NCBI RefSeq assembly: GCF_002001125.1 | Contig: NZ_MUNV01000006.1 | Location: 1-64,000 of the forward strand | Length of the DNA: 64,000 bases | Origin: Rhodanobacter sp. B04 | Lineage (GTDB): Bacteria; Pseudomonadota; Gammaproteobacteria; Xanthomonadales; Rhodanobacteraceae | Reading direction: 5' to 3' | In this document: piece by piece, positions 1 to 64,000 of the stretch | How the letters are laid out: every line of letters begins with the position of its first letter | Position numbering within the stretch: the first letter of the stretch is position 1 | Made by a program: the position numbers and the translations under genes | Notes under the pieces: model-generated | The model's database searches: none | Told to the model about the DNA's origin: nothing | Seen by the model: only the letters and a program-made list of their open reading frames with translations

Positions 1-86
1 ATCTCGGAGCCGGCGTGCTTTAAGCTTTGCTCCCTCCCCTGCTGGCAGGGGAGGGAGCAAAGCTTAAAGCACGCCGGCTCCGAGAT
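1..86. repeat. Perfect 42-bp inverted repeat at the window edge
   Basis: Bases 1-42 are the exact reverse complement of bases 45-86, with a 2-base centre. The right arm contains the edd stop codon (64-66) and its last seven codons, so the left arm repeats the same coding end in the opposite direction, with its own TAA at 21-23. The inner part (about 29-58, CTCCCTCCCCTGC and its complement) looks like an ordinary intergenic hairpin. The outer part is duplicated coding sequence, which is unexpected for a terminator. A fold-back join at a contig end explains it well; a real palindrome is possible. Confidence 0.9.
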
Positions 87-1881
87 CGGCCGTGGTCGCG
101 GCTTGCCGGAACAGACCGAACAGTTCACGGCCCATGCCGCTGTGCTGGGAGGACAGGTCGGCGGTGTGCGGTAAACGTGCATCCAGTTCGTGCTGTTCCA
201 TCAGGACGTCCAGACGGCCATTCAAAGCGTCCAGGCGAATCATGTCGCCGTTGCGTATCTTCGCGATATTGCCACCGGCCACCGCTTCCGGCGTCACGTG
301 GATCGCCGCTGGCACGCGGCCGGACGCACCGGACATGCGCCCATCGGTGAGCAGCGCGATGCGGTGACCGCGGTCCTGCAGCAGCGTCAGCGTCGGGGTG
401 AGCTTGTGCAGCTCGGGCATGCCGTTCGCCTGCGGACCCTGGAAGCGCACCACCGCCACGAAATCGCGATTCAACTCGCCACGCTTGAACGCGGCGGGCA
501 CTTCATCCTGATCCTGGAACACGATCGCCGGTGCCTCGATCACCAGCCGGTCGTCCGGCACGGAAGAGACCTTGATCACCGCACGACCAAGATTGCCCTG
601 CAGCATGCGCAGCCCGCCGTCGGCGCGGAACGGTTCGTCGATGCCGCGCAGCACGCCGCGGTTGCCGCTTTGTTTCGACACCGGCATCCAGTGCAATGCG
701 CCGGCCGCGTCCAGCTGCGGAATCTGCGCATAGCCGTCCATGCCGGTACCGAAGATGGTATTCACGTCGGCATGCAGCAGGCCCGCACTGAGCAGCTGGT
801 CGATCAGGAACGCCATGCCGCCGGCGTCGTGGAACTGGTTCACGTCGGCGTAGCCATTCGGATAGACGCGCGCCAGCAGCGGGATCACGCCGGACAATGC
901 ATCGAAATCATCCCACCGCAACGCGATGCCAGCGGCGTGAGCGATCGCCACCAGATGTAGCAGGTGGTTGGTGGAGCCGCCGGTGGCGTGCAGGCCGATT
1001 ACCCCATTGATGATCGCGCGCTCGTCGATGATGTGGCCAATCGGCAGGAAGTGCTCGCCCAGCGCACTGAGCGTGTTGACCCGCCGCACAACGTCGGCAG
1101 TGAGCGCATCGCGCAGCGGCGTGTCTGGTGCGGTGAAGCTGGCACCGGGCAGATGCAGGCCCATGATCTCCATCAGCATCTGGTTGGAGTTGGCGGTGCC
1201 GTAGAAGGTGCAGGTGCCGGGGGCGTGATACGACGCGGCCTCGACTTCCAGCAGCTCGGCCTTGCTCGCCTTGCCGTCGGCCCAGGCCTGGCGCACTTTC
1301 GATTTCTGTTCGTTCGGGATGCCGCTGGGCATCGGGCCGGAGGGTACGAACGCGCCGGGCAGATGACCGAAGCTCAAGGCGCCGATCAGCAGGCCCGGCA
1401 CGATCTTGTCGCAGATGCCCAGGTACAGCGCGCCATCGAACATGTCGTGCGACAGCGACACCGCGGTGGCCATCGCGATCAGGTCGCGCGAGAACAGCGA
1501 CAGCTGCATGCCGGGCTGGCCCTGGGTGACGCCGTCGCACATCGCCGGCACGCCACCGGCGACCTGGGCGGTGAAACCGGCGTCGCGCGCGATCTGCCGG
1601 ATCAGCGCGGGATAACGCTCGTACGGCTGGTGCGCCGAAAGCATGTCGTTGTAGGCGGTGACGATCGCGAGGTTGCCGCGGCGGCCGTTGCGCAGCGCAT
1701 CCTTGTCCACGCTGCCGCAGGCGGCGAAGCCGTGCGCGAGGTTGCCGCAGGACAGATGTTCGCGTTGCGGTCCAGCGCGGTCGACGGCGTCGATCCGCTT
1801 GAGGTAGGCCGCCCGTGTTTCGCGGCTCCGCTCGCGCAGGCGTTCGGTGACTTCGGCGATGACGGGATGCAACGTGCTCAT
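64..1881 (-). CDS. edd: Phosphogluconate dehydratase (Entner-Doudoroff)
   Basis: Cytosolic dehydration of 6-phosphogluconate to 2-keto-3-deoxy-6-phosphogluconate, the first reaction unique to the Entner-Doudoroff pathway. At 605 aa it has the usual Edd length. IlvD/Edd-family landmarks are visible: AMCDGVTQG at about 113-121, CDKIVPGLL at 157-165 (cluster cysteines) and [11 protein letters not shown] near 300. It is called Edd rather than dihydroxy-acid dehydratase because it is the third gene of a zwf-pgl-edd run on the same strand, 83 bp after pgl. The expected partner eda would lie past the left edge. Its last seven codons fall inside the terminal inverted repeat. Confidence 0.96.
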
Positions 1882-1964
1882 GATTCAAATCCAGTAGTGA
1901 GTGGAGAGCGGTGAGAAGTGCGGGAAGGCGCAAGTGGTCGGTGCATTTCTCTCACTTCTCGCCT

Positions 1965-2678
1965 TCACGGGCACCAGTACACCGCCACCGGCACGCGTGG
2001 CTGGGTCAGCACCGCGCGTACCGGATAATCCTTTGCGGCATCCAGGCCCAGCCGCACATCGGCGAGCAGTTCGCGCTTGTGCTCGCCCGTCACCAGCAGG
2101 TACAGCGCGTGGGTATCGAGCAGGGTCGGCAGGCTGAGCGTGATGCGCGGCTCGCCGGCGCCCGGCGCATGCATCGGCAGCACGCGGGCATGGCCGTCGA
2201 GGTCCAGTGCCGCGGCGAGATGGTCGCCACCGGGAAAGAACGAGGCGGTGTGGCCGTCGTCGCCCATGCCCAGCACCACGGCGTCGAACGGCAACGGCAG
2301 TGCGGCGATGCGTGCGGCGGCCACGGCCAAGCCTTCTTCCGGCGTGGCCGCGCCGGTGTAGAGCGGCACGAACGTGGCGGCTGCGGCGTGGTGCTGCAAA
2401 AGCAGCGATTTCACCAGCCGCGCATTCGAGCGTTCGTCGCTGTCCGCCACCCAGCGCTCGTCGACCAGGGTGACTTGCACGTGCTGCCAGTCCAGCGCCT
2501 CGCGCGACAGTCGTGCGAAGAAATCCTTCGGCGTGCTGCCGCCGGAGACGGCCAGCGTGGCGTGGCCGCGTTCGGCCAGTGCATGGCGCAGGCGTTCGGC
2601 GATCCGCTCGGCCAGCGCCACGGCTTGCGCGTTGCCGTCGGTGAAGCTGTGCGTGGTGACGTTCAGATGGGTAGTCAT
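1965..2678 (-). CDS. pgl: 6-phosphogluconolactonase
   Basis: Hydrolyses 6-phosphogluconolactone to 6-phosphogluconate, between Zwf and Edd. 237 aa from ATG 2678 (protein begins MTTHLNVTTHSF); the reading frame is open a further 26 codons upstream, but that extension has no family character and the shorter form matches normal Pgl length. Family signatures include LAVSGGSTPKDFF near residues 45-57 and VLGMGDDGHTASFFPG in the middle, the phosphosugar-binding and catalytic segments of the NagB/Pgl fold. It lies 119 bp after zwf and 83 bp before edd, in what is probably one transcript. Confidence 0.94.
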   Translation of the reverse strand: MTTHLNVTTHSFTDGNAQAVALAERIAERLRHALAERGHATLAVSGGSTPKDFFARLSREALDWQHVQVTLVDERWVADSDERSNARLVKSLLLQHHAAAATFVPLYTGAATPEEGLAVAAARIAALPLPFDAVVLGMGDDGHTASFFPGGDHLAAALDLDGHARVLPMHAPGAGEPRITLSLPTLLDTHALYLLVTGEHKRELLADVRLGLDAAKDYPVRAVLTQPRVPVAVYWCP

Positions 2679-2797
2679 GGAAGGATGGTGGCGCGCCCGC
2701 TGATCAGTGGATGCCGGCGCACTTCGCTGGGATAGGGGAGGCAAAGTTTGCAGCACGCGTCGGCATGGTCGGGTGAAGCGACAGTAAAGATCGTGGG

Positions 2798-4261
2798 TTA
2801 TTCACTGTCTTCATTCCAGGTGCGGCCGTCGCGCTCGATCAACGCCACCGCCGCGCTGGGTCCCCAGCTGCCGGCGGCGTACGGTCGCGGCGCCTCGCCA
2901 CTGGCCGACCAGGCGGCGAGGATCGGGTCGGCCCAGCGCCATGCCGCTTCCACTTCGTCGCGGCGCATGAACAAGGTGGGATTGCCGCGCACCACGTCGA
3001 GCAGCAGGCGCTCGTACGCATCCGGCTGCTGCACGCCGAAGGCCTCGGCGAAGCTCATGTCCAGCGGCACGTGGCGCAGGCGCAGCCCGCCGGGGCCGGG
3101 ATGCTTGATCGTCAGCCACAGCTTCACGCCTTCGTCCGGCTGCAGGCGCAGCACCAGCCGGTTCTGCTTCAGCGTGCCGGCATCGGCATTGAAGATCGAA
3201 TGCGGCACCGGCTTGAAGGTGACCACGATCTCCGAGACACGGCTCGGCAGTCGCTTGCCGGTGCGCAGGTAGAACGGCACGCCGGCCCAGCGCCAGTTGG
3301 CGATTTCCGCCTTCAGCGCGACGAAGGTTTCGGTATTGGACTTGGTGTTGCCCAGCTCGTCCGGATAGCCGGGCACGCTGGCGCCTTCGGCCACGCCGGC
3401 GCGGTACTGGCCGCGCACGGTGAGCTGGGCGGCGTTGCTGTCGTCGATCGGTTTCAGCGAGTGCAGCACCTTCAGCTTCTCGTCGCGCACGGCATCGGGT
3501 GCCAGCGATGACGGCGGCTCCATCGCCACCATGCACAGCAGCTGCAGCATGTGGTTCTGCACCATGTCGCGCAGCGCGCCGGCACGGTCGTAGTACGCGC
3601 CGCGATGGCCGACGCCAAGGGTTTCGCCGACGGTGATCTGCACGTGGTCGATGTGCCCGGCGTTCCACAGCGGCTCGAACAGGGCATTGCCGAAGCGCAA
3701 CACCAGGAGGTTTTGCACCGTCTCCTTGCCGAGATAGTGATCGATGCGGAAGGTCTGCGATTCGCTGAAGACCTTGCCGACCGCGTCGTTGATCTGGTTC
3801 GCGCTGGCGAGGTCGCGGCCGATCGGCTTTTCCAGCACCACGCGCGAGGCGCCCCGGTTGAGTCCGTAATGACCGAGTCGCGCACAGATGTCGACGAACA
3901 ATTCGGGTGAGGTCGACAGGTAGAACACGCGGATGTGGTCGGGCTGCGTGCCGATGAAGCCGGCGAAATCGTCCCAGCCATCGTCCTTGCGCGCGTCCAG
4001 CGGGCGATAGAACACCTGCTGCAGGAACACGTCGAGCTTTGCCGCGTCGCAGATGCTGACCAGTGCCTCGCGCAGCAGTGCACGATAACCGCTGTCGTCC
4101 AGCGCCTCGCGGGCGACGCCGACGATCCGGCTGCTGGGCGGGATCTGGCCGTCGAGGAAGCGATGGAACAGGGCCGGCAGCAGTTTGCGCACGGCGAGGT
4201 CGCCGGTGCCGCCGAAGATCACCAGGTCGAACGGTTCGACCGATTGGGAGGAAGCACTCAC
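2798..4261 (-). CDS. zwf: Glucose-6-phosphate 1-dehydrogenase
   Basis: Oxidises glucose-6-phosphate to 6-phosphogluconolactone with NAD(P)+, feeding the Entner-Doudoroff and pentose phosphate routes. 487 aa, full length. The N-terminal nucleotide motif GGTGDLA is at 17-23 and the catalytic signature RIDHYLGKE at 172-180. First gene of the zwf-pgl-edd operon; it is divergent from the GntR gene at 4478 and shares a 216-bp control region with it. No HexR-type palindrome was recognised there; instead TGGTA repeats are present (see 4339-4355). Confidence 0.97.
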   Translation of the reverse strand: MSASSQSVEPFDLVIFGGTGDLAVRKLLPALFHRFLDGQIPPSSRIVGVAREALDDSGYRALLREALVSICDAAKLDVFLQQVFYRPLDARKDDGWDDFAGFIGTQPDHIRVFYLSTSPELFVDICARLGHYGLNRGASRVVLEKPIGRDLASANQINDAVGKVFSESQTFRIDHYLGKETVQNLLVLRFGNALFEPLWNAGHIDHVQITVGETLGVGHRGAYYDRAGALRDMVQNHMLQLLCMVAMEPPSSLAPDAVRDEKLKVLHSLKPIDDSNAAQLTVRGQYRAGVAEGASVPGYPDELGNTKSNTETFVALKAEIANWRWAGVPFYLRTGKRLPSRVSEIVVTFKPVPHSIFNADAGTLKQNRLVLRLQPDEGVKLWLTIKHPGPGGLRLRHVPLDMSFAEAFGVQQPDAYERLLLDVVRGNPTLFMRRDEVEAAWRWADPILAAWSASGEAPRPYAAGSWGPSAAVALIERDGRTWNEDSE

Positions 4262-4338
4262 GCAGTTACCTCGACTCGATGCCGGATGGCGGGCAGAGAG
4301 GGCCTGGCGGCGCGTCTTGCCCGGGGTGTGGATGATCG

Positions 4339-4355
4339 TACCAGTGAAATACCAG
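4339..4355 (-). promoter_or_regulatory. Candidate GntR-regulator site in the zwf promoter
   Basis: Read on the minus strand this is CTGGTATTTCACTGGTA, a direct repeat of CTGGTA with 11-base period. It lies just upstream of a possible zwf -10 element (TACGAT, minus strand, 4341-4336). The related sequence TGGTATCTTTACTGG occurs at 4462-4476 in front of the divergent GntR gene. DasR/NagR-type GntR regulators are known to bind ACTGGT-containing sites; assignment here is inference. Confidence 0.4.
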
Positions 4356-4440
4356 ATCAGCTACCGCTATGCATACGAATTCATGGAAACGGGCTGCAAC
4401 AACGAATGAATCGCAAACTTGCCGGTTTGCGCAGGTGGGC

Positions 4441-4477
4441 TTGCGGTTAGTGGTTTGCTATTGGTATCTTTACTGGA
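4441..4477 (+). promoter_or_regulatory. Candidate promoter and operator of the gntR-nag operon
   Basis: A possible -35 TTGCGG (4441-4446) is followed after 18 bases by a possible -10 TATCTT (4465-4470). The predicted start of transcription would then fall at or next to the ATG at 4478, giving a leaderless message; no Shine-Dalgarno sequence is visible. TGG-containing repeats with 11-12 base period (GTGGTT, TTGGTA, CTGGAA) cover the -10 to +1 segment and resemble the repeat in the zwf promoter, which would suit autorepression. Confidence 0.35.
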
Positions 4478-5230
4478 ATGGAAACCGCACTGGCCAACGA
4501 ATACCGCCGGATCTGCCACGACCCGGCCACGCATCAGCCGCTGGCATACCTGCGCCTGCGCCGGGCGATCCGCAACGTGGTCGAGCATCGCGACATCGAG
4601 CCGGGCCAGGCGCTGCCCAGCGAGCGCGACCTGTCGCAGGCGCTGAAGCTGTCGCGGGTGACCGTGCGCAAGGCGATCGCCGGCCTGGTCGAGGAAGGCC
4701 TGCTGACCCAGCGCCATGGCGCCGGCACCTTCATCGCCGAACGCATCGTCAAGCCGATGTCGCGGCTGACCAGCTTCACCGAGGACCTGCGCGAGCGCGG
4801 CCTGTCGCCACGTTCGGAATTCTTCGAGCGCGGCATCGGCGAAGTGACGCCGGAAGAGTCGATGGCTTTGAACCTGTCGCCCGGTTCGCTGGTGGTGCGG
4901 CTGCACCGGGTGCGCTACGGCCAGGACGAGCCGCTGGCGATCGAGCGCAGCGTGGTGCCGGCCAGCGTGCTGCCCGATCCGATGCTGGTGCACGACTCGC
5001 TGTACGAAGCGCTGGAACATCTCAATTGCCGCCCGCGCCGCGCGCTGCAACGGTTGCGTGCGGTCTCGCTGAATGCGCAGCAGGCGCGCCTGCTGCACGT
5101 GGCGGCGGGCAGCGCCGGCTTGAACATCGAACGGCGCAGCTTCCTGGACGACGGCCGCGTGGTCGAGTTCACCTGTTCCTGGTATCGCGGCGACATCTAC
5201 GACTTTGTCGCCGAACTGCAGACCGACTGA
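4478..5230 (+). CDS. GntR/HutC-family transcriptional regulator (GlcNAc utilisation)
   Basis: DNA-binding regulator, 250 aa. A winged helix-turn-helix of GntR type covers about residues 20-90 (PSERDLSQALKLSRVTVRKA), followed by a UTRA effector domain (about 100-245) of the type that senses phosphorylated sugars. The next two genes encode a sugar-phosphate isomerase/deaminase and NagA, so the likely effector is GlcNAc-6-P or GlcN-6-P; this corresponds to the NagQ/NagR role in other proteobacteria. The stop is only 7 bp before the chosen start of the deaminase. Start ATG 4478 lacks a ribosome-binding site. Confidence 0.88.
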   Translation: METALANEYRRICHDPATHQPLAYLRLRRAIRNVVEHRDIEPGQALPSERDLSQALKLSRVTVRKAIAGLVEEGLLTQRHGAGTFIAERIVKPMSRLTSFTEDLRERGLSPRSEFFERGIGEVTPEESMALNLSPGSLVVRLHRVRYGQDEPLAIERSVVPASVLPDPMLVHDSLYEALEHLNCRPRRALQRLRAVSLNAQQARLLHVAAGSAGLNIERRSFLDDGRVVEFTCSWYRGDIYDFVAELQTD

Positions 5231-5237
5231 GGCCAGC

Positions 5238-6275
5238 TTGAACACACATGCCCGCGACACCCTGATGTACCGCGAAGCGCACGAGGCGGCCGACGTGGTC
5301 GCGCGCCAGTTCGCAGCCAACGACAATGTGGTGACGACGCTGGCGCAAGCGCTGCGCGCGCAGCCGCCGCGCTTCATCGTCACCTGCGCGCGCGGCAGCT
5401 CCGATCATGCCGCGGCGTACGCGAAGTATGTGTTCGAGACCCAGCTGGGCATCGTCACGGCGTCGGTATCGCCATCGGTGACCTCGGTCTACGCGGCTCC
5501 GCAGCAATGGGAGGGCGCGCTGTTCATCGCGATCTCGCAGTCGGGCAAGAGCCCTGACCTGGTGCGCAATGCGCAGGCGGCCAAGCTGGCCGGTGCGCGC
5601 GTGGTGGCGCTGGTGAATGTCGAGGATTCACCGCTGGCGGCGATCGCCGACACGGTGATCCCGCTGCATGCGGGGCCGGAACGCAGCGTGGCGGCGACCA
5701 AGAGCTATATCGCCGCGCTGGCGGCCGTGCTGCATCTGTGCGCACGCTGGCACGGCGACCGCGCCCTGGCGGATTCGCTGCACGCGCTGCCCGATGCCTT
5801 GCGTGCCGGCTGGGACGCCGATTGGTCGGCGTTGAGCGATGGCCTGGTCGATGCGCACAACCTGTTCGTCGTCGGTCGCGGTTTTGGCTTCGGCATCGCG
5901 CTGGAGGCGGCGCTGAAGTTCAAGGAAACCTGCGGCCTGCATGCCGAGGCGTTCAGTGCAGCCGAGGTGAAGCACGGCCCGATGGCGCTGGTCGGGCCGG
6001 ATTTTCCGGTGCTGTGCTTCGCCCAGGACGACGACACGCTGGCCAGCACGCTGGCGATTGCCGACGAGTTCCGCCAGCGCGGCGCGCAGGTTTTCGTGGC
6101 CACACCGGGCATGCAGGGCGCAGGCATGCTCCCGGTGCTGGCGGGACTTCCGGCGTTGTGCACGCCACTGCTGATCATCCAGAGCTTTTATCGCGCGGCG
6201 AGCGAGCTGGCGCTGCGCCGCGGCTTCAATCCCGATGTGCCACCGCATCTGAACAAGGTGACCGAAACGGTCTGA
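5238..6275 (+). CDS. nagB-II: SIS-domain glucosamine-6-phosphate deaminase (NagB-II type)
   Basis: Probably converts glucosamine-6-phosphate to fructose-6-phosphate and ammonia in the cytosol. 345 aa with two SIS domains; visible motifs are CARGSSDHAAAYAKY, ISQSGKSPDLVRNA and EVKHGPMALV. This is the isomerase-fold enzyme that replaces classical NagB in many proteobacteria. The start chosen is TTG 5238, just after a GAGG at 5229-5232; ATG 5265 (MYREAHEAADVV) or an in-frame ATG at 5205 overlapping the regulator are alternatives. It sits between the GntR gene and nagA, which supports deaminase rather than GlmS function. Confidence 0.85.
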   Translation: MNTHARDTLMYREAHEAADVVARQFAANDNVVTTLAQALRAQPPRFIVTCARGSSDHAAAYAKYVFETQLGIVTASVSPSVTSVYAAPQQWEGALFIAISQSGKSPDLVRNAQAAKLAGARVVALVNVEDSPLAAIADTVIPLHAGPERSVAATKSYIAALAAVLHLCARWHGDRALADSLHALPDALRAGWDADWSALSDGLVDAHNLFVVGRGFGFGIALEAALKFKETCGLHAEAFSAAEVKHGPMALVGPDFPVLCFAQDDDTLASTLAIADEFRQRGAQVFVATPGMQGAGMLPVLAGLPALCTPLLIIQSFYRAASELALRRGFNPDVPPHLNKVTETV

Positions 6276-6283
6276 GCAACGCC

Positions 6284-7432
6284 ATGACCCTCGCCCTCAT
6301 CAATGGCCGCGTACTCACCGCTGACGGCTGGCGCAACGATCTCGCCGTGTTGCTGGAGGGCGAGCGCATCGTCGATCTGCTGCCGCCGTCCGACCCGCGC
6401 GTAAGTCGTGCGACCCTGCACGATCTGCACGGCGCGATGTTGCTGCCGGGCTTCATCGATACCCAGGTGAACGGCGGCGGCGGCGTGCTGTTCAACGACG
6501 CGCCCACGGTGGAGACGATCCGCCGCATCGGCGCGGGGCACCGGCGTTACGGCACCACCGGCTTCCTGCCGACCCTGATCAGCGACAGTGTGGACGTGAT
6601 GCGCGCCGCACTCGCCGCGGTGGAGCAGGCGCTGGCCGAAGGCGTGCCGGGCGTACTCGGCATCCATCTGGAAGGCCCGTACCTGGCGCCGGCACGCAAG
6701 GGCGTGCACGACCCGAAATTTTTCCACGCGCCGGGCAGCGAGGAGCTGACGCTGCTGTGCGCGCCGCATCGTGGCGTGCGCCTGCTCACGCTGGCGCCCG
6801 AGCGGGTGCCGCTGGCCAGCATCGGCGCACTGGCCGCGGCCGGGGTGATCGTCTGCGCCGGCCATACCGCGGCCGACTACGCGACCACGCGCGCCGCACT
6901 CGCCCGCGGCGTGCGCGGTTTCACCCACCTGTTCAACGCGATGACGCCGTTTGGCAGTCGCGAACCGGGCGTGGTCGGCGCCGCGCTGGAGGATGCCGAA
7001 AGCTGGTGCGGGTTGATCGTCGACGGCCATCACGTGCATCCGGCCAGCCTGCGCGTGGCGATCGCGGCGAAAGCACGCGGCAAGATGCTGCTGGTCACCG
7101 ACGCGATGCCGCCGGTCGGTGCGGACGATCCGACCTTCGTACTCAATGGCGAAACCATCATCGCCAAGGACGGTATCTGCCAGACCGCGCAAGGCGTGCT
7201 GGCCGGCTCCGCGCTGGACATGGCCGGCGCGGTGCGCAACGCCGTGCAGCTGCTCGGCCTGCCGCTGGACGAGGCGGTGCGCATGGCCAGCACCTATCCC
7301 GCCGAGTTCCTCGGCCTCGGCGCCAGCCATGGCCGCATCGCCGCCGGCTATCAGGCCGATTTGGTGGTGCTGACCGACGACTATCGCGTGCAGCGGAGCT
7401 GGATCGGCGGGATGATGCAGGGCGAGGAGTGA
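6284..7432 (+). CDS. nagA: N-acetylglucosamine-6-phosphate deacetylase
   Basis: Removes acetate from GlcNAc-6-phosphate to give GlcN-6-phosphate for the upstream deaminase. 382 aa, amidohydrolase superfamily. Metal and catalytic residues visible: E130 in HLEGPYL (128-134), H194 in GHTAADY, H215 in FTHLFNAM and D273 in LVTDAMPPVG. ATG 6284 lies 8 bp after the deaminase stop. The frame is open far upstream over the deaminase gene, but that part is a shadow. A GlcNAc kinase and transporter are not in the window. Confidence 0.96.
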   Translation: MTLALINGRVLTADGWRNDLAVLLEGERIVDLLPPSDPRVSRATLHDLHGAMLLPGFIDTQVNGGGGVLFNDAPTVETIRRIGAGHRRYGTTGFLPTLISDSVDVMRAALAAVEQALAEGVPGVLGIHLEGPYLAPARKGVHDPKFFHAPGSEELTLLCAPHRGVRLLTLAPERVPLASIGALAAAGVIVCAGHTAADYATTRAALARGVRGFTHLFNAMTPFGSREPGVVGAALEDAESWCGLIVDGHHVHPASLRVAIAAKARGKMLLVTDAMPPVGADDPTFVLNGETIIAKDGICQTAQGVLAGSALDMAGAVRNAVQLLGLPLDEAVRMASTYPAEFLGLGASHGRIAAGYQADLVVLTDDYRVQRSWIGGMMQGEE

Positions 7433-7508
7433 GAAGTGAGAGAGAGCCAGAGCCAGAGCTCCCGCCCCACGCCTCGACACCGCTTTCTCTCACTCCTCAA
7501 TCCTCTCC
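7424..7508. repeat. Inverted repeat after nagA
   Basis: GAGGAGTGAGA (7424-7434, which includes the nagA stop codon) is matched by its exact complement TCTCACTCCTC at 7498-7508, with 63 bases between. The left arm runs into GAGAAGTGAGAGA, a 13-mer also found after the pgl stop (1948-1960, minus strand). There is no U-tract, so a terminator role is not clear. Confidence 0.6.
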
Positions 7509-7555
7509 ACTCACTCCTGCTCCATTGCCCCAATAGCCGTCCGAAGCTAAAGTGG

Positions 7556-7775
7556 CGCGGTTCAGGTGTCCCGAAGGCTTAGCGCCGGAGGGATGAAACG
7601 GGAAGCCGGTGCGTGGTGTTCGACAACACTGCAAGGCCGGCGCTGCCCCCGCAACGGTAAGCGAGATCCACGTACGGCGAATGCCACTGTGCCTGAGCAC
7701 GGGAAGGCGCCGTTCGGGACATGCGGATCGCCGCATGTCGCTCGCAAGCCCGGAGACCGGCCCGAACGATTCCTG
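7556..7775 (+). promoter_or_regulatory. Cobalamin (adenosylcobalamin-type) riboswitch
   Basis: Leader RNA that senses vitamin B12 and represses the downstream receptor when B12 is plentiful. Recognised from the ordered conserved blocks: GGGAAGCCGGTG (about 7600-7611), CTGCCCCCGCAACGGTAAGC (about 7643-7662), the internal GGGAAGGCG (about 7700), and the B12 box AGCCCGGAGACCGGCC (about 7746-7762). It ends about 135 bases before the btuB start, leaving room for an expression platform over the ribosome-binding site. Exact ends are approximate. Confidence 0.93.
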
Positions 7776-7908
7776 GTGGCTCGCGGTGGGCGAGGCCGAA
7801 CCACGCGTGTGGCGACCATGCCTGCCCGTCGTTCCGTCTCTTTCCTGCGTCTGCCGCCAGCTCATTGAAACCATGAGCCGTGCGCGGGTGCGCGGCCGAG
7901 GAACGACC

Positions 7909-9846
7909 TTGAACAAGACCTTGCTGGCAGCGGCACTCCTGAGCTGCATGACGGTTGCCCACGCAGCCGACCAGAACGACACGACCGCCCAGAACAATGC
8001 GACGACGTTTGATCCGGTGATCGTCACCGCCACGCGCACCGCGATCACCGTGAACGATGCGCTGTCGTCGGTCAGCGTGATCACCCGCGCCGACATCGAG
8101 CGGCTGCAGCCGGTGTCGGTGCTCGATCTGCTGACCGGCCTGCCGGGCGTGAACTTCACCCAGAGCGGCGGCCTCGGCCAGCAGAGCTCGCTGTTCCTGC
8201 GCGGCACCAATTCCACCCATACGCTGGTGCTGATCGACGGCGTGCGGATCGGTTCGGCGACCGCGGGGCTGGCCTCGCTGGAGCAGATTCCGGTGGAGCA
8301 GATCGAGCGCATCGAGATCGTGCGCGGTCCGCGCTCGAGCCTGTACGGCGCCGACGCGATCGGCGGCGTGATCCAGATCTTTACCCGCCATGGCCAGGCC
8401 GACGGCGGCATCACGCCGTCGCTGAGCATGACAGCCGGCAGCAACGGCCTGTTCGGCAGCCAGGCCGGCCTGTCCGGCGGCGACCAGCATGCCTGGTACA
8501 ACGTCAGCCTGGGTGGCGAGTACACCAGCGGCTTTCCCGGCTGCAAATTCGGTGCGGCCGAGGCCAATGGCGGTAACGGCGCCGGCTGCTACGTCGACGA
8601 CCTGCGCGATGACGCCTACCGCAACTGGAACGGCTCGGCGAACGCCGGTTACCGCTGGGACAACGGCACCGAGCTGGCCTTCACCTGGCTGCGCAGCAAG
8701 AACGACGTGGAATATGCTGGCAGCCCGTACGGCGGCAACGACGCCGTCAACGAGCAGCGCGTGGCTGGCGTGCGCTTGAGCTTCTCGCCGCTGGACATCT
8801 GGAAGGTCACGTTGAATGCGGGGCAGAGCAAGGACCTCGCCACCACCTATTACCAGGGCACCTATTACGGCACTTGGTACCCGTTCGCGCAGACGGGCTA
8901 CTCGAATTCACGGCGCGACCAGTACTCGTGGCAGAACGACATCGCGTTGGCTTCGAACCAGCTGCTGACGGTCGGCGTGGATTACCAGCAGGAGCATGTC
9001 GACAGCAGCACCGGCTATCTGGCCGACCACCGCAACGACTCCGGCACCTATGTGCAGTACCAGGGCACGTTCGGTCGCAACGAGTTGCAGGCGTCCGTGC
9101 GGCATGACGACAACTCGCAGTACGGCGGCCACGATACCGGCGCACTGGCCTGGGGCTACAATTTCGACCACGACCTGCGCCTGATGGCCAGCTACGGTAC
9201 GGCCTTCCACGCGCCGACCTTCAACGACTTGTACTACCCGCCGTACTACGGCATCCCGTCGGCCAATCCCAATCTCAAGCCGGAGAAGTCGCGCAGCGGC
9301 GAACTGGGCCTGAGCCAGAAGCTCGGCATCTGGAACTGGGCGGTGAATGCCTACCAGACCGACATCGACGACCTGATCCTGCTCGACCCCAGCCAGAACT
9401 ACGTGCCGTTCAATGTCAGCAAGGCACGCATCCGTGGCCTGGAAGGCCAGCTCGGCGCGAACCTGGATGGCTGGCAGGTGCAAGGTTATCTGACCCTGCA
9501 GCAACCGAAGGACGACGGCGGCGCTGCCGATGCCAACAGCGGCAACCTGCTGCCGCGTCGCCCGGAGCGCACCGCGCGCATCGACATCGACCGTCGCTTC
9601 GGCGACTTCGGCGTCGGCACCACCTGGTATGTCGCCGGCAGGAGCTACGACGATGCCGCCAATGTGAATCGCCTCGGCGGCTACAGCACGCTGGCGCTGC
9701 GGGCCAGCTGGCATTTCACGGCCGACTGGCAGGTCGAGGCCAAGCTCGCCAATGCGTTCGATAAGGAGTACGAGACCGTTTACTACTACAACCAGCCCGG
9801 GCGTACCTGGTACCTGACCCTGCGTTACAGCCCGTCCACGCACTGA
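7909..9846 (+). CDS. btuB: TonB-dependent vitamin B12 receptor
   Basis: Outer-membrane beta-barrel that takes up cobalamin with TonB energy. 645 aa from TTG 7909; a GAGGA at 7898-7902 has ideal spacing and the product starts with a signal peptide (MNKTLLAAALLSCMTVAHA). The TonB box region reads DPVIVTATRT, followed by a plug domain (LTGLPGVNFTQSGG, VLIDGVRIGS, IEIVRGPRSSLYGADAIGG) and a 22-strand barrel. The frame stays open back to 7609 through the riboswitch, which is not coding. The B12 riboswitch directly upstream makes the substrate assignment firm. No cobalamin biosynthesis genes follow. Confidence 0.94.
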   Translation: MNKTLLAAALLSCMTVAHAADQNDTTAQNNATTFDPVIVTATRTAITVNDALSSVSVITRADIERLQPVSVLDLLTGLPGVNFTQSGGLGQQSSLFLRGTNSTHTLVLIDGVRIGSATAGLASLEQIPVEQIERIEIVRGPRSSLYGADAIGGVIQIFTRHGQADGGITPSLSMTAGSNGLFGSQAGLSGGDQHAWYNVSLGGEYTSGFPGCKFGAAEANGGNGAGCYVDDLRDDAYRNWNGSANAGYRWDNGTELAFTWLRSKNDVEYAGSPYGGNDAVNEQRVAGVRLSFSPLDIWKVTLNAGQSKDLATTYYQGTYYGTWYPFAQTGYSNSRRDQYSWQNDIALASNQLLTVGVDYQQEHVDSSTGYLADHRNDSGTYVQYQGTFGRNELQASVRHDDNSQYGGHDTGALAWGYNFDHDLRLMASYGTAFHAPTFNDLYYPPYYGIPSANPNLKPEKSRSGELGLSQKLGIWNWAVNAYQTDIDDLILLDPSQNYVPFNVSKARIRGLEGQLGANLDGWQVQGYLTLQQPKDDGGAADANSGNLLPRRPERTARIDIDRRFGDFGVGTTWYVAGRSYDDAANVNRLGGYSTLALRASWHFTADWQVEAKLANAFDKEYETVYYYNQPGRTWYLTLRYSPSTH

Positions 9847-9859
9847 GTGGTTGCATGAA

Positions 9860-9881
9860 CCGCCGGCATGGAAGCCGGCGG
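9860..9881 (+). terminator. Hairpin after btuB
   Basis: CCGCCGGC (9860-9867) pairs with GCCGGCGG (9874-9881) across a 6-base loop, 14 bases after the btuB stop. There is no run of T after it, so it may be a factor-dependent or weak terminator, or an intergenic repeat. Confidence 0.4.
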
Positions 9882-10116
9882 TGTCGATGCATGGAGTGAA
9901 GGGGGAGGCTGCATGGGCCGGGCGGCACGTATAGGGGAAGCCGCACCCATGCCTTCCGACAGGGTGTGGACTTCAGGCACATACGCCGGGACCCGACTGC
10001 TGGCATAAAGCCGGCATGATCGAGATACCATTCCCCGTTGTGGCCAGCACGCTGCCTCCGGCAAGGCTTTATGGCTGCCACATTTCGCCGCCATGCTGGC
10101 CGGCCATGGACGCGCC

Positions 10117-13100
10117 GTGAATATCTTCGCACCCCTGATCCGCCGTCCGGCGGGGACCTCGCTGCTGGCGCTGGGCCTGACCCTGGCCGGCATCTGCGCC
10201 TATCTGCTGCTGGGCGTGGCCGCGTTGCCGTCGCTGGATTTCCCGGGCGTCTACGTGGTGGCCAACCAGCCGGGCGCCAGTGCGCAGACCATGGCCAACA
10301 CCGTGCTGGCGCCGCTGGAGCGTCATCTCGGGCAGATCCCCGGCATCGACGACATGTACGGCAACGCCACCGAGGGTGCCGCTTCGGTGAGCGTGCGCTT
10401 CAACTTCTCGCGTACCGCGGACAGCGCGGCGCGCGACGTGCAGGCGGCGATCAATGCCGCCGCGGTCGACCTGCCGTCGGGCATGCCGTCGCCGCCGCAG
10501 TACTTCAAGTTCGACACTTCGCAGATCCCGATCGTGTTCATCACGCTCACTTCGAGCGGGTTGCCGCAGGACAAGCTGTACGACCTCGCCGATACCTTGC
10601 TCAAGCCCGCGGTCGCGCAGATCGACGGCGTGGCGCAGGTGCAGGTATTCGGTGGCACGCCGCATGCGGTGCGCATCGAACTGGACAACAACGCGCTGGC
10701 GGCGAAGGGACTCACCTCGAACGACGTCGCCAATGCGCTGCGTGCAGCCAACGTCACCTCGCCGCAGGGGGCGCTGAGCGATGGTCACACGCAGATGACG
10801 GTGACCGCCAGCGATGGCCTGCAGGAGCCGGCCGAATTCGCCCGCCTGCTGATTTCGGTGAAGAACGGCACGCCGGTACGGCTGTCCGACGTGGCCAAGG
10901 TCTACAGCGGCGAGCAGGACGAATACCAGGCGGCATGGTTCAACCAGGAGCACACGGTCGGCCTGCAGATCACCAAGCGACCGGAAGCCAACGCGGTAGC
11001 CACGGTGGAGGCGATCCGCGCGCGACTGCCGCAGCTGCGGGCTTCGCTGCCTTCCAACATCACCCTCACGCCGGTGTTCGACCTCACCCAGACCACCAAG
11101 TCGGCGCTGCACGAGGTGAAGGTGGCGCTGCTGATCTCGATCGTGATGGTGGTGCTGGTGATGCTGGTGTTCCTGCGCCGGCTGCGACCGACCATGATCG
11201 CCACCTTGAGCGTACCGCTGTCGCTGGCCGGTGCGTTCGTGGTGATGTGGGCGCTCGGTTATACGCTCAACACCTTGTCGCTGGTGGCGCTGGTGCTATG
11301 CATCGGCTTCGTGGTGGACGATGCGATCGTGGTGATCGAGAACATCGTGCGCCACATGGAACATGGCATGTCGCCGATGCAGGCGGCGCTGACCGGCGTG
11401 GGCGAGATCGGTTTCACGGTGATCTCGATCACGCTGTCGCTGGTGGCGGTGTTCGCGCCGCTGCTGTTCGGCAACAACATGTTGATCATGTTGTTGCGCG
11501 AGTTCTCGGTGACGCTGACCGCGGCGGTGGTGATCTCCGCGCTGGTCTCGCTCACGCTCACCCCGGCGCTGTGCGCCTATCTGCTCAAGCACGAACCGGC
11601 CAACCCGCCGCCGCCGGGCCGGCTGGAACGCGCGGTGGAGCGTTTCGATCGCGGTATGCTGCGCATGTACGAGCGTGCGCTGGACTGGGCGATGCGGCAC
11701 CGGCGGATCATGCGCTGGCAGCCTTTGATCCTGCTGATCGTCACCGTTCTGCTCGGCATGGCGGTGGTGAAGACCGCAGGCGGTACCTTCATGCCGGAAG
11801 AGGACACCGGGCAGTTGCAGGTGGAGATCAGTGCGGATGCCAACATCTCGCCGGCGCAGCTGACCGAGCGCACCCAGTCTGTGATGAAGATCATGCTGGC
11901 CGATCCGGCCGTGCTCGACCAGCTGACCATGCTCGGTGGCAACGACGCCGGTGGCGCGGTAGGCAATACGGCGCAGATGTTTGTCGACCTGAAGCCTCGC
12001 GGCAGCGGCCCGGGCGAGCGGCCGGAGAACATCAAGAAAGTCATCGAGCGGCTGTCCAAACAGTACGACAAGCTGGCCGACGTGAAGGTTTCGGTCAGTG
12101 CCTCGCAGTTCCTCGGCGGTGGCGGCAGCGGCGACAAGGGCGGCCAGTACGAATTCCAGCTGGTCGACAGCAACGGCGGCGACCTGCAGCCGTCGGCGCT
12201 GAAGATGGTGCGCCAGATGCGCACGATGAAGGAATTCCGCGACGTCAGCAGCAACTTCGACCAGGTCGGCAAGCAGCAACTGCTGAAGGTGAATCGCGAG
12301 GCAGCCAGCCGCCTGCAGGTCAGCATGGGTGCCGTGGATACGGCGCTGTACAACTCGTTCGGGCAACGCCAGGTCTCGACGATCTATTCGGACATCAACC
12401 AGTACTTCGTGGTGCTCACCACCGGCTCGGCCGACAGCGTCAGCCCGGAGGGCCTGCTGAATTTGCGCGTGCGCAACAACCAGGGGCTGATGATTCCGCT
12501 GTCTGCGTTGGCGCACATCGAACCCAACAGCACGCCGCTGCGCATCCGCCATCACAACCAGATGGAAGCGGCCACGATCACCTACAACCTCGCCAAGGAC
12601 GTGCCGCAGGACAGCGGCATCAAGCTGGTCGAGCAGGCCGCCTATGCGGCCGGGCTGCCGGCCGGCATCCGGGTCGATTTCACCGGCCAGAACCAGCGCC
12701 TGCAGCAGGCCCAGTCCAACGGCATGGTGCTGCTGATCGGCTCGATCATCGCGATGTACATCGTGCTCGGCATCCTCTACGAGAGCCTCGGTCATCCGCT
12801 GACGATTCTTTCCACCCTGCCGGCGGCCGGTGCCGGCGCGTTCCTGGCGATGCTGGTGACGCAGACGCAGCTCTCGCTGATGGCGATCATCGCGATCCTG
12901 ATGCTGATCGGCATCGTCAAGAAGAATGCGATCCTGATGGTCGACTTTGCCCTGGTCGGCGAACGCGAGCGCGGGCTGCCTGCGCCCGAGGCGATCCGCG
13001 AGGCCGCGCTGGTGCGCTTCCGCCCGATCACCATGACCACGCTGGTGGCGATGGGGGCGGCGCTGCCGCTGGCGATCGGTTTCGGCATCGGCTCGGAAAT

Positions 13101-13272
13101 GCGCCAACCGCTCGGCATCGCGATCGTCGGCGGCCTGCTGGTGTCGCAGCTGTTGACCCTGCTCAGCACGCCGGCGATCTACCTGTGGAACCACGACCGC
13201 AAGATCCGCAAGGCGGCGCGGCGCGAGCGCCGCGCCGAGAAGCGCCGGCTGAAGGCGCTGCCGGCGACATGA
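10117..13272 (+). CDS. RND efflux pump inner-membrane subunit, copy 1
   Basis: Proton-driven multidrug exporter of the HAE-1 RND family (AcrB/MdtB/MdtC type), 1051 aa, 12 transmembrane helices with two large periplasmic loops. The proton-relay aspartates are present in TM4 (GFVVDDAIVVIENI) and the relay lysine in TM10 (GIVKKNAILMVDFA). GTG 10117 (VNIFAPLIRRPAG) is chosen because the paralogue starts at the same place with ATG; ATG 10093, 8 codons upstream, is possible. Usually an adaptor (MFP) gene lies directly upstream, but only 270 bp separate this gene from btuB, so no adaptor or outer-membrane factor is encoded here. Confidence 0.92.
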   Translation: MNIFAPLIRRPAGTSLLALGLTLAGICAYLLLGVAALPSLDFPGVYVVANQPGASAQTMANTVLAPLERHLGQIPGIDDMYGNATEGAASVSVRFNFSRTADSAARDVQAAINAAAVDLPSGMPSPPQYFKFDTSQIPIVFITLTSSGLPQDKLYDLADTLLKPAVAQIDGVAQVQVFGGTPHAVRIELDNNALAAKGLTSNDVANALRAANVTSPQGALSDGHTQMTVTASDGLQEPAEFARLLISVKNGTPVRLSDVAKVYSGEQDEYQAAWFNQEHTVGLQITKRPEANAVATVEAIRARLPQLRASLPSNITLTPVFDLTQTTKSALHEVKVALLISIVMVVLVMLVFLRRLRPTMIATLSVPLSLAGAFVVMWALGYTLNTLSLVALVLCIGFVVDDAIVVIENIVRHMEHGMSPMQAALTGVGEIGFTVISITLSLVAVFAPLLFGNNMLIMLLREFSVTLTAAVVISALVSLTLTPALCAYLLKHEPANPPPPGRLERAVERFDRGMLRMYERALDWAMRHRRIMRWQPLILLIVTVLLGMAVVKTAGGTFMPEEDTGQLQVEISADANISPAQLTERTQSVMKIMLADPAVLDQLTMLGGNDAGGAVGNTAQMFVDLKPRGSGPGERPENIKKVIERLSKQYDKLADVKVSVSASQFLGGGGSGDKGGQYEFQLVDSNGGDLQPSALKMVRQMRTMKEFRDVSSNFDQVGKQQLLKVNREAASRLQVSMGAVDTALYNSFGQRQVSTIYSDINQYFVVLTTGSADSVSPEGLLNLRVRNNQGLMIPLSALAHIEPNSTPLRIRHHNQMEAATITYNLAKDVPQDSGIKLVEQAAYAAGLPAGIRVDFTGQNQRLQQAQSNGMVLLIGSIIAMYIVLGILYESLGHPLTILSTLPAAGAGAFLAMLVTQTQLSLMAIIAILMLIGIVKKNAILMVDFALVGERERGLPAPEAIREAALVRFRPITMTTLVAMGAALPLAIGFGIGSEMRQPLGIAIVGGLLVSQLLTLLSTPAIYLWNHDRKIRKAARRERRAEKRRLKALPAT

Positions 13273-13460
13273 GCGGCGCAGTCAGTCGGGCATGACGAGA
13301 GTGGAGAGGGCGGGGCCTTTCAGGCACATTTGCAGGTACGCCGCCGCAGGCATGAAGCCGGCATGACCCGAATGCCGACCATTGTCGTTACCCTGTCGTC
13401 CACCGCGGGCATGCCTGACCATGGCGACTCACCGTTATGCTTGCGGGCCAGGGAAGCGCC

Positions 13461-16400
13461 ATGAATATCTTTGCACCACTGATCCGCCGCCCCGCCGGCA
13501 CCTCGCTGCTCGCCATCGGCCTGATGCTGGCCGGGATGTGGGCATACCTGCTGCTGGGCGTGGCGGCGTTCCCGTCGATCGAGTTTCCCGGCGTGGCGGT
13601 GTTTGCGCAGATGCCCGGCGCCAGCGCGCAGACCATGGCGACCACCGTGGTGGCGCCGCTGGAACGGCATCTGGGACGGATCGCCGGGGTCAAGCAGATG
13701 TTCTCCAGCGCCAGCGAGGGCGGCGCGCAGATCCAGGTTCTGTTCGACACCAGCCGCAAAGTCGACGCCGCAGCGCGCGACGTGCAGGCAGCGATCAATG
13801 CCGCCTCCGCCGACCTGCCGTCGGGCCTGCCCAGCCCGCCCAGCTACATCAAGTTCGACACCTCGCAGATTCCGGTGCTGCTGGTCTCGCTGACCTCCAC
13901 CAGCCTGCCGCCGGACAAGCTGTACGACCTCACCGACACCTTGCTGAAGCCGGCGGTGGCGCAGATTCCAGGGGTGGCGCAGGTGACCGTGTCCGGCGGT
14001 GCGCCGCACGCGGTGCGCATCGCGTTGAACGCCGCGGCGCTAGCCAACAAGGGCATCACCGCGAACGACGTGGCGAACGCCTTGCGCGCGGCCAATGTCA
14101 CCTCGCCGCAGGGCACGCTCAGCAACGGCGTCTCGCAGATGACGGTGACCGCCAGCGATTCGCTGCATACCGCGCAGGAGTTCGCGCAGCTGGTGATCGC
14201 CAGCCACAACGACATTCCGGTGAGACTGTCCGATGTGGCCACGATCAGCAGCGGCCAGCAGGACCAGTATGCGGCGGCGTGGTTCAACGGCACCCGTGCG
14301 GTGACGATGCAGATCAGCAAGCGGCCGGAGGCGAACGCGGTGGCCACAGTGGAGGCGATCCGCGCCGCGCTGCCGACGTTCCACAACCTGCTGCCGGCTG
14401 ACGTGCAGATCGTGCCGATCTTCGACCTCACGCCGACCACCGAGTCCGCGCTGCACGAGGTGGAGGTCGCGTTGTTGATGAGCATCGTGATGGTGGCGCT
14501 GGTGATGCTGGTGTTCCTGCGCCGGCTGCGGCCCACCGTGATCGCCATGTTCAGCGTGCCGCTGTCGCTGGCCGGCGCCTTCGTGCTGATGTGGCTGCTC
14601 GGCTTCACCCTCAACATCTTCTCGCTGGTGGCGCTGGTGTTGTGCGTGGGCTTCGTGGTGGACGACGCGATCGTGGTGATCGAGAACATCGTGCGCCACA
14701 TGGAGCGGGGCATGGCGCCATTGCAGGCGGCGCTCACCGGCGTGCAGGAGATCGGCTTCACGGTGATCTCGATCACGCTGTCGCTGATCGCGGTGTTCGG
14801 CCCGATGGTGTTCGGCGACAACATCTTCACCACGCTGATGCGCGAGTTCGCGGTGACCCTGATCGCCACCATCGTGATCTCGGCGCTGGTCTCGCTCACG
14901 CTTACGCCGGCGCTGTGCGGCAGCTGGCTGCTGCACGAGCCGCAGGGCGCTGTGCGCGCACCGGGCCGGCTGGAGCGCATGGCGGAGCGTTTCGACAACG
15001 GCATGCTGCGCATCTACGAGCGCGGGCTGGATTGGGCGATGCACCATCGCCGCGTCATGCGCTGGCAGCCACCGATCCTGCTGGTGCTGACCGTGCTGCT
15101 GGCGGTGGTGGTGGCCATGGTTGCCGGCGGCGGCCTGATGCCGAAGGAGGACACCGGCCTGCTGCGCGCAGTGATCGTCGCCGACGCCAATATTTCGCCG
15201 ACCCAGCTGGCCCGCCGCACGCAGGCGATGGCCACGGTGTTGCAGGCCGATCCGGCGGTGCTCGACGTCTCCACCATCCTGGGCGGCGGCAACAACAACA
15301 GCACGGTGACCAACCGCTCGATCCTGTTCGTCGATCTCAAGCCGCTCGGCGATGGCCCCGGCGACCGCCACGATTCGGCGCAGGCGGTGGTCGACCGGCT
15401 GGCCAAGTACTACAAGACGGTGACCGACCTCAACGTGTCGCTCACCGCGGTGCAGTTCATCCAGGGCGGTGGCCCCGGCGACAGCAGCCAGGGCCAGTAC
15501 GCGTTCCAGCTCAGCAGCAACGACGGCACGCCGCTGCAGCAACCCACGCTGCAGCTGGCGCGGGTCATGCGCGGCATGAAGCAGTTCCGTGACGTCAGCA
15601 CCAGCTTCGACAGCGTCGGCAAGCAGCAGATGCTGCAGGTGGATCGCGACGTCGCCGCGCGCCTCGACGTCAGCATCGGCCAGGTCGATTCGGCGCTGTA
15701 CGACGCGTTCGGCCAGAACCAGGTGTCGACGATCTATTCGGACATCAACCAGTACCGCGTGGTGCTCACCGCCGACAATGCCGACGCGCTGAGCCCGGCC
15801 ACCCTGCTCAACACCTACGTGCGCAGTTCGACCGGCAAGATGATTCCGCTGTCCGCGCTGGCGCGGATCCAGCCCGGCATCGCCCCGGTCACCGTCAGCC
15901 ATTACAACCAGCTCGAATCGGCCTCGATCAACTACAACCTGGACAAAGGCGTCAGCCAGGCGGACGGCCTCAAGCTGGTCGACCAGGCGATGTTTGCCGC
16001 CCACCTGCCGCCGGGCGTGCAGAAGCAGTACACCGGCGACAACCAGAACCTGATGGATGCGTTGAGCAATGCGCTGATCATGCTGCTGGCGGTGATCCTG
16101 GTGATGTACGTGGTGCTGGGCATCCTCTACGAGAGCCTGATCCATCCGCTGACGATTCTTTCCACCTTGCCGGCCGCAGGCATGGGCGCGTTCCTGGCGA
16201 TGCTGGTCACGCACACCCAGCTCACCCTGATGTCGGTGATCGCGGTGCTGATGCTGATCGGCATCGTCAAGAAAAACGCGATCCTGATGGTCGACTTCGC
16301 CCTGGTCGCCGAACGCGAGCACGGCCGCACGCCGCCGGAGGCGATCCGCGAAGCCGCGCTGGTGCGCTTCCGCCCGATCACCATGACCACCCTGGTGGCG

Positions 16401-16640
16401 ATGGGCGCGGCGCTGCCGCTGGCGATCGGTTTCGGCTACGGCTCGGAGATGCGCCAGCCGCTCGGCATCGCCATCCTCGGTGGCCTGTTCGTGTCGCAGC
16501 TGCTGACCCTGCTCAGCACGCCGGCGATCTACCTGTGGCAGCACGACCGCCGCGAACGCAAGGCGAAGCGCCAGCAGCTGCGCGCCGAGATCCGGCGCCA
16601 GCGCCTGCTGCAACAGCAGATGCCGGCATTGCCGAAATAG
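13461..16640 (+). CDS. RND efflux pump inner-membrane subunit, copy 2
   Basis: Second HAE-1 RND pump, 1059 aa, closely similar along its whole length to copy 1 (for example MNIFAPLIRRPAGTSLL at the start, GFVVDDAIVVIENI in TM4, GIVKKNAILMVDFA in TM10). ATG 13461 has AGGGA at 13450-13454. The 142 bp upstream resembles the 145 bp upstream of copy 1, so gene plus leader were duplicated together. Paired pumps of this kind can work as a heteromer, as MdtB-MdtC do; without adaptor or porin genes nearby the partner proteins must be encoded elsewhere. Confidence 0.92.
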   Translation: MNIFAPLIRRPAGTSLLAIGLMLAGMWAYLLLGVAAFPSIEFPGVAVFAQMPGASAQTMATTVVAPLERHLGRIAGVKQMFSSASEGGAQIQVLFDTSRKVDAAARDVQAAINAASADLPSGLPSPPSYIKFDTSQIPVLLVSLTSTSLPPDKLYDLTDTLLKPAVAQIPGVAQVTVSGGAPHAVRIALNAAALANKGITANDVANALRAANVTSPQGTLSNGVSQMTVTASDSLHTAQEFAQLVIASHNDIPVRLSDVATISSGQQDQYAAAWFNGTRAVTMQISKRPEANAVATVEAIRAALPTFHNLLPADVQIVPIFDLTPTTESALHEVEVALLMSIVMVALVMLVFLRRLRPTVIAMFSVPLSLAGAFVLMWLLGFTLNIFSLVALVLCVGFVVDDAIVVIENIVRHMERGMAPLQAALTGVQEIGFTVISITLSLIAVFGPMVFGDNIFTTLMREFAVTLIATIVISALVSLTLTPALCGSWLLHEPQGAVRAPGRLERMAERFDNGMLRIYERGLDWAMHHRRVMRWQPPILLVLTVLLAVVVAMVAGGGLMPKEDTGLLRAVIVADANISPTQLARRTQAMATVLQADPAVLDVSTILGGGNNNSTVTNRSILFVDLKPLGDGPGDRHDSAQAVVDRLAKYYKTVTDLNVSLTAVQFIQGGGPGDSSQGQYAFQLSSNDGTPLQQPTLQLARVMRGMKQFRDVSTSFDSVGKQQMLQVDRDVAARLDVSIGQVDSALYDAFGQNQVSTIYSDINQYRVVLTADNADALSPATLLNTYVRSSTGKMIPLSALARIQPGIAPVTVSHYNQLESASINYNLDKGVSQADGLKLVDQAMFAAHLPPGVQKQYTGDNQNLMDALSNALIMLLAVILVMYVVLGILYESLIHPLTILSTLPAAGMGAFLAMLVTHTQLTLMSVIAVLMLIGIVKKNAILMVDFALVAEREHGRTPPEAIREAALVRFRPITMTTLVAMGAALPLAIGFGYGSEMRQPLGIAILGGLFVSQLLTLLSTPAIYLWQHDRRERKAKRQQLRAEIRRQRLLQQQMPALPK

Positions 16641-16688
16641 CGGCTTCCCGCAGTCCGCGCAGGGATAAGGATGGTCTGAAGGACTCGC

Positions 16689-16728
16689 CATCCCGGTTCT
16701 TGCCCCCTGTTCGGGGTTCGCCGGGATG
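16689..16728. terminator. Hairpin between convergent RND and MFS genes
   Basis: CATCCCGG (16689-16696) and CCGGGATG (16721-16728) are complementary, and CCCC/GGGG pairs inside the loop. It lies between two genes that converge (stops at 16640 and 16814), so it may serve as a two-way terminator; it also looks like a REP-type intergenic repeat. There is no strong T-tract. Confidence 0.45.
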
Positions 16729-16813
16729 ACGAGCAAAATGTATTCAGGCCATCCCTGGCAACCGCGGTCTCTCTAGATCATTGATCGGATGCATGGCTGA
16801 GCAGTCATCATCT

Positions 16814-18097
16814 TCACGCCTCGGCCGGTCGTGCCGCACCGATGCTGCGCAGCGCCGGGCTGGTCATGCAGCCGAGCGCGATCGCGCTCAGCGTCAGTCC
16901 CGCACCGACGAACAGCGCCGGCAGCGAGATCACCTTCAGCAGGCTGCCGGCGATCGCCGCCGACAGCGGCCCGAGGCCCATGAAGGTGAACATCAGCACG
17001 CTCATCGTGCGGCCCATCATCTCCGGCGCCACCCGGCGCTGGATCCAGCTGACGATGGCGATCTGCGCGATGCCGCCCAGCATGCCGGTGGCGGCCAGCA
17101 GCGCGGCACCGCCCACGGTCGAGTGATCCAGCGCCAGCGTGGCCAGCACCAGTCCGACGAGGCTGTCGATGCCCAGCACCATCAGGCCCAGCCGGCCGCG
17201 TACCAGCTTGCTGGCGAAGCCGGACAGCGCGCTGCCCAGCAGCATGCCGACACCGTTCGCGGTCATCAGGATGCCCAGCGAGGCTGCGCCCAGATCCAGC
17301 CGGGTATCGGCCAGCACCGGCAGGCCGACCTGGATCGGGCCGCCCACGAACACCGACACCACCGCCGCATACAGGATGAAGGCGCGCAACGGCAGGTCGG
17401 CCCAGATGGTGCGGATGCCGCTGGCGACATTGCCCAGCACGCTGCCGACCGGTGCCTTCGGGTGATGGTCGCTGTGGATGCGCACCAGCATCAGCGAGCC
17501 GAGCGAGAACAGGAAGCTCACCGCATCCACGCCGAAGGCCAGCCCGAGTCCGCTGGCGTCGGCGACGACCTGCCGCTGTCCCGCATGCGCACCGGTGCCG
17601 ATCACCAGGCCGGCCAGCACCGGGCCGACGATCATGCTCAGCTGGCGCATGCCCATGAACAGCGCATTGGCCGGCTGCAGCTGCGTCGGCTCCACCAACT
17701 GCGGCAGGATCGCCGAACCCGCCGGATAGGCAAACGCGGTGGACAGGCCGATGCCCAACGCGATCACGTAGATCATCCACATGTGGATGGCCCCGGCCAG
17801 CACCAGCAGCGCCAGCAGGCTGACCAGCAGGGCGTTGACCGCGCGTCCGGCAAGCAGCACCCGTCGCGGCGACATGCGATCCACCACCGCGCCGCCGATC
17901 AGCATGAACACCGCACGCGGCAGCGCGATCGCCGCCAGCACCAGGCCCAGCGCGGCCGGGTCGCCGGTGAGCTTCAGCACCAGCCACGGCAACGCCACCA
18001 GGGTGAACTGGTCGCCGATCGCCGAGATCGTGCTGCCGCCGAACAGCAGGGTGAAATTGTGGTTGGCGAACAGCGAGCTGCGCGGAGTGGGCTGCAT
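16814..18097 (-). CDS. MFS transporter (EntS/MFS_3-like exporter)
   Basis: Inner-membrane major facilitator with about 12 predicted helices, 427 aa. The start FANHNFTLLFGGSTISAIGD and the loop motif GGAVVDRMSPRRVLLAGR (about 68-85, MFS motif A) fit the MFS_3 group that includes enterobactin and macrolide exporters. Substrate is not predictable. It is transcribed towards the RND genes and away from the cassette array; the 243 bp between its start and the VOC gene hold no recognisable gene. Confidence 0.82.
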   Translation of the reverse strand: MQPTPRSSLFANHNFTLLFGGSTISAIGDQFTLVALPWLVLKLTGDPAALGLVLAAIALPRAVFMLIGGAVVDRMSPRRVLLAGRAVNALLVSLLALLVLAGAIHMWMIYVIALGIGLSTAFAYPAGSAILPQLVEPTQLQPANALFMGMRQLSMIVGPVLAGLVIGTGAHAGQRQVVADASGLGLAFGVDAVSFLFSLGSLMLVRIHSDHHPKAPVGSVLGNVASGIRTIWADLPLRAFILYAAVVSVFVGGPIQVGLPVLADTRLDLGAASLGILMTANGVGMLLGSALSGFASKLVRGRLGLMVLGIDSLVGLVLATLALDHSTVGGAALLAATGMLGGIAQIAIVSWIQRRVAPEMMGRTMSVLMFTFMGLGPLSAAIAGSLLKVISLPALFVGAGLTLSAIALGCMTSPALRSIGAARPAEA

Positions 18098-18340
18098 CGG
18101 GAAGTCCTGGGGCGCCGCTGCTTATCGGCGCTGTCGTGGAGGGACGTACTTGGAAACGGCGTTGCATGGTAGCTGGGCGAAGCGGTCAGCGACCACCGCG
18201 GGACGACCTTGGCCATGCATGAACGCATGCGACGAGGCTTTGACAACAAACGAGGATGGCGCGAGGACTGATGAAGGCCTGAAAGCCCAAGACAAGGGCA
18301 TCAAGCGCGTGGCGTTGACGGGAAGTCTGTTGCGGCGTTT

Positions 18341-18730
18341 TCAGGCCGCAGGGAGCGCACTGATCATCACGTAGTACCCGTCGGGATCGCGCAAGGCGAA
18401 TTCTTCGGTGCCCGTGCTTGGATTCAGGTGAGGCTCCTCTTCCAGCGCTGAAGCCAGAGCACGTGCCCGCGGCAGCGCCGCGGCAAAATCATCGACGCGG
18501 AAGAACAGAAGCAGTCCGTTTCCGGGCGGCGAGCGGTCAGGGCTGGTCAAGGGTGGGTGCCCGTGGGCCCCCCACTGGTGCAGGCAAAGCAGGACCGTCC
18601 CATCCGTGTCGAGGATTTGCCCGAAGTAGTCGTGGGCGGGACGTGTTGCCGGTTGGCCAAACAGCGACTGATACCACGCGAAGCTGCGCGCAACGTCGGC
18701 GACTCCGATGATTGTCCATGTGCGTTTCAT
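18341..18730 (-). CDS. VOC-family (glyoxalase/bleomycin-resistance fold) protein
   Basis: 129-aa vicinal-oxygen-chelate protein. It starts with the typical beta-alpha unit MKRTWTIIGVADVARSFAWY and ends with EEFALRDPDGYYVMIS, the metal-side strand of the second half. Members of this fold bind or modify small electrophiles and antibiotics; the ligand cannot be told. ATG 18730 lies 15 bp after the attC at 18745-18801, so it is in cassette position, but no attC follows its own 3' end. Such VOC genes are frequent in integron cassettes. Confidence 0.85.
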   Translation of the reverse strand: MKRTWTIIGVADVARSFAWYQSLFGQPATRPAHDYFGQILDTDGTVLLCLHQWGAHGHPPLTSPDRSPPGNGLLLFFRVDDFAAALPRARALASALEEEPHLNPSTGTEEFALRDPDGYYVMISALPAA

Positions 18731-18744
18731 TGCCTGTTCCTGCG

Positions 18745-18801
18745 GCCTAATGCTGGAGTTAAGCTGCGCCGGAGGCGTCCGCCTTGAACGAATTGTTACG
18801 C
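18745..18801 (-). repeat. attC site of the lipoprotein cassette
   Basis: On the minus strand the site opens GCGTAACAATTCGTTCAAGG and closes GCTTAACTCCAGCATTAGGC, with a central GGACGCC/GGCGc stem. R-box variants are GCGTAAC and ATTAGGC instead of the GTTAGGC consensus. The lipoprotein stop codon (18802-18804) touches it. Confidence 0.85.
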
Positions 18802-19299
18802 TTAGCCGGTTTCTGCATTAAAGCAAGAAGGCTTGACTTGATGAAGGTTGGGTACGGCTTTTGGATCACCATTCTCGTGCGTGATCAAGACCCCGCAGAC
18901 TAGCCCGGATTTGCGAAAACTCACCAGATAGTGCTCTTTCGCGGCTGGGATGAAGGACTCTGTGATGCTGCAGCTTTTTGTCTCCGTAAACCCTGGTGCG
19001 CCTGACTGATAGATATAACTGACAACAGCGGTACGTCCAGCCGGCATCAATCTAGCAACTCCGTCATGAGGATCCCCCTTACCCTGAATTGCCTTAGTCG
19101 TGAAGGTGGCTAAGCGGGTTCCGGAATCACTTGGCGCGCAGCCATCGTTCTTGAAGCTTTGAACAAGAATCCAGTCCCCGTGATCTATCCCACTTGCGGA
19201 GAACGTGACAGTTGCCACCGGTCCGGTCGTTGGTTCTACGTAGTGCGAGGCGCAGCCGGTAAGAAAAGCGGCGACCGCAAGAAGTAACATTCCTTTCAT
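18802..19299 (-). CDS. Cassette-encoded lipoprotein of unknown function
   Basis: 165 aa with a lipoprotein signal peptide (MKGMLLLAVAAFLTGCASH; lipobox LTGC, C16), so an envelope lipoprotein is predicted. The mature part has alternating beta-strand-like stretches and four further cysteines (NDGCAPS, TKSCSIT, GLVCGVL, KPSCFNA), which might pair as two disulfides. No family recognised. A GGGGGC precedes the ATG at 19299. The stop is directly adjacent to the attC at 18745-18801. Confidence 0.75.
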   Translation of the reverse strand: MKGMLLLAVAAFLTGCASHYVEPTTGPVATVTFSASGIDHGDWILVQSFKNDGCAPSDSGTRLATFTTKAIQGKGDPHDGVARLMPAGRTAVVSYIYQSGAPGFTETKSCSITESFIPAAKEHYLVSFRKSGLVCGVLITHENGDPKAVPNLHQVKPSCFNAETG

Positions 19300-19321
19300 G
19301 TTGCCCCCGACGCTTGATGGA

Positions 19322-19379
19322 ACCTAACGCTGGAGTTAAGCGGCGGCGGAGCCGTCCGCCTTGAACGACTGGTTAGGGC
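19322..19379 (-). repeat. attC site of the membrane-protein cassette
   Basis: Near-perfect Xanthomonas-type attC: minus strand starts CCCTAACCAGTCGTTCAAGG and ends GCTTAACTCCAGCGTTAGG, with a GC-rich central stem. The 3' end of the membrane-protein gene runs into it: its stop codon (19336-19338) lies inside the site. Confidence 0.9.
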
Positions 19380-19812
19380 GGCTGCCCCGAAAGAACGAGC
19401 CAGTTTTTGCACTAAGGAGCGCCCACGCGTTGATAGCAATTTCTAAGGTATTGCGTATGACATTAGCCCAGAGCTTCGGTGCAGCCTCGGCCGGCAGTGA
19501 TGCTCCGGATGAAACGAGAAGAGCCAAGCTTTGAAAGCCAAGAATGCCAAAAAATATTAACGCGGCAGCCAACATGAGCCAACGAGCGAATTGAAGGCGG
19601 AGCAATGCAAGTACAGAAGCGACGATGAGGAGGCCGGCGGTGCCAAGGGCAAGCAACGTTGTTGAGAGTCCTGGCCTCATGCTCTCGGGAATATTTGGGT
19701 TCGAGCTGAGCAGAAGAAACGCAACAGCTGCAACGCTGATGGCCGCAACGAGAATATTCATGATTGCCGCAACCCAAAGTCTTTTAGGACGCGGAAGTTC
19801 CGTGACAGTCAT
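19336..19812 (-). CDS. Cassette-encoded four-helix membrane protein, unknown
   Basis: 158 aa from ATG 19812 (MTVTELPRPKRLWVAAIMN). Four hydrophobic segments at about 13-36, 48-68, 72-94 and 112-130 predict a small integral membrane protein. The C-terminal tail, RPNQSFKADGSAAA, is translated from the attC itself, a trait seen in many cassette genes of Xanthomonadales. An in-frame extension to 19902 would cross the neighbouring attC and is not used. No family recognised. Confidence 0.72.
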   Translation of the reverse strand: MTVTELPRPKRLWVAAIMNILVAAISVAAVAFLLLSSNPNIPESMRPGLSTTLLALGTAGLLIVASVLALLRLQFARWLMLAAALIFFGILGFQSLALLVSSGASLPAEAAPKLWANVIRNTLEIAINAWALLSAKTGSFFRGSRPNQSFKADGSAAA

Positions 19813-19822
19813 TGTCTGATGA

Positions 19823-19880
19823 GCCCTAACGCTGGAGTTAAGCGGCGGCGAAGCCGTCCGCCTTGAACGATCAGTTAGCT
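19823..19880 (-). repeat. attC site of the TonB-like cassette
   Basis: Minus strand starts AGCTAACTGATCGTTCAAGG and ends GCTTAACTCCAGCGTTAGGG. It differs from the site at 19322-19379 at only a few bases. The stop codon of the TonB-like gene (19871-19873) overlaps its R'' end. Confidence 0.9.
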
Positions 19881-20302
19881 GGGAACTGCCACGTTCGACC
19901 ATAGCACCACGATACGTTGGTTGTTACGGCGTTTTTTTGAGGTTTGAACTGCCACAGCTGAAACGCAGCAGACAACGGAGCTACTAGAGATTTTGGCAAA
20001 GGCGTAAGTGCCGTGGCTACTGCAATGGAGCCTTGGCGGTCGATGATAAGTTCGAAAATGACCATTCTTGGAAGGTCATTTGATGCACGGCTCGACAGGA
20101 CTGGCTGAATGACGCGAGTAAGAATTGCGGTGGACTTGCTGGGGGCCTGGTTCCAGTGCGGACGCCAGTAAACAGACGTCAAACCGTGTGCGTCTCCTAC
20201 TTCAGTTGGAGACAGCTCCTTTTCGTCTGGGCAGAGCGGCGCACTCGTTGCCCCCGAGGTAGCCAACGCTGAAGAGATAAGTAGGCCTGCCAATATGCTC
20301 AT
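19871..20302 (-). CDS. Cassette-encoded exported protein with TonB C-terminal-like domain
   Basis: 143 aa. A signal peptide is likely (MSILAGLLISSALATSGATS). The segment from about 60 to 135 (PRMVIFELIIDRQGSIAVAT ... AFQLWQFKPQ) follows the TonB C-terminal pattern: strand, turn with a Gly, and a W-x-F-x-P motif. It lacks the N-terminal membrane anchor and proline-rich linker of true TonB, so it is a free periplasmic domain. Upstream is only a degenerate attC-like element, so it would be the first cassette on this side. No Shine-Dalgarno sequence is visible at ATG 20302. Confidence 0.7.
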   Translation of the reverse strand: MSILAGLLISSALATSGATSAPLCPDEKELSPTEVGDAHGLTSVYWRPHWNQAPSKSTAILTRVIQPVLSSRASNDLPRMVIFELIIDRQGSIAVATALTPLPKSLVAPLSAAFQLWQFKPQKNAVTTNVSWCYGRTWQFPAN

Positions 20303-20306
20303 AGAA

Positions 20307-20355
20307 GCTAACGCTTATTAGACCCCGCATCGGGGCATGTGCACGGATGTTGGGC
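20307..20355 (-). repeat. Degenerate attC-like or attI-side element
   Basis: Minus strand begins GCCCAACATCCGTGCAC (R''-like) and ends TAATAAGCGTTAGC (R'-like), with CCCCGATGCGGGG as an inner hairpin. It is shorter (49 bp) and less conserved than the other three sites. The rest of the 271-bp space up to the M16 gene (20356-20573) shows no gene; no integrase remnant was recognised. Confidence 0.45.
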
Positions 20356-20573
20356 TGCCCTGCAATAAGCCGTCAAGCGGGAAGTCGATGCGTGCGACAA
20401 GGGGTTGTGAGTGATGCGCCGAAGATTGCCGAGTTGCATGTCGCACGGATCGAGGCGCCAGGTCTTATCTGCCCGAAACAGCAATACGCACCCGTCCAAC
20501 TGGGCCAGAAGTCATGGGTGCGCTGGCGGGTCGGCTTGCTATGGTTGACCTTTCACCTGAAGGGAAGAAGGGG

Positions 20574-21965
20574 ATGACCATGCGTCTGCGTCCGGCCGCC
20601 TTGCTGGCCTCGATCACCTTGTTCACGGCGGCGCTGGCGCCGCCGCTGGCTGCCGCCGAACTGGAGATACCGCCGATCCAGTACCACCAGCGTACCTTGC
20701 CGAACGGCCTGCAGGTGATCAGCGTTGAGGATCACGCCAGCCCGAACGTGGCGGTGCAGATGTGGTACCACGTCGGCTCGAAGGACGATCCGCAGGGGCG
20801 CTCCGGCTTCGCGCATCTGTTCGAACACCTGATGTTCAAGAGCACGAAGCACATGCATGCCGAACAGATGGACCGGCTCACCGAGGATGTCGGTGGCGAG
20901 AACAACGCGTCCACCGGTGATGACGTCACCAACTACTTCGAGGTGGTGCCGAGCAATTATCTGCAGACCCTGCTGTGGGCCGAGGCCGAGCGGCTGTCCA
21001 ATCTCAACGTGGACGAACCGAACTTCAAATCCGAGCGCGCGGTGGTGGAGGAGGAATACCGCCAGAGCGTGCTGGCCAACCCGTACGGCAAGCTGTTCAA
21101 CGCGATCGACCCGTACTCGTACACGGTGCACCCGTACAAGCGCCCGACCATCGGCAGCATCGAGGAGCTGGAGGCGGCCTCGCTGCAGAACGTGATTGAT
21201 TTCCACGGCACCTTCTATCGGCCGGACAACGCGACCCTGATCGTCAGTGGCGATTTCGATCCGAAGCAACTCGATGCCTGGGTCGACGCGTATTTCGGTG
21301 GCATCGCGAAGCCGGCCACGCCGGTGCCGCAGGTCACCGTACAGGAGCCGGCGCGCAAGAAGAACCAGCATTACACCGTCACCAGCGAGACCGCGCCGCT
21401 GCCCGCGGTGGCGATGACCTGGCTGATTCCGCCGGCATCCGACAGCACGGACCTGATTCCGCTGCAGATTGCCGCCGCGCTGCTGTCGCAGGGCGATTCG
21501 TCGCGGCTGTACCAGTCATTGGTGTATCGCCATCAGGTTGCCCAGCAGGTGGGTGCCGATGCGGATGGCCGGGTCGGGCCGGGCTTGTTCACCGCATACG
21601 CCATTCTCGCCAGCGGGCATTGGCCGGCCGAGGCGACCAAGCTGCTGAACGAGGAAATCGTCTGGCTGGCGACCCAGCCGATTCCTGCCGCCGAACTCGA
21701 CAAGGTGAAGACGCAGCTGCTGACCCGCGAGTTGCTGCAGCGACAGACCGCGCAAGGCGTCGCGTTCGCGCTGGGTCAGGCCAGCCTGATCAATGGCGGC
21801 GTCGAGCACGTCAACACCGATCTGGCCGCGCTGCAGAAAGTCACCGAGGCCGACGTGCATCGCGTGCTGCAGAAGTACGTCACCGGCGCGCACAGCGTCA
21901 CCATCGATTACCTGCCGCAGGCCGCCACGGCCGCGCCGGCCACCGGCAAGGGAGCAGCGCAATGA
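20574..21965 (+). CDS. M16 zinc peptidase (catalytic), periplasmic
   Basis: Pitrilysin/insulinase-family metallopeptidase, 463 aa. Start ATG 20574 follows GAAGAAGGGG; the product has a signal peptide ending near AAPLAAA. The inverted zinc motif HLFEH (in SGFAHLFEHLMFKS) and the downstream glutamate in ERAVVEEEYRQ are intact, so this subunit should be active. The next gene, overlapping by 4 bp, encodes a second M16 protein without that motif; the two probably form the usual active/inactive heterodimer acting on peptides in the periplasm. Confidence 0.92.
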   Translation: MTMRLRPAALLASITLFTAALAPPLAAAELEIPPIQYHQRTLPNGLQVISVEDHASPNVAVQMWYHVGSKDDPQGRSGFAHLFEHLMFKSTKHMHAEQMDRLTEDVGGENNASTGDDVTNYFEVVPSNYLQTLLWAEAERLSNLNVDEPNFKSERAVVEEEYRQSVLANPYGKLFNAIDPYSYTVHPYKRPTIGSIEELEAASLQNVIDFHGTFYRPDNATLIVSGDFDPKQLDAWVDAYFGGIAKPATPVPQVTVQEPARKKNQHYTVTSETAPLPAVAMTWLIPPASDSTDLIPLQIAAALLSQGDSSRLYQSLVYRHQVAQQVGADADGRVGPGLFTAYAILASGHWPAEATKLLNEEIVWLATQPIPAAELDKVKTQLLTRELLQRQTAQGVAFALGQASLINGGVEHVNTDLAALQKVTEADVHRVLQKYVTGAHSVTIDYLPQAATAAPATGKGAAQ

Positions 21966-23467
21966 ACCGTCCGATGAAGATGTTGCGTCTGGCTGCCCTG
22001 ACGGTGGCCCTGTTCGCCGCCACCCATGCGCTGGCGACTTCGCCGATCGCACCGGCTTTCCCGACCGAGCCGCCGGCACCCGGCCCGGCTCCCACGCTGA
22101 CCGTGCCCACGCCGTCCGTGCAGGTTCTGGCGAACGGCCTGCAGGTCGTCAGTGTACGCCGCGCCGGCCTGCCGCTGGTCACCGCGCAGCTGGTGTTGCG
22201 CAGTGGCGGCGAGATGGATCCACCGCAGTTGGCCGGCCTGGCCGACCTCACCGCGAACCTGCTGAGCAAGGGCGCCGCCGGCAAGAGCGCACCGCAGATC
22301 GCCGGCGCCGCCGAGGCACTGGGTGGTTCGCTGGCCGCCGCGGCGGGGTGGGATGAAAGCGGGGTCGGCATCACGGTGACCACGCCGAAACTGCCGCAGG
22401 CGCTGGGCCTGCTGGCCGAGGTGGTACGTCAGCCGGATTTCAGCGCGGACGAACTCAAACGCGCGCAGGCGCAGGCGATCGACGATCTGCATCTGTCGCT
22501 GAGCCGGCCGACCGCGCTGGCTTCGCTCGCCGCCGGTCGCGGCGTGTTCGGCGAGGGTGCCTACGGACATTCGCGCAGCGGCACGCCGGCCTCGCTCGCG
22601 CGGATCAGCCGTGCCGACGTGCAGCAGCTGCATGACCGGCTGTACCGGCCGGACAACGCGATCCTGGTGCTCACCGGCGACATTACCCCGGCGCAGGCGC
22701 AGCAGCTGGCGCAGACCAGCTTCGGCGACTGGCAGAAGCCGGCCACGCCGCTGCCGGTGCGGCCGGCCGGCACCCGTGCCAGCCATGTGCCGGCGATCCT
22801 GCTGATCGATCAGCACGGCGCCGGTCAGGCCGGCGTGGTCGCCGCCCATGCCGCGCCGCCGCGCAACGACGCCGACTACTACGTCGGCACGGTGGCCAAC
22901 GCGGTACTGGGTGGTTCGTACTCGGCGCGTCTGAACGAGGAGATCCGCATCAAGCGCGGGCTGTCCTACGGCGCCAGCAGCCGGTTGCAGTCGCTCGGCG
23001 ATGCCGGCATGTGGCTGGCATCGGCGCAGACCAAGAACCCGTCGGCGCCGCAGGTGGTGGATCTGATGCTGGGCGAGTTCAACCGCCTCGGCACGACCAG
23101 GGTCGATGTGCAGGAACTGGCCGCGCGCAAGGCGACCCTGATCGGCAGCTACGGACGCAGCCTGGAGACCACGGCCGGACTGGCCGGGCAGGTCGGCGAC
23201 CTGGCGGTCTATGGCGTGAAGCTGGACGAGATCGGCAAGTACATCGCGCAGGTGCAGGCCGTCACGCCGAAGCAGATCGAGGCGTACGCGCACAAGCATC
23301 TGGATGCCGCCGGCAGCAAGGTGGTGGTGGTCGGCGACGCGGCGCAGTTCGGCGACGCGATCCGCAAGGCGCATCCGAAGGCGGTGTTGTTGTCATCGAC
23401 CGCGCTCGACCTGGACAGCCCCAGCCTGCAGCCGGGGGCTGCGCCGGCGGCGACCGGCAAGCACTAG
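21962..23467 (+). CDS. M16-family peptidase-like protein, non-catalytic partner
   Basis: 501 aa with signal peptide (MNRPMKMLRLAALTVALFAA...HALA) and a proline-rich stretch before the M16 domain. At the place of the HxxEH motif it reads LADLTANLLSKG, so zinc ligands are missing. The C-terminal M16 region is kept, including GGSYSARLNEEIRIKRGLSY, the R/Y motif that shapes the substrate cleft. ATGA overlap with the upstream catalytic gene indicates translational coupling and joint assembly. Confidence 0.9.
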   Translation: MNRPMKMLRLAALTVALFAATHALATSPIAPAFPTEPPAPGPAPTLTVPTPSVQVLANGLQVVSVRRAGLPLVTAQLVLRSGGEMDPPQLAGLADLTANLLSKGAAGKSAPQIAGAAEALGGSLAAAAGWDESGVGITVTTPKLPQALGLLAEVVRQPDFSADELKRAQAQAIDDLHLSLSRPTALASLAAGRGVFGEGAYGHSRSGTPASLARISRADVQQLHDRLYRPDNAILVLTGDITPAQAQQLAQTSFGDWQKPATPLPVRPAGTRASHVPAILLIDQHGAGQAGVVAAHAAPPRNDADYYVGTVANAVLGGSYSARLNEEIRIKRGLSYGASSRLQSLGDAGMWLASAQTKNPSAPQVVDLMLGEFNRLGTTRVDVQELAARKATLIGSYGRSLETTAGLAGQVGDLAVYGVKLDEIGKYIAQVQAVTPKQIEAYAHKHLDAAGSKVVVVGDAAQFGDAIRKAHPKAVLLSSTALDLDSPSLQPGAAPAATGKH

Positions 23468-23563
23468 CCGCATATCGTCTCCGGGGATCGCCGGGAATTC
23501 TTGGCGATCCCCTATGATGGGCGACTCATCGCGGTCCAGCCGGTCTATTGAGGGGCGAGCCTT

Positions 23564-24247
23564 TTGTTTGTCCATGTCGAAACACGCCGCCGCCCACGCT
23601 GGCACTGGGCCACCTTGCTGGTGGTCACCCTCTGCGTGGTGTGTTTTGTCGCGTTGGCGCTGACCCCGGCGCCGCAGCGGATTTCGTTGCTGCTGGAATG
23701 GGGCACCGTACCGGCGAACATCTTCAATCCGCATGAGGCCTTGTTGCCGCAGTTGGCCGATCCCGCCTTGCTGCGACTGTTCACGGCCTTGTTCATCCAT
23801 GTGACCTGGCTGCATCTGCTGAGCAACCTGCTGTTTCTCGCCATCTTCGGCTTGCCGGGCGAGCGCGCGCTGGGCTCGTTGCGGTTTCTGTTGCTGTTCG
23901 TGCTCGGCGGGATCGTGGCCAACCTGATCGGCGCCTTGTCGCTGGCGGGCGTGCGCCTGCCGATCATCGGCTGCAGCGGCGCGGTGTCGGCAGTGGTCGG
24001 CACCTACGTGGCACTGTTTCCGCGCGCCAAGCTGGGGCTGGTGTTGCCGCTGGGGCTGTATCTGGAATTCGTGCGGGTACCGGCCTTTCTGCTGATCGGT
24101 ATCTGGGTATTGCTGCAGCTGCTTTTCAGCTATGCCGGACCGAGCTACGGCGCCTATGTGTGGTGGGCGCATATCGGCGGCTTTCTGTTCGGCGTGGTGT
24201 TTGCCCTGTTCTCACGCGACGCGATCGCCCGCCGCCTGCGCGGCTAG
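23564..24247 (+). CDS. Rhomboid-family intramembrane serine protease
   Basis: Inner-membrane protease that cleaves transmembrane segments, 227 aa, six helices or more. The catalytic Ser/His dyad is present: S138 in GCSG (136-139) and H203 in WWAHIGG. The HxxxN element of helix 2 is H84-N88. Start TTG 23564 is supported by AGGGG at 23551-23555; no ATG is available near the N-terminus. It lies 96 bp after the M16 pair. Confidence 0.93.
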   Translation: MFVHVETRRRPRWHWATLLVVTLCVVCFVALALTPAPQRISLLLEWGTVPANIFNPHEALLPQLADPALLRLFTALFIHVTWLHLLSNLLFLAIFGLPGERALGSLRFLLLFVLGGIVANLIGALSLAGVRLPIIGCSGAVSAVVGTYVALFPRAKLGLVLPLGLYLEFVRVPAFLLIGIWVLLQLLFSYAGPSYGAYVWWAHIGGFLFGVVFALFSRDAIARRLRG

Positions 24248-24257
24248 CGCAGGCGCG

Positions 24258-24986
24258 TCACGCTGCGGCGTGGCTCCAGCCATGCCGGCGGGCGAATTGG
24301 CGTAGTAGCCGGCGGGCGATCGGCGTGGCCGCGACGTTGCCGAAAGCCTGCCGCGGATCCGCCCCTTCGCGCTGCATGTCGGCATGCTTGCGCTTGATGT
24401 AGGCACGCATCACATCGGCATTGAACTCCGGGTGGAATTGCGTGCTGATCGCGTGCGGCCCATGCCGCAGCAACTGGTGCGGGTCGCGCACGGAGCGGGC
24501 CAGCACGGTGGAGTGGCGCGGCAGTTCGAGCACGCTCTGTTCGTGGGTGGTGTGCGCACGGAAGCTGGCCGGTAGGGTGCTGGCCAGCGGATCGCTCGCG
24601 GCCTCGTCCAGCAGTTCGATCGGTTGGGTGCCGATCTCGCGACCGCCGGGCAGGTAGTCGACGTGCCCGCCCAGCGCATGCGCCATCAGCTGGTGGCCGT
24701 AGCAGACGCCGAACAGCGGCAGTTCTGCATCCATCGCGTTGCGGATCCAGCCGGCGGCGCGTTCGCTCCATGCCAGGCGTTCGGTGACCATCGCCGCCGA
24801 GCCGGTAATCATGGCGCCGGCCACTTCGTGCGGCGGCGGCAGGGCTTCACCCGCGGCGACATCGACCACGCTGATCTGGCGGGGCAGCAATTGCGCACCG
24901 AGGCGGAACCAATGGGGGAAATCGCCATGCCGGCCGCGGATATTGTCCGGCGCGCGGCCGGTTCGGATGATCAGTACAGGTTTCAT
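24258..24986 (-). CDS. Class I glutamine amidotransferase-like protein
   Basis: 242 aa, GMP-synthase-type GATase-1 domain. Catalytic triad visible: C95 in FGVCYGHQ, H185 and E187 in QFHPEFNAD. It stands alone without a synthase domain, so the acceptor is unknown; such proteins are often called GMP synthase-like or glutamine amidotransferase of uncertain role. ATG 24986 gives MKPVLIIRTG; ATG 25016, right after the stop of the upstream ATPase gene, is an alternative. Confidence 0.85.
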   Translation of the reverse strand: MKPVLIIRTGRAPDNIRGRHGDFPHWFRLGAQLLPRQISVVDVAAGEALPPPHEVAGAMITGSAAMVTERLAWSERAAGWIRNAMDAELPLFGVCYGHQLMAHALGGHVDYLPGGREIGTQPIELLDEAASDPLASTLPASFRAHTTHEQSVLELPRHSTVLARSVRDPHQLLRHGPHAISTQFHPEFNADVMRAYIKRKHADMQREGADPRQAFGNVAATPIARRLLRQFARRHGWSHAAA

Positions 24987-25018
24987 GCAGGACAGGGTCG
25001 GGTACGCAATGGACATCT

Positions 25019-26839
25019 TTACGGCGGGGTATCGTCGAAGGCCTCGATCGGCGGCAGGACGGTGAGGATTTCCTGCACGGTGGTCAGGCCGGCGGCCACC
25101 TGGTCGGCGGCGGAGATGCGCAAGGGGCGCATGCCTTCGGACAGCGCGGCCTGGCCGAAGCTGCCCAGGTCGAGCTCGGCCGAGATGAGCCCGCGCAAGC
25201 GCGGCGAGAGCTTCATCATCTCGTAGATGCCGGTACGACCCATGAAGCCGGTATTGCGGCATTCCAGGCAGCCGACCGGCTCGAACACCTTGTCCGGCAC
25301 CGGTATCGACCAGCCGTGGGTAAGGACCAGCCACGCCTGCGGGTCCTGCGCGGTTTCCCGCTTGCAGTGCGGACACAGCGTGCGCACCAGTCGCTGCGCG
25401 ACCACGCCGGTGAGGGTGGACTGGATCAGGTAATGCGGCACGCCCAGATCGAGCAGGCGGGTGACCGCGTTGGGGGCGTCGTTGGTGTGCAGGGTGGACA
25501 GCACCAGGTGGCCGGTCAGCGACGCCTGCACCGCCATCTGCGCGGTTTCCAGGTCGCGGATCTCGCCGACCATGATGATGTCCGGGTCCTGGCGCAGCAG
25601 CGTGCGCACGCCGGCGGCAAAGTCCAGATCGATCGCGGCATGCACCTGCATCTGGTTGAATTCCGGCGAGACCATTTCGATCGGGTCTTCCACCGTGCAC
25701 ACGTTCAACTCCGGTGTCGCCAGGTGCTTCAGCGTCGAATACAGCGTGGTGGTCTTGCCCGAGCCGGTCGGGCCGGTGACCAGCACGACGCCGTGCGGGC
25801 GCTCCACCATGGTGCGCCAGTTCGCATCCTCGCTTGGCGAGAAACCGAGCTGGGCGAAGTCCTTCACCACCAGGTCGGGGTCGAAGATGCGCATCACCAC
25901 CTTCTCGCCGAACGCGGTGGGCATGTTGGAGATGCGCAGCTCCACCTCGCGGCCGCCGGATGAGCGGGTCTTGATGCGGCCATCCTGCGGCCGGCGTTTC
26001 TCGGCCACGTCCATGCGCGCGAGGATCTTGATGCGCGCCGTCACCGCCGTCATCACCGGCGACGGCAGCTCGAATACCTTGTGCATGATGCCGTCGATGC
26101 GGAAGCGGATATGCCCGGTTTCGCGGCGTGGCTCCAGGTGGATGTCCGAGGCGCGCTGCTCAAATGCATATTGCAGCAGCCAGTCGACGATGTGCACCAC
26201 GTGGCGGTCGTCGGCGCCGATCTCGCCGCTTTTGCCCAGCTCGACCAGCTGCTCGAAGTTGAGGATTGCCGAGGCGTTGTTGTCGTTGGCCTTGGCATCC
26301 CTGGCCAGCTGGATCGAGCGCTGGACGCCGTAGAACTCCTGCAGATAACGGTTGATGTCGATCGGGCTGGATACCACGCGCCGCACGTCACGCCGCAGCA
26401 TCTGCGCCAGATCGCCGGCCCAGCCCGCATCGAACGGTTCGCAGGTGGCGAACGTCACCTCGCCGGTGGCGACCGCCACCGGCAGGATCCGGTGGCGCTG
26501 CGCATAGGCATGGCTTACCACCTGGGTCGCCGAGGCGACGTTGATCTTCATCGGATCGATTTTCAGGTACGGCAGGCCGGCGTGATTGGCCAGCCATTCG
26601 GTCAGCGCCTCCAGTTTCAGCGGCCGGCCCGGCTCGCGTTGATTCGCCAGCTTGGCGTTGGCGATCAGCACCAGCGGATGCAATTCCACCGTGCTGCGTC
26701 CGGCGCGCGCACCCATGCGCACCTGCTTGGCGTCGTCGGCCAGCAGGTAGCCGTCGACCACCAGCGCGGCCAGCAGATCGTCCAGCTCCAGTCGGCCGCG
26801 ACGGCCAAGCAGAGATGCGATTTGCGGTGATGCGGCCAT
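25019..26839 (-). CDS. GspE/PilB-family type II/IV secretion ATPase
   Basis: Cytoplasmic hexameric ATPase for type II secretion or type IV pilus assembly, 606 aa from ATG 26839. The N-terminal MshEN-like region (about 1-190) is followed by the motor domain: Walker A GPTGSGKTT at about 356-364, VEDPIEMV, Walker B DPDIIMVGEIRD (about 418-429) and the His box STLHTNDA. A four-cysteine zinc site is present (CPHC ... CLEC). No other secretion or pilus genes are adjacent, so which machine it serves is open. An in-frame extension to 26893 is less likely. Confidence 0.9.
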   Translation of the reverse strand: MAASPQIASLLGRRGRLELDDLLAALVVDGYLLADDAKQVRMGARAGRSTVELHPLVLIANAKLANQREPGRPLKLEALTEWLANHAGLPYLKIDPMKINVASATQVVSHAYAQRHRILPVAVATGEVTFATCEPFDAGWAGDLAQMLRRDVRRVVSSPIDINRYLQEFYGVQRSIQLARDAKANDNNASAILNFEQLVELGKSGEIGADDRHVVHIVDWLLQYAFEQRASDIHLEPRRETGHIRFRIDGIMHKVFELPSPVMTAVTARIKILARMDVAEKRRPQDGRIKTRSSGGREVELRISNMPTAFGEKVVMRIFDPDLVVKDFAQLGFSPSEDANWRTMVERPHGVVLVTGPTGSGKTTTLYSTLKHLATPELNVCTVEDPIEMVSPEFNQMQVHAAIDLDFAAGVRTLLRQDPDIIMVGEIRDLETAQMAVQASLTGHLVLSTLHTNDAPNAVTRLLDLGVPHYLIQSTLTGVVAQRLVRTLCPHCKRETAQDPQAWLVLTHGWSIPVPDKVFEPVGCLECRNTGFMGRTGIYEMMKLSPRLRGLISAELDLGSFGQAALSEGMRPLRISAADQVAAGLTTVQEILTVLPPIEAFDDTPP

Positions 26840-26901
26840 CCTGATGTAACCCTCGTGGTGCTTTTTGCCGGCCGGAGCCCAGTGGGAAAGCAAGCTGCCG
26901 C

Positions 26902-26907
26902 TATACT
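26902..26907 (+). promoter_or_regulatory. Candidate -10 element of glyQS
   Basis: TATACT lies 31 bp before the glyQ ATG (26938). No good -35 match is seen 16-18 bases upstream, so this rests on the -10 hexamer alone. Confidence 0.4.
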
Positions 26908-26937
26908 AACGCGCTTTACCCACGGTCACGGAAAGCC

Positions 26938-27849
26938 ATGTCCGCGCGCACCTTTCAGGATGTGATCCAGACCCTCAACCGCTATTGGGCGGCGCAGGGT
27001 TGTGTGTTGCTGCAGCCGCTCGATACCGAGGTCGGCGCAGGTACATTCCACCCCGCCACCTTCCTGCGCGCGCTCGGTCCGGAGCCGTGGGCGGCGGCTT
27101 ATGTGCAGCCTTCGCGCCGGCCCACCGACGGCCGCTACGGCGAGAACCCGAACCGCCTGCAGCATTACTACCAGTACCAGGTGGTGATGAAGCCGAACCC
27201 GGAAAACATCCTCGATCTGTACATCGGTTCGCTGAAGGAACTCGGCCTCGATCCGCTGGTGCACGACCTGCGCTTCGTCGAGGACAACTGGGAGTCGCCC
27301 ACGCTCGGTGCCTGGGGCCTCGGCTGGGAAGTCTGGTTGAACGGCATGGAAGTGACCCAGTTCACCTACTTCCAGCAGGCTGGCGGCCTGGAGTGCCGTC
27401 CGGTGACCGGCGAAATCACCTATGGTCTGGAACGGCTGGCGATGTACCTGCAGAACGTGGACAACGTCTACGACCTGGTCTGGACCGATGGCCCGCGCGG
27501 CACCGTCACTTACGGCGACGTGTTCCACCAGAACGAGGTGGAGCAGAGCACCTACAACTTCGAGCATGCCAATGTGGCCGATCTGCTGTACTGGTTCGAC
27601 GCGTGCGAGGCGACCGCGAACCGGCTGATCGCCGCGAACCTGCCGTTGCCGGCCTACGAGCAGGTGATGAAGGCCAGCCACACGTTCAACTTGCTCGATG
27701 CGCGCCGTGCGATCAGCGTCACCGAGCGCCAGCGCTACATCCTGCGCGTGCGCACGCTGTCGCGCAGCGTCGCCGAAACCTATGTGGCACAGCGCGAGAA
27801 ACTCGGTTTCCCGGGCCTCAAGCAAGTGAAGGAGCTGGCCCATGGCTGA
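26938..27849 (+). CDS. glyQ: Glycyl-tRNA synthetase alpha subunit
   Basis: Catalytic class II subunit of the tetrameric bacterial glycyl-tRNA synthetase; charges tRNA-Gly. 303 aa, full length. Typical start [20 protein letters not shown], then [19 protein letters not shown] and [20 protein letters not shown]. It overlaps the start of glyS by 8 bp, so both subunits come from one message. Confidence 0.98.
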
Positions 27850-29989
27850 GCACAAGCCGCTGTTGATCGAACTGGGTACCGAGGAACTGCCGCCCAAGGC
27901 GCTGGATGAACTTGCCGCTGCATTTCTGCGCGGCATCTGCGACGGGTTGGGCAAGCGCGGCATCGACGCCGCGCTGGATCAGGCGAAGGCCTACGCCACG
28001 CCACGTCGCCTGGCCGCGCATATTCCCGCGGTCGCGCAGGCGCAGCCGGAGCAGACGATCGAACGGCGCGGCCCCGCGATGAACGCCGCGCTGGATGCCG
28101 AGGGCCAGCCGTCCAAGGCGCTGCTCGGCTTCGCCCAGTCGTGCGGGGTCGGCGTCGAGCAGTTGGAAAAACTCGAAACCGACAAGGGTGCGTGGTTCGT
28201 GTTCCGTGCGGTGAAGCCGGGTCAACCGGTGGCCGTCCTGTTGCCGGAAATCCTCGAGGAGGCGCTGAAGGACCTGCCGATTCCGCGGCCGATGCGCTGG
28301 GCCGATCACGACTACAGCTTCGTGCGCCCGGTCCACTGGCTGGTGATCCTGCACGGTGCCGAGATCGTCGATGGCGGCGTGCTGGGCTTGACCAGCGGTC
28401 GCAAATCGCGTGGCCATCGCTTCATGCATCCGCAGCCAATGCACGTGGCCGATGCCGACAGCTGGCTGGACGCGATGCGCGCTTCCAGTGTGCTGGCCGA
28501 TCCGCAGGAGCGGCGCCAGCGCATCCGTGCGCAGGTTGAACAGGTCGCCGGGCAGACCGGCGGTGTGCCGCGACTGGATGCTGCGTTGCTGGACGAGTTG
28601 GCCAATCTCACCGAGTGGCCGGTCGCGATTGCCTGCACGTTCGAGCGCGAATTCCTCGGCGTGCCGCCGGAGGCGCTGGTGACCACCATGGTGGCGAACC
28701 AGAAGTTCGTGCCGGTGTTCGACGCCGCGGGCAAGCTCACCGAACACTTCATCGGCATCGCGAACATCGACAGCAAGGATCCCGCCGAAATCCGCAAGGG
28801 CTACGAGCGGGTGATCCGCCCGCGCTTCGCCGATGCCAAGTTCTTCTGGGACGAAGACCTGAAGACGCCGCTGGCCGGTTATCAGGAGCAGCTCAAGAGC
28901 GTCACCTACCAGCAGGCGCTGGGCAGCCTGTGGGACAAGAGTGTGCGCGTGGCCGAACTGGCGCGCGTGATCGCGAACCGGGTCGGCGTCGATGCCGGCG
29001 CCGCAACTCGCGCCGCTTCGTTGAGCAAGTGCGACCTGTTGACCCGCATGGTCGGCGAGTTCCCCGAGTTGCAGGGCGTGATGGGGCGCTACTACGCCGG
29101 CCATCACGGTGAATCGGCCGAAGTGGCCGAGGCGCTGGACAGCTATTACCAGCCGCGCTACGCCGGCGATGCGATCGCCGCTGGCCAGCTTGGCCAGGTG
29201 CTGGCGGTGGCCGAACGGTTGGATACGCTGGCCGGCATCTTCGCCGTCGGCATGAAGCCGAGCGGCAACAAGGATCCGTTCGCGCTGCGCCGTGCTGCAC
29301 TCGGCCTTGCGCGCACGCTGATCGAGGGCGCTCTGGAGCTCGATCTGCGCGGCAGTTTCGTCGAGGCGCTGGAACTGCTGCCCGAGGGTGCCTTGGCCGC
29401 CGGCTTGAAACCGGGCAAGGACGGCAAGCCGCCGGTCCTGCATGCCGGCGAGCGCCGGGCGATCCTGCTCGACGAGCTGTACGACTTCGTGCTCGATCGC
29501 CTGCGCGGCTACTACGCCGAACAGGGTTTCGACAACGCGCAATTCGAGGCCGTACTGGCGGTGCAGCCGCGCAGCCTGGCCGACTTCGACCGGCGTCTGC
29601 GTGCGGTGGCCGAGTTTGGTCGCCGTCCGGAAGCCGCCAGCTTGGCGGCGGCCAACAAGCGTGTCGCCAATATCCTGCGCAAGCAGGCCGAGGAAGCCGG
29701 TGCGCCGGCGATCGGCCGTGAGGTCGATCCGGCGCATTTCGAGGCGGATGCGGAACGTGAGCTGGCCGTCGCCCTTGCTGCCGCGAAACAGGACACCGCC
29801 GGCGCCCTGGCCGCCGGCGACTACACCGCCGTGCTGGCGCGCTTGTCGCAGTTGCAGGCGCCGGTGGATGCGTTCTTCGACAGCGTGCTGGTGAATGCCG
29901 ACGATCCGGCGGTGCGCGCCAACCGGCTGGCCCTGCTCGGCCAGCTGAAGGCGCAGTTCGGCGCGATCGCCGATATCGCCCTGCTTTGA
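27842..29989 (+). CDS. glyS: Glycyl-tRNA synthetase beta subunit
   Basis: Beta subunit needed for tRNA recognition and assembly with GlyQ; 715 aa, normal length. The N-terminus [15 protein letters not shown] is diagnostic, and the HD-like segment [20 protein letters not shown] and the C-terminal anticodon-binding-like domain are present. Overlap with glyQ ensures paired synthesis. A strong two-way terminator follows 12 bp after the stop. Confidence 0.98.
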
Positions 29990-30001
29990 GTAAGAGCCAT
30001 A

Positions 30002-30036
30002 AAAAAGCGCGGCAGCCTGTGGCTGCCGCGCTTTTT
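30002..30036. terminator. Bidirectional rho-independent terminator
   Basis: AAAAAGCGCGGCAGCC (30002-30017) and its perfect complement (30021-30036) flank a TGT loop, giving a stem with A-run before and T-run after. It can end both glyQS (+) and the converging XRE gene (-). Confidence 0.93.
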
Positions 30037-30060
30037 ATGGTTAGTGCGCTGCGGCGAGAA

Positions 30061-30633
30061 TCAGGCCGAGGCGCGGCGCTCCTGGCGAATGCGTTCCTCA
30101 AGCCGGTGATTGAACGTCACCATGGCAAGCGGATCCACATGCGAGCCGCCGGGACCGAGGATTTCGTACAGCTGGGTCAGCAGGTCGGTGTTGTCCGACA
30201 GGGAAAGCTGGCTGCCGGCCAGGCTCAGCTCCGACTGCAGGATGCGCATGGCGGTGTTCAGGCGCTGGGCGTCGACACCCGAAACCTCGGCATGTCCACC
30301 CTGATGGTTGATGCCCAGCCGGCCGCGTGGACGATGGGAAGCCACGCTTTCCGAGTTGTACTGGTCATCCTGGATGGGTACGTTCGGATCCATCTGCAGG
30401 GTGCCTTCGCCCGCGACCAGCCACACCAGCGAAATGCCCAGTGTGCGGGCCAGCGTGACGCAGCGCGCTCGTGACGGATCGGTGTTGCCGTCGCGCCAGC
30501 TGCGCACCACGCCTTCCGAGAATCCGCACATTCTGGCGATCTCGGTAGCGCTACCCACGCGCTGGATCAGCAGCTTAATGCGATCCGAGAAGGTTCCCGT
30601 GGTCGAGGGGATCGTGTTTTTTTGCGCGTTCAT
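30061..30633 (-). CDS. XRE-family transcriptional regulator
   Basis: 190 aa from ATG 30633 (MNAQKNTIPSTTGTFSDRI). A helix-turn-helix covers about residues 16-75 (TEIARMCGFSEGVVRSWRDG, then LGISLVWLVAGEG, typical of phage-repressor-like regulators). The C-terminal part (about 100-190) has no peptidase S24 domain and no recognised fold. An in-frame ATG at 30672 would lie inside an inverted repeat of the putative promoter and is less likely. Target genes unknown; autoregulation is suggested by the repeat at 30666-30692. Confidence 0.78.
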   Translation of the reverse strand: MNAQKNTIPSTTGTFSDRIKLLIQRVGSATEIARMCGFSEGVVRSWRDGNTDPSRARCVTLARTLGISLVWLVAGEGTLQMDPNVPIQDDQYNSESVASHRPRGRLGINHQGGHAEVSGVDAQRLNTAMRILQSELSLAGSQLSLSDNTDLLTQLYEILGPGGSHVDPLAMVTFNHRLEERIRQERRASA

Positions 30634-30665
30634 CGGCTTTGGCCAGTGCGATGATGGAAGGAGAG

Positions 30666-30692
30666 CTGGCATATCCTAATACCGAATGCCAG
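30666..30692 (-). promoter_or_regulatory. Inverted repeat over the XRE gene promoter
   Basis: CTGGCAT (30666-30672) and ATGCCAG (30686-30692) are exact complements 13 bases apart. On the minus strand a possible promoter, TTCAGA (30704-30699), 17 bases, TAGGAT (30681-30676), has its -10 between the arms. This is the layout expected of an autoregulatory operator. Confidence 0.45.
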
Positions 30693-30756
30693 CGGAATTC
30701 TGAAGATTGAATAAAGTTGCGAAGTGTTACGCCCGCAAATTACCGCAGAAACCGCA

Positions 30757-30771
30757 ATAACGTGTCGTTAT
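30757..30771. promoter_or_regulatory. Palindrome ATAACG-TGT-CGTTAT
   Basis: A perfect 6-bp inverted repeat around TGT in an AT-richer patch upstream of the XRE gene. It looks like a repressor site. The rest of 30693-31178 (about 490 bp, up to the LplT-PlsC gene) shows no convincing gene or RNA; the downstream two-thirds is GC-rich without conserved reading frame. Confidence 0.4.
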
Positions 30772-31178
30772 ATGGCAATAAGTTACGAAAAATCCCGTGT
30801 TGTGGGCGTGAAGGCAGCTGTCCCGGGTGCCGTACTTCGATGCGGCTGCCGCGCAAAAGTTTCATGGCCAATCTGCGCCGTCCCACCACGACCTTGCGGG
30901 CTCCCGCGGTCAGGCGCAGGTTGCCCCCTGCGCTTCAGATTGCGAATGGGATCATCGGGAAACGCGGATTTCCGCGACGTCCGTGCCATCGCTGCTCGTG
31001 ATTGGGCGGTACCTTGAGCGGTGTCGATGCCAGCGTCCAGGCGGAACGAGTGGTTTCGATCCGGTAGGCCCGGATGCCGGCCCGGCCTGCGTTGTGCGCA
31101 AGACTTTCCCATGGCCATAATCCATCGGACGATGGGGCCAGGCGGGCCGACCCGGATCTTCCTCCACAAGGGAAATGC

Positions 31179-33053
31179 ATGAGCCAGTTCGCACTGCTGG
31201 GCAAGCGGCGCTTCGCACCGTTCTTCTGGACCCAGGCACTCGGCGCGTTCAACGACAGTGCATTCCGCAACGCGATGGTCATGCTGGCCGCGTTCCAGAT
31301 GGGGCTGCCGGAGCGGCAGGTGTCGCTGTACACCAATTTGGCACCGGCGCTGTTCATCCTGCCGTACTTCCTGTTCTCGGCCACCGCAGGGCAATTGGCC
31401 GAGAAATTCGAGAAGACGCGGATCATCCGCTACGTGAAGCTGTTCGAGATCGCGGCGATGCTGCTGGCGGCCTGGGGTTTCCACACCCACCATCTGCTGC
31501 TGTTGCTGATCGTGCTGTTCATGATGGGCGTGCACTCGACCGTGTTCGGGCCGATCAAGTACGCGATCCTGCCGCAGGCGTTGAAGCCTGCCGAGCTGGT
31601 CGGCGGCAACGGCATGGTCGAGATGGGCACCCAGCTGGCGATCCTGATCGGCATGATCGCGGGCAATGCGTTGATGCTGCTGGCCGGGGTGGGACCGCTG
31701 GCTTCGGCGGCGCTGACCATCGCGGTGGCGCTGACCGGCTATGGCGCGAGCCGTGCGATTCCGCCCGCACCGGCGACGGCACCGGAGCTGAAATTCAACT
31801 GGAACCCGGTGAGCGAAACAGTGCGCGTGCTCGGCATCACGCGCAGCGATCGCGCGGTGTTCAATGCCGTGCTGGGCATCTCATGGTTCTGGTTCTTCGG
31901 CACCGTGCTGGTGGCGCAACTGCCGATCTACACCAAGTTCAACCTTGGCGGCGACGGCTCGGTGAGCACGCTGGTGCTTACCCTGTTCTCGCTGGGCACC
32001 GGCGTGGGCTCGCTGATGTGCGAGAAGATGTCGGGCCGGCGGGTGGAGATCGGGCTGGTACCGCTGGGTGCGTTCGGGCTTACCGCCTTCGGCATCGACC
32101 TGTATTTCGCGCGGCCGGGTGCGGCGGTGCTGCAAGGCCTGGACTGGCAGGCTTTCCTGCATGCGGCGGGCAGCTGGCGCATCGTGCTGGATCTCACGGC
32201 AATCGGCGTTTTCGCCGGTTTCTACGTGGTGCCGCTGTTCGCCTTCGTGCAGGCGCGTGCGCCGCGGGAAAAGTTGTCGCGGATCATCGCCGGCAACAAC
32301 ATCATCAATGCGTTGCTGATCGTGATCGCTTCGCTTTTCGGGCTGACGTTGGGCCGCCTGGGCATGAGTGCGGCGGAGATCTTCGCAGTCGATGCCCTGC
32401 TCAATGTGGCGGTGGCCGTCTACATCTTCACCCTGGTGCCCGAATTCCTGATGCGTTTCATCACCTGGGTTCTGGTGAACACGCTGTACCGGGTGCGCGC
32501 CGACGGCGTGCAGCACATTCCCGAAGAGGGCGCCGCCCTGCTGGTGTGCAACCACGTCAGCTTCATGGATCCGCTGCTGCTGATGGCGAACCTGCGGCGA
32601 CCGGCGCGCTTCGTGATGTATTACAGGATCTTCAACATTCCGCTGCTGAGCTTTGTGTTCCGCACCGCCAAGGCGATCCCGATCGCGGGCCACAAGGAAG
32701 ATCCGGCTGTTCTGCAGCAGGCCTACGACGCGATCGACGAGGCGCTGGCAGATGGCGAGGTGGTGTGCATCTTTCCGGAGGGCGGATTGACTGCCGATGG
32801 CGAGATCGCAACCTTCCGCCCGGGTGTGGAAAAGATCCTGGCGCGGCGCCCGGTGCCGGTGGTGCCCATGGCACTGCGCGGGTTGTGGGGCAGCGTGTGG
32901 AGTCGCCGCGATACGATGCTGCGCCGGGCACGCCTGCCGAGGCGCTTCCGTGCACGCGTGGAGCTGGTGGTCGATACGCCGGCGGCACCGCAACAGGTCA
33001 GCGCGGTGACGCTGGAGGCGCGGGTACGCGAATTGCGAGGAACCCTCGCCTAG
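31179..33053 (+). CDS. LplT-PlsC fusion: lysophospholipid flippase plus acyltransferase
   Basis: 624-aa inner-membrane protein. The first about 420 residues are an LplT-like major facilitator (QALGAFNDSAFRNAMVML start, GPIKYAILPQ loop), which flips lysophospholipids inward. The C-terminal about 190 residues are a PlsC-type acyltransferase with NHVSFMD (HX4D) and FPEGGLT. Together they would import and re-acylate lysophospholipids. In many proteobacteria a third domain, acyl-ACP synthetase (Aas), follows; it is absent here and the protein ends after the acyltransferase. ATG 31179 follows AAGGGA. Confidence 0.9.
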   Translation: MSQFALLGKRRFAPFFWTQALGAFNDSAFRNAMVMLAAFQMGLPERQVSLYTNLAPALFILPYFLFSATAGQLAEKFEKTRIIRYVKLFEIAAMLLAAWGFHTHHLLLLLIVLFMMGVHSTVFGPIKYAILPQALKPAELVGGNGMVEMGTQLAILIGMIAGNALMLLAGVGPLASAALTIAVALTGYGASRAIPPAPATAPELKFNWNPVSETVRVLGITRSDRAVFNAVLGISWFWFFGTVLVAQLPIYTKFNLGGDGSVSTLVLTLFSLGTGVGSLMCEKMSGRRVEIGLVPLGAFGLTAFGIDLYFARPGAAVLQGLDWQAFLHAAGSWRIVLDLTAIGVFAGFYVVPLFAFVQARAPREKLSRIIAGNNIINALLIVIASLFGLTLGRLGMSAAEIFAVDALLNVAVAVYIFTLVPEFLMRFITWVLVNTLYRVRADGVQHIPEEGAALLVCNHVSFMDPLLLMANLRRPARFVMYYRIFNIPLLSFVFRTAKAIPIAGHKEDPAVLQQAYDAIDEALADGEVVCIFPEGGLTADGEIATFRPGVEKILARRPVPVVPMALRGLWGSVWSRRDTMLRRARLPRRFRARVELVVDTPAAPQQVSAVTLEARVRELRGTLA

Positions 33054-33107
33054 CTCTGTCACGCTGAGCGAGGGCAGGTTCGCCGGTCGATGCTGTCGGT
33101 GCGATGT

Positions 33108-33977
33108 TCAATTCACCCAGGCGCCGAGCACGATCAGCGCCACCACGCTCAGCCATGCCAGCAGCGCGCGCAACAAGGCACCCCGCAGGCGCACCAGCTC
33201 GACCAGCGGGTCGCTGTGTTCCTCGGCGTAGCCGTCGCCGGCCTCGATATCGATCAACACGTCGGCCTGTGCCGCTGCACCGAGAAAGCCCGGACCAGCG
33301 CTGTACCAGCTGGTCGCTGCCGCTTGGCTGTGCCAGCGCTTCCAGGCGCCGATCACGGCTTCCCAGTGGCCGACCACGGCCAGCGTGAAGGTCAGCAGCT
33401 GCGCCGCCGGCCAATCCATCGCGTTGGCGGCGTAGCGGGCCGCAGTGCGGCTGCCGGAGTCGAGTCGCAGCGAATCATCGCGGCCCAGCGTTTGTGCCAG
33501 GCGATACAGCAGGGCGCCGACCGGGCCAAGCAGGAAGAACCACAGCAGCACGCCAAAGCGCCGCCTCAGTGCCGCATAGGCGATGGCAACGCCCAGGGCG
33601 GCGGCGTTCCAGGCGATGGTCTCGCCCTCCTCGCTGAGGTTCTGCGCCGCGGCTTCACGACTCGCGCCATCGGGCGCCTTCAGGATCGCTTCCAGGTCCG
33701 CCTCGAATTCGCGCGGGCCGAAACAGTACAGAAGTACGGCCAGCGAGAACAGCAGTTGCAGCAGGTCGCCCAGCAACAGATGGCCGAGCAGCCATGACAG
33801 CAGCGCGCACAGCACCGCCGGTACCAGTAGCGCTAGCAGCACGCGGCCGCTGCCGCTGGTGTCCGCCAGTTGTGCCACCCAGCGGCGGAACAGCCCGTCG
33901 CCACGCCAGCGGGCCAGCTGCGGCATCACATGCAGCAGGCCGAGGACGATGAGGGCGACAAGCAGACGGATGGCCAT
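33108..33977 (-). CDS. ampE: AmpE-like inner-membrane protein
   Basis: 289 aa with several membrane segments (about 3-20, 45-85, 125-160, 270-289). The segment RRRFGVLLWFFLLGPVGALLYRL and the conserved ANAMDWPAAQLLTFTLA are characteristic of AmpE/CobD-like proteins. AmpE has been linked to sensing for AmpC beta-lactamase induction together with AmpD, but its mechanism is unclear; ampD is not next to it here. The gene converges with the LplT-PlsC gene. Confidence 0.83.
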   Translation of the reverse strand: MAIRLLVALIVLGLLHVMPQLARWRGDGLFRRWVAQLADTSGSGRVLLALLVPAVLCALLSWLLGHLLLGDLLQLLFSLAVLLYCFGPREFEADLEAILKAPDGASREAAAQNLSEEGETIAWNAAALGVAIAYAALRRRFGVLLWFFLLGPVGALLYRLAQTLGRDDSLRLDSGSRTAARYAANAMDWPAAQLLTFTLAVVGHWEAVIGAWKRWHSQAAATSWYSAGPGFLGAAAQADVLIDIEAGDGYAEEHSDPLVELVRLRGALLRALLAWLSVVALIVLGAWVN

Positions 33978-34085
33978 GACAGTGCGGACTCGCGGACAGT
34001 AGCGGCATTGTATGCGAGGGACCGGCTACTTCGCAGGTGAAGCAAGCCGATACGTGTGCGGGGAGTCCTGGTGCGTTGGAGCGCC

Positions 34086-34823
34086 TCAGTTGCCGAATAT
34101 CGCCTGATGGGCGATGGCATCGATCGTGGCATCGGCCGGCGCATGTTCGAGATGCGCCCCGCAGCCCTCCACCTCGAGTACGTGATCGATCATTTCAGGC
34201 GTGAACTGGTGGGCGCTGCTCTGCAGCTGGAATTGCTCGTTCGTGCACTGACTGGTTTTGACAAGCACGTGCACGACTCCCTTGATGCTGGAATGGACCC
34301 GAAGCTGGATGCCACCGATCCGTGGCGTGGCGAGGCCCGGGATGTGATCGGCCTTCGTTCGCTGCGCATTTTGTAGCGCCGACTGGAAATCGCCGGCCTG
34401 GTAGCCGCGCTGCGGATCGCCGGTCATCGACGGTGCCGTCATGATCAAGGTTGCAGCTGTCGTGGCCGGCGGGTTCGTCGAGCGCATGACGGTGGCGGGA
34501 GTGAGTGTGGACGATGCGAGCGGCGGTCGCGCGGGTTTCGTCTTGGTTGGCAGCCGTATTGCGGCAGGAGCAGGTGAAGCGCGGACGAGTTTCGGCAACC
34601 GGTCGAAGCGGAGCCTGAGCACGTGCCCATCTTGCTGGCGTGCCACAGGCGCGTCGCGCCGCCACGAGGGATGCAGCACCAGCAGCAGGATGCCGAGATG
34701 GCCGGCGAATACGCTGCCGAGAATGGCGCCACGTCGCGCGGCGTCATGCCATGTCGGTGCACCGGATTGATGCACCCTGTGCGGGCGCCGTGTTCCATCA
34801 AGCTGACCGCACCCGCGTTCCAT
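34086..34823 (-). CDS. Membrane-anchored hypothetical protein
   Basis: 245 aa, not recognised. One hydrophobic segment (about 32-52, GAILGSVFAGHLGILLLVL) is followed by a Pro/Thr/Ala-rich linker (about 85-140) and a globular C-terminal part (about 150-245) containing two cysteines (SQCTNE, VEGCGAH). That layout, anchor-linker-periplasmic domain, recalls TonB-like or other energy-transducing proteins, but no TonB motif is visible. Start ATG 34823 is uncertain. It lies between ampE and nudC on the same strand. Confidence 0.6.
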   Translation of the reverse strand: MERGCGQLDGTRRPHRVHQSGAPTWHDAARRGAILGSVFAGHLGILLLVLHPSWRRDAPVARQQDGHVLRLRFDRLPKLVRASPAPAAIRLPTKTKPARPPLASSTLTPATVMRSTNPPATTAATLIMTAPSMTGDPQRGYQAGDFQSALQNAQRTKADHIPGLATPRIGGIQLRVHSSIKGVVHVLVKTSQCTNEQFQLQSSAHQFTPEMIDHVLEVEGCGAHLEHAPADATIDAIAHQAIFGN

Positions 34824-34912
34824 CGCCGACCCCAGTGATGTGCAGGGGCTATGACAGGCTGGCCACGCTCAAGTTCGCCGATGAATGGCTGCGGTGGCGA
34901 CGCTCGTCCGGG

Positions 34913-35887
34913 TCAGCGCGAATCGCCGCCGGCAACCAGCGCGTCCAGATCGAGCCCGGCACGTTCCTGCAACCAGTGCGCCAGCAACTGGTACGATACC
35001 GACAGGGCGGTTGACGGCACGAAGCTGCCGTCGGCAATGCCATCGACGACCTGCTGCGGAGTGAACCAGCGCGCGTCCTCCAGTTCGTGGTCGCGCATGA
35101 TGATCTGTCGCGACCGCGCGGTGGCGATGAAGCCGACCATCAGCGACGCGGGCATCGGCCACGGCTGCGAAGAGTGGTAGTGCACCTCGTCGACGATGAC
35201 GCCGGACTCTTCGGCCACTTCGCGACGCACCGCGTCCTCCAACGATTCGCCCGGCTCGACGAAACCGGCCAGCGTGGAATAGCGGCCAGGTGGCCAACTG
35301 GCCTGGCGACCGAGCAGGCAGGCGCCTTCGTGTTCGACCAGCATGATCACGGCGGCATCGGTGCGCGGGAAATGCAGGTGGCCGCACTCCGGATTCGTGC
35401 ACTGCCCGCGATGGCCGGCGGCGACCAGTTGCAACGGGAAGCCGCAACGCGTGCAGTAGCGCGTCTCGCGCTGCCAGTGCGACAGACCCTTGGCGTAGGC
35501 GAACAACCCGGCTTCAGGTGCTGGCAGCAGCAGCCCGGCGGCACGCAGACTTGCGCGGCGCGCGTCGAGTGCGGTTTCCAGTGCCGTGATGCGTGCCGCG
35601 TCGTCCAGCAGCAGCAGGAAGTGCGGGTGTTCACCGGCGATGCCCAGAAGACTGGCCGGCAAGTCGTCGAGCCAGCGTTCGCGCTCGCTGATCTCAAGCC
35701 AGCGCAGCCTCTCGTGATCGCATTGCAGGAATGCCTCGCCAGCCCCGTCCAGCAACAGATAACGGGCCTGGGCGGAGCGTGCCTGTTCGGCAATCCACGC
35801 GGAGTCGTCACGCCGTTCGGCGACCCGGTCGAGCACCAGGCTGAGTCCTGCGAAGGTATTGGGAGGCGGCAGCTTGGCCCGGTCCAT
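34913..35887 (-). CDS. nudC: NAD(+) diphosphatase / RNA decapping Nudix hydrolase
   Basis: 324 aa. Cleaves NAD(H) to NMN and AMP; family members also remove NAD caps from RNA. The zinc ribbon CTRCG ... CTNPEC (about residues 169-190) precedes the Nudix box GFVEPGESLEDAVRREVAEE, followed by SGV, with the metal-binding glutamates intact; SQPWPMPASLMVGF after it is the NudC-specific signature. ATG 35887 lies 11 bp after erpA, in the DUF6776-bactofilin-erpA-nudC run. Confidence 0.94.
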   Translation of the reverse strand: MDRAKLPPPNTFAGLSLVLDRVAERRDDSAWIAEQARSAQARYLLLDGAGEAFLQCDHERLRWLEISERERWLDDLPASLLGIAGEHPHFLLLLDDAARITALETALDARRASLRAAGLLLPAPEAGLFAYAKGLSHWQRETRYCTRCGFPLQLVAAGHRGQCTNPECGHLHFPRTDAAVIMLVEHEGACLLGRQASWPPGRYSTLAGFVEPGESLEDAVRREVAEESGVIVDEVHYHSSQPWPMPASLMVGFIATARSRQIIMRDHELEDARWFTPQQVVDGIADGSFVPSTALSVSYQLLAHWLQERAGLDLDALVAGGDSR

Positions 35888-35898
35888 CGGACGGCCTT

Positions 35899-36267
35899 TC
35901 AGGTGGAGAACGAGGAGCCGCAGCCGCAGGTGGTCTTGGCGTTCGGGTTGCTGATCACGAACTGCGCGCCGCTTAGATTCTCGGCGTAGTCGATCTGCGC
36001 GCCGGTGAGGTACTGCAACGAGAGCGGATCGCATAGCAGGGTCACGCCCTCGCGCTCGACTGCAAAGTCGTCCTCGGCCTGCGCCTCGTCGAAAGTGAAG
36101 CCGTACTGGAAACCCGAGCAGCCGCCGCCGCTGATGTACACGCGCAGCTTCAGCGCCGGATTGCCTTCTTCGGCAATCAGTTCGTGCACCTTGTGCGCGG
36201 CCGCCGCGGTGAACACCAGCGGTGCGCCGCTGCTGCGGTAATCGGGGATCGAGAGCGGAGTTTCCAT
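35899..36267 (-). CDS. erpA: Iron-sulfur cluster insertion protein ErpA
   Basis: 122-aa A-type carrier that passes Fe-S clusters to apoproteins, including isoprenoid-synthesis enzymes. The three cluster cysteines are present: GGGCSGF and [11 protein letters not shown] 36267 is chosen ([10 protein letters not shown]); a TTG three codons upstream is possible. It sits 44 bp after the bactofilin gene and 11 bp before nudC. Confidence 0.93.
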
Positions 36268-36311
36268 GGCGTTCAAATGGGGGCGTTGCCGGTTGATGCA
36301 AGCATACCGCG

Positions 36312-36746
36312 TCAGGCCGGCACGGCGTCGTCGAGCATGTCGGCGGCCGCAGCTCCCGGGGCCGGCAGTTCGCGCGGAGTGTCTTCGGTCTGGCGCGAGA
36401 TGCGTCCGTTGACCTGCGCGCCGGCGGCCATTTCCAGCGTGTGATAGCGCAGGTCGCCGTCGATGCGCGCCTGCGCCGCCAGTTCGAGGCGGGCGCTGAT
36501 GTGGACATCGCCGGTGACGTGGCCGTTGATCACCGCCTGCGGCACGCGGATCTCGCCCTGCACCTGGCCGGACTCGCTGAGCGTCAGCATCGCATCCTCG
36601 CCTTCGGCGAACACGGTGCCCTCGATGCGGCCATCCAGATGCAGTGCGCCACTGAAGCGCAGGTCGCCGCGGATCACGGTGCCGCGGGCGATCAGGCTGG
36701 TCTCATGGCTGCTGTTGCTGCGTTCGTTGCGCTTACGGTTGAGCAT
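36312..36746 (-). CDS. Bactofilin-family cytoskeletal protein
   Basis: 144-aa polymer-forming protein with the DUF583 beta-helix between about 18 and 115 ([20 protein letters not shown] ... VNGRISRQ), flanked by short flexible ends. Bactofilins form membrane-associated filaments that place cell-wall or polarity factors. AAGGGG precedes ATG 36746. The start overlaps the end of the upstream DUF6776 gene by 14 bp, an arrangement that suggests joint function at the envelope. Confidence 0.93.
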
Positions 36747-37485
36747 CTTGATCCCCTTGGGCTGTCGTTACATTGCCGCTCAGCGCGGCGCCCCAGGCAA
36801 CGGTACGGTCAACCGCTTCGCCGCTGCTGGGTTGAATGAGAAGGTGCAGTCGCGTCGGGCGGAAATCCGCCGGCAGCACGAAGGTGCCGTGCAGCTGCTG
36901 GAAATAGACGAAACGGAACGGCAGGCCGTCCTTCTGCGCGGCATCGCCGAGTGCCGGCCAGTCGAGCGTCACCACCTTGTCGCCGCGCAGGCCTTCCACG
37001 CTGATGGTGGCGTTGCCGACGGTTTCCTCGTCGCGCTTCGCGTTCTGGGTCAGGCTGAGGGTGAGGTTCCAGCCGTGCGAACCGGTGATCGGTTGCAGTT
37101 TCACTTCCTGCAGTTTCAGGCCGGCCCGTTGGGCGTCGCCACCGACCAGCCTCGAATAGAAGCCCAGGTCGGCGCGCAGGCCACTGAGTTCTTCCTCGCG
37201 CTGGGCCAGGGTGCCGCGCAGGGAACGGGTGGCGACGTCATTGACCTGGGCCGCGCGCTGCAGGTTCGCGAGCTCCTGCTTGAGATCGTTGATCTGGGTG
37301 TTCAACGCGCGCTGCTGGCGCTGGTCGCTGGCCACCGGGCTCGCATGCCGGGACAACAGGCCAACCAGCAGCCCGGTCAACAACAGGCTGGCCAGCCATG
37401 CGCCGCCCAGCCACAGCCGACGCTTGCTGTTGCCGGCATCATCATGCCGGCGCACGACGAAGCGCGGTGGGGGGCGTGAAGCCAT
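36733..37485 (-). CDS. DUF6776-like membrane protein with coiled coil
   Basis: 250 aa. One transmembrane segment (about 26-45, LWLGGAWLASLLLTGLLVGL), then a predicted coiled coil (about 58-108, QRALNTQINDLKQELANLQR...), then a beta-rich periplasmic domain. Function not established. It is the first gene of the run with the bactofilin, erpA and nudC; the overlap with the bactofilin gene makes it a candidate membrane partner of that filament. Confidence 0.8.
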   Translation of the reverse strand: MASRPPPRFVVRRHDDAGNSKRRLWLGGAWLASLLLTGLLVGLLSRHASPVASDQRQQRALNTQINDLKQELANLQRAAQVNDVATRSLRGTLAQREEELSGLRADLGFYSRLVGGDAQRAGLKLQEVKLQPITGSHGWNLTLSLTQNAKRDEETVGNATISVEGLRGDKVVTLDWPALGDAAQKDGLPFRFVYFQQLHGTFVLPADFRPTRLHLLIQPSSGEAVDRTVAWGAALSGNVTTAQGDQDAQP

Positions 37486-37577
37486 GCGGCCGTTCCGGAG
37501 TAAAACGGAGGATATAGCCCTGCCGCGATGAAAGCGTCAAGGAACCGGTGCACGCTTCGGTGCGCCGGCTGGCCGGA

Positions 37578-38048
37578 TCAGTTCTGCATCTTGCTCTGCA
37601 GGTAACGTTCGGCGCCAATGTCCTTGATCAGGCTGAACTGGGTTTCCAGCCAATCGATGTGTTCTTCCTCGTCGTGCAGGATGTCCTTGAACAGGTCGCG
37701 GCTGATGTAGTCGGCGATGCCCTCGCTGTGCGCGATCGCGGCGCGCAGGTCGACCACGGCGGCCAGTTCCAGATCCAGGTCGCCTTGCAGCGATTCCAGC
37801 ACGTTCTCGCCGATGCGCAACTTGCCCAGGTGCTGCAGATTGGGCAGGCCGTCGAGGAACAGGATGCGCTCGATCAGGTGATCGGCATGCTTCATCTCCT
37901 CGATCGATTCCTTGTACTCGTGCTCGGCCAGCTCGGTGTAGCCCCAGTCCTTGAGCATGCGGTAGTGCAGGAAATACTGGTTGATCGCCGTCAGTTCGTT
38001 GTAGAGCACCTTGTTGAGGAACTCGATGACCTTGGCATCACCTTTCAT
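37578..38048 (-). CDS. bfr: Bacterioferritin
   Basis: 156-aa haem-containing iron-storage protein forming 24-mers. Ferroxidase ligands E18, Y25, E51, H54 and the later E/H pair in [12 protein letters not shown] are in place; M52 is the haem ligand. ATG 38048 follows GGAGAG; longer in-frame extensions are not coding. The partner bfd lies upstream on the same strand, separated by 134 bp that contain a likely separate bfr promoter with a palindrome. Confidence 0.97.
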
Positions 38049-38079
38049 GGGGGCTCTCCGGCGGCTGACTTGGGCGGAC

Positions 38080-38108
38080 ACTATACAAACACCGTGCGCA
38101 CGGTGACG
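38080..38108 (-). promoter_or_regulatory. bfr promoter with perfect 16-bp palindrome
   Basis: On the minus strand TATAGT (38085-38080) is a good -10. CACCGTGCGCACGGTG (38090-38105) is a perfect 16-bp palindrome lying where the -35/-10 spacer would be; the -35 region reads CGTCAC (38108-38103). A symmetric site inside the spacer is a common place for repressors or MerR-type activators. The regulator is unknown. Confidence 0.5.
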
Positions 38109-38182
38109 AAATGCGAATGGCAACGGTTTGCCCGCGCACCGCCTGTGCGAAGGGTGCGCAGCATGCGTTTCGGAGGGGTGAT

Positions 38183-38380
38183 TCAGGCGGTGAGGATGGG
38201 TAGCCGGCCGAGTACCTGTTCGACTGCCTTGTCCAGCGTGGCGCGGGCTTCCTGCTCGCAGCAGCCGCAGCAATCCGAGCAGCCGGTACGCGCCTGCAAT
38301 TCGGCAAAGGTATGCACGCCATCGGCCGCTTCGCGGCGGATGTCATGGTCGGTCACGGCATTGCACATGCAGATGTACAT
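38183..38380 (-). CDS. bfd: Bacterioferritin-associated ferredoxin
   Basis: 65-aa [2Fe-2S] protein that releases iron from bacterioferritin. C4 and C6 form the N-terminal CxC and C38-C41 the CxxC; three more cysteines (C34, C37, C40) surround the latter, giving [12 protein letters not shown] 38380 ([15 protein letters not shown]) is chosen over an upstream start at 38419 because it matches the family N-terminus. A Fur-like box lies 16-34 bp upstream, so induction under iron limitation is expected. Confidence 0.93.
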
Positions 38381-38395
38381 GGCGCGTATAAGAAC

Positions 38396-38414
38396 GCGAA
38401 TGCGAATGATTGTC
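38396..38414. promoter_or_regulatory. Fur-box-like site upstream of bfd
   Basis: GCGAATGCGAATGATTGTC matches the 19-base Fur consensus GATAATGATAATCATTATC at 13 positions by eye. It lies just upstream of bfd, as expected for an iron-repressed gene. Confidence 0.55.
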
Positions 38415-38444
38415 AACAATCAGCCGACGCCCGACGCCACCCGT

Positions 38445-39005
38445 TCAGGCGGCTTCACGGCCATCGCGCGGCCGTGGTGGCGGGCTGTCGCTATTGTCCT
38501 GTGGCGGCAGGCTGCCGAGTTCGACGCCGAACAGGCCTTCGACCAACGGCGCAAAGTGACGCAACGCGCGTTCGTAAACCTGCCGCTTGAAGTTGACCAC
38601 ATGTGCCGCCGGGTACCAGAAATCCACCCAGCGCCAGATATCGAACTCCGGTTTGTCGCAGGCGTCCAGCTTCAGCTCTTCCTCGCTGGCGACCAGCTTG
38701 AGCAGGAACCACACCTGCTTCTGGCCGATGCAGGTGGGTCGCTGGTGATGGCGTACATAACGGCTGGGCAGGCGGTAGCGCAGCCAGCCATGCGTGGCAC
38801 TGAGCACTTCCACGTGATGCGGCGCCAGCCCGGTCTCCTCTTCCAGTTCGCGGTACATGGCTTCCAGCGGGGTTTCGTCCGAGCGCATGCCGCCCTGCGG
38901 AAACTGCCAGCCGTCACGATTGACCCGGCGTGCCCAGAACAGCTGCCCGGCCGCATTGAGCAGCACGATGCCCACGTTCGGACGGTAGCCATCAACATCA
39001 ATCAT
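38445..39005 (-). CDS. rppH: RNA pyrophosphohydrolase
   Basis: 186-aa Nudix hydrolase that converts 5'-triphosphate ends of RNA to monophosphate and so starts mRNA decay. Nudix box [20 protein letters not shown], followed by TG, with WQFPQGG before it, as in RppH. ATG 39005 follows a perfect AGGAGG. The frame is open upstream to 39158, but that part lacks family similarity. Confidence 0.95.
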
Positions 39006-39189
39006 GTCGCCTCCTGGAGTGGGTCGGCATGATTTTCGCCGGCATCGCCGCACCCAGTCCTGCACACGATTCAACCATAGCGCGCAAAGCGCCGGCAAGC
39101 CTCGGGCTTGAACGTGGCGGTCGACGCGACTACACTGCCGCGCCCCGCACAGGATCACTTTGATCCCGGTGTTCCGGGACTTTCTTTAA

Positions 39190-39266
39190 GGCTATGTAGC
39201 TCAGCTGGTTAGAGCACAGCACTCATAATGCTGGGGTCGGTGGTTCGAGTCCACCCATAGCCACCA
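39190..39266 (+). tRNA. tRNA-Met (anticodon CAT)
   Basis: 77 nt including an encoded CCA. Acceptor GGCTATG/CATAGCC, D-arm GCTCAGCTGGTTAGAGC, anticodon stem CAGCA/TGCTG with loop CTCATAA (anticodon CAT at 39224-39226), and T-arm GGTGGTTCGAGTCCACC. The paired first base (G1-C72) and the absence of three G-C pairs in the anticodon stem indicate elongator Met rather than initiator. A tRNA-Ile2 read via lysidine is the other possibility. Confidence 0.93.
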
Positions 39267-39302
39267 AACATCGATTCCGGATCAAAAGCCCGCATCGAGA
39301 GC

Positions 39303-39331
39303 AAAAACCCCGCATGATCGCGGGGTTTTTT
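39303..39331 (+). terminator. Rho-independent terminator after tRNA-Met
   Basis: AAAAACCCCGC (39303-39313), a 6-base loop, and GCGGGGTTTTT (39320-39330) with a T-run to 39331. Confidence 0.93.
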
Positions 39332-39418
39332 GTGCCCGTCTGACGGCGAAGCGTAGATGCGCGCCGTTGCCGCGCATCTGATGAACCCCAGGTCACCGCA
39401 ACGTCGTCACAGCTCTTC

Positions 39419-39802
39419 TCAGACAGCGGCGTCCTTGAGCTTCTTCAGCGCACGTACCTTGATCTTCACGCTGGCCGGCTTGGCCGCGAATACCTGCTCA
39501 AGCTTGGTGAACGGGTTGATGCCCTTGCGCTTCGGCTTGGCCGGCACGTTGACGGCGGTGATCTTCAACAGGCCAGGCAGCATGAACGAGCCGGCGCCCT
39601 TCTTGTGGACGGATCCGGTGACGGCGCCTTCCAGCGCAGCGAGCACGGCGCGCACGTCCTTGGCCACCACGCCGCTCGCTTCGGCGAGATGCGCCACCAG
39701 TCCCGACTTGCTCAGGACTTCCTTGATCGGTTTGGGAGCTGCCGGCTTGGCGGCGGCTTTCGGGGCAGCCTTCTTCACGGCCTGTTTCGGGGTCTTTGCC
39801 AT
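39419..39802 (-). CDS. HU-like DNA-binding protein with Lys/Ala-rich tail
   Basis: 127 aa. Residues about 1-25 are a basic Lys/Ala/Pro tail (MAKTPKQAVKKAAPKAAAK), then an HU/IHF fold (about 27-120: LSKSGLVAHLAEASGV, GSFMLPGLLKITAVNVPAKP, KPASVKIKVRALKKLKDA). It probably coats or bends DNA as a nucleoid protein; the tail is like that of eukaryote-type histone H1 and distinguishes it from classical HU. ATG 39802 follows AGGGA. The gene faces away from queD. Confidence 0.88.
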   Translation of the reverse strand: MAKTPKQAVKKAAPKAAAKPAAPKPIKEVLSKSGLVAHLAEASGVVAKDVRAVLAALEGAVTGSVHKKGAGSFMLPGLLKITAVNVPAKPKRKGINPFTKLEQVFAAKPASVKIKVRALKKLKDAAV

Positions 39803-40042
39803 TACGTTTCCCTGCGCATTGTCGGTGGATGGGATGCCGGAGCCTCGCCCGGCAAGCGGAATGTAGGGCAAATCTGCAATGCGGCCAACAGCCGCAGCGT
39901 CATCCGTTGCCGACGAAGCGTGCACCATGTGCCTCGTGCATACATGGGGCGGCTGTGAAAGGAGGTCTCGCCATTGGCGGAAGCGACTGCGGAGCCGGGC
40001 CGGTGACCCTTGTCTTGCCGCGGTGTTGGCAATGCGTGGCTG

Positions 40043-40048
40043 TACAAT
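40043..40048 (+). promoter_or_regulatory. Candidate -10 element for a leaderless queD message
   Basis: TACAAT lies 6 bases before the queD ATG (40055), so transcription would start at or next to the ATG. No ribosome-binding site is visible. Confidence 0.4.
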
Positions 40049-40054
40049 GCCGCC

Positions 40055-40417
40055 ATGAACATATTCAAGGTTTTCACGCTGGAGGCGGCGCACCGGTTGC
40101 CTAACGTGCCTGCCGGGCACAAGTGCGCACGGCTGCATGGGCATTCGTTTCGCGTCGAGATCCATGTGGCGGGCGAGCCTGATCCGAAGTTGGGCTGGGT
40201 AATGGACTTCGCCGACCTTAAGGCGGCTTTTGCCCCGCTCTATGACCAGCTCGACCATCACTATCTCAACGACATCGAAGGGCTGGAGAACCCGACCAGC
40301 GAGGTGCTGGCGCGCTGGATCGGGCAACGCCTGCTACCGCGCCTGCCTGGGCTGGACAAAGTGGTGGTGCATGAGACCTGTACCTCGGGTGCGAGCTGCG
40401 GCCGGAACGACTTTTGA
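40055..40417 (+). CDS. queD: 6-carboxytetrahydropterin synthase (queuosine pathway)
   Basis: 120 aa. Makes 6-carboxy-tetrahydropterin from dihydroneopterin triphosphate for queuosine. Zinc ligands H13, H28 and H30 and the catalytic C24 are visible in AAHRLPN and [11 protein letters not shown]; the second catalytic group DHHYLND and the C-terminal [10 protein letters not shown] are also present. ATG 40055 is the family start. No other que gene is adjacent. Confidence 0.92.
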
Positions 40418-40502
40418 CGCAATGCGATATTTGGCAATTAGTCATAAAGTACCGGTTTGCATGAATTTTCTATGACTTGATTCGATTGCGACGAAAAATA
40501 TA

Positions 40503-40531
40503 TTGCATTGCACAAAAAGTGCTGCTAGAGT
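40503..40531 (+). promoter_or_regulatory. Phasin promoter with inverted repeat in the spacer
   Basis: TTGCAT (40503-40508), a 17-base spacer and TAGAGT (40526-40531) form a good sigma-70-like promoter. The spacer holds GCAC-AAAAA-GTGC (40510-40522), a perfect inverted repeat. PhaR-type regulators of phasin genes bind TGC-rich sites, so this could be such an operator. Confidence 0.5.
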
Positions 40532-40567
40532 GCGTCCCACTACCCCATCCTCAGTGAGGACAACACC

Positions 40568-40957
40568 ATGACTCAGCAATTCAATACCCAGCTTTTCGCT
40601 TTCACCAAGCAGTTCACCGACAGCGCCTTCAAGGCACAGTCGCTGGCACTGAAAGGTCTGGAGACGGTCGCCGAGCTGCAGCTCAAGGCGTTCGAGGAGC
40701 AGGCCAAGGTCTCCGCCGAGTTCGTTGCCGAAGCGCTGGAAACCCGCGACATCAACAGCCTGCGTGGTCTGTGGGAGAAGGGCGCCAGCCTGAACCGCGA
40801 CAACGCCGAGCGTACCGTGGCGGTCTCGCAGGAAATCCTGGCCGTGACCCAGAAGACCGCCGAGTCGCTGAATGCGCTCGTGCAGGAGCAGCGTCAGGCT
40901 GCGAACGACGCCGTGACCGCGCCGGTCGCTGCCACCAAGAAGGCGGCTGCCAAGTAA
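40568..40957 (+). CDS. Phasin-family protein
   Basis: 129 aa, almost entirely helical, with the Phasin_2 pattern (FNTQLFAFTKQFTDSAFKAQ at the start, SAEFVAEALETRDINSLRGL in the middle) and an Ala/Lys-rich tail (ATKKAAAK). Phasins coat polyhydroxyalkanoate granules; some act as general granule or stress proteins. No PHA synthase genes are nearby. GAGGA precedes the ATG, and a strong terminator follows. Confidence 0.88.
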   Translation: MTQQFNTQLFAFTKQFTDSAFKAQSLALKGLETVAELQLKAFEEQAKVSAEFVAEALETRDINSLRGLWEKGASLNRDNAERTVAVSQEILAVTQKTAESLNALVQEQRQAANDAVTAPVAATKKAAAK

Positions 40958-40984
40958 TTCAGCAGCACCATCGCGGTCTCCGCG

Positions 40985-41019
40985 AAAACAAGGCCGAACC
41001 TGGTGTTCGGCCTTGTTTT
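40985..41019 (+). terminator. Rho-independent terminator after the phasin gene
   Basis: AAAACAAGGCCGAA (40985-40998), a 7-base loop, and TTCGGCCTTGTTTT (41006-41019). Confidence 0.93.
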
Positions 41020-41107
41020 GTGTGGACGTCGTAAAATTTTGTGGCGATGGCAGGTCACTCCGGGGCTTGCTGTCAGGCACGGGACGAGATGCCACAGGTC
41101 GCACGGC

Positions 41108-41137
41108 TTGTCGCTGCAATCGGCGCACTGATATACT
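41108..41137 (+). promoter_or_regulatory. Candidate promoter of the atp operon
   Basis: TTGTCG (41108-41113) and TATACT (41132-41137) are 18 bases apart and lie 44 bp before the atpI start. Confidence 0.55.
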
Positions 41138-41181
41138 TTTACGGATTGGATCGTGGCCCGTAGCTGTATCGGTGCCGCCTG

Positions 41182-41571
41182 GTGGAAACCGCGCGGGGAC
41201 GTTACGTGCTCAACAGTCTTGCTTCCGGTCGACGTCTCGCCTTGCGCATCATGTGGCTGCAGCTTGCTGTGGCGTTGCTGGCTGGCCTTGCATTCCTGGC
41301 GCTGGGGCGTCGTGAGGCAATGTCGGCGGCGGCTGGTGCGACGCTGGTGGCGCTGGGTACCGCGCTGTTGTCGGCGCGTTTCTTCGGTGGACTGGGTGGT
41401 GCGGGGCTGGCGTTGAGCCGATTGCTGACGGGCATGCTCCTGAAATGGATCGTGATCGTCGGGGGGCTGGTCGTGATCCTGATTCAATTCAAATTGCCGC
41501 CACTGGCCGCCATCACGGGGTTGGTGGCTGCTTACGCGGTTTATCTGCTGGCGTTCAGATTCAAGGGTTGA
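41182..41571 (+). CDS. atpI: ATP synthase subunit I (assembly factor)
   Basis: 129-aa membrane protein with four hydrophobic segments, the usual first gene of the F-type ATP synthase operon; helps c-ring assembly but is dispensable in other bacteria. Start is GTG 41182. Sequence conservation in AtpI is low, so the call leans on position and topology. Its stop is 3 bp before atpB. Confidence 0.85.
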   Translation: METARGRYVLNSLASGRRLALRIMWLQLAVALLAGLAFLALGRREAMSAAAGATLVALGTALLSARFFGGLGGAGLALSRLLTGMLLKWIVIVGGLVVILIQFKLPPLAAITGLVAAYAVYLLAFRFKG

Positions 41572-42390
<819 letters not shown>

Positions 42391-42454
42391 TCACGCTTAT
42401 CGAATCGCGTTTTTCGAACCATCCGCTGCAACCGTTTTGATCTTTCAAGTTTAA

Positions 42455-42751
<297 letters not shown>

Positions 42752-42844
42752 GTTGCTGGCGGCGCCGTGGCGCCGCCGTCCGTCTGGCACGGGCATCCAT
42801 AGTGCCCGTGTCTGTTTCATCCCGTATCTACAGGTAACGCAGCG

Positions 42845-43315
42845 ATGGATTTCAACGCGACCTTGATTGGCGAAATGATTTCGTTCGCCATCTTGATCTG
42901 GTTCTGTGTCCACTTCATCTGGCCGCATATCAACAAGGCCATCGAAGATCGGCAGATCAAGATCGCCGAAGGCCTGAATGCGGCCGAGCGCGCGCATGCC
43001 GAGCTGAAGGACGCCGACCACAAGGTGGCGGCCGAGATCAAGGTGGCCCGCCAGCAGGCTTCCGAGATCATCGACAAGGCCCAGCAGCAGGCCAACCAGA
43101 TCATCGACAAGGCACGTAGCGAAGCCGTCCTCGAGATCAACCGGCTGAAGGCGAGCGCGCAGGACGACATCGCATCGATGGCGCAGCGTGCACGTGACCA
43201 GCTGCGCGAGCAGGTAGGCGCGCTGGCGGTGCAGGGTGCCAGCAAGATCGTGCAGCGCGAAGTCGATGCGTCGACGCACAAGGCACTGCTCGACCAGCTC
43301 GCGGCCGAGATCTGA
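42845..43315 (+). CDS. atpF: ATP synthase F0 subunit b
   Basis: 156-aa stator subunit: one N-terminal membrane helix (about 5-26, [20 protein letters not shown]) and a long amphipathic helix (about 30-150) that dimerises and binds delta. Full length, 3 bp before atpH. Confidence 0.97.
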
Positions 43316-43318
43316 TCG

Positions 43319-43852
43319 ATGGCACAGGCAATCACCCTCGCCCGTCCTTACGCACGCGCCGCCTTCGAAGTGGCGCATGCCGCCGGTTCGCTGGCGGCAT
43401 GGTCGCAGGCGCTGGCCTTCGCCGCTGCGGTGGCGAAGGATCCGCGCGTGGCCGGCCTCGGCACCGATCCGCGGGTGCTGCCGGCCCAGCTGGTGGCGCT
43501 GCATCTGCCGGCCGGTGTCGCCGCCGATGCGCCGTTCGCGCAGTTCCTCACCGAGATGGCCGAGCAGCGTCGCATGGCGCTGCTGCCGGAAGTGGCCGAA
43601 CTGTATGAGGCGTTCAAGCGTGAGTCCGAGTCGCAGCTGCTGGTCAAGGTGACCAGCGCGATGGCCCTGGACGCGGCGCAGGCCGAGCAGCTCAAGGTGT
43701 CGCTGAAGCGCCGCTTCAAGCGCGAGATCGAACTGGAAACCAAGGTCGATGCTTCGTTGCTGGCCGGCGTGGTGATCGATACCGGCGCAGAAGTGATCGA
43801 CGGCTCCGCTCGCGGACGCCTGGCGCAGCTGGCCAGCGCTCTGGCGCACTGA
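43319..43852 (+). CDS. atpH: ATP synthase F1 subunit delta
   Basis: 177-aa stator subunit that joins the b dimer to the top of F1. N-terminal helical bundle (ITLARPYARAAFEVAHAAGS) and C-terminal signature DASLLAGVVIDTGAEVIDGS are typical. Confidence 0.97.
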   Translation: MAQAITLARPYARAAFEVAHAAGSLAAWSQALAFAAAVAKDPRVAGLGTDPRVLPAQLVALHLPAGVAADAPFAQFLTEMAEQRRMALLPEVAELYEAFKRESESQLLVKVTSAMALDAAQAEQLKVSLKRRFKREIELETKVDASLLAGVVIDTGAEVIDGSARGRLAQLASALAH

Positions 43853-43912
43853 CCAAAGAATCAAAACCTATCGGGTGCCGCTGATGCGGCGCGAATCCCA
43901 GGAAAACTTGCC

Positions 43913-45463
<1,551 letters not shown>

Positions 45464-45536
45464 GTCGGTAGTAGTGAATCGGAAGGGCGAATAGCGTTCT
45501 CCCTTCCCACCAGCGAGCACAACGAGCGGATAAAGC

Positions 45537-46454
45537 ATGGCCAGCGGACGCGAAATCAAAACCAAGATCAAGAGCACGCAGAACATGCGTAAGGTCACAC
45601 GCGCGCTCGAAATGGTCTCTGCGGCAAAGATTCGTCGCGCGCAGGACATGATGAAGGCCTCGCGTCCGTATGCCCGCTCGATGCGCAAGGTGATCGCGCA
45701 TGTAGCCCAGGCCAGCACCGATTTCAGCCATCCGTTCCTGACCCAGCGCGAGAAAGTGGCGCGGGTCGGCTACATCGTGGTGTCGACCGATCGTGGCCTG
45801 TGCGGCGGCCTCAATTCCAACCTGTTCCGTCGCCTGTTGCCGGCCATTGCCGAGTGGCAGCAGCAGGGCGTGCAAGTGGACGTGGTGGCGATCGGTCAGA
45901 AGGCGATTTCGTTCTTCCGCCGGCTCAAGGGCGTCAACCTGATCGGCAGCGTCAGCCATCTCGGCGAGAAGCCCAAGCTGGAGCAGCTGGTCGGCGTGAT
46001 CAAGGTGATGATGGACGCCTATACGTCCAACGGCCTGGATCGCGTGTTCCTCGCCTACAACGACTTCGTCAACACCATGACGCAGAAGCCGACCATCGAC
46101 GCGCTGCTGCCGCTGCCGTTGGTGGCGTCGGAAATGGAAGCGCATCAGGCCGCTGGTGAGTCGGCTTATGCCGGCGTCAAGCTGGAAGCGAGCCACGACT
46201 GGGACTACATCTACGAGCCCGATGCGCAGACCGTGCTGGAGCACGTGCTGGGTCGTTACATCGAGTCGGTGGTGTACCAGGCGTCGCTGGAGAATCTGGC
46301 CAGCGAGCATGCCGCGCGGATGGTGGCGATGAAGAGCGCGTCGGACAACGCGAACAAGGTGATCGGCGAACTGACGCTGATCTACAACAAGGCGCGTCAG
46401 GCGGCGATCACCCAGGAAATTTCGGAAATCGTCGGCGGCGCCGCGGCGGTTTAA
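45537..46454 (+). CDS. atpG: ATP synthase F1 subunit gamma
   Basis: 305-aa central rotor stalk; about 18 residues longer than the E. coli protein. Conserved ends are present: [20 protein letters not shown] at the start and [20 protein letters not shown] near the end, with [13 protein letters not shown] in the Rossmann-like part. Confidence 0.98.
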
Positions 46455-46507
46455 GCAGTACCCAACCTATTCATGGCGACGCATAGCGGCGCCGACACAG
46501 ACACTAA

Positions 46508-47941
<1,434 letters not shown>

Positions 47942-47997
47942 TCCTCCAGGGCGGACACTCAGTCCGCCCTGTGTCTTACGCATTCGGAATCTGAGTC

Positions 47998-48426
47998 ATG
48001 ACCACCCAAACCATTCGCGTCGACATCGTCAGTGCCGAAGCCGAGATCTATCACGGCGACGCCGTGATGGTGGTCGCTACCGGCGAGCTGGGCGAACTGG
48101 GCATCACGCCCCGCCACGCGCCGCTGATCACCCGCCTCAAGCCGGGCCATGTCGACGTGGTGCTGGCCGGCGGTGAGCGTCAGCAGTTCTGGGTTTCCGG
48201 CGGCATCCTGGAAGTGCAGCCGCAGGTGATCACCGTGCTGGCCGACACCGCGGCCCGCGCGTCCGATCTGGACGAGGCGTCCGCGCAGCGCGCCAAGAAG
48301 GAAGCCGAGGACGCGCTGGCTCACCGCACCGATGCGGTGGACATTGCCGAGGCCCAGGCCAAGCTGGTCGAGGCAATGACCCAGCTGCAGGCGCTGGAGC
48401 GCCTGCGCAAGAACCTCAAGCACTGA
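47998..48426 (+). CDS. atpC: ATP synthase F1 subunit epsilon
   Basis: 142-aa subunit that binds gamma and can inhibit hydrolysis. N-terminal beta-sandwich ([20 protein letters not shown]) and C-terminal helical hairpin from about residue 90. Last gene of the operon, followed by a terminator. Confidence 0.98.
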
Positions 48427-48453
48427 GGGTTGCCTTCACCGGCACTGAGACGG

Positions 48454-48479
48454 AAACGCCGGCCCTGGGCCGGCGTTTT
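48454..48479 (+). terminator. Rho-independent terminator of the atp operon
   Basis: AAACGCCGGCCC (48454-48465) pairs with GGGCCGGCGTTT (48467-48478), followed by T; 28 bp after the atpC stop. Confidence 0.9.
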
Positions 48480-48571
48480 GCCATCCGAACAACACGGGTG
48501 AGCCAGCCTTCCACGCCACGCGAACATTCCGATGCCTAGAATCGGACGATTCGCGCCGTGGATCGATCCTC

Positions 48572-49654
48572 ATGAAGCCTCATCACCGCCGCCACCTTGG
48601 CTGGCTGCTGGCCGTCATCCTGCTGCTGGCGATCGCGCGCGCGCTGCTGCCGTACGCGATGAAGCATTACCTCAATGCCCGCATGGACCGAATGGGTGAC
48701 TACCACGGCCAGATCGCGGATATCAGCCTGCACCTGTGGCGCGGTGGCTATACCATCGAGGGACTGCGTATCGTCAAGACGACCGGCAAAGTGCCGGCGC
48801 CGTTGCTGGATACACCGCGTGCCGATATCGAGCTGAGCTGGTTTGCGCTGGGTCACGGCGTGTTTCGCGGCAAGGTGAATTTCACCGCGCCCACGATCAA
48901 CTTTGTCGAAGGTCATGGCGATCAGGACAGCCAGACCGGCAAGGGCGTGGACTGGCGCGCAGAGCTCAAATTGCTGGCGCCGATGCGACTGGACGAGATC
49001 AACGTGAGCAACGGCACGGTCACCTTCCAGAGCTTTGTGTCGAATCCACGCGTCGATCTGAAGATGACCGACGTCAACGGTACCGTCACCAATCTCACCA
49101 ACATCCAGCGGCGCAAGGGTAATCGGGTGGCGACTCTGCATGCCACCGCGAGGATTCTCGTCGATGCGCCGTTCGAGACCGACGCTAGCTTCGATCCGCT
49201 GAGCCATTTCGGCGATTTCTCCTACCAGCTGCAGGTCACCGGCATCCAGCTGACCCGTGCCAATGCTCTCGCGCAGGCGTATGCCGGGCTGGACTTCGCC
49301 GGTGGCACCGGCACCTTCTCGATGGAGCTTGAGGCCAGGAACGGGCAACTGGATGGCTACGCCAAACCGATTTTCCACGATCTGAAAATCTTCAGCTGGA
49401 AGCAGGATGTGGTGCAGGACAAGAAGGGACCGATCGGGCTGGCTTACGAAGCACTGGCTCAAGGCATGGTCTCGCTGTTGGAGAACCACGCGAACGATCA
49501 GTTCGCGACCCGTGTGCCGATCAGCGGGCGTATCGATGACAAGCAGCTTGACACCTCCCAGGCGATCATCGGTGTACTGCGCAATGCCTTCATCAAGGCC
49601 TATACGCCGCAGCTGCAGAAACTGAAGCCAGCTGACGCAGTCGCCACGCACTGA
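48572..49654 (+). CDS. DUF748/AsmA-like envelope protein
   Basis: 360 aa: an N-terminal membrane anchor (about 10-27, GWLLAVILLLAIARALLPYA) and a long beta-rich periplasmic part. The opening GDYHGQIADISLHLWRGGYT, followed by IEGLRI, and SFVSNPRVDLKMTDVNGTVT are typical of DUF748 proteins related to AsmA, which are linked to outer-membrane biogenesis and lipid traffic. The precise role is unknown. It lies between the atp operon and glmU with its own upstream space. Confidence 0.78.
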   Translation: MKPHHRRHLGWLLAVILLLAIARALLPYAMKHYLNARMDRMGDYHGQIADISLHLWRGGYTIEGLRIVKTTGKVPAPLLDTPRADIELSWFALGHGVFRGKVNFTAPTINFVEGHGDQDSQTGKGVDWRAELKLLAPMRLDEINVSNGTVTFQSFVSNPRVDLKMTDVNGTVTNLTNIQRRKGNRVATLHATARILVDAPFETDASFDPLSHFGDFSYQLQVTGIQLTRANALAQAYAGLDFAGGTGTFSMELEARNGQLDGYAKPIFHDLKIFSWKQDVVQDKKGPIGLAYEALAQGMVSLLENHANDQFATRVPISGRIDDKQLDTSQAIIGVLRNAFIKAYTPQLQKLKPADAVATH

Positions 49655-49712
49655 ATCCGCAGAAACTGGTTGTATCCTGCGCGATCATTGATCCCCGAAA
49701 CGTGGTACCTAC

Positions 49713-51086
49713 ATGGAAACTCCAGCCCTGCACGTGATTATCCTCGCCGCCGGCGCCGGCACGCGGATGAAATCGAATCGGGCCAAGGTGCTCATGCCTC
49801 TGGCGGGCAGGCCCTTGCTGGATCATGTGATCGGCGCGGCGCGTGCATTGCAGCCGGCCGCGATCCACATCGTCTACGGCCATTGCGGTGAACAGGTGCA
49901 GGCGGCATTCGCCGGTCAGTCCGATCTGCACTGGGTGCTGCAAGCCGAGCGGCTCGGCACCGGTCATGCGGTGGAGCAGGCGCTCGGCAGCGTGCCCAAT
50001 GGCGTGCGTGTACTGGTGCTCTACGGCGACGTGCCGCTGACCCGGGTGGCGACGCTGCAGCAGCTGGTGGAGGCGGAGGGCGGGTTCAGCCTGCTCACTA
50101 CCCGGCTCGCCGATCCTCACGGTTACGGGCGGGTGCTGTGCGACGGCAATGCCAAGATACGCGCGGTGGTCGAGGAAAAAGATGCCGACCCCGACCAGCG
50201 TGTCGTCACCCTGGTCAATACCGGCATCCTTGTCGCCGAAGCGAAAGCCTTGCGTGGCTGGATCAAACGGCTCGATCGCAACAACGCGCAAGGCGAGTAC
50301 TACCTTACCGATATCTTCCGCATGGCGGCCGAAGAAGCCAAGGCCGCACTCAGTGTCGAATGTGCCGATCCGGTGGAGGCTGCTGGCGCCAACAACCCGC
50401 TGCAACTGGCCGAACTGGAGGCGCAATATCGCCTGCGTGCAGCCCATGCGCTGCTGGCCAATGGCGTGCGGTTGGCCGATCCATTGCGTACGGATGTGCG
50501 CGGTACCGTCCGCGCCGGTCACGATGTCGAGATCGATATCGACGTGATCCTCGAAGGCAGCGTGGTGTTCGGCAATGACGTGCGCATCGGCGCGTTCACC
50601 CGGCTGAAGGACGTGCAGCTGGCGACCGGCACGGTGGTGCAGTCGCACTGCGATCTGGAGGGCGTGATCACCCATGGGCCGTGCGTGATCGGCCCGTTCG
50701 CGCGGCTGCGGCCGGGCACCGAGCTGGATGCTGGCGCTCACGTCGGCAACTTCGTCGAGACCAAGAAAACCCGTCTGGGCGAGGGCAGCAAGGCGAATCA
50801 TCTGAGCTATTTGGGTGATGCCGAGATCGGTCGCGGTGTCAACGTCGGTGCCGGCACCATCACCTGCAACTACGACGGCGTGAACAAGTCCGTGACCCGC
50901 GTCGGCGATGGGGCTTTCATCGGCTCCAACAGTGCGCTGGTAGCGCCAGTGACGATCGGTGCGCATGCCACCATCGGTGCCGGCTCGGTAATCACGCATG
51001 ACGCGCCGACGGGTGAATTGACCGTGGCGCGCGGCAGGCAGCAAAGCTATCCGGGCTGGAAACGGCCGGTCAAGAAGACGGACTGA
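49713..51086 (+). CDS. glmU: Bifunctional GlcN-1-P acetyltransferase / UDP-GlcNAc pyrophosphorylase
   Basis: 457 aa. Makes UDP-GlcNAc for peptidoglycan and LPS. The N-terminal uridyltransferase motif [20 protein letters not shown] is at about 9-28; the C-terminal left-handed beta-helix has hexapeptide repeats from about 250 ([18 protein letters not shown]) with acetyltransferase residues in [20 protein letters not shown]. Frequently found after the atp operon in gammaproteobacteria, as here. Confidence 0.98.
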
Positions 51087-51159
51087 TAAGCTTTGGCGAT
51101 GTTCCATTTCCTCGAATAGAGCATCGTTGCCAACACGAACCCAAGCAAAGGAGTGTTTC

Positions 51160-51741
51160 ATGCGTCTTCGGGTATGGATCGGAAGCATGCTCGTCGCGCT
51201 GGCATTGCAGGGTTGCGCTGGAACGGTGACGGTAGTCAGCCAGGACCAGCAGAAATCGCTGCAATCCCTGCCACTGTTCAATGCGGATTCAAGTCCGCGA
51301 TTCAGTTTCTACCTGGCCTGTACCGGTGAAGACGTCAGCTGTATCAACGCGGTGAATGCATTTTCCGACTGGTCGCGAGAACGCAATATCACCATGCGAT
51401 CGATCGATCCCGATGACGGGCTGTTCACGAGCGGCATTCCATCGGCCAGGCGAGATGCCGTCTTGCCCTACCGCGTGGCAATCCGGCTCGCACCGCTGGT
51501 CGTTCCCAGTTTCGACGACACCGGCGGTGTGCATGGAGACATGCGCGGCGGTTATACCCCTCCGAAAGTCGGCTACACCGCGACCATCCATGTGTTTGAT
51601 GCAGTAACCGGGAAGCTCCTGCTGGACATCCGTGCCCACGACCAGCGCGTTGCCGACCCCAAGGGTGACGCGAGTGAGTATGTCCGTTCCGAGATGAACG
51701 TCCTGATCGGCAATCTGGATCCGGGCTATCTACGGACTTGA
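51160..51741 (+). CDS. Lipoprotein of unknown function
   Basis: 193 aa from ATG 51160, with AAAGGAG upstream. Signal peptide with lipobox (MRLRVWIGSMLVALALQGCA; C19). The mature part has a Cys pair (LACTGEDVSCINA) and a C-terminal beta-rich segment (VGYTATIHVFDAVTGKLLLD, then IRAHDQRV). No family recognised. It converges with xanB2; the 121 bp between hold nothing recognised. Confidence 0.72.
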   Translation: MRLRVWIGSMLVALALQGCAGTVTVVSQDQQKSLQSLPLFNADSSPRFSFYLACTGEDVSCINAVNAFSDWSRERNITMRSIDPDDGLFTSGIPSARRDAVLPYRVAIRLAPLVVPSFDDTGGVHGDMRGGYTPPKVGYTATIHVFDAVTGKLLLDIRAHDQRVADPKGDASEYVRSEMNVLIGNLDPGYLRT

Positions 51742-51862
51742 CGCCACGCCAGCACAGGCTCGCGTTGATTTGTTGCCGGAAGACGAGCCGGACGGTCGTA
51801 TGGCTGCTTGGGTCGGAGACCGGTCAGGGCGCGCCCGAAACCGGCGTGCACGCATCCGCGAG

Positions 51863-52855
51863 TCACGCGTAACGCCATCCATCGATCTCCACCAAAAGCT
51901 CACTGCGGCAGATATCGCCATGCAGCAAAAGTACCGGCACGCCAGGCAATCGCTGGCGAAAGAACTCGCGCACGCGGGGCGCGTCGGCGGCATGACGAAC
52001 GTAGGCTTTCAGCGTGGAGTGGGTGTCGAAGCCTGCAGTCATATCGGCACTCGCCAGTAGCGCTTCGAGGTTGGTCAGGGTTTCGTCGAGCTGGGCATCC
52101 AGATCGTCGTGGTGCGCCGAGGCGTGGCCGACCACCGCGGCGGTGCCGGAGATCGCCAGCGCATCCTGGGCCGGCAGCAGCATGGCGCGGGCAAAACTGG
52201 GCGGGGTGCGACCGTACTGGCGCGGGTAGCGCCAGGCGCTGACCTGGCGCGGATTTTCCACCCACGTGCCGCTCTGGTCGCAGGCCAGCAGATAGACCTG
52301 GAGGCGGTGCGGGTCGCCGCGATGACCGATCGCGGTGGCGGCAGGGAAGCCTTCGGCGAAGAAATCGCCCATGCCGGCGGCGCGCCCATCGCAGAAATGC
52401 TTGTAGCGCTCGGCATCGCCTTCGCCGTGATTGATCGCGCCGAGGTAGTTCCATACGCGCAGTACGTGCTGCGCGCCACGCGCGGCGACGAAGCGGTGCA
52501 ATTGTTCGTAGGCCAGCTGTGCGGTGGCGCTGGGGCCGCCGAGCCTGCTCTCGTCCAGCTCGATCGCCGCGAACAGCCAGCCACCACCGGCCGACCAGTG
52601 CAGCGCACCGTCGGTGCCGTGGATCACGGGTGCATCGACCTGCCAGATTTCCAGCGGTGCCGGTGCGTCAAAACACTCCAGTGCCACGCGAAGGTAGCGC
52701 GGATCGTCAGAGCCCGGGCTACCGGCGCCAAAGCCGAACAATGCCAGGGTACCTGGTTCCTTCAGCGCGACCGTGGCGTCCGCAAGCCGGTAGGAAATCC
52801 GCGGCGCACGGCGCAACAGCGGGTCAATCTGTGGGTTTTCACATCCCTGAATCAT
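51863..52855 (-). CDS. xanB2: Chorismatase / 3-hydroxybenzoate synthase (XanB2 family)
   Basis: 330 aa. XanB2-type enzymes split chorismate into 3- and 4-hydroxybenzoate, the former being the xanthomonadin starter and the latter a ubiquinone precursor. Family features: RVWNYLGAINHGEGDAERYK (about 140-160), FPAATAIGHRGDPHRLQVYL, ENPRQVSAWRYPRQYGRTPP, and the C-terminal RidA-like end. ATG 52855 is used; TTG 52864 is possible. It is divergent from the ACP gene that opens the polyene cluster, as in Xanthomonas where the two are neighbours. Confidence 0.88.
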   Translation of the reverse strand: MIQGCENPQIDPLLRRAPRISYRLADATVALKEPGTLALFGFGAGSPGSDDPRYLRVALECFDAPAPLEIWQVDAPVIHGTDGALHWSAGGGWLFAAIELDESRLGGPSATAQLAYEQLHRFVAARGAQHVLRVWNYLGAINHGEGDAERYKHFCDGRAAGMGDFFAEGFPAATAIGHRGDPHRLQVYLLACDQSGTWVENPRQVSAWRYPRQYGRTPPSFARAMLLPAQDALAISGTAAVVGHASAHHDDLDAQLDETLTNLEALLASADMTAGFDTHSTLKAYVRHAADAPRVREFFRQRLPGVPVLLLHGDICRSELLVEIDGWRYA

Positions 52856-52947
52856 TGCGTGCAACCGGGAACGACAAGGGCGCTATGTTACACTCCGCGG
52901 CCACTGCCACCGGGGGGAGGCAATGAATCTAGAGTACGGAATCGAGC

Positions 52948-53217
52948 ATGGCAGAGCAGACAGCGGCACAGCAGGAATTGGCCACGTTGATCGTGGAATG
53001 CCTGAATCTCGAAGCCGTCACCCCGCAGCAGATCGACCCGGATGCGCCGTTGTTCGGCGGCGAACTGGGGCTCGATTCGATCGATGCGCTGGAAATCGCG
53101 CTGGCCGTGTCCAAGCGCTACGGCTTCCAGCTGCGCTCGGACAATCCGGACAACCGGCAGATCTTCACCAGCCTGCGCACGCTGTCCGCGCATGTCGAGC
53201 AGCACCGCGTCGGTTGA
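52948..53217 (+). CDS. Acyl carrier protein of the aryl polyene cluster
   Basis: 89 aa. The phosphopantetheine serine is S44 in GLDSIDALE. Carries the growing polyene. ATG 52948 has only a weak ribosome-binding site, while a strong GGGGGAGG sits before an out-of-frame ATG at 52923 that opens a 132-codon overlapping frame; the ACP frame is the one with family similarity. First gene of the + strand operon. Confidence 0.93.
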   Translation: MAEQTAAQQELATLIVECLNLEAVTPQQIDPDAPLFGGELGLDSIDALEIALAVSKRYGFQLRSDNPDNRQIFTSLRTLSAHVEQHRVG

Positions 53218-53317
53218 CGCCGGTTCGTGAGCGACGCCGGAGTGCGCGGTTCGTCACGTGGTATTCCCTCGCCGGTGGCAGGCTTGCACCACCGATGCTG
53301 CCATCGCGGAATGCTGC

Positions 53318-54037
53318 ATGACGTTTTCATCCCCACCTGCTGAGCGTATGCCGCGGCGTTATGTATTGCCGTTGCTGCTTGCCTATCCGTTGCTGGCGAT
53401 CGCCGGTGCGGTGACGCATCGGCAGATTTTCCCGCTGCTGGCGCTGCTGTTGCTGCTGACGGCGGTGATGTTGCCGCGGCTGCAGGCCCGCCGTGCCGGG
53501 CCATGGCTGGTCTGGCTGGGCATGTTGCTGGCATTGCTGTTGCTGTCGTTGTACGGGTTTGCCGGCCTGCTGCTGGAAACCGTGCCGGTGCTGACCAATG
53601 CGCTGCTGGCCTGCTGGTTCGGCGGCACGCTGCGTACGTCCGAGCCGCTGGTGACGCGCTTCATCGTCGCCATCGAAGGTGCCGATCGGCTGTCGCAGCC
53701 TGGCGTGGCGCGTTATGCCCGCCAGGTCACCTGGTTCTGGACCTTGTTGCTGGCGACGCAGGCGGTGGTGCTCGCGGTACTGCTGCTGTGTGCCGGGCAC
53801 AGTGGATTGCTGGCGCGTTTCGGCATCGTCTCGCCGTTGCCGGTATCCGATCGCTGGGCCGCGGCGTGGCTGCATGCCGGCGGCTACGTGTTGCTTGGTG
53901 CCGCATTCTTGCTCGAATACGGCTATCGCCGCTGGCGCTTGCGCCACCTGAGTCATCCCGGCCTGCACGACATGCTGCTGCAACTGGCCCTGCACTGGCC
54001 GCAGCTGGTGCGTGGCCACCGGGCCGTTGCGCCATGA
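53318..54037 (+). CDS. Aryl polyene cluster inner-membrane protein
   Basis: 239 aa with about six hydrophobic segments (about 13-65, 70-95, 140-165, 185-205). It resembles the COG4648-type membrane proteins regularly found in aryl polyene clusters; its biochemical role is not established. ATG 53318 (MTFSSPPAERMPRRYVL) is used. It overlaps the next gene by 4 bp (ATGA). Confidence 0.75.
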   Translation: MTFSSPPAERMPRRYVLPLLLAYPLLAIAGAVTHRQIFPLLALLLLLTAVMLPRLQARRAGPWLVWLGMLLALLLLSLYGFAGLLLETVPVLTNALLACWFGGTLRTSEPLVTRFIVAIEGADRLSQPGVARYARQVTWFWTLLLATQAVVLAVLLLCAGHSGLLARFGIVSPLPVSDRWAAAWLHAGGYVLLGAAFLLEYGYRRWRLRHLSHPGLHDMLLQLALHWPQLVRGHRAVAP

Positions 54038-54336
54038 ACGATGCCGGTTTCGAACAGGCCGTGCGCATCGACGCCGGGCATCCGGCTCTGCCGGGCCACT
54101 TCCCGGGTCATCCGCTGGTGCCGGGAGTGATCCTGCTGGAACAGGTGGCGCTGGCCTTGCGGGCATGGCGCGGACAGCGTCTGGCAGGGGTGGTGGAGGC
54201 AAAGTTCATGGCGCCGTTGTTGCCGGATGAAGCGGCGATGCTGTGCTTGGCGGAAGCCGGTGCCGCACGGTTCCGTTTCGAGATTCGGCGTGACGGCAGC
54301 CTGCTGGCACGTGGCTTGGTCGAGGGAGCGGCATGA
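54034..54336 (+). CDS. 3-hydroxyacyl-ACP dehydratase (ApeI-like hotdog)
   Basis: 100-aa hotdog-fold protein. HPALPGHFPGHPLVPGVILL (16-35) carries the FabA/FabZ-type catalytic histidine. It would remove water from 3-hydroxyacyl-ACP intermediates to build the conjugated chain. Translationally coupled (ATGA) to both neighbours. Confidence 0.87.
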   Translation: MNDAGFEQAVRIDAGHPALPGHFPGHPLVPGVILLEQVALALRAWRGQRLAGVVEAKFMAPLLPDEAAMLCLAEAGAARFRFEIRRDGSLLARGLVEGAA

Positions 54337-55292
54337 GCACGAACGAACACTGGCAGAGCCGCCCGGAAGGCGGTGGGCGTTTCGCGATCTGGCTGATCCG
54401 GGCGATCGCGTTGTACGGCGGTCGCCGGGTAGCGCGGCTGTGCCTGTATCCGATCACGCTGTATTTCTATCTGCGGCGCGGGCCGGAACGCTTGGCGTCG
54501 AGGCAGTATCTGCAGCGCGCGCTCGGCCGCGCGGCGACCCCCTGGCGGGTGCTCAAGCATATCCATTGCTTTGCCGCCACGATCATGGACCGGGTGTTTC
54601 TGCTGGCGCATGGCGAGAAGCCGTTCCAGATCGAGACCGAAGGCCTGGATGTGCTCGACCAGCGGATTGCGCAAGGGCGTGGCGTACTGTTGTTCGGTTC
54701 GCACCAGGGCAGCTTCGAGGCGTTGCGGGCGCTTGGCGCGCGCCGGCCGGAGATGCCGCTGCGGGTGGTGCTGGACAAGCAGAAGACGCCCGCGATGACC
54801 GAGCTGCTGGAGGCGCTGGCGCCGGAAGTGGGCGCTTGCGTGATCGATGCCGCGCAGGATGGCACCTCAATCGCGCTGGCGATGGCCGAGGCCTGCCAGG
54901 ATGGTGCCGTGGTGGCCATGCTGGCCGACCGCGGCCGTGGCCACGAGGTGCTGCGGCACGCCGACTTTCTCGGCTCGCCGGCGCCTTTCCCGATCAGCCC
55001 ATGGCTGCTGGCGCATACGCTGAAGGTGCCGGTGGTGCTGTGCTTCGGCCTGTACCTGGGTGGCAACCGTTATCGGCTGATCTTCGAGCCGCTGGCCGAC
55101 CAGGTGGAGATTCCGCGGCACAACCGCGGCCCGGCGCTGGATGCGCTCATCGGCGGTTATGCTCGGCGGCTGGAACATTACGTCCATGTCGCTCCCTACA
55201 ACTGGTTCAATTTCTATGATTTCTGGCAGCAAGATCTGCGCGCTCCTGCTAGGCATGAGCCCACTGTTGTGGGGCAACGCGTCGGCATCTGA
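54333..55292 (+). CDS. LpxL-like lysophospholipid acyltransferase family protein
   Basis: 319 aa. Region RGVLLFGSHQGSFEALRALG (about 114-133) holds the HX4E-type acyltransferase motif, here H-Q-G-S-F-E, and GAVVAMLADRGRGHEVLRHA follows, as in LpxL/LpxM-like enzymes. In aryl polyene clusters this protein is thought to attach the polyene or a fatty acid to the lipid anchor. Begins at the upstream stop (ATGA) and overlaps the LolA-like gene by 77 bp. Confidence 0.85.
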   Translation: MSTNEHWQSRPEGGGRFAIWLIRAIALYGGRRVARLCLYPITLYFYLRRGPERLASRQYLQRALGRAATPWRVLKHIHCFAATIMDRVFLLAHGEKPFQIETEGLDVLDQRIAQGRGVLLFGSHQGSFEALRALGARRPEMPLRVVLDKQKTPAMTELLEALAPEVGACVIDAAQDGTSIALAMAEACQDGAVVAMLADRGRGHEVLRHADFLGSPAPFPISPWLLAHTLKVPVVLCFGLYLGGNRYRLIFEPLADQVEIPRHNRGPALDALIGGYARRLEHYVHVAPYNWFNFYDFWQQDLRAPARHEPTVVGQRVGI

Positions 55293-55896
55293 GGCACCCT
55301 CTGCAACATCGACGCCGGCTACGACGTCCTCATCCGCGCAAGCACTGATCGCCACCCTGGGCCAGCCGGCGCCGGCGCGCACGGCGTTTGCCGAGGCGCG
55401 CTTCATGCGGGTGCTGGAGCGACCGCTGGTGGTGTCCGGCGAGCTGGCGTGGCTGGGTGGTGACCGGCTGCAGCGCCGCGTCGATCATCCGCAGCAGGAA
55501 ACGGCCACCATCGCCGACGGCGAGGTGACCCAGCAGCGCACCGGCAAAAGCCCGCGTCACTTCTCGCTGTCGCGCGCGCCGCAGCTGCAGGTGCTGCTGG
55601 ACAGTTTTGTGGCGTTGCTCAGCGGCGATGCCGGGCGTTTGCAGCAGGCGTTCGAGGTCCGGCTCAGCGGCGATCCCGCGAGTACGTGGACGCTGACCCT
55701 GTTGCCGCGCGATGCGAAGGTGGCAAAGACCGTGGCCAGCATTGCGATCGATGGCGTCGGCAAGCAGTCGCTTTGCATGCGCATGCAGGAAGCCGATGGC
55801 GATCTTGCGATCGATCTGCTCGGCACGCTGGCGGCGAAGATGCCGGTGCAACCGACCCGCGAGGCGCTGCAGGCGTTGTGCCAGGGCATGCACTGA
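55216..55896 (+). CDS. LolA-like outer-membrane lipoprotein carrier
   Basis: 226 aa with a signal peptide (MISGSKICALLLGMSPLLWG). The core from about 45 (RTAFAEARFMRVLERPLVVS, then GELAWLGGDRLQRRVDHPQQ) follows the LolA/LolB pattern of a half-barrel that carries lipids across the periplasm. In polyene clusters it probably moves the pigment-lipid to the outer membrane. ATG 55216 gives the best signal peptide; ATG 55186 is possible. Confidence 0.82.
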   Translation: MISGSKICALLLGMSPLLWGNASASEAPSATSTPATTSSSAQALIATLGQPAPARTAFAEARFMRVLERPLVVSGELAWLGGDRLQRRVDHPQQETATIADGEVTQQRTGKSPRHFSLSRAPQLQVLLDSFVALLSGDAGRLQQAFEVRLSGDPASTWTLTLLPRDAKVAKTVASIAIDGVGKQSLCMRMQEADGDLAIDLLGTLAAKMPVQPTREALQALCQGMH

Positions 55897-55898
55897 GC

Positions 55899-58232
55899 AT
55901 GCGTGCAGGCGCGCGCGCGACGTTGTTGATCGTCTGGCTGCTGGCGCTGGCCGGGCTCGGCTGGCTGGTCGCCCAGCGACTGAAGGTCAGCACGGATCTG
56001 CGCAGTTTCATGCCGGCGCCGACCACGCCGGATCAGCGCCTGTTGATGGAGCAGGTCGGTGACGGGCCGGGTTCGCGCTTGCTGCTGCTGGCGATCAGCC
56101 AGCGGCCGGATACGAGACTTGCCGATGCGCAGCTGGCGGCACTGAGCCAGGGTCTGGCCAGTGCATTGCATAACGACAAACGCTACAGCCAGGTACTCAA
56201 CGGCAGTTTCGACCTCGGCGCGCTGGATCCCAGCCTGTTGCCGTATCGCTACCTGCTGTCGCCGACACTGGATACGCAGCCACTGGATGAGGCCTATCTG
56301 GCCGATCAGCTGCAGCAGCGGCTGGATGATCTGTCCTCGCCGGCAGCGAGTCTGCTTAAGGGGCTGTTGCCAAGCGATCCCACGCTGGAAGTACTGAAGC
56401 TGGCAGAGCGCTGGACGCCGGCAAAATCGCCGGAAGTACGCGAAGGGGTGTGGTTCTCGCCGCAGCACGAAGCCCTGCTGCTGGTGCAGACCACGGCCGC
56501 GGGTTTCGATCCGGATGCGCAGCAGCTGGCGATCGATGGCATCCGGCACGCGTTCGAGGCACTGCCCGACAGTACCGCCGCGAAGCTCGAGTTCAGCGGT
56601 CCGGGCTATTTCAGCGTGGTGGTCGGTGCGCAGACCCGCCAGCAGGCCGACTGGATCGGCCGCATTTCCACCGTGGGTTTCATTGCGCTATTGCTGCTGG
56701 CATACCGCAGCCTCAGCTCCCTGCTGCTGTCGGCGTTGCCGATCGCCAGCGCGGCACTGGCCGGCATCGTGGCACTGACGCTGGCTTTTCCCGAGGTACA
56801 CGGGATCACCCTGGCATTCGGTTTCACCCTGCTCGGGGTGGCGCAGGAGTATCCGATCCGCGTGCTCAGCCATCGCCGTGCCGGCGAGGATGCAGTGCAG
56901 AGCGTGCGCGCATTGTGGCCGCTGCTGCTCACCGCGATCGCCTCGGCCTGCATCGCCTATCTGGCGTTCTATGCGTCCGGCGTGAACGGTTTGAAGCAGC
57001 TCGCCGTGTTCACCATCGTCGGCCTGCTGGTGGCGGGCTTCAGCACACGCTACCTGCTGTCGCGATTGCTGCCGGTGCGCGTGCGCGACGTGGCGCAGAT
57101 GCGCTGGCTGGCAAGGGCACGCGACTTCGTCGACCGGCTGCCGCGGCCGCGCTGGATTCCGGTGCTGGTGGCGCTGGCGATCGCGCTGATGCTGGCGTTC
57201 GCGCCCGGCCCGTTCTGGCAGAACAACCTCGCCGCGCTGACTCCGCTGCCGCAGGACATGCTGCAACGTGATGCCCGGTTGCGCGAGGCGCTGGGCGCGC
57301 CGGATGTGCGCTACCTGCTGGTGCTGCAGGCGCCGACCGAGCAGGGCGTGCTGGCGCTGTCGGAAAAACTGCAGCCGCAGGTCGATGCGCTGGTGGCGAA
57401 ACACGCCGTCGATGCGCTGGAACTGCCGTCACGCTACCTGCCAACCGTCGCGTTGCAGCGGCAGCGCCAGCAGAAGCTGCCCGATCGTGCCACGTTGCGG
57501 CATGTGTTGAGTGAAGCACTGCAAGGCCTGCCGTTTCGTCCCGATCTGTTCCAGCCGTTCCTGGACGACGTGGAAACCGCACGGCAGTTGCCGCCACTGA
57601 CGCCCGAGCAATACGCGCGGACTCCGCTGGGCCAACGTCTTGCGGCGATGCTGGTGCAGCGCGATGGGCACTGGCTCGGGCTGGGCACGGTCAGCGGCGT
57701 GCACGATGTGGCAGCGCTGCAGGCGCTCGGCGAAAGCACGAACGGTGCGGTGCGCCTGCTGGACCTGAAGGCTGCCTCGGAATCGCTGGTGGCGGTGTAT
57801 CGCACGCGCATCCTGCAGGCCTTGCTGGCGGCCACCATCCTGCTGGTGCTGACGATCACCCTGGCATTGCGCAGCCTGCGCCGCGCCTGGCATGTGCTGG
57901 CGCCAATGACCCTGGCGACCTTCCTGGTGCTGGCGGTGGAGCGCATGGCCGGCATCGAGATCTCGCTGTTCCACCTGGTCGCGTTGATCCTTGCCGGCGG
58001 CCTCGGTCTGCATTACGCGCTGTTCTTCGAGCGCGACACGGGCGACCCGGCCGAGCAGCGGCGCACCCTGCATGCCACCCTCGTCTGCGTGCTGTCGGCG
58101 TTGCTGGTGTTCGGCATGCTGGCGTGGGCGACGATTCCGGTGTTGCGGGCGATCGGCCTCACGGTGAGCCTCGGCGTGGCCTTCCATTTCTGTCTTTCGA
58201 TCCTGATGGCACCGCATGCTTCCGAAGACTGA
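55899..58232 (+). CDS. MMPL/RND-type exporter of the aryl polyene cluster
   Basis: 777-aa inner-membrane protein with two repeats of one plus five helices and large periplasmic loops (membrane blocks about 250-370 and 635-770). Typical of the COG4258 predicted exporters in polyene clusters. It may extract the finished pigment for the LolA-like carrier encoded just before it. ATG 55899 is 2 bp after that gene's stop; the frame's upstream extension is a shadow. Confidence 0.88.
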   Translation: MRAGARATLLIVWLLALAGLGWLVAQRLKVSTDLRSFMPAPTTPDQRLLMEQVGDGPGSRLLLLAISQRPDTRLADAQLAALSQGLASALHNDKRYSQVLNGSFDLGALDPSLLPYRYLLSPTLDTQPLDEAYLADQLQQRLDDLSSPAASLLKGLLPSDPTLEVLKLAERWTPAKSPEVREGVWFSPQHEALLLVQTTAAGFDPDAQQLAIDGIRHAFEALPDSTAAKLEFSGPGYFSVVVGAQTRQQADWIGRISTVGFIALLLLAYRSLSSLLLSALPIASAALAGIVALTLAFPEVHGITLAFGFTLLGVAQEYPIRVLSHRRAGEDAVQSVRALWPLLLTAIASACIAYLAFYASGVNGLKQLAVFTIVGLLVAGFSTRYLLSRLLPVRVRDVAQMRWLARARDFVDRLPRPRWIPVLVALAIALMLAFAPGPFWQNNLAALTPLPQDMLQRDARLREALGAPDVRYLLVLQAPTEQGVLALSEKLQPQVDALVAKHAVDALELPSRYLPTVALQRQRQQKLPDRATLRHVLSEALQGLPFRPDLFQPFLDDVETARQLPPLTPEQYARTPLGQRLAAMLVQRDGHWLGLGTVSGVHDVAALQALGESTNGAVRLLDLKAASESLVAVYRTRILQALLAATILLVLTITLALRSLRRAWHVLAPMTLATFLVLAVERMAGIEISLFHLVALILAGGLGLHYALFFERDTGDPAEQRRTLHATLVCVLSALLVFGMLAWATIPVLRAIGLTVSLGVAFHFCLSILMAPHASED

Positions 58233-58650
58233 CTGGGCGCCGCTGATCCCGCACGGCGGCAGCATGTGCCTGCTGGATGCCGTGCTGGCATGGGACCCGC
58301 GCACGATCCACGCGGTCAGCGCCGGCCACGTGCGGATGGAGCATCCCTTGCGCAGCGCGCAAGGCCTGCATGCGGTGCATCTGGCCGAATACGGCGCACA
58401 GGCGATGGCGGTGCATGCTGCGTTGCTGGCACGCGGGGAGGGCGGCGAAACGGTGCGACCGGGCCGACTGGTCAGCCTGCGCGACGTGCAGTTGTTCGAG
58501 GAGTATGTCGATCGGCTGGACGGTCATCTGGACGTCCATGCCGAATGTCTGTATGCCGATGATGGCGGTGCGCAGTATGCGTTCCGCGTCGAGCATCGCG
58601 GTCGCCTGCTGGCCAGCGGGCGTGCCGCGGTCATCCATCCCCCGTCCTGA
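58216..58650 (+). CDS. 3-hydroxyacyl-ACP dehydratase (ApeP-like)
   Basis: 144-aa hotdog-fold protein. Opens LPKTDWAPLIPHGGSMCLLD with the IPHGGxMxLLD signature of the second dehydratase of aryl polyene systems, followed by GLHAVHLAEYGAQAMAVHAA, the central helix with active-site region. It overlaps the exporter gene by 17 bp. Confidence 0.88.
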   Translation: MLPKTDWAPLIPHGGSMCLLDAVLAWDPRTIHAVSAGHVRMEHPLRSAQGLHAVHLAEYGAQAMAVHAALLARGEGGETVRPGRLVSLRDVQLFEEYVDRLDGHLDVHAECLYADDGGAQYAFRVEHRGRLLASGRAAVIHPPS

Positions 58651-58666
58651 GCTGCGAGGTCACGCC

Positions 58667-59404
58667 ATGTCTGCAACAGCTGTTCCGCGCCGTGCCCTGG
58701 TCACCGGCGGCAGTGGCGAACTGGGTGGGGCCATCTGCCATGCGCTGGCGGCGGGCGGTTATCACGTCATCGTGCATGCCAACCAGAGCCTGCCGCGCGC
58801 GGAGGCCGTGGTGGCGGCGATCCGTGCCGCCGGCGGCAACGCGCAGGCGACCGCGTTCGACGTCACCGATGCCGAGGTGGCGCACGCGGCACTGGACGGG
58901 CTGCTGTCCGGCGGCCCGATCCACGCGGTGATCAACAACGCCGGCATCCACGACGATGGGCCGATGGCCGGGATGAGCGCCGAGCAATGGCATCGGGTGA
59001 TCGACGTTTCGCTGCACGGTTTCTTCAACGTCACCCAGCCACTGCTGCTGCCGATGGCGCGGGTGCGCTTCGGCCGCATCGTCTCGGTCAGTTCGGTGGC
59101 CGCGCAGCTCGGCAATCGCGGCCAGACCAACTACGCCGCGGCAAAGGCTGCGCTGCACGGCGCCAGCAAGTCGCTGGCGCGCGAAATGGCCTCGCGCGGC
59201 ATCACCGTCAACGTGGTGGCGCCTGGCGTGATCACAGGGCGCATGATCGGCGAGGATTTTCCGCCCGAGCGCATCCGCGAGATCGTGCCCGCGCAGCGTG
59301 CCGGCACGCCGGAGGAGGTCGCGGCGCTGGTGGCCTTCCTGTGCAGCGAGGCGGCGGGATACATCAACGGCCAGGTGATCGGCGTCAACGGCGGCATGGG
59401 CTAG
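58667..59404 (+). CDS. 3-oxoacyl-ACP reductase (ApeQ/FabG-like)
   Basis: 245-aa short-chain dehydrogenase. TGGSGELG nucleotide motif (13-20), NNAG (90-93) and the catalytic S143, Y156, K160 are present. Reduces the 3-keto group after each condensation using NADPH. GAGG precedes ATG 58667. Last intact gene of the + strand polyene operon. Confidence 0.93.
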   Translation: MSATAVPRRALVTGGSGELGGAICHALAAGGYHVIVHANQSLPRAEAVVAAIRAAGGNAQATAFDVTDAEVAHAALDGLLSGGPIHAVINNAGIHDDGPMAGMSAEQWHRVIDVSLHGFFNVTQPLLLPMARVRFGRIVSVSSVAAQLGNRGQTNYAAAKAALHGASKSLAREMASRGITVNVVAPGVITGRMIGEDFPPERIREIVPAQRAGTPEEVAALVAFLCSEAAGYINGQVIGVNGGMG

Positions 59405-59492
59405 GCGGCGTCACATCGCCGGCAACACGCCATCATCCTTGCCCGGTTGCCTGCGCCATGGATGGCCGAGGAGTATCCGGCAACAGGTCAAT

Positions 59493-59690
59493 TCATCGCC
59501 GACGGGCGAAGTACGGCAGCATCGGCGCGTTCATCATGGTGGTGATGGCCGTCGGCAGAAGCGGGGGTGCACATCCCGCGGCCGATCACGCCGGCATCGA
59601 GACGGATCTTCGGCATGATCAGTTCGACGATGCCGCGCGCATTCAGCAGGATCGCGATCAGCCGAATCAGCACCAAGGCGTGCCCCATGC
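59493..59690 (-). pseudogene. Fragment of a CPA2-type cation:proton antiporter
   Basis: On the minus strand, ALVLIRLIAILLNARGIVEL, then IMPKIRLDAGVIG, matches the conserved NARGxxELI...LDxGVI segment near the end of the membrane domain of KefB/NhaS-like antiporters. After a frameshift near 59550 the next frame gives TAITTMMNAPMLPYFARRR and a stop, which fits the family's final helix. Everything upstream of this segment is missing: the GT2 stop codon abuts the fragment. So it is a decayed remnant of about 65 codons, not a functional gene. Inference from motif memory; a search would settle it. Confidence 0.6.
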
Positions 59691-59691
59691 C

Positions 59692-60447
59692 TCAGCCCGT
59701 CGGGCTTGGGCAGACGACCGGTTCATTGCGTGAGCGACGATAGCTGGCCAGGATGTTGCCGTAGTGCAGGACCCGGCCGATGGTATAGGCGGTGATGCGG
59801 GTGACATCGCGAACCGGCCTGAAATGGCTGCCGCGGAACTCGCCGTGGTAGCGCGAGGCGATCGGTACCGAGACCACGCCGAGTTTCTTTTCGCGCGAGG
59901 CGGCGATCAGGATGGCCGCCTCGAACACGAAGTTCTGCGCCGGCAGATCGACCAGGTCCAGTGCCGCGCGTGGATACCAGCGCTGGCCACTCTGGGTATC
60001 GGCGACCGGCTGCGCACAGGCCCAGGAGATGCCCCAGTCCGCGACGGCGTTCGCGCGACGACGCCCCTTCGGCTGCTGCGCACGATCGAGCAGGCGCGCA
60101 CCCACCACGATGTGCCCGGGATATTGGGCCGCGGCGGCCACGATGCGCGGAATGTCGCTGGCCAGGTGCTGGCCGTCGCCATCCATCGTCAGTACCGCGT
60201 CGTAACCCTGCCGCAGCGCCTCGCGGAAGCCGTGCCGCAAGGCTTCGCCCTTGCCGTGCCGTTCGGCGTGGCGCAACAGGGTCACTGGCAGTGTGGCGAC
60301 GATTTCCGGTGTGCGGTCGTCCGAACCGTCGTCGATCACGATGACCGGTGCGCCCAGCGCGAGCACGGATTCGACCACCGAGCGGATGGCAGCCTCTTCA
60401 TTGAGGCAGGGAATCAGCACGCACCAGCGTGCAACAGCCGTGTTCAA
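59692..60447 (-). CDS. Family 2 glycosyltransferase (polyene cluster)
   Basis: 251 aa. GT-A fold with LIPCLNEEAAIRSVVESV, DDGSDDRT and the metal-binding TMDGDGQH (about 85-92). Dolichol-phosphate-mannose-synthase-like. Similar GT2 genes occur in aryl polyene clusters, where they may modify the pigment-lipid. Start TTG 60447 overlaps the stop of the KS-like gene (TTGA), so it is coupled to the ketosynthase genes. Confidence 0.87.
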   Translation of the reverse strand: MNTAVARWCVLIPCLNEEAAIRSVVESVLALGAPVIVIDDGSDDRTPEIVATLPVTLLRHAERHGKGEALRHGFREALRQGYDAVLTMDGDGQHLASDIPRIVAAAAQYPGHIVVGARLLDRAQQPKGRRRANAVADWGISWACAQPVADTQSGQRWYPRAALDLVDLPAQNFVFEAAILIAASREKKLGVVSVPIASRYHGEFRGSHFRPVRDVTRITAYTIGRVLHYGNILASYRRSRNEPVVCPSPTG

Positions 60448-61235
60448 GCGACGCTCTCCATGTCGATCTGCAATCCCAGTGTGGCGGCAGCGTCCAGCTG
60501 GCAGCGTCCGTGACCACGAGCTAGCAACGCAAGCAGCGGCAACGCTGCGGCCGAGGCATTGGCATCGTGCCAGCCGGGCAGCGGCTCTGCCAGCTCGCCG
60601 CCAGCGAGTCGCGAAGTCACGCTAAGGTCCAGCGTGGCCAGCGACGTCGTGCTCGCTTCCGGCGCCAGCACCAGGGCACAGCCGAACGGCTGAGTGCAGC
60701 CGGTGATTTCGAGCAAGGGCTCGTCGCCGGCGGTATCGCTGCATACCAGCAAGACCGGCCGCTGATCGGCCAGCACCTGGCTGACGGCTTCCAGCAATCC
60801 GGCGCCGAAGCTGGCCCGCTGTGCCGCCACGGCCGTGGAAGGTGCGTGGCAGCCGGTGGCGATCGTCCAGTAGCCGACCGCCGCGTTGTGCACCGAGTTG
60901 TGGAAGCGGATCGGCGACAGCTCGGCCGGCGCCCGCGCCAGCGTGGCGCACATGTAGTCGGTGATCGGCTGGTCGCCGTGGGCGGAGGCGAACACGCAGG
61001 CCAGCGTGGCGGCCTCGCGGCCGCTCATCGCCACCGCCTGGCCGGCGACTTCCACGGCCAGCAGCACACTCTCCGGTGCGCGCCGGCGTTCGTTCGGCGG
61101 CAGCGTGGCGGCGGCAGGTCGCGCCGGCGGCGGTGTCGGTACGGTGCCGGCCAGCGACGACTTGAGTGCGGCAAAATCGGCCAGCTGCGGCGACCACAGA
61201 CCGACGCCATCCACATAGACGCGCAGCGTGCTCAT
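60444..61235 (-). CDS. Beta-ketoacyl synthase-like chain-length factor
   Basis: 263 aa, shorter than a true ketosynthase and without an active-site TAC(S)S cysteine: at the comparable place it reads NSVHNAAVGYWTIATGC. This matches the Ketoacyl-synt_2/chain-length-factor proteins (ApeC type) that pair with the cluster ketosynthase to set polyene length. It overlaps the ketosynthase gene by 4 bp (ATGA), which fits heterodimer formation. Confidence 0.85.
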   Translation of the reverse strand: MSTLRVYVDGVGLWSPQLADFAALKSSLAGTVPTPPPARPAAATLPPNERRRAPESVLLAVEVAGQAVAMSGREAATLACVFASAHGDQPITDYMCATLARAPAELSPIRFHNSVHNAAVGYWTIATGCHAPSTAVAAQRASFGAGLLEAVSQVLADQRPVLLVCSDTAGDEPLLEITGCTQPFGCALVLAPEASTTSLATLDLSVTSRLAGGELAEPLPGWHDANASAAALPLLALLARGHGRCQLDAAATLGLQIDMESVA

Positions 61236-62425
61236 GCGGCACGGCCGGCGCGGGCGAACGCGAGGCAGGCATTGTTGCCGCCGAAGCCGAACGAATTGCT
61301 GAGCGCCACCTCGACGCGCTGCTGTTCGTTGTGCCAGGCGAACTGCGCGCCGCAGATGGGGTCGGGTGTGCTGCCGCCGAGGTTGCCGGGAATCAGGTCG
61401 TGCTCGATCGCCTGCAGTGCAATGGTGGCCTCGACGATGCCGGCAGCGCCCAGCGTGTGGCCGGTGAAGCCCTTGGTGGAACTGGCTCGCGTGCGGACGG
61501 GGAAGGCGCGGCTGACCAGCGCGGCCTCGACCTCGTCGTTCTTCAGGCTGGCGGTGCCGTGCAGGTTGATGTAGTCGACCTGGGCCGCATCGAGGCCGGC
61601 GCGTGCCAATGCATCGCGCAGCGCCAGCTCGGCGCCGAGTCCGTCCGGATGCGGGGTGGACATGTGGTGTGCGTCGCTGGCTTCGCCGTAGCCGAGCAGC
61701 TGCGGCGCATCCGGCGCGACATCGGCACGCTCCAGCAAGGCGAAGCCCGCTGCCTCGCCGATCGAGATGCCGTTGCGCGCGGCGTCGAACGGTCGGCACG
61801 GTGCGGGCGACACCAGCTCCAGTGCGTTGAAGCCGAACAGCACGCTGTCGCACAGGGTGTCCACGCCACCGACGACGGCTGCATCGACCAGGCCCAGCCG
61901 GATCATCCGTTCGGCATTCGCGAACACCTTGGCGCTGGACGAGCAGGCGGTGGAAATCGTCAGGCACGGCCCTTCCAGCCCCAGCGCGGCAGCGACGAAG
62001 CCGACCAGGGAATGTGGCGCGTGGATCGCCGGGCGCAGCATGTCATCGGCGAAGCCGCCATCCGGATCGAGCCGGCGATACGCTTCCTCGGTGGCACCGA
62101 TGCTGGCGGTGGAGGTGCCCAGCAACAGCGCGATGCGGCCGGCACCGTAGCGTGCGCGCGCAGCGTGTACGCGATCGATGAAGCCGTCCTGGTTCAGGCC
62201 GAGCCACGCCAGCCGGTTGTTGCGACATTCCCAGGTGGCCAGGGCAGCGGGCAAGGGGGCCTGCTCCACGTCATCGACACGGCCGACCCAGCAGTCCAGC
62301 GGCGCGCTGCTGAAATCGTTCGGGCGCAGGCCGCTGCGGGCGCACTGGAGCGCATCGAGCTGGGCCGCCAGGCCGCGGCCCATGGCCGAAGTGGCGGTAT
62401 ACGCGGTGATTGCAAGCGGGGTCAT
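61232..62425 (-). CDS. Beta-ketoacyl-ACP synthase of the aryl polyene cluster
   Basis: 397 aa from ATG 62425 (MTPLAITAYTATSAMG); ATG 62437 is an alternative, but AGGAT is better placed for 62425. The condensing triad is intact: C161 in STACSSSA, H289 in NLHGTAS and H323 in GHTLGAAG, plus K318. Elongates the aryl starter with malonyl-ACP. First gene of the KS-CLF-GT2 operon, divergent from the DUF218 gene. Confidence 0.92.
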   Translation of the reverse strand: MTPLAITAYTATSAMGRGLAAQLDALQCARSGLRPNDFSSAPLDCWVGRVDDVEQAPLPAALATWECRNNRLAWLGLNQDGFIDRVHAARARYGAGRIALLLGTSTASIGATEEAYRRLDPDGGFADDMLRPAIHAPHSLVGFVAAALGLEGPCLTISTACSSSAKVFANAERMIRLGLVDAAVVGGVDTLCDSVLFGFNALELVSPAPCRPFDAARNGISIGEAAGFALLERADVAPDAPQLLGYGEASDAHHMSTPHPDGLGAELALRDALARAGLDAAQVDYINLHGTASLKNDEVEAALVSRAFPVRTRASSTKGFTGHTLGAAGIVEATIALQAIEHDLIPGNLGGSTPDPICGAQFAWHNEQQRVEVALSNSFGFGGNNACLAFARAGRAA

Positions 62426-62584
62426 CAAAGCAGGCATCCTGAAAGCCTAGCGGCCACCCCGAGGCTTGCCTAGCCTGCGCAGGGCTCGCCAACAGGCGGT
62501 TGGCCATCGTGGTCGCGCCGGCATGAAGCTGCCGCGAACCTTGTGCGGGCGGTTAAGCTGGCTTGTCTTCACCGCGCGCCGATC

Positions 62585-63292
62585 ATGCCCGTGCCATCCA
62601 ACCTTGCATCACGAAGCCCATGGCGTTATCTGCGCGACCGCGACATACAGCATGCGGCGGCGGTCACCGTGCTCGCGCTGCTGCTGAGCGGCGGTCTGGT
62701 CTGGCTGGGTTATCTGATCCGTGTCTGCCGGGTCGCCGCGCGCAGTCCGCTGGCGCCGCCGCGGCGGATGATCGCGCTGGTGTTCGGGCGCCGGCTTGAG
62801 CACGACAGGCCGGAGCAGGACTACCAGCTGCGCCTGCAACGCGTGCTGACCCTGGCGCAGCAGCAACAGGCCGATCACGTGCTGCTGCTGGGCGGTTGCA
62901 GTGGCGGCCAGTGCAGCGAGGCGGTGGCTGGTCATGCCTGGCTGCAGCAGCATGGCCTGGCCGCCGATGTGCGGGTGGAGCTGGAGCAGGATTCGGTCGA
63001 TTCACTGGAGAACCTGCGCCATGCGCGTCGCCTGCTGCAGGCGCACACGGGGCAGGCCGGGTTGCCGCCGGTGGCCCTGGTGACCAGCCGCTATCACCTG
63101 GCCCGTTGTCTGCTGCTGGCGCGCCGGCTCGGTTTCGACGGACAGCCGGTCGCCGCCGAAGCGGAATTGCCTTGGCATGCGCGTTACCTGGGTTTGCTGC
63201 TGATCGAGGCCGCTTACCTGATGTGGATCGATCTGGGCCTGCGCTGGGCGCAGCTGATCGGCCATCGCCGGATGCGTGCGCGGATCAGCTGA
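62585..63292 (+). CDS. DUF218 (YdcF/ElyC-like) membrane protein
   Basis: 235 aa from ATG 62585. One transmembrane segment near 25-48 (VTVLALLLSGGLVWLGYLIR), then the DUF218 domain: ALVFGRRLEHDRPEQDYQLR, VLLLGGCSGG, EQDSVDSLENLRHARRLL and ALVTSRYHLARCLLLAR. ElyC/SanA-like members affect envelope integrity; the reaction is unknown. It is next to, but divergent from, the ketosynthase gene and may or may not belong to the pigment cluster. Confidence 0.83.
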   Translation: MPVPSNLASRSPWRYLRDRDIQHAAAVTVLALLLSGGLVWLGYLIRVCRVAARSPLAPPRRMIALVFGRRLEHDRPEQDYQLRLQRVLTLAQQQQADHVLLLGGCSGGQCSEAVAGHAWLQQHGLAADVRVELEQDSVDSLENLRHARRLLQAHTGQAGLPPVALVTSRYHLARCLLLARRLGFDGQPVAAEAELPWHARYLGLLLIEAAYLMWIDLGLRWAQLIGHRRMRARIS

Positions 63293-63427
63293 CGCACGGC
63301 GGTCGGGCGCGTCGTTGATGACGCCGGCAACAGCACCGATCGGGCCCTGCGCTGACTTGTGCGCCGCCGGATGCGCGGGCAGACTGCGCAGGCCGCGCGG
63401 ATTGCCGGCTTATCCAAGGGGGAAGAG

Positions 63428-63862
63428 ATGTCGCGTTCACGCCTGCTTTTGCTGTTGCTGCTGCCTTTGTTGCTGCTGACCATGGCCTTCCGCCAGGTGC
63501 CCCTGGTCGATGTGCCGCCGATCAACGTGCCCAGTGGCATGAGCGCAGTGCAGGTGAGCAAGGCGGTCAAGGGTGCCTTGCTCGGTCGTGGCTGGACCGT
63601 CACCGCCGAGCAGGCTGACGGCATCGATTCGACCCTGGTCGGCAACGATTACACCGCCAAGATCCATGTCGCCTTCGATACCACGCAGATCAAGATCAGC
63701 TACGTCGACAGCACCAACCTCAAGTACGAGGTGAAGAAGAACGGCCAGCGCATGATCCACACCAATTACATGGGCTGGATGCAGTACCTCAGCCAGGACA
63801 TCAGCCGCAACCTCCAGTTGATCTCGGCAGGTGGTCTTCCGTCAGTCGCCCCGGCGGCCTGA
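63428..63862 (+). CDS. Small exported protein of unknown function
   Basis: 144 aa from ATG 63428, preceded by AAGGGGGAAGAG. A very hydrophobic N-terminus (RLLLLLLLPLLLLTMAF) looks like a signal peptide or anchor without a lipobox cysteine. The mature part (about 38-130) has a short helix followed by strands (VSKAVKGALLGRGWTVTAEQ, KIHVAFDTTQIKISYVDSTN), similar in outline to small periplasmic proteins of Xanthomonadales. Not recognised. A hairpin follows. Confidence 0.75.
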   Translation: MSRSRLLLLLLLPLLLLTMAFRQVPLVDVPPINVPSGMSAVQVSKAVKGALLGRGWTVTAEQADGIDSTLVGNDYTAKIHVAFDTTQIKISYVDSTNLKYEVKKNGQRMIHTNYMGWMQYLSQDISRNLQLISAGGLPSVAPAA

Positions 63863-63883
63863 CCACACCGGAATCAGCGCTTG

Positions 63884-63909
63884 CGACGGCCCCGCTTGCG
63901 GGGCCGTCG
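63884..63909 (+). terminator. Hairpin after the small exported protein gene
   Basis: CGACGGCCCCGC (63884-63895) pairs with GCGGGGCCGTCG (63898-63909) across a 2-base TT centre (63896-63897). Only short T-runs follow, so efficiency is uncertain. Confidence 0.6.
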
Positions 63910-64000
63910 TCGTTTGCGACGTCTCGCCGCAGCCGCGGCCTGCGGCGCCTTGCTAAGCTCGTCCCGCCGTCGAATCCGGAAATATTGATGTGAGCCAGCA

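Follow-up and report, generated by a model that had tools for sequence, protein, structure and literature searches.

An attI-headed integron cassette array without a neighbouring integrase gene in Rhodanobacter sp. B04

The 64-kb stretch of DNA from the soil bacterium Rhodanobacter sp. B04 analysed here (the window) harbors an integron cassette array that is headed by an attI site and has no integron integrase gene (intI) beside it. The array probably represents an integrase-less integron platform that has kept its attI, with cassettes inserted and removed by an integrase encoded elsewhere; from comparison of sequences, we put the probability of this reading at roughly 0.7. Matches to an attC model and the lack of an intI beside the array bear out the first-pass annotation of these genes as an integron cassette array that lacks an integrase.

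Layout of the array and its attI site

A covariance model of attC (R2) was built from 24 attC sites on other contigs of the same genome. In the window it matches exactly three sites (Table 1), and beyond these no match reaches E<=1. The first-pass annotation had listed four attC sites, each at the 3' end of a gene, and had named a lack of covariance-model hits as grounds for rejecting them. The model does give attC matches, and three of the four sites are attC. The fourth (20307-20355) has no R2 match, precedes the first gene on its 5' side, and folds on the + strand like its shuffles (z -0.22, 80/200 as good). It is an attI that had been read as a worn attC. Nor does R2 find an attC 3' to the VOC gene. 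The order from attI is TonB-like gene, attC, membrane-protein gene, attC, lipoprotein gene, damaged attC and VOC gene, and all four genes are carried on the minus strand, the shared orientation already described for them.

Identity to the middle attC is 81% and 89% for the outer two. Both proximal sites (attC 1 and attC 2) have the crossover G/TT, and their + strand folding is somewhat above that of shuffles, 10 of 200 shuffles equalling attC 2 and 17 of 200 equalling attC 1. The third site, between the lipoprotein and VOC genes, is probably damaged; the crossover G is lost, and its + strand folding (z +0.86) is poorer than that of most shuffles.

Table 1. Features of the array and its flanks, in window positions.
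Feature	Position	Strand	Basis or remark
MFS transporter (flank)	16814..18097	-	flanks the dock in G017 too; beside M16 in other relatives
VOC-family gene, 129 aa	18341..18730	-	PF00903, 39.3 bits against a cut-off of 20.6
attC 3, probably damaged	18745..18802	-	R2 E=8.4e-15; A replaces crossover G at 18751
Cassette 3	18751..19327	-	crossovers from R2 matches and crossover bases
Cassette 3 gene, 165-aa lipoprotein-like protein	18802..19299	-	ORF translation; LTGC near N terminus
attC 2	19322..19379	-	R2 E=1.3e-20; fold z -1.75
Cassette 2	19328..19829	-	crossovers from R2 matches and crossover bases
Cassette 2 gene, 158-aa hydrophobic membrane protein	19336..19812	-	translation; runs into its own attC
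attC 1	19824..19881	-	R2 E=5.1e-19; fold z -1.31
Cassette 1 (crossover to crossover)	19830..20311	-	crossovers from R1/R2 matches and crossover bases
Cassette 1 gene, 143-aa secreted-looking protein	19871..20302	-	weak TonB_C resemblance (Pfam E=0.1, under cut-off)
attI, type B, primary insertion site	20308..20377	-	R1 E=7.4e-15; crossover between 20312 (G) and 20311 (T)
Putative cassette promoter Pc within attI	-35 TTGACG 20376-20371; -10 CAACAT 20352-20347	-	conserved TTG and -10-like bases in the attI alignment only
Block homologous to attI-intI intergenic region of intact integrons	20378..20468	-	blastn, 91 bp past the R1 match; no intI coding trace
M16 peptidase (flank)	20574..21965	+	homologues in 41/41 genomes searched

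The attI model (R1) was built from 24 attI sites adjoining intI, the window, C26 and G017 sites being kept out of training. Its match in the window scores 48.7 bits, with a runner-up at only E=0.46, and the same site is recovered in a search of the whole genome (E=4.4e-13). The window attI is nearest to type B, with 59/74 alignment columns identical to that of locus L064. The junction with cassette 1 has the attI-type G/TT crossover, with TT at 20311-20310. A consensus promoter scan did not report the putative Pc among its promoters. At many intI-less attI loci, termed docks here, a block (GTTACACC.. or TTATCACC..) some 60-127 bp upstream of attI can still be recognised. A hairpin was also examined across attI sites, of which 81/92 were placeable in the pairing test. 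GGGGT is kept in 67 of the 81, and mean pairing is 4.11 of 5 against 3.98 when shuffled (0/1000 shuffles that high). Clearly compensatory changes are few, and therefore no structural claim is made for the hairpin.

The integron-integrase family model TIGR02249 matches nothing on the whole contig (C24) to which the window belongs, in line with the report of no IntI in the window, and tblastn with seven integron integrases finds no intI trace at E<=1e-3 between 16808 and 22877. Rfam gives no match at E<=1 within 17000-22000. With three attC sites, where at least two define a CALIN, and no integron integrase gene nearby, the array is a CALIN; an intI adjoining attI, the mark of a complete integron, is absent.

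No Pfam or NCBIfam family scores over its cut-off for the TonB-like, membrane and lipoprotein-like proteins. Among 45 genomes of the genus, the lipoprotein-like and TonB-like proteins each match their own genome only (1/45, E<=1e-4), so a fixed gene order in all relatives, the other outcome named as refuting the array, is not seen. The VOC gene is without an attC of its own 3' to it by R2 in the window. Its homologues occur in 14/45 genomes, own included; one sits at the LytTR dock described below in both G017 and G015, the G015 copy being flanked by attC on either side, and the homologue in G052 has its own attC. The window VOC gene was probably once a cassette and has since lost its attC. 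By eye, VOC homologues at L321, L322 and L323 (genomes G021, G053 and G008) stand behind sequence resembling the beginning (5') of intI, and they have some 3' flanking sequence in common with the window VOC gene; these surroundings are perhaps the remains of a decayed integron. For the function of the cargo, we propose nothing further than accessory secreted or membrane proteins.

Recurrence of intI-less docks with different cassettes

The gap between the MFS and M16 genes was read in 11 relatives. The nearest, the sister species G017 (M16 93% identical), has an attI in the same gap (R1 1.8e-11) and is likewise without intI. M16, spacer and attI align between the two, homology ends at 20310, the crossover, and the cassettes past it differ from those of the window. 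Farther on is a match of 1396 bp at 90%, presumably the MFS flank. In the other ten relatives R1 reports no attI in this gap, which spans about 250 bp in G009 and G019 and 0.8-1.3 kb in the remaining eight, where another gene lies inside, as judged by eye.

This recurrence bears on an alternative in which the array is a stranded relic; a complete integron would have been filled with intI in cis, then have lost intI, and the array would only have decayed since. The damaged attC 3 and the VOC gene without an attC agree with such a history, as do the decayed or empty state of certain docks elsewhere and the lower scores of intI-less attI sites without downstream attC. However, the G017 dock is equally intI-less and yet has a different first cassette, and two more loci have a common intI-less junction and differing cassettes, so that separate intI losses after cassette changes would be needed. 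We consider the stranded relic unlikely.

The two further loci were inspected by eye and, apart from them, only the window's own group was looked at. The first lies behind a response-regulator gene that we take to be of the LytTR type. This gene is found in 44/45 genomes; among 30 fetched loci an attI lies behind it at 11 (E<=5e-5), and at 8 of these its distance from the gene is 175-177 bp. The gene at the second locus is present in 39/45 genomes, and 8 of 30 fetched loci have an attI, which at 6 follows the gene at a distance of 133-137 bp. Flank and attI align among eight species at the LytTR locus and among six at the second, with unrelated sequence past the crossover. Behind the crossover, identity per 20 columns drops to 0.09-0.20 at the LytTR locus, where one of the eight (G055) stops at a contig edge behind the crossover, and 0.09-0.38 at the second. 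The attI of the LytTR locus is better conserved (0.88, 0.78) than the spacer before it (0.39-0.66), and the contrast is weaker at the second locus (0.54-0.76 vs 0.38-0.52). The crossover G/TT is kept in 5/8 at the LytTR locus (lost in G013, G002 and G015) and in 6/6 at the second. At both, the intI-less junction is common to species, and decayed (L260, L265, L292, L293) and empty versions were seen by eye. An intI-less junction common to species, together with differing first cassettes, implies either that an integrase acted after the loss of intI or that intI was lost many times.

Grouping by upstream flank covered 82 loci (80 from the survey below, the window and C26), and 51 of these intI-less attI loci belong to ten groups, each with 2-10 members. 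For the 54 loci where an attC was detected and the first cassette measured 100 bp or more, first cassettes were compared by blastn and blastp (E<=1e-3). None of the 54 resembles another, and the number of same-group pairs with a similar first cassette is 0/64. Because the G017 dock recurs with other cassettes and none of the 64 pairs is alike, cassette turnover in trans is favoured over a dead relic. Four locus pairs do have similar attI-proximal sequence (L176/L179, 838 bp at 95%; L120/L130; L129/L191; L171/L183), which weakens the case for service in trans; they stand outside the 64, each including at least one locus without a detected attC.

Differences between species might also have arisen without any integrase, by ordinary recombination between near-identical attC sites that deleted cassettes from a longer ancestral array. 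The attC sites within the genome are indeed highly alike, but the core common to attI and attC is short, which would make an exact change of first cassette at the attI crossover hard to achieve, and the lack of resemblance among the 54 first cassettes also speaks against it. We regard this explanation as highly improbable.

Integrases and attI sites across the genome and the genus

Looking for intI elsewhere, as advised at first pass, gives two integron integrases over the TIGR02249 cut-off on other contigs of the genome, at C4:39022-39963 (491 bits) and C22:473798-474736 (484 bits). Both intI are intact and each adjoins an attI and an array. The genome harbors other clusters as well. Those on C6 and C26 lack intI and are attI-headed (R1 E 9.9e-21 and 5.5e-9), and an intI-less cluster on C29 has a type-D attI at its head (72-73% identical to L075 and L074 over 145-149 bp). 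A weak R1 match at C24:432852 (1.5e-6) has no R2 attC behind it. The C30 array extends past the end of its contig. The contig ends of C4, C6 and C30 (L016, L018, L019, L020) fall inside cassette arrays, and a 127-bp inverted repeat is common to both ends of C30. In the C29 cluster (L022), a transposase-like reading frame at about 1885-2520 seems to split an attC, presumably an arrangement resembling IS1111-attC insertions. A 156-bp piece of this cluster recurs at 97% near a C30 end, and the translation of a cassette gene at about 2535-3073 looks by eye like a Coq7-type demethoxyubiquinone hydroxylase. On C25 (L023), a cassette-like gene has a single attC at about 3504-3560 with no R1 attI before it and a tRNA-like sequence not far away; it is a candidate for insertion at an off-target site (attG).

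Off-target insertion has to be weighed for the window too, where a distant IntI would have put the cassettes into a genomic site other than attI. The attG mechanism is known (PMC12444791), and the single attC of C25, without an R1 attI, lies in the same genome. The match of the window site to attI, however, extends over 70 bp, with another 91 bp upstream, and the site is therefore not an attG; this explanation is scarcely credible.

Separate arrays have stretches of sequence in common. The C4 and C22 arrays have 432 bp in common at 99.1% (L016 4939-5370, L017 8213-8644), apparently a whole cassette, and the C4 array and the integrase-less C6 array have 171 bp in common at 96.5%, both at contig ends. 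The intI array and an orphan array of G057 have 215 bp in common at 93.5%, two orphan arrays of G008 have 518 bp at 85%, and orphan docks of different species (G008 L172 and G020 L129) have 475 bp at 98%. That intI-linked and orphan arrays of one genome have stretches in common supports service in trans.

A TIGR02249 search of the 45 genomes gave a match at 1e-60 in 37, and in 36 the curated cut-off is exceeded. The attI sites read beside 31 intI loci belong to the related types A, B and C, plus others. At E<=1e-8, R1 finds 97 attI, 29 within 1.5 kb of an intI and 68 (in 29 genomes) not; at E<=1e-5 it finds 113, with 29 linked to intI and 84, in 33 genomes, not. Eight genomes of 1-6 contigs hold 15 intI-less attI (E<=1e-5), so contig breaks cannot explain all of them. 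From the 84 intI-less loci 80 were extracted, the window and C26 being handled apart and two left out, and 54/80 have full flanks, here meaning 3 kb or more of downstream and 2 kb or more of upstream sequence. In this subset attC lie downstream in the right strand at 41/54 loci (154 attC). The other 13/54 are without downstream attC, although one locus has attC elsewhere (4). By tblastn, a trace of intI is present at 9/54, in 7 of the 9 within residues 1-50, and these remnants are N-terminal pieces of varied length. We also considered that the attI block might itself be mobile, its left end being fixed near intI codon 11; this is less likely, since the graded intI remnants fit deletion of intI better.

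In a second genome collection, which overlaps the 45 genomes and is not independent of them, an exact attI pattern occurs in 59 stretches, 37 of them titled Rhodanobacter. A tblastn search within 1.6 kb shows intI at 21 of the 59 and an intI fragment at 8; at 24 it shows neither, and the remaining 6 lie too close to an end. Among the 24 without intI, 9 lie outside Rhodanobacter, including Dyella, Frateuria and Luteimonas.

Service in trans is further supported by attI scores, which are higher where attC are present and in genomes that bear intI. With kinship and assembly quality ignored, the median -log10 E is 18.2 with attC (n=41) and 7.7 without (n=13; p=4e-5), and, with the same factors ignored, scores are higher in genomes with intI (n=37) than in those without (n=8; p=0.008). 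The case is weakened by the 13 sites without downstream attC and by docks that are decayed or have lost the crossover G. It is also weakened by a mismatch of types, the window attI being of type B and the genome lacking a type-B IntI; compared with two type-B IntIs, the C22 IntI is 75-76% identical and the C4 IntI 71%. The choice between a distant integrase and a stranded array had been left open at first pass. The data favour service in trans, with a stranded relic conceivable at this one locus.

In the mechanism we propose for the window, an intI would once have stood at the locus and later been deleted. An integron integrase from C4 or C22 may now act in trans on the window attI. Circular cassettes would enter there, at the G/TT between 20312 and 20311, and would leave via the intact attC sites, and a promoter beside attI may express them. 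In a broader form of the proposal, one or two integrases would serve several fixed, vertically inherited intI-less docks, with the docks selected and the cassettes turning over and moving between docks and intI-linked arrays. Such a distributed integron seems to us slightly the better bet.

Relation to known integrons and implications

A CALIN is a cluster of attC without a nearby intI and is said to be mobilisable in trans (PMC12444791, PMC9668308). CALINs are common, and the origins proposed for them include off-target insertion, loss of a recognisable intI, and rearrangement (PMC8618304). CALINs as such are thus already known, and so are the ideas that they are mobilised in trans and arise through loss of intI (PMC12444791, PMC9892861, PMC9668308, PMC8618304). 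What appears new is the existence of CALINs that keep attI at loci common to species. No description of integrase-less attI docks conserved between species was found in the open-licence PMC literature.

The window array resembles several known systems. It shares with the CALIN its two or more attC and the absence of intI nearby, but the CALIN is defined by attC alone, whereas the window cluster is headed by an attI of a kind that recurs at shared loci with different cassettes. With the complete sedentary chromosomal integrons on C4 and C22 it shares attI, cassette order, orientation and attC family, but it lacks the intI that stands beside attI in those. The non-adjacent CALINs of Xanthomonas (PMC12444791) are also intI-less clusters at conserved chromosomal places, distant from the intI locus, and occur in the same bacterial order; the passages concerned mention no attI at these clusters. 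In the delta-attI cassettes of mobile integrons (PMC12901181), an attI also occurs outside its usual place and takes part in recombination. There, however, the attI is partial and belongs to a cassette, whereas the window attI is complete and stands at the head of a chromosomal array.

The subset of CALINs that are attI-headed and at shared loci points to loss of intI followed by continued use in trans. If this is correct, integrons should be annotated by attI in addition to intI and attC, and one integrase could feed several expression sites. The conserved positions of Xanthomonas CALINs (PMC12444791) may then have a simple explanation. If the distributed integron also holds, many CALINs of the Lysobacterales would be active outlying docks and not debris.
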